Shown here: positions 1 through 8,843 of the stretch, one piece after another
How positions within the stretch are numbered: the first letter of the stretch is position 1
Layout: each line of letters starts with the position of its first letter
Assembly (NCBI GenBank): GCA_021795795.1
Contig: JAJYPA010000327.1
Coordinates: 1 to 8,843, forward strand
DNA: 8,843 bases
Reading direction: 5' to 3'
Origin: Pseudomonadota bacterium
GTDB taxonomy: Bacteria > Pseudomonadota > Gammaproteobacteria > Halothiobacillales > Halothiobacillaceae
Notes under the pieces: model-generated
What the model saw: the letters and a program-made list of their open reading frames with translations, nothing else
Told to the model about the DNA's origin: nothing
Database searches by the model: none
Made by a program: the position numbers and the translations under genes

Positions 1-25
1 GTGTGGCTTTCCGCGAGACTGATTG

Positions 26-364
26 CTACTCCGGCAACTGGAACAGGTAGAACTGCCCATCTTCGTCGTAGCAGACATTCGCATAGCGGTGATTGCCGGA
101 TTGCCGAAGGTCGCAGTGCGCCTGAAACACCACATCCGGGTCCCCAAAAGCCAGCAGAGTACCACCCAGCCCGCGAAAATAGGCGGGATCGTCGTCGGTC
201 AGGTCGGTCTCGAATCGATCACAGCCGTGCTGTTCGTTCTGGTCGCGCAATATGGTCAGCAGGTCTAAAAAATCGTTCAGCCCGTCATCTCCCAGACCAC
301 GCAGAATATTTTCAATCTCAACACCGTCGGGGACTTCCATCATCATCGGAAATTCATTGGACAT
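26..364 (-). CDS. Small acidic protein of unknown function
   Basis: A 112-residue open frame that I do not recognise. The start is well supported: an AAGGAG Shine-Dalgarno sequence lies 9 bases before the ATG at 364. The protein is rich in Asp and Glu (for example the FETDLTDDDPAYFRGLGG segment at about residues 51-68), with no signal peptide or membrane segment, so it is probably a soluble cytoplasmic protein. It ends in a region of alternating aromatic and acidic residues (YDEDGQFYLFQLPE). It is the last gene read in a minus-strand series. A copy of the 17-bp promoter-like motif shared with the relaxase and three other genes lies about 65 bases upstream, which suggests co-regulation with mobility functions. 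No function can be assigned. Confidence 0.75.
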   Translation of the reverse strand: MSNEFPMMMEVPDGVEIENILRGLGDDGLNDFLDLLTILRDQNEQHGCDRFETDLTDDDPAYFRGLGGTLLAFGDPDVVFQAHCDLRQSGNHRYANVCYDEDGQFYLFQLPE

Positions 365-403
365 TGCTCATTACTCCTTATTGTTGAAGGGGAAAGCACC
401 GGG

Positions 404-479
404 CGGCGTCTGCACCGCCTCAGCACATGCACCGCGCGGGAAGCGGCCGGTGTTGCGGACGGTGTGTGTGCAGACGGCG
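404..479. repeat. Inverted repeat flanking promoter motif copy 1
   Basis: The 9-base arm CGTCTGCAC at 407-415 is perfectly complementary to GTGCAGACG at 468-476. After one mismatch the pairing continues for two more bases on each side. The 52-base interval between the arms contains motif copy 1 (424-452). It lies between the relaxase stop and the gene at 26-364. It could act as an attenuator or terminator stem for relaxase transcripts, or be part of the operator. There is no T tract typical of a simple intrinsic terminator. Confidence 0.35.
424..452 (-). promoter_or_regulatory. Shared promoter-like motif, copy 1
   Basis: On the minus strand this reads CACCGG, then a 17-base core at 446-430, then CATGTG. 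The core matches the consensus CCGCTTCCCGCGCCGTG closely, with differences only near its 3' end. It lies about 65 bases upstream of the start at 364. This copy has the weakest -35-like and -10-like flanks of the five. A GCAACA like that of copy 4 is present, but 3 bases further out. Confidence 0.45.
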
Positions 480-485
480 GGTCTC

Positions 486-2087
486 CTATTCCAGCCCCTT
501 GCCTTTGCCGCGCGGTACGTTATCTATAGCGCCGGAATCCGGAAAATCGCTGTTTTTCCCGGCATCACGCGACTTCCTCCGGGCTTTCTCCACATCCAGC
601 AGGCGTTGACGTTCGAGCAGCAGGCGATGCCACTGTCCGGCAAAACCCACTGCGATCATGCTGGCGGCAGCTTCCGGTGGCTCAGGTGATGCGCCTTTGT
701 GCGCCAGTTCATCATCCAGGGCCTTTTGCATGCGCTCATCGTCATTTTTCATGACGGTGGTAAAGCCTCGCGCCGGAATTTCCAGTCCGTAATCGGTGAC
801 CTTGGTAAACTGGATATCTTTGCCGTCTTTCTGAAAAGAACGGCGCTCGATGGATGCCAATGTGCCGGGATTGAGTTGCCCGTCCCCGCGGGCGGTTTCG
901 ATTTTGTTGTCCTGATAGATGAAATGCGCCCGGCCATCGGTGGCTTCGAGCAGGATATAAGAGCGATCGTTACCCTCATCGAGGCCGGTACCCAGCACCC
1001 GGCCGGTGATCCGCTGTCCCGGCGCCAGCTTGGAGACCACCGGTAGCGACCGGCTGTCGGTCATGAGTTCCCTGTGCTGCAGGAGCATCGTGGAGCGCGT
1101 CTGCAGCACCTCCAGTTCCTTCAGCGCTTTATCCCAACCATCATCCAGTTGCCAGGTCATGTGCCCCACTTTTTGGGCCACACCGATCTCGCACAGGGCG
1201 CCCAAACGGGCCACGCGCTGACGCCGGTCGGCGTATCCTGTATTGTCTTTGACTGGGTCTACCGGCGGCTCGCTGATCAAGTTCCGACCGCCGCCAGCAT
1301 GACCATCGGAGGTGCGCTCCACTTTCTTCATGATTTTCCGGTCCAGTTCGGTGAAGCGGCGCTGGGGAATCTCGCGCTCCAGTCCCTGGCGAATCTCCCG
1401 ATCCGACCGGTAGCCCAGGTCTCGGGTAGCCTCATCCTGCGCCATCTCACGGATACCCGTGCGGATCATCTCCGGCGCTATCTCCAGATTGTGTCCCCCG
1501 CGAATCAGCACGTGAACATGGGGATGCGCGGTGTTGTGGTGATCGATGGCCGCCCACTCCAGCTTCTGGCCCATTTGCTGCTCCATGCGGGCCATGATGC
1601 GCCTGGTGTAGTCCGGCAGGTCCAGGCGGTCGCCGTCTTCCGGTGAGAGGACCATCTTGAAGATTTTCTCATCACCGGCGGACTGCCACTCGTTCGCCTT
1701 GTCCACCAGTGAGACGCCATCGCCGGTGGCGTCAAAGCCTTGCCCGAGTTCGCCCTCCCTCTGCGCCCCTTCACGCTCCAGATATTTTGCATGCGCGGCC
1801 CAATGACCCTTGCCCTTGGCCTGCACCCAGCGCACCCGCACGAATGCGCGGCGGGCATGCGCCTTGTCGGCGGCGGTGCGCTGTTTGGTGGCTTTGGGCC
1901 GCTTGCTGTCAAAGTGGGGCATTTTCGGTTTCATTCCCGCTACGGCTTTATTCCGCATGGTGCGCACCCGGCCCACCGCGTGAGCGGCCTGGGGTTTGTG
2001 AGCGAAATGCTGGTCTGCCCGGCGCTGCTGCTCCCGGTCACGCTCAAGGGCGCGCTCTTCCCTGGATAGGGTGGCCTGATCTTTCAT
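486..2087 (-). CDS. VirD2-type relaxase / mobilization nuclease (DUF3363-like)
   Basis: Conjugative relaxase expected to nick the origin of transfer and pilot single-stranded DNA to a recipient. The histidine metal-binding motif is clear at about residues 182-196 (DHHNTAHPHVHVLIRG, with H188, H190 and H192). Y102 in the upstream segment HAKYLERE is the likely catalytic tyrosine. A basic, charged N-terminus (1-100) precedes the nuclease domain. A second domain at about 345-435, ending near TKVTDYGLEIP, resembles the DUF3363 region of this relaxase family, and a charged helical tail follows. I chose the ATG at 2087 (533 residues) over the one at 2114 because AAAGAGGA lies 8 bases before it. The protein is somewhat short for the family (my recollection is often 600 or more). 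No accessory mob gene is adjacent. Its upstream region holds a motif shared with four other genes. Confidence 0.88.
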   Translation of the reverse strand: MKDQATLSREERALERDREQQRRADQHFAHKPQAAHAVGRVRTMRNKAVAGMKPKMPHFDSKRPKATKQRTAADKAHARRAFVRVRWVQAKGKGHWAAHAKYLEREGAQREGELGQGFDATGDGVSLVDKANEWQSAGDEKIFKMVLSPEDGDRLDLPDYTRRIMARMEQQMGQKLEWAAIDHHNTAHPHVHVLIRGGHNLEIAPEMIRTGIREMAQDEATRDLGYRSDREIRQGLEREIPQRRFTELDRKIMKKVERTSDGHAGGGRNLISEPPVDPVKDNTGYADRRQRVARLGALCEIGVAQKVGHMTWQLDDGWDKALKELEVLQTRSTMLLQHRELMTDSRSLPVVSKLAPGQRITGRVLGTGLDEGNDRSYILLEATDGRAHFIYQDNKIETARGDGQLNPGTLASIERRSFQKDGKDIQFTKVTDYGLEIPARGFTTVMKNDDERMQKALDDELAHKGASPEPPEAAASMIAVGFAGQWHRLLLERQRLLDVEKARRKSRDAGKNSDFPDSGAIDNVPRGKGKGLE

Positions 2088-2114
2088 CCGGTTTCCTCTT
2101 TGTGCCAATTCCAT

Positions 2115-2153
2115 TTATATAGCACCACAAAACGAAAACATGGCGCTATATAA
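2115..2153. repeat. AT-rich inverted repeat upstream of relaxase
   Basis: TTATATAGC at 2115-2123 and GCTATATAA at 2145-2153 are perfect 9-base inverted repeats separated by 21 bases. They lie in the divergent gap between the relaxase and the PP-loop gene, in the most AT-rich stretch of the neighbourhood. The right arm overlaps the -10-like hexamer (TATATA, 2147-2152) proposed for the relaxase promoter, so the repeat could be an autoregulatory operator. Being next to a relaxase start, it is also a candidate for part of an origin of transfer. Neither role can be decided from the sequence. Confidence 0.5.
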
Positions 2154-2175
2154 GTAATATCGGAAGCGGTCTTGC
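2147..2175 (-). promoter_or_regulatory. Shared promoter-like motif, copy 5 (relaxase)
   Basis: On the minus strand: -35-like GCAAGA (2175-2170), a 17-base spacer beginning CCGCTTCC (2169-2153), then TATATA (2152-2147). This copy keeps only the first part of the core but has the best -10 hexamer of the five. The expected transcript start, near 2140, gives a leader of about 50 bases to the relaxase ATG at 2087. Confidence 0.5.
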
Positions 2176-2205
2176 GGACGGCACGTCAGACGAAAGGGGA
2201 ACAGA

Positions 2206-3186
2206 ATGAAGAACGGAACATTGCACATTGTGGGGCTGAGCGGCGGTAAAGATTCCACGGCGACGCTGCTGCTCGCCATCGACCGCAAGGGCCTGGAAAA
2301 CGTCCGGCCGGTATTCGCCGATACCGGGAATGAACACCCGGAGACTTATGCGTACCTGCAATATCTGGAGGAAAGGCTGGATATCGCCGTGGTACGGCTC
2401 AAGCCGGATTTTTCAGGGGAGATAGCCAAAAAGCGGCTGTTCATAGCGCGCGATCGGCGGGTTGGTCGGGATAAGCGTGGAGAGAAAATACGGTGGTCCA
2501 ATAAGGCTAAGCGGCGGGCCTTGGCCGTGTTGCAGCCGGTCGGCAACCCATTCCTGGATCTTTGCATGCTCAAGGGCCGCTTTCCGACCAACCGGGCACG
2601 GTTTTGCACGGAATGGCTCAAGAGGGACACCTTTGTCGAGTATGTGGATGGCGTTACCCAGCAGGAGGGCAGGCCCGTCGTGGTGTGGCAGGGGGTGCGG
2701 CGGGATGAAAGCGATAAGCGGAAGAACGCAAAGAAGATCGAGAGGGTGGCGAAGGGATACTGTAATTTCCGTCCGTTGATAGACTGGACAGTGGAGGATG
2801 TGTTCCGATGCATTGCCGAGCACGGGCTGGACCCGAATCCGCTGTACCAGACGCTGGGCCGGGTCGGGTGCGCCCCGTGCATCTATGCGACCAAAGGGGA
2901 TGTCCGATTGCTCGCGGGAAGCAATGCGATGATTATGGAGCGTGTGCGGGAGTGGGAGCGCCTGGTGGGTCTGTCCAGTAAAAAAGGGTTTGCGGCGTTT
3001 TTTCAGGGCAAAGAGCTCGCGGGAACAAAGCCCGGGGAGGTCAGCGATCTGGTGTTCTGGGAGCGCCACCAGATAGACGGTATCCTGAAATGGGCCGCCA
3101 AGGAGGGGCCTTTCATGAAGGAGGATTGGGGGTTGCACCCTGCAACCCCCCGGTGTGGATCGGAAATGGGACTATGCGGCGACTGA
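2206..3186 (+). CDS. PP-loop protein, PAPS reductase / DndC-like superfamily
   Basis: A 326-residue member of the phosphoadenosine-phosphosulfate-reductase superfamily of adenine-nucleotide PP-loop enzymes. It shows the PP-loop SGGKDS (residues 12-17), the motif FADTGNEHPETY (37-48) and the motif GVRRDES (163-169), all characteristic of the fold. C120, C134 (in RARFCTEW) and the pair C222/C225 (GCAPC) could ligate an iron-sulfur cluster, as in some APS reductases and in DndC. Further cysteines sit near the C-terminus (C317, C324). A GGGGA ribosome site precedes the ATG. It is transcribed away from the relaxase, alone, with no cys genes and no dnd genes in the window. Plasmid and phage relatives of this type are common and mostly uncharacterised, so sulfate assimilation should not be assumed. 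DNA or tRNA sulfur modification, or another nucleotide-activation reaction, is equally possible. Its 3' end overlaps the convergent gene at 3172-3549 by 15 bases. Confidence 0.85.
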   Translation: MKNGTLHIVGLSGGKDSTATLLLAIDRKGLENVRPVFADTGNEHPETYAYLQYLEERLDIAVVRLKPDFSGEIAKKRLFIARDRRVGRDKRGEKIRWSNKAKRRALAVLQPVGNPFLDLCMLKGRFPTNRARFCTEWLKRDTFVEYVDGVTQQEGRPVVVWQGVRRDESDKRKNAKKIERVAKGYCNFRPLIDWTVEDVFRCIAEHGLDPNPLYQTLGRVGCAPCIYATKGDVRLLAGSNAMIMERVREWERLVGLSSKKGFAAFFQGKELAGTKPGEVSDLVFWERHQIDGILKWAAKEGPFMKEDWGLHPATPRCGSEMGLCGD

Positions 3187-3549
3187 TCGCGCCAGAGCCT
3201 GGTGCGAACCCCGTGCCGCTGTTTCCGCACGGATGCGGTCGTACATCAGGACGAATGCCTCATTGATATTATGGATGAGGTCCGGCGCCAGGTAGCCTTC
3301 AAAGATTTCTTCGGCCATTCGCCGGGCTTCGATGTCCTCCATCAGCCAGCGACCCTTGGTCGCCTCGTACTTCCGCCCGTACATCCGGCAACCGTATTCG
3401 CGGGCGGAACCGCGATCAACGACCATCTCCAGCAGAGTGGTCAGGGCGGCCGAGACTTTTGGATCAGGGTGTTCAGAGGGCATGGCCCACAGGCTGTTGG
3501 GGATAGTGATATAGCGTTTCAAAGAATCGGAGAGGGGGTAGGTTTTCAT
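3172..3549 (-). CDS. Conserved-looking small protein of unknown function
   Basis: A 125-residue protein that I do not recognise. The start at 3549 is supported by an AGGAG site 9 bases upstream. It appears largely helical, with runs such as EDIEARRMAEEIFEGY (about 71-86) and INEAFVLMYDRIRAET (about 94-109). There are no membrane segments or signal peptide and a single cysteine (C54). It converges on the PP-loop gene with a 15-base tail-to-tail overlap, so the two transcripts would be antisense at their ends. The promoter-like motif shared with the relaxase lies about 45 bases upstream. Function unknown. Confidence 0.75.
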   Translation of the reverse strand: MKTYPLSDSLKRYITIPNSLWAMPSEHPDPKVSAALTTLLEMVVDRGSAREYGCRMYGRKYEATKGRWLMEDIEARRMAEEIFEGYLAPDLIHNINEAFVLMYDRIRAETAARGSHQALARSVAA

Positions 3550-3593
3550 GATGTTTGCTCCTGAAGTCGGGCCGGACCATCCTGCCCTTGTAA

Positions 3594-3622
3594 CCTATGC
3601 GCAGGGCGGGAAGCGGTGAATA
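3594..3622 (-). promoter_or_regulatory. Shared promoter-like motif, copy 2
   Basis: On the minus strand: TATTCA, a 17-base core (3616-3600) beginning CCGCTTCCCGC, then CATAGG. It lies 45 bases upstream of the start at 3549 and immediately beyond the end of the zeta-toxin-like remnant. Downstream, AGGAG provides the ribosome site for the gene it serves. Confidence 0.55.
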
Positions 3623-3630
3623 TGCCGCGT

Positions 3631-3855
3631 CTACAGCCCCACTTCCCAGGCTCGCCCCAGAAGTTTCTTGGGTACAGACAAGGTGACCCATTCAGGTAGC
3701 CTGCTGCCAAGATGGCGCACTCGTCCGTGTTCTGTGGAGAACAACAACCGTGGTTTCTCCGCTGAGTTATCCAGAACGAACGCGCGATCCGCCCTGGATA
3801 AGGCGCCGGCCAAATTGGCCAGGCTGCGGTGATATCGCCTAGCCTTACAGTGCAA
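3631..3855 (-). pseudogene. C-terminal remnant of a zeta-toxin-like (AAA) kinase
   Basis: A 74-codon frame whose product matches my recollection of the C-terminal part of proteobacterial zeta-toxin-family P-loop kinases: RRYHRSLANLAGAL, then RADRAFVLDNS (about residues 6-30), then a strand-rich LLFSTEHGRVRHLG segment and LPEWV. The Walker A and catalytic regions, which would lie N-terminal, are absent. The resemblance begins about 15 bases after the yhaV stop codon (3845-3847), and the only ATG lies inside the yhaV 3' end, without a convincing ribosome site. I infer that recombination bringing in prlF-yhaV removed the N-terminal part of this gene. An independent small gene translated by read-through from yhaV is possible but less likely. 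The family assignment is from pattern memory only. Confidence 0.6.
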
Positions 3856-4351
3856 TGCCAGCGACGAACCGTTGCAAGCGTTGTCTCTCGGCTCGCGCTT
3901 CGGCCAGCAATTGATTCCAGTCGTCCGGAGGATGGCCGCTTTTCAGCATCTTGCGGAATACCCGGTAGGCGTCGTCTCCGTTCCCGTAGGCGCGTTTGGT
4001 GTCCTCGTCATTGACCCAGGCGAACACGATCACCTTGCTCGGCGCGTGGTAGCGGAAGAACAGCCGATACTGTTGAAAGAACTTGGCCCGGAACCAGTGC
4101 TTGTGCTCGTCGCCGATGGTCTTGCCCTGCCTGTATTCCGGCCGAGCCGGATCTTGCGGGATGACGTCGAACGCCAGCTTGGTGATCGCCGCCAGTCGCT
4201 TGCTGGCGTTCTTCTTCTCGTAGCCGACCGGGTCCTTTTGCTTGAAGGCCTCGACCTGCTGGGCCAGAGCTTCAAGCTGCGCCAGGAATAGCGGGTGAGC
4301 AAAAACCGTCCATCTGTGAATGACTAACGGCGGGATCATGCCTGCGCTCAT
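3845..4351 (-). CDS. yhaV: YhaV-family toxin (type II TA)
   Basis: RelE-superfamily endoribonuclease toxin of 168 residues, a little longer than the approximately 154 of E. coli YhaV. The match runs along the whole protein: WTVFAHPLF (14-22), YEKKNASKRLAAI (44-56), the RelE-type core FRAKFFQQYRLFFRYH (87-102), WVNDEDTKRAYG (112-123) and the tail VFRKMLKSGHPPDDW (131-145). Family knowledge is that it cleaves mRNA/rRNA and is neutralised by PrlF. Its ATG overlaps the prlF stop codon as ATGA, indicating translational coupling with antitoxin first. The extra residues at the C-terminus (about 155-168) lie next to the recombination junction with the zeta-like remnant. The toxin appears intact. Confidence 0.93.
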   Translation of the reverse strand: MSAGMIPPLVIHRWTVFAHPLFLAQLEALAQQVEAFKQKDPVGYEKKNASKRLAAITKLAFDVIPQDPARPEYRQGKTIGDEHKHWFRAKFFQQYRLFFRYHAPSKVIVFAWVNDEDTKRAYGNGDDAYRVFRKMLKSGHPPDDWNQLLAEARAERQRLQRFVAGIAL

Positions 4352-4677
4352 TCATCATCTGCAGACAGGGCGGCATCGAGATCGATTTCAATGCCGCCGA
4401 CCAGCGACTGGAGCCGTTGGACCAGGGCAACATCAACTGCCTGCAGGCGCTCAGGATGGCTGGCGATGTCGCGAGCCAGAAAGTCCAGGAACTGGCCGAG
4501 CACCGGGTCGTCTCCATCGGAGGCTTCGGCGCGCGTCAGCACAACTTCGCCGCTGGGGCGGATCGTGTAGTGAATCTTGTCGCGCTTGGCAAGTCGAAGG
4601 GCGTGACGCACGGTTTCCGGCACCGTCGTCTGGTAGCGGTCAGTCAACGTGGATTCGACTTCGAGGGTGGCGGGCAT
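4348..4677 (-). CDS. prlF: PrlF-family antitoxin (AbrB-like)
   Basis: A 109-residue antitoxin partner of YhaV, close to the 111 of E. coli PrlF (SohA). Residues 6-50 form the AbrB/MazE-type DNA-binding domain (TDRYQTTVPETVRHAL, then KIHYTIRPSGEVVLTR). The C-terminal half (FLDFLARDI, then LVGGIEIDLD, ending SADDE) matches the toxin-binding part of PrlF. GGAGAG precedes the ATG. Antitoxins of this family repress their own operon, alone or with the toxin. An imperfect palindrome overlapping the proposed -10 (4704-4720) fits that role. It is the first gene of the operon and overlaps yhaV by 4 bases. Confidence 0.92.
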   Translation of the reverse strand: MPATLEVESTLTDRYQTTVPETVRHALRLAKRDKIHYTIRPSGEVVLTRAEASDGDDPVLGQFLDFLARDIASHPERLQAVDVALVQRLQSLVGGIEIDLDAALSADDE

Positions 4678-4703
4678 GGCGCTCTCCGGCTAAAGGTGAG
4701 GAT

Positions 4704-4739
4704 GCTTTACATGGTAATGCAATCGCCTTGTCTTATCAA
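4704..4739 (-). promoter_or_regulatory. prlF-yhaV promoter with overlapping palindrome
   Basis: On the minus strand, TTGATA (4739-4734), a 17-base spacer and TACCAT (4716-4711) form a reasonable sigma-70 promoter, about 35 bases upstream of the prlF ATG. The -10 is embedded in the dyad GCATTAC-CAT-GTAAAGC (4720-4704), which is symmetric apart from one base pair. That is where an AbrB-type autorepressor would block RNA polymerase. Confidence 0.6.
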
Positions 4740-4815
4740 AGCGGGAAGACGAAGCTGGCGGATACCCCTTCCAGGTGGTGCGCTGTCGGCCCGGCAACGA
4801 TCCAGAGTTGTGGCA

Positions 4816-5040
4816 TTACATCTCCCGGACGACCGTCTCTTCACCCGAACCGCTGATCTTGATCAACTGCTTGCGGCCCCCCGGAAATTTTTTGATCACC
4901 ATGCCAGGATAACGCTCGTCTCCACAATAGATGGGACGCCCAGCGGCCAAATGCGCTCTGGCGGCGCGACCTTCATTTTTGGCCAAGGCTCTGGCGAAGG
5001 ATGGGGACGAAAGGAATGATTCGTCTCTGGATTGTGGCAT
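4816..5040 (-). CDS. Small basic protein of unknown function
   Basis: A 74-residue protein that I do not recognise. The start at 5040 has an excellent AGAGGAG site 8 bases upstream. The N-terminal half is Ala/Arg-rich and probably helical (SPSFARALAKNEGRAARAHLAAGR). The C-terminal half looks beta-rich and ends in polar residues (YPGMVIKKFPGGRKQLIKISGSGEE). It carries one cysteine (C39) and no membrane segment. It lies 117 bases downstream of the gene at 5158-5406 on the same strand, so the two could share a transcript. That gap shows no clear terminator and no copy of the shared promoter motif. Confidence 0.7.
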   Translation of the reverse strand: MPQSRDESFLSSPSFARALAKNEGRAARAHLAAGRPIYCGDERYPGMVIKKFPGGRKQLIKISGSGEETVVREM

Positions 5041-5157
5041 GGTGCGACTCCTCTTTACCGCAGATGGCTTTGGTTTACCCCAATGATACGCCGAGTTGGT
5101 TGGCGACGGATAGCCGGTCGATTGGTCCGCCGCCAGTTTTTATCTGCTGCCAGGATC

Positions 5158-5406
5158 TCAGGCGGCTATCCGGTGGATGCCATACTTGGCCCGGAGATAT
5201 TCGATCTCGTGCATGGCGGCCTGGACGGTGTCGGACACGAGATAGTTGATCTCGGTCTCATGCCCCGGATACACGCTCACCAGAACAAAGCGGTTTGCTT
5301 CATAATCACGGGCCAGCCCGGTGAAATGCGGTATCGGCTCGCCGGTGGCGCAGTCACATACGCGCAGGTGGCCTTTTTCCAGAATGATGAATGGCGGATT
5401 TTTCAT
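5158..5406 (-). CDS. Small protein of unknown function with tandem-repeat leader
   Basis: An 82-residue protein that I do not recognise. I place the start at the ATG at 5406, because AGAGGA lies 8 bases before it. The same frame stays open up to a GTG at 5508, but that extension would merely translate the 16-bp tandem repeats. The protein starts MKNPPFIILEKGHLRVCDCATGEP, suggesting a beta-rich N-terminal half, and ends in a helical stretch DTVQAAMHEIEYLRAKYG (about 59-76). Two cysteines occur close together (C17, C19). No signal peptide or membrane segment is visible. Upstream are three 16-bp repeats and then motif copy 3, giving an unusually long leader compared with the other motif-bearing genes. 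Confidence 0.72.
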   Translation of the reverse strand: MKNPPFIILEKGHLRVCDCATGEPIPHFTGLARDYEANRFVLVSVYPGHETEINYLVSDTVQAAMHEIEYLRAKYGIHRIAA

Positions 5407-5450
5407 GATGGCGTTCCTCTCTGGTGATGGGGTGGGCTTGCCGTCAACAT

Positions 5451-5498
5451 GACTTGCAGTCTGCAGGACTTGCAGTCGGCAGGACTTGCAGTCGGCAT
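5451..5498. repeat. Three 16-bp tandem repeats (iteron-like)
   Basis: Three contiguous copies of GACTTGCAGTCGGCAG occupy 5451-5466, 5467-5482 and 5483-5498. The first differs by one base inside the unit and the third by its last base. Each unit contains the small dyad GACT-TGC-AGTC, so it resembles a protein-binding iteron. The array lies between motif copy 3 and the ribosome site of the gene at 5158-5406, that is, in that gene's leader if the motif is its promoter. Confidence 0.85.
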
Positions 5499-5516
5499 GA
5501 CCATCCACCCCTCTAT

Positions 5517-5545
5517 GCTATGCACGGCGCGGGAAGCGGTCTGGC
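5517..5545 (-). promoter_or_regulatory. Shared promoter-like motif, copy 3
   Basis: On the minus strand: GCCAGA (5545-5540), the exact consensus core CCGCTTCCCGCGCCGTG (5539-5523), then CATAGC (5522-5517). The start of the gene it would serve is at 5406, leaving a leader of about 105 bases that carries the tandem repeats. Confidence 0.58.
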
Positions 5546-5553
5546 AACAAAGA

Positions 5554-5829
5554 CTAAATTTTTGCACACAGGTAACTGTCGTCGCCCCATGGCCTGTCAA
5601 TGTTCACTGCTGTCCAGCGCACGCACTGCATAACAAAGGGCAGGCTATTCGCCAGGTGCATCAGGACGTCAACAGGCAGCAGGCCCGTTTTGATGCCGAT
5701 GAGCAAGTCACCGGCTGCAGACAGCATGTCCGGGTCTTGTTGATATACGATGGCCACCGCGTGGACCATAGCTGAGGCTTTGTGCTCAAGGTAGGTCTGG
5801 TCTGGGGTGAGATGGACTACTGCAGTCAT
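5554..5829 (-). CDS. Small protein of unknown function
   Basis: A 91-residue protein that I do not recognise. I place the start at the ATG at 5829, preceded by GAGGA at good spacing. A longer frame opens upstream, but its earliest ATG (5898) would run through motif copy 4 and has no ribosome site. The sequence is rich in hydrophobic residues with an amphipathic helical look (residues 20-30 MVHAVAIV; 36-62 LSAAGDLLIGIKTGLLPVDVL). None of these is long or pure enough for me to call a membrane segment. The C-terminus is polar (RPWGDDSYLCAKI). Motif copy 4 is about 32 bases upstream, the closest spacing of the five. Confidence 0.7.
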   Translation of the reverse strand: MTAVVHLTPDQTYLEHKASAMVHAVAIVYQQDPDMLSAAGDLLIGIKTGLLPVDVLMHLANSLPFVMQCVRWTAVNIDRPWGDDSYLCAKI

Positions 5830-5860
5830 GGCTGCTTTTCCTCGTGATAGTGGTTGACAG

Positions 5861-5889
5861 GCTATGCACGGAAAGGGAAGCGGTGTTGC
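5861..5889 (-). promoter_or_regulatory. Shared promoter-like motif, copy 4
   Basis: On the minus strand: GCAACA (5889-5884, matching the ACA end of TTGACA), a 17-base core (5883-5867) beginning CCGCTTCCC, then CATAGC (5866-5861). The middle of the core differs from the consensus in three bases. It lies just upstream of the gene starting at 5829. Confidence 0.58.
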
Positions 5890-5913
5890 ATCCCGCATAG
5901 CTTAAGGCTATAG

Positions 5914-6051
5914 TTAACTTGTTTCCGGCTTGTCCGGTTGGAGTCTCTGGATAGCTTCGTGCAGTTCAGAGCGGCCTTGGGTGGCGATCGCAAGCTGCCC
6001 AAGGTGTGAAGATTGGCCCCCTCTTGTAGGGGGCTTTGCTTTAAATGAGCC
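5914..6051 (-). other. Possible decayed minus-strand coding fragment
   Basis: A 45-codon open stretch with no usable start codon, closed by TAA at 5914-5916. Its last 30 codons read like protein (LGQLAIATQGRSELHEA, then IQRLQPDKPETS), with an amphipathic helical pattern. It could be the 3' remnant of a gene cut by insertion of the MazF-like toxin gene, whose start lies at its upstream edge. The evidence is composition and plausibility only, and it could be chance. Confidence 0.25.
6016..6042 (+). terminator. GC hairpin with T-rich tail before the MazF-like gene
   Basis: GCCCCC (6016-6021), the 7-base loop TCTTGTA, and GGGGGC (6029-6034) form a perfect 6-bp stem followed by TTTGCTTT. It has the shape of an intrinsic terminator on the plus strand, yet no plus-strand gene precedes it. 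The AGGGGG at 6028-6033, inside the stem, is the only Shine-Dalgarno candidate for the toxin gene at 6045, so the hairpin may instead restrict its expression. Confidence 0.5.
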
Positions 6052-6455
6052 TCAGCATGCCTCTGCAAACATTTTACCCAAAGCGCGGACACGTCCTGAT
6101 CTGCGACTTTACGCAAGGTTTCGTTATGCCAGAAATGTTGAAAGTACGACCAGTGGTCGTGATTTCGCACGGCGATACGCACCAAAGGCGTCTATGCACC
6201 GTGGTCCCACTATCAACTACAGATCCTGACCCCGTGAAGGATTGGCACTATCTATTGAAGAGCCAGCCGCTCGAAAGCATCGGATACCAGAAGGTATGGG
6301 CAAAAGCCGATATGCTCTACACGGTGTCATTCAGCCGTCTCGATAAGCCACATAGAAACACAGCGCGCGGGCGGCAATACTTCACACCACGACTCGATCA
6401 GGTGGATCTTGCTGGTGTCATTGCGGCGGTCCAGGCGTATCTTCGGCTCACATAG
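6045..6455 (+). CDS. MazF/PemK-like toxin, apparently without antitoxin
   Basis: A 136-residue protein with the features of the PemK/MazF endoribonuclease fold: GHVLICDF (15-22) at the first strand, KVRPVVVIS (33-41, containing the conserved RPVVV) and CTVVPLSTT (51-59). W85 and the segment KADMLYTVSFSRLDK (87-101) follow. It matches a proteobacterial subgroup of about 130 residues that I recall with the pattern VLICDF, PEM, RPVVV, CTVVPLST, DML, VSF, RLD. The family cleaves mRNA at short sequences. The start is uncertain: ATG at 6045 has AGGGGG 11 bases upstream, whereas ATG at 6057 better fits the usual N-terminus but has no ribosome site. The adjacent 200 bases upstream hold no plus-strand antitoxin gene that I can see. 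It may be an orphan, or its antitoxin may be decayed or encoded elsewhere. Confidence 0.82.
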   Translation: MSLSMPLQTFYPKRGHVLICDFTQGFVMPEMLKVRPVVVISHGDTHQRRLCTVVPLSTTDPDPVKDWHYLLKSQPLESIGYQKVWAKADMLYTVSFSRLDKPHRNTARGRQYFTPRLDQVDLAGVIAAVQAYLRLT

Positions 6456-6470
6456 GAACACCCACCGCGA

Positions 6471-6492
6471 GCTTCCGGGGGAGCCGGAGAGC
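6471..6492 (+). other. Hairpin downstream of the MazF-like gene
   Basis: GCT-TCCGG, loop GGGAG, then CCGGA-G-AGC form an 8-bp stem with one bulged base, starting 16 bases after the toxin stop codon. No T tract follows, so it may stabilise the mRNA 3' end or act as a weak terminator. It might equally be coincidental. Confidence 0.3.
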
Positions 6493-6502
6493 AGGATGGA
6501 CC

Positions 6503-6829
6503 CGGCTGCCAAGTATTATTGCTGATCTGGAAAGAAGACGCTGTCCGCGTTCCGGCCGAGAAGAGTCCATAACAGTCGATATGGTGGAAGATGGTCGCAA
6601 ATTTGAATATGCGATATTTTTTACGGTCACCAAGGCGAATAAGACTGACGGGGCTGACCTTAACCTTTTTATCAACAGCGCTCATAAGCGGATTGATGCC
6701 CTTAAGCACAAGAAACCAATCAAGTTTTTTACCATACTGCTATTCCACTCAAGGGTGCGAACCTTTTGCAAGGCCGGCGGGCACTTTCACCGGTCAGCGC
6801 TACCTATGGGTTATGTGTATACCTGTTGA
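6503..6829 (+). pseudogene. Probable decayed coding stretch, family unknown
   Basis: This covers most of the 436-base space between the toxin gene and umuC. One plus-strand frame is open from within the toxin gene to a stop at 6827-6829. From about 6503 it reads convincingly like protein: RLPSIIADLERRRCPRSGRE, then ITVDMVEDGRKFEYAIFFTV, then a DLNLFINSAHKRI segment and KHKKPIKFFTILL. The only ATG (6581) falls in the middle of that sequence and has a poor ribosome site. After TILL, at about 6745, the sequence stops looking coding and may have shifted frame. Base composition is noticeably more AT-rich than its neighbours. I do not recognise the family. A fragment with lost N- and C-termini is the simplest reading. 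Confidence 0.4.
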
Positions 6830-6891
6830 TGATCATGTCAACCACGCTTTACATGTACAGGCATAAATAGCTCGGGCCGGGTCAGGAAGGT

Positions 6892-8187
6892 CTAAACTTC
6901 AGACATTCTCGCCAACGCAACCGGAAGTTCCGCCCATGACGTAGTGAATTGCGGCGAAAGCGTTCCCCGCTGCATCTGCCATGCCTGCCTTTGGCGAATT
7001 CCAGCAGATCCGGGTTGGCAGGCGGAGTTCCCGTATCGCTGACTAATCATGTCGAGCGTTTGCATCAGCCGTGACCTACGTTCGTCATCTTCCGGTGCCG
7101 CACCAAAAATATCCGCTTGCCGGGATCCAGCCGGGTGCAAATCCATCAGGCGGATACCGGCTTTGGCGTAACGATACCCGTGCCGGTGGATGGATTGCAG
7201 GGCGGAGACGGCCGTGTGGATCATTTGCAAGGTGTCGTCGGTTGGGGTGGCCAGACGAGCGCTGTGGACGGGATGATATTGTGGTTCGTCCCGGTGGCGG
7301 TAAGTGCCGATGAAAACCTCCATGGCGCCCGCGACACTGCCGTCTTTCCGGAGTTTTTCGGCGGCACGGGAGGTGTAGAGGGTAATGGCCGCCCGCAGGT
7401 CATCCATAGAGGTAACCGGTTGTCCGAACGAGCGCGCGGACTGGATGCTGTCTCTGGGAGGACGCCCGGTCTCCAGTGGAAAACACATCTCGCCGCGAAG
7501 TTCCCGGACGGTTCTCTCGACCTGGACGCTGAATCGCCGGCGCAGGCTTTTGGGGTCGGCGTCGCGCAACTGAGCCACAGTAGTAATCTCCAGCGTCTGA
7601 AGTCTCTCGGCGATTTTGCGGCCGACGCCCCAGACGTCATTCACCGGCCATCGGCCAAGATGGGCGTCATAATCCTGCTGGGAAAGCAGTTCGAGATGGC
7701 AGACACCATGCAGTTCCGGGGTCTTTTTGGCGATATGGTTGGCGAGTTTCGCGCGGGTTTTGGTGCTGGCGATCCCCACACAAACCGGTATGCCAATCTC
7801 CCGTGCGGCGGTGGTGCGCATGGCGGTCGCCATGCCCGTTTGTTGATCGTCGGGGACGCCCGTGAGGTCCAGAAAACATTCGTCGATGCTGTACACCTCC
7901 TGTTGTGGGGAAAACCGCCTCAGAATGCGCATCATGCGTTCGCTCATGTCGGCATAGAGGGTATAGTTGCTGGACAGGGCGACAATGCCGAGTCGGGCGG
8001 CACGCAGCTTCCACTCAAACCAGGGCGCGCCCATGGGAATGCCGATGGCTTTGGCTTCGGCGGACCGGGAAACAATGCATCCGTCATTGTTGGACAAAAT
8101 AACGACGGGTCGGTCCCTGAGCTTGGGCTGGAAGACCCGCTCACAAGAGACATAGAAATTGTTGCCGTCGATCAGGGCGATGGTCAT
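6892..8187 (-). CDS. umuC: Y-family DNA polymerase, UmuC-like
   Basis: Catalytic subunit of a polymerase V-type translesion polymerase, 431 residues against 422 in E. coli UmuC, so full length. The first metal ligand is D7 ([13 protein letters not shown]), with Y12 at the steric-gate position. SNNDGC (32-37) and [11 protein letters not shown] (72-82) are typical, and the second acidic pair D102/E103 sits in [12 protein letters not shown]. Helix-hairpin-helix and little-finger regions follow. The C-terminus ([13 protein letters not shown], then a W-x-M segment and FTTSWAELP) matches the DUF4113 tail of UmuC proteins. The ATG overlaps the stop of the preceding gene as ATGA, and no strong ribosome site is at normal distance, so translation is probably coupled. 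Such operons are usually LexA-controlled, but the promoter, upstream of umuD, is outside the window. All catalytic residues are present. Confidence 0.95.
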
Positions 8188-8669
8188 ACGATATGTTGGT
8201 TTCCTGGATTTGCGTCAGCCACATAAGCCGGCACCACGTTTCCCTGTTTGTTTGCGGTGTTCATGTCTTTACCAAGCCGGGAATCCAATGGCAGCATTGG
8301 CCGATCCTGCCAGAACAGCACCATCCCGGCCGTCACCACATCCAGCAACAAACCATCTCTCGCCACAATCGCCATCGGCGCTTTCATCAGCGCTTTCAAT
8401 CCGACTGAAGCCTCTGCCGATCCGCGAGGCCCTACGCTGGAATGCACCTGCATGACGTGCCCTGTACGGTCCATGGTCGCAATATCCACGGCGCCGTGCG
8501 GTACGAAAGCCAAAAGGAATGCAGGCTCCAGCCAGAGAATTCCAGAGTTCGATTCAGCCGATCCGTGTATGGCGGCTATGGCCAGACCGGTCTCCACCGG
8601 GTTTTCCGGCTTGCCCGCATCAGGTATGACAATTCGGCCATCACGATAACGAATCATTCCGGAAATCAT
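8184..8669 (-). CDS. Unknown 161-residue protein between umuD and umuC
   Basis: An intact frame inside the umuDC operon that I do not recognise. A GGAG site 8 bases upstream supports the ATG at 8669 over the adjacent GTG at 8672. It starts 39 bases after the umuD stop and overlaps umuC by 4 bases, so it is cotranscribed with both. Two hydrophobic stretches are visible (about residues 43-63, including [13 protein letters not shown], and about 106-121, [14 protein letters not shown]), but with interruptions. The pattern suggests a compact mixed alpha/beta protein rather than a membrane protein. No catalytic motif is apparent. The C-terminus is polar and probably disordered. Its position suggests a role with, or carried alongside, the damage-tolerance polymerase. 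Confidence 0.75.
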
Positions 8670-8708
8670 CACGTTTACTCCATATTGTGGAAAAACCGTC
8701 TTGGCGCG

Positions 8709-8843
8709 CTACAGTGCGTGGATCACAAAGGTGGCCACACCCCAGATTTCGAGTTCCTGGCCCTCTTGGACTTCGATACGTGGGTAGTCGTCATTCTCGG
8801 GCAGGAGCGCCGGGTGACCACCAGCGCAACCCTCCCTGGAGAG
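8709..8843 (-). CDS. umuD: UmuD-like protein, C-terminal part (runs off window)
   Basis: The last 44 codons of a gene that continues beyond 8843. The segment ALLPENDDYPRIEV, then EGQELEIWGVATFVIHAL, matches the C-terminal end of UmuD/LexA-type S24 peptidases of the UmuD group. The catalytic Ser-Lys pair lies upstream, outside the window, so self-cleavage ability cannot be judged. Known role: RecA-stimulated self-cleavage to UmuD', which joins UmuC to form polymerase V. It is followed by the unknown gene and then umuC, a split arrangement compared with the usual adjacent umuD-umuC. Confidence 0.88.
   Translation of the reverse strand, partial: LSREGCAGGHPALLPENDDYPRIEVQEGQELEIWGVATFVIHAL

Follow-up and report, generated by a model that had tools for sequence, protein, structure and literature searches.

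In bacterial plasmids and phages, single types of regulatory site can be repeated at several promoters of one element. The Kor operators of the IncP plasmids, for example, are palindromic, and one site type occurs at the promoters of both transfer and orphan genes. The operators and stoperators of the cluster A mycobacteriophages (L5-type) are 13 bp long, number more than 20 copies and are bound by a known repressor (PMC9283540). The EGeRS2 / Reg operators of p576, from the pLS20 family, are dual heptamers beside strong promoters with a known ribbon-helix-helix repressor, and belong to an establishment regulon whose strong promoters are kept silent in the donor and become active for a short time after transfer (PMC8708921).

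Here, we describe a repeat in a stretch of 8,843 nucleotides, hereafter the window, which probably belongs to a mobile element of Acidithiobacillus and would carry a putative regulatory site ahead of each of four small orphan genes. The features concerned are as follows.

26..364, minus strand: orphan gene, 112 aa; 15 homologues, one of them named Acidithiobacillus ferrooxidans
424..462 (core 430-446), minus strand: site s1, upstream of the 112-aa orphan gene; leave-one-out rank 1/17,638
486..2087, minus strand: MobA/VirD2-type relaxase with DUF3363 (Pfam PF11843, PF03432)
2115..2153, no strand assigned: inverted repeat TTATATAGCaCCA / TGGcGCTATATAA, 13-nt arms and 13-nt loop, read by eye
2147..2181, minus strand: partial site s2, upstream of the relaxase gene; the match covers GCAAGACCGCTTCC but fails over most of the downstream half
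3172..3549, minus strand: orphan gene, 125 aa; 3 homologues among 5.8 billion proteins
3594..3622 (core 3600-3616), minus strand: site s3, upstream of the 125-aa orphan gene; leave-one-out rank 1
5158..5406, minus strand: orphan gene, 82 aa; a search of 29 genomes gave one weak relative (32%, E 3.8e-4)
5517..5545 (core 5523-5539), minus strand: site s4, the best copy, upstream of the 82-aa orphan gene; leave-one-out rank 1
5554..5829, minus strand: orphan gene, 91 aa; no family match
5861..5889 (core 5867-5883), minus strand: site s5, upstream of the 91-aa orphan gene; leave-one-out rank 1

The pattern CCGCTTCCCGCGCCGTG with at most 3 mismatches has four matches in the window, all on the minus strand, while 200 shuffles give a mean of 0.10 and a largest value of 1. 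Since this pattern was derived from the window itself, a de novo repeat test was added, in which the most repeated 22-mer has four copies in the window at 3, 4 and 5 mismatches. At 3 mismatches, 116 of 150 shuffles have one copy and 34 have two, with none reaching three. Three copies are reached by 2/150 shuffles at 4 mismatches and by 59/150 at 5, and four copies by none at either setting. Among 80 window-length segments of real DNA from 52 loci, five contain at least three copies at 3 mismatches, and the only one with more than three (1/80) is a regular array. Each of s1, s3, s4 and s5 also ranks first of 17,638 positions when it is left out of the matrix. The four-copy minus-strand repeat is real. 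The first-pass annotation had listed five copies; four stand at their places, and that of the relaxase gene is only partial.

Read on the minus strand, the consensus is GCMASACCGCTTCCCGCGCCGTGCATAGC, which is asymmetric, about 23-29 bp long and strongest in ACCGCTTCCC and GTGCATAG, and its invariant columns CCGCTTCC form the middle of the site. All five copies point the same way, as had been claimed. Each precedes a minus-strand start by 54-133 nt, and none of the five falls within a gene by the gene calls used. Core and ATG are separated by about 82 (s1), 67 (s3), 133 (s4) and 54 nt (s5); the 130-nt upstream zone makes up about 6% of positions, and s4 lies just beyond it. When the flanks and the site-to-ATG leaders are compared, no other run of invariant columns longer than two appears. 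Similarity confined to the site in this way is the pattern that a binding site, and not gene duplication, would be expected to leave. Three other minus-strand units, namely prlF-yhaV, the 74-aa gene and the 162-aa gene/umuC, do not have the site, which is consequently not element-wide.

The relaxase gene may be a fifth, weaker member, through the upstream half of the site only and with a palindrome of its own. In s2, CCGCTTCC and the upstream GCAAGA match, while columns 9-18 do not. It ranks 1, 1 and 1 with the upstream-half matrix, but 2, 5, 2; 10, 12, 13; and 4, 6, 24 with the three longer matrices, which it fails; the proposed membership is at best weakly supported. A block, CCGTCCGCAASACCG, is common to s2 and s1 in 14/15 positions, the tested part of which (12 of 15) was reached in 2/300 shuffles, and this is the sole notable pair among the 10 site pairs. 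In s1 the upstream block is CCGTCCGCAACACCG at 448-462, and its distance from the core is 4 nt greater than in s2. The inverted repeat at 2115..2153 overlaps TATATA upstream of the relaxase gene and is probably a separate operator or part of a transfer origin. The relaxase itself starts at ATG 2087, the same start as in its homologue P0001, a MAG protein to which it is 97% identical and which points to Acidithiobacillus as the probable host. Relaxases of the Acidithiobacillus loci have at most 49% identity to it, and upstream stretches of the 13 such loci compared differ from that of the window. Relaxases were found in 12/29 Acidithiobacillaceae genomes, which demonstrates only that the search works.

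Could the motif occur outside the window? At 3 mismatches, first 8 and then 29 Acidithiobacillaceae genomes gave three single matches, identical in both sets, and the reversed motif gave one match in each of four genomes, so that the motif stands at the control rate. The first-pass annotation had named random scattering over the genome, including inside genes, as the pattern that would speak against a regulon, and the control rate in these related genomes answers this in part. Among the IMG/VR viral contigs, the first pattern had no match and a second scan had one lone match (L067), inside a 521-aa frame that we take, from its appearance, to be a terminase gene. A 14-base piece matched at least 120 viral stretches, a query too short to be informative, and blastn of the motif against plasmids returned 15 records, all with E of about 6. 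When up to 5 mismatches are allowed, 10 of 187 loci contain a single match, four of these (L064-L067) having been selected for that match; the exact 22-mer consensus occurs in 0/208 loci. As a set, then, the copies are absent from the collections searched. No description of the motif was found among the literature matches listed, as far as their titles and abstract openings go. Given the control rate in the 29 genomes and the lone IMG/VR match, the factor that recognises the site should be one of the element's own.

A sister family of Acidithiobacillus elements (L002, L003, L011) has its own repeated site, GTCTTCNGAAGAC, near a related relaxase gene, with 11 copies in L011 versus 0.42 expected. 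In genome G008, 8/9 of its places are on the relaxase contig, whereas in G003 5/15 and in G002 1/12 are on a contig with a relaxase match; the totals of the latter two are near the control (15 vs 10 and 12 vs 11). Unlike the window motif, GTCTTCNGAAGAC is palindromic and also occurs within ORFs, one copy being in the L011 relaxase frame, and it is absent from the window. This family counts in favour of the regulator reading given below, and its less orderly placing in G003 and G002 counts against it.

The proteins downstream are rare. The 112-aa family was not found in 29 genomes, 369 genomes, viral contigs or plasmids, nor the 125-aa protein in the 29 genomes, plasmids or viral contigs, nor the 82-aa protein in viral contigs, nor any relative of the 91-aa protein in the plasmid collection, the 29 genomes or viral contigs; it should be noted that such empty searches carry little weight where they lack a positive case. 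The AF2 model of the 112-aa protein (pLDDT 77.7) has no PDB match at E<=0.001, and the predicted fold of the 125-aa protein was set aside (pLDDT 53). The closest relatives (P0001-P0004, P0121-P0138), among which P0001-P0004 and P0121-P0127 are 83-99% relatives, are known here as proteins alone.

On balance, we consider it somewhat probable that a regulator encoded by the element, outside the window, uses the repeat as an asymmetric site and so co-controls the four orphan genes and possibly the relaxase gene. Orientation, intergenic placing and strong conservation fit a shared regulatory site at the four orphan genes, and the inclusion of the relaxase gene has weaker support. Most likely, one DNA-binding protein encoded by the element, its gene not recognised in the window, would contact the site as an oriented monomer or a two-domain protein. 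With the orientation constant relative to the transcription of each gene, it would set the activity of all four promoters jointly. The window proteins scanned include none that was identified as a regulator. From the repeat we infer protein binding and co-regulation, and also an activator beside a weak promoter rather than a repressor of a strong one, because most sites are without good sigma-70 hexamers.

The latter preference is drawn only from hexamer scores, for which E. coli frequencies were combined with spacing penalties that we set ourselves. An exact sigma-70 spacing had been proposed, which the scores mostly fail to support: the claimed -35/-10 pairs fall at percentiles 13.9 (s1), 96.0 (s2), 93.4 (s3), 72.3 (s4) and 86.8 (s5). 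Against an activator, s3 and s4 have acceptable pairs after a shift in register or spacing, namely a pair moved 2 nt inside s3 (TTCACC-17-TAGGTT, percentile 99.8) and TTGCCA at 19 bp in s4 (98.3); s1 and s5 at 19-bp spacing reach 36.6 and 88.8. The spacer had also been described as more conserved than the hexamers. Its first eight columns are indeed invariant, but so is AT of the "-10". MerR promoters have a spacer of 19-20 bp between the hexamers. Here the spacer is 17 bp, the hexamers are mostly poor and a good -35 at 19 bp exists only in s4. The best dyad symmetry of the consensus is 4/8 pairs, equalled by 94% of scrambles. With no dyad symmetry and no shared fold, the suggested likeness to MerR-type activators is unsupported.

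Could the repeat instead be the promoter of a dedicated sigma factor, element-encoded or alternative, with no further regulator? The oriented, asymmetric site, the fixed spacing between the upstream block and GTGCATAG in four sites and the mostly poor sigma-70 hexamers would suit it. However, the invariant columns are central, where sigma factors make few contacts, and no sigma-factor gene is present among the window proteins scanned, so we regard this as unlikely. We give the same low standing to a promoter/leader module copied with small gene cassettes, in which common descent would need no common regulator. The genes are mosaic orphans, and s4 and s5, 344 bp apart, are 83% alike across 30 nt. 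Yet the similarity does not extend past about 30 nt and the leaders have no other block in common, a pattern better explained by selection acting on the site.

A bolder form of the regulator reading, in which the five units are the establishment/transfer regulon of an uncharacterised Acidithiobacillus element and the regulator reads the long asymmetric site as a monomer, is more doubtful; if true, the four orphan proteins would serve the element in establishing itself in a new acidophile host. A repressor-controlled establishment regulon of the p576 kind, with strong promoters silent in the donor and briefly on after transfer, is quite improbable. The presence, close to a relaxase gene, of several small orphan units that have one site in common resembles that system, but the promoters here are mostly weak-looking, and among the proteins scanned neither a ribbon-helix-helix repressor nor an anti-restriction gene was recognised. 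Action in RNA or single-stranded DNA, as leader control or an Frpo-kind promoter, is very improbable. The relaxase gene is nearby, the orientation is single, and GCTATGC / GCATAGC, paired in the computed fold, flank s5 alone. However, no structure is common to the copies, an Frpo-type hairpin among them (z -1.99 to 1.10 for 69-, 149- and 269-nt stretches on both strands; background of 29 stretches of 149 nt, mean -0.42, sd 1.09), and the single Rfam match in the window is far below the gathering score and away from the sites. Chance or composition, to which one might point with a G+C of 58%, a relaxase copy explicable by itself (CCGCTTCC is expected 0.52 times in the window) and four copies in 1/12 shuffles at a looser setting (24-mers, 6 mismatches), is hardly credible; at the strict setting, where 0/150 shuffles reach even three, it is already refuted as an origin of the four.

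If co-regulation by an element-encoded regulator holds, four rare orphan proteins would share one programme, which may include DNA transfer, and this would offer a handle on their role and on mobile-element control in bioleaching bacteria. The site can also be used as a query with which to look for the remainder of the element and for its regulator.

How does the site compare with the known systems? Unlike the IncP Kor sites, which are palindromic, the window motif is not a palindrome. It differs from the p576 operators in being a single asymmetric block with mostly weak promoter matches and no repressor found; a repressor gene under the same operator, a p576 trait, was not recognised among the window proteins scanned. 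It differs from the L5-type sites in having 4-5 copies of about 23-29 bp and no known protein. As in p576, one putative operator type precedes several small, variable and mostly unknown operons of a transmissible element (PMC8708921). Like the L5-type sites, the copies are short, asymmetric, many per element, located in promoters or gaps and oriented with transcription (PMC9283540). With four strong copies in 8.8 kb and rare matches elsewhere, the repeat would belong among the element-private repeated regulatory sites, a known kind.

All five copies of the motif lie on the minus strand, are intergenic by the gene calls used, and precede a minus-strand start by about 82 nt (112-aa gene), 82 nt (relaxase, with its start corrected to 2087), 67 nt (125-aa gene), 133 nt (82-aa gene) and 54 nt (91-aa gene), as the first-pass annotation had claimed for their orientation and placement. 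The leader of the 82-aa gene is longer, and holds a repeat with a period of 16 bp (5434-5497, GACTTGCAGTCNGCAG type, about three units). Similarity among the sites ends beyond approximately 30 nt. With the matrix, the weakest of these copies scores 23.3, and the next position on either strand of the window 9.0. Therefore, the motif is missing from the plus-strand genes and also from three further minus-strand units (prlF-yhaV, the 74-aa gene and 162 aa/umuC), which agrees with the absence noted earlier for the plus-strand genes, prlF-yhaV and the gene at 4816. Other features of the window are as follows.

2115-2153, inverted repeat TTATATAGCaCCA / TGGcGCTATATAA with 13-nt arms, read from the sequence
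2206-3186, divergent from the relaxase, lone PAPS-reductase-like gene, from model matches (partial to the SspD, BrxP and DndC models, strong to the phage family phrog_424)
4816-5040, minus strand, 74-aa gene without the motif, matching phrog_21003 (phage family, function unknown; E 1.4e-8)
6045-6455, plus strand, MazF/PemK-like toxin gene, from a family match

Four of the copies, those at the orphan genes, are clear. With no more than three mismatches, the 17-base core occurs four times in the window versus 0.10 expected, and ACCGCTTCC also four times versus 0.092. In a de novo search, the most repeated 22-mer of the window has four copies at three mismatches, a setting at which three copies were reached in 0 of 150 dinucleotide shuffles; at five mismatches, three copies appeared in 59 of 150 shuffles and four in none of the 150. 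Among 80 real segments of window size, at least three copies were found in five and more than three in one, which is a regular array. A looser test (24-mers, six mismatches) gave four copies in 1 of 12 shuffles as well, and consequently it is the strict setting that carries the argument. With leave-one-out matrices, each of the four sites ranked first among 17,638 positions at 18.8 to 29.3 bits, the runner-up scoring 9.5 to 11.0.

The fifth copy, claimed at the relaxase, stands only in its upstream half. A matrix of the six bases before the core and nine bases of the core places it first (15.9 to 18.3 bits versus 11.2 to 11.6), whereas longer matrices with three training sets rank it 2, 5, 2, 10, 12, 13, 4, 6 and 24, and a 23-column matrix built without it ranks it sixth. 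All five occurrences of CCGCTTCC in the window fall at the five sites; since 0.52 are expected, a single chance occurrence would be unsurprising. CCGTCCGCAASACCG is common to the relaxase and 112-aa sites at 14 of 15 positions, the sole notable pair among the 10 compared. The inverted repeat at 2115-2153 is directly downstream of the relaxase copy, overlapping its TATATA, and could serve as an operator or belong to the transfer origin. We regard the relaxase as a possible but unproven member of the set.

The motif had also been read as a MerR-like operator between hexamers at exact sigma-70 spacing. The MerR comparison fails on symmetry. Scored with E. coli sigma-70 frequencies and our own spacing penalties, the claimed -35/-10 pairs reach percentiles, among all window positions, of 13.9 (112-aa gene), 96.0 (relaxase), 93.4 (125-aa gene), 72.3 (82-aa gene) and 86.8 (91-aa gene), and each upstream region holds higher-scoring pairs. 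For example, the top pair at the 125-aa gene, TTCACC-17-TAGGTT, overlaps the site (percentile 99.8), and the 82-aa region reaches 98.3 with a 19-bp spacer. The top-scoring pair among the eight regions examined belongs to prlF, which is without the motif; in a consensus scan, prlF also has the sole sigma-70-like site of the window, with 3.8 expected from shuffles. Given these scores, an exact spacing with conserved register is unsupported, though a promoter that has weak hexamers and relies on an activator is still conceivable. Fold and RNA family tests gave no support for a single-stranded hairpin or RNA leader shared among the sites.

At three mismatches, the motif matches once in each of 3 of 29 Acidithiobacillaceae genomes, and the reversed control once in each of 4. 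The search itself works, since relaxase relatives were found there at 20 places in 12 of the 29 genomes, with identities of at most 49%. Two scans of viral contigs gave one lone match, and the pattern of a third was too short for use. Among 5.8 billion proteins, searched for relatives sharing exact words, the 112-aa protein has 15 relatives, of which one carries an organism name (Acidithiobacillus ferrooxidans); the 125-aa protein has three. In the 29 genomes, the 82-aa protein has one weak relative and the 91-aa protein none. The four orphan genes have no match in Pfam, NCBIfam, PHROGs or PADLOC. Considering the control-rate matches and the rarity of the orphan proteins, the motif and these genes seem confined to a single lineage of elements, the nearest relatives of which are known as proteins only. 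A homologue of the 112-aa protein, P0130, is labelled "ferritin family protein" by its source, for which the Pfam scan and model of the window protein give no support.

We regard the motif as a real, oriented regulatory site that seems to belong to its element alone. An element-encoded regulator most likely reads it and would place the four orphan genes under shared control, with the relaxase perhaps among its targets. Besides the orphans, the window carries the DUF3363 relaxase, the lone PAPS-reductase-like gene, prlF-yhaV, the MazF-like toxin gene and a umuC-like gene. No near match to it exists among 72,556 plasmids. Its relaxase shares 97% identity with P0001, which its source lists as a protein from an Acidithiobacillus sp. 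MAG, so the window most likely comes from a plasmid or integrated element of Acidithiobacillus.

Repeated sites owned by the element occur in at least one sister family. This family has a related relaxase, near which the palindrome GTCTTCNGAAGAC is densely repeated. In locus L011 it occurs 11 times within 16 kb, versus 0.42 expected; there are nine copies in locus L003, five in L002 and none in the window (reversed control 1, 0 and 0), and some copies sit inside open frames. It is not generally enriched, since the totals over all loci compared are 91 for the palindrome and 95 for the control. With one mismatch, 8 of 9 places in genome G008 are on the relaxase contig, compared with 5 of 15 in G003, where a second contig holds five more, and 1 of 12 in G002, where a second contig holds five. 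The palindrome may be a site for partition, an operator, or another site specific to the element. In addition, another locus (L004:750-19440) has six copies of TTCCGAGCNGCTCGGAA with up to three mismatches, versus 0.22 expected; these are perhaps terminators, because a T run follows at least one.

The nearest published mechanisms are the repressor sites of cluster A mycobacteriophages, which like the window motif are asymmetric and oriented with transcription (PMC9283540), and the Reg operators of p576, which lie upstream of scattered establishment operons as the motif lies upstream of the orphan genes (PMC8708921).
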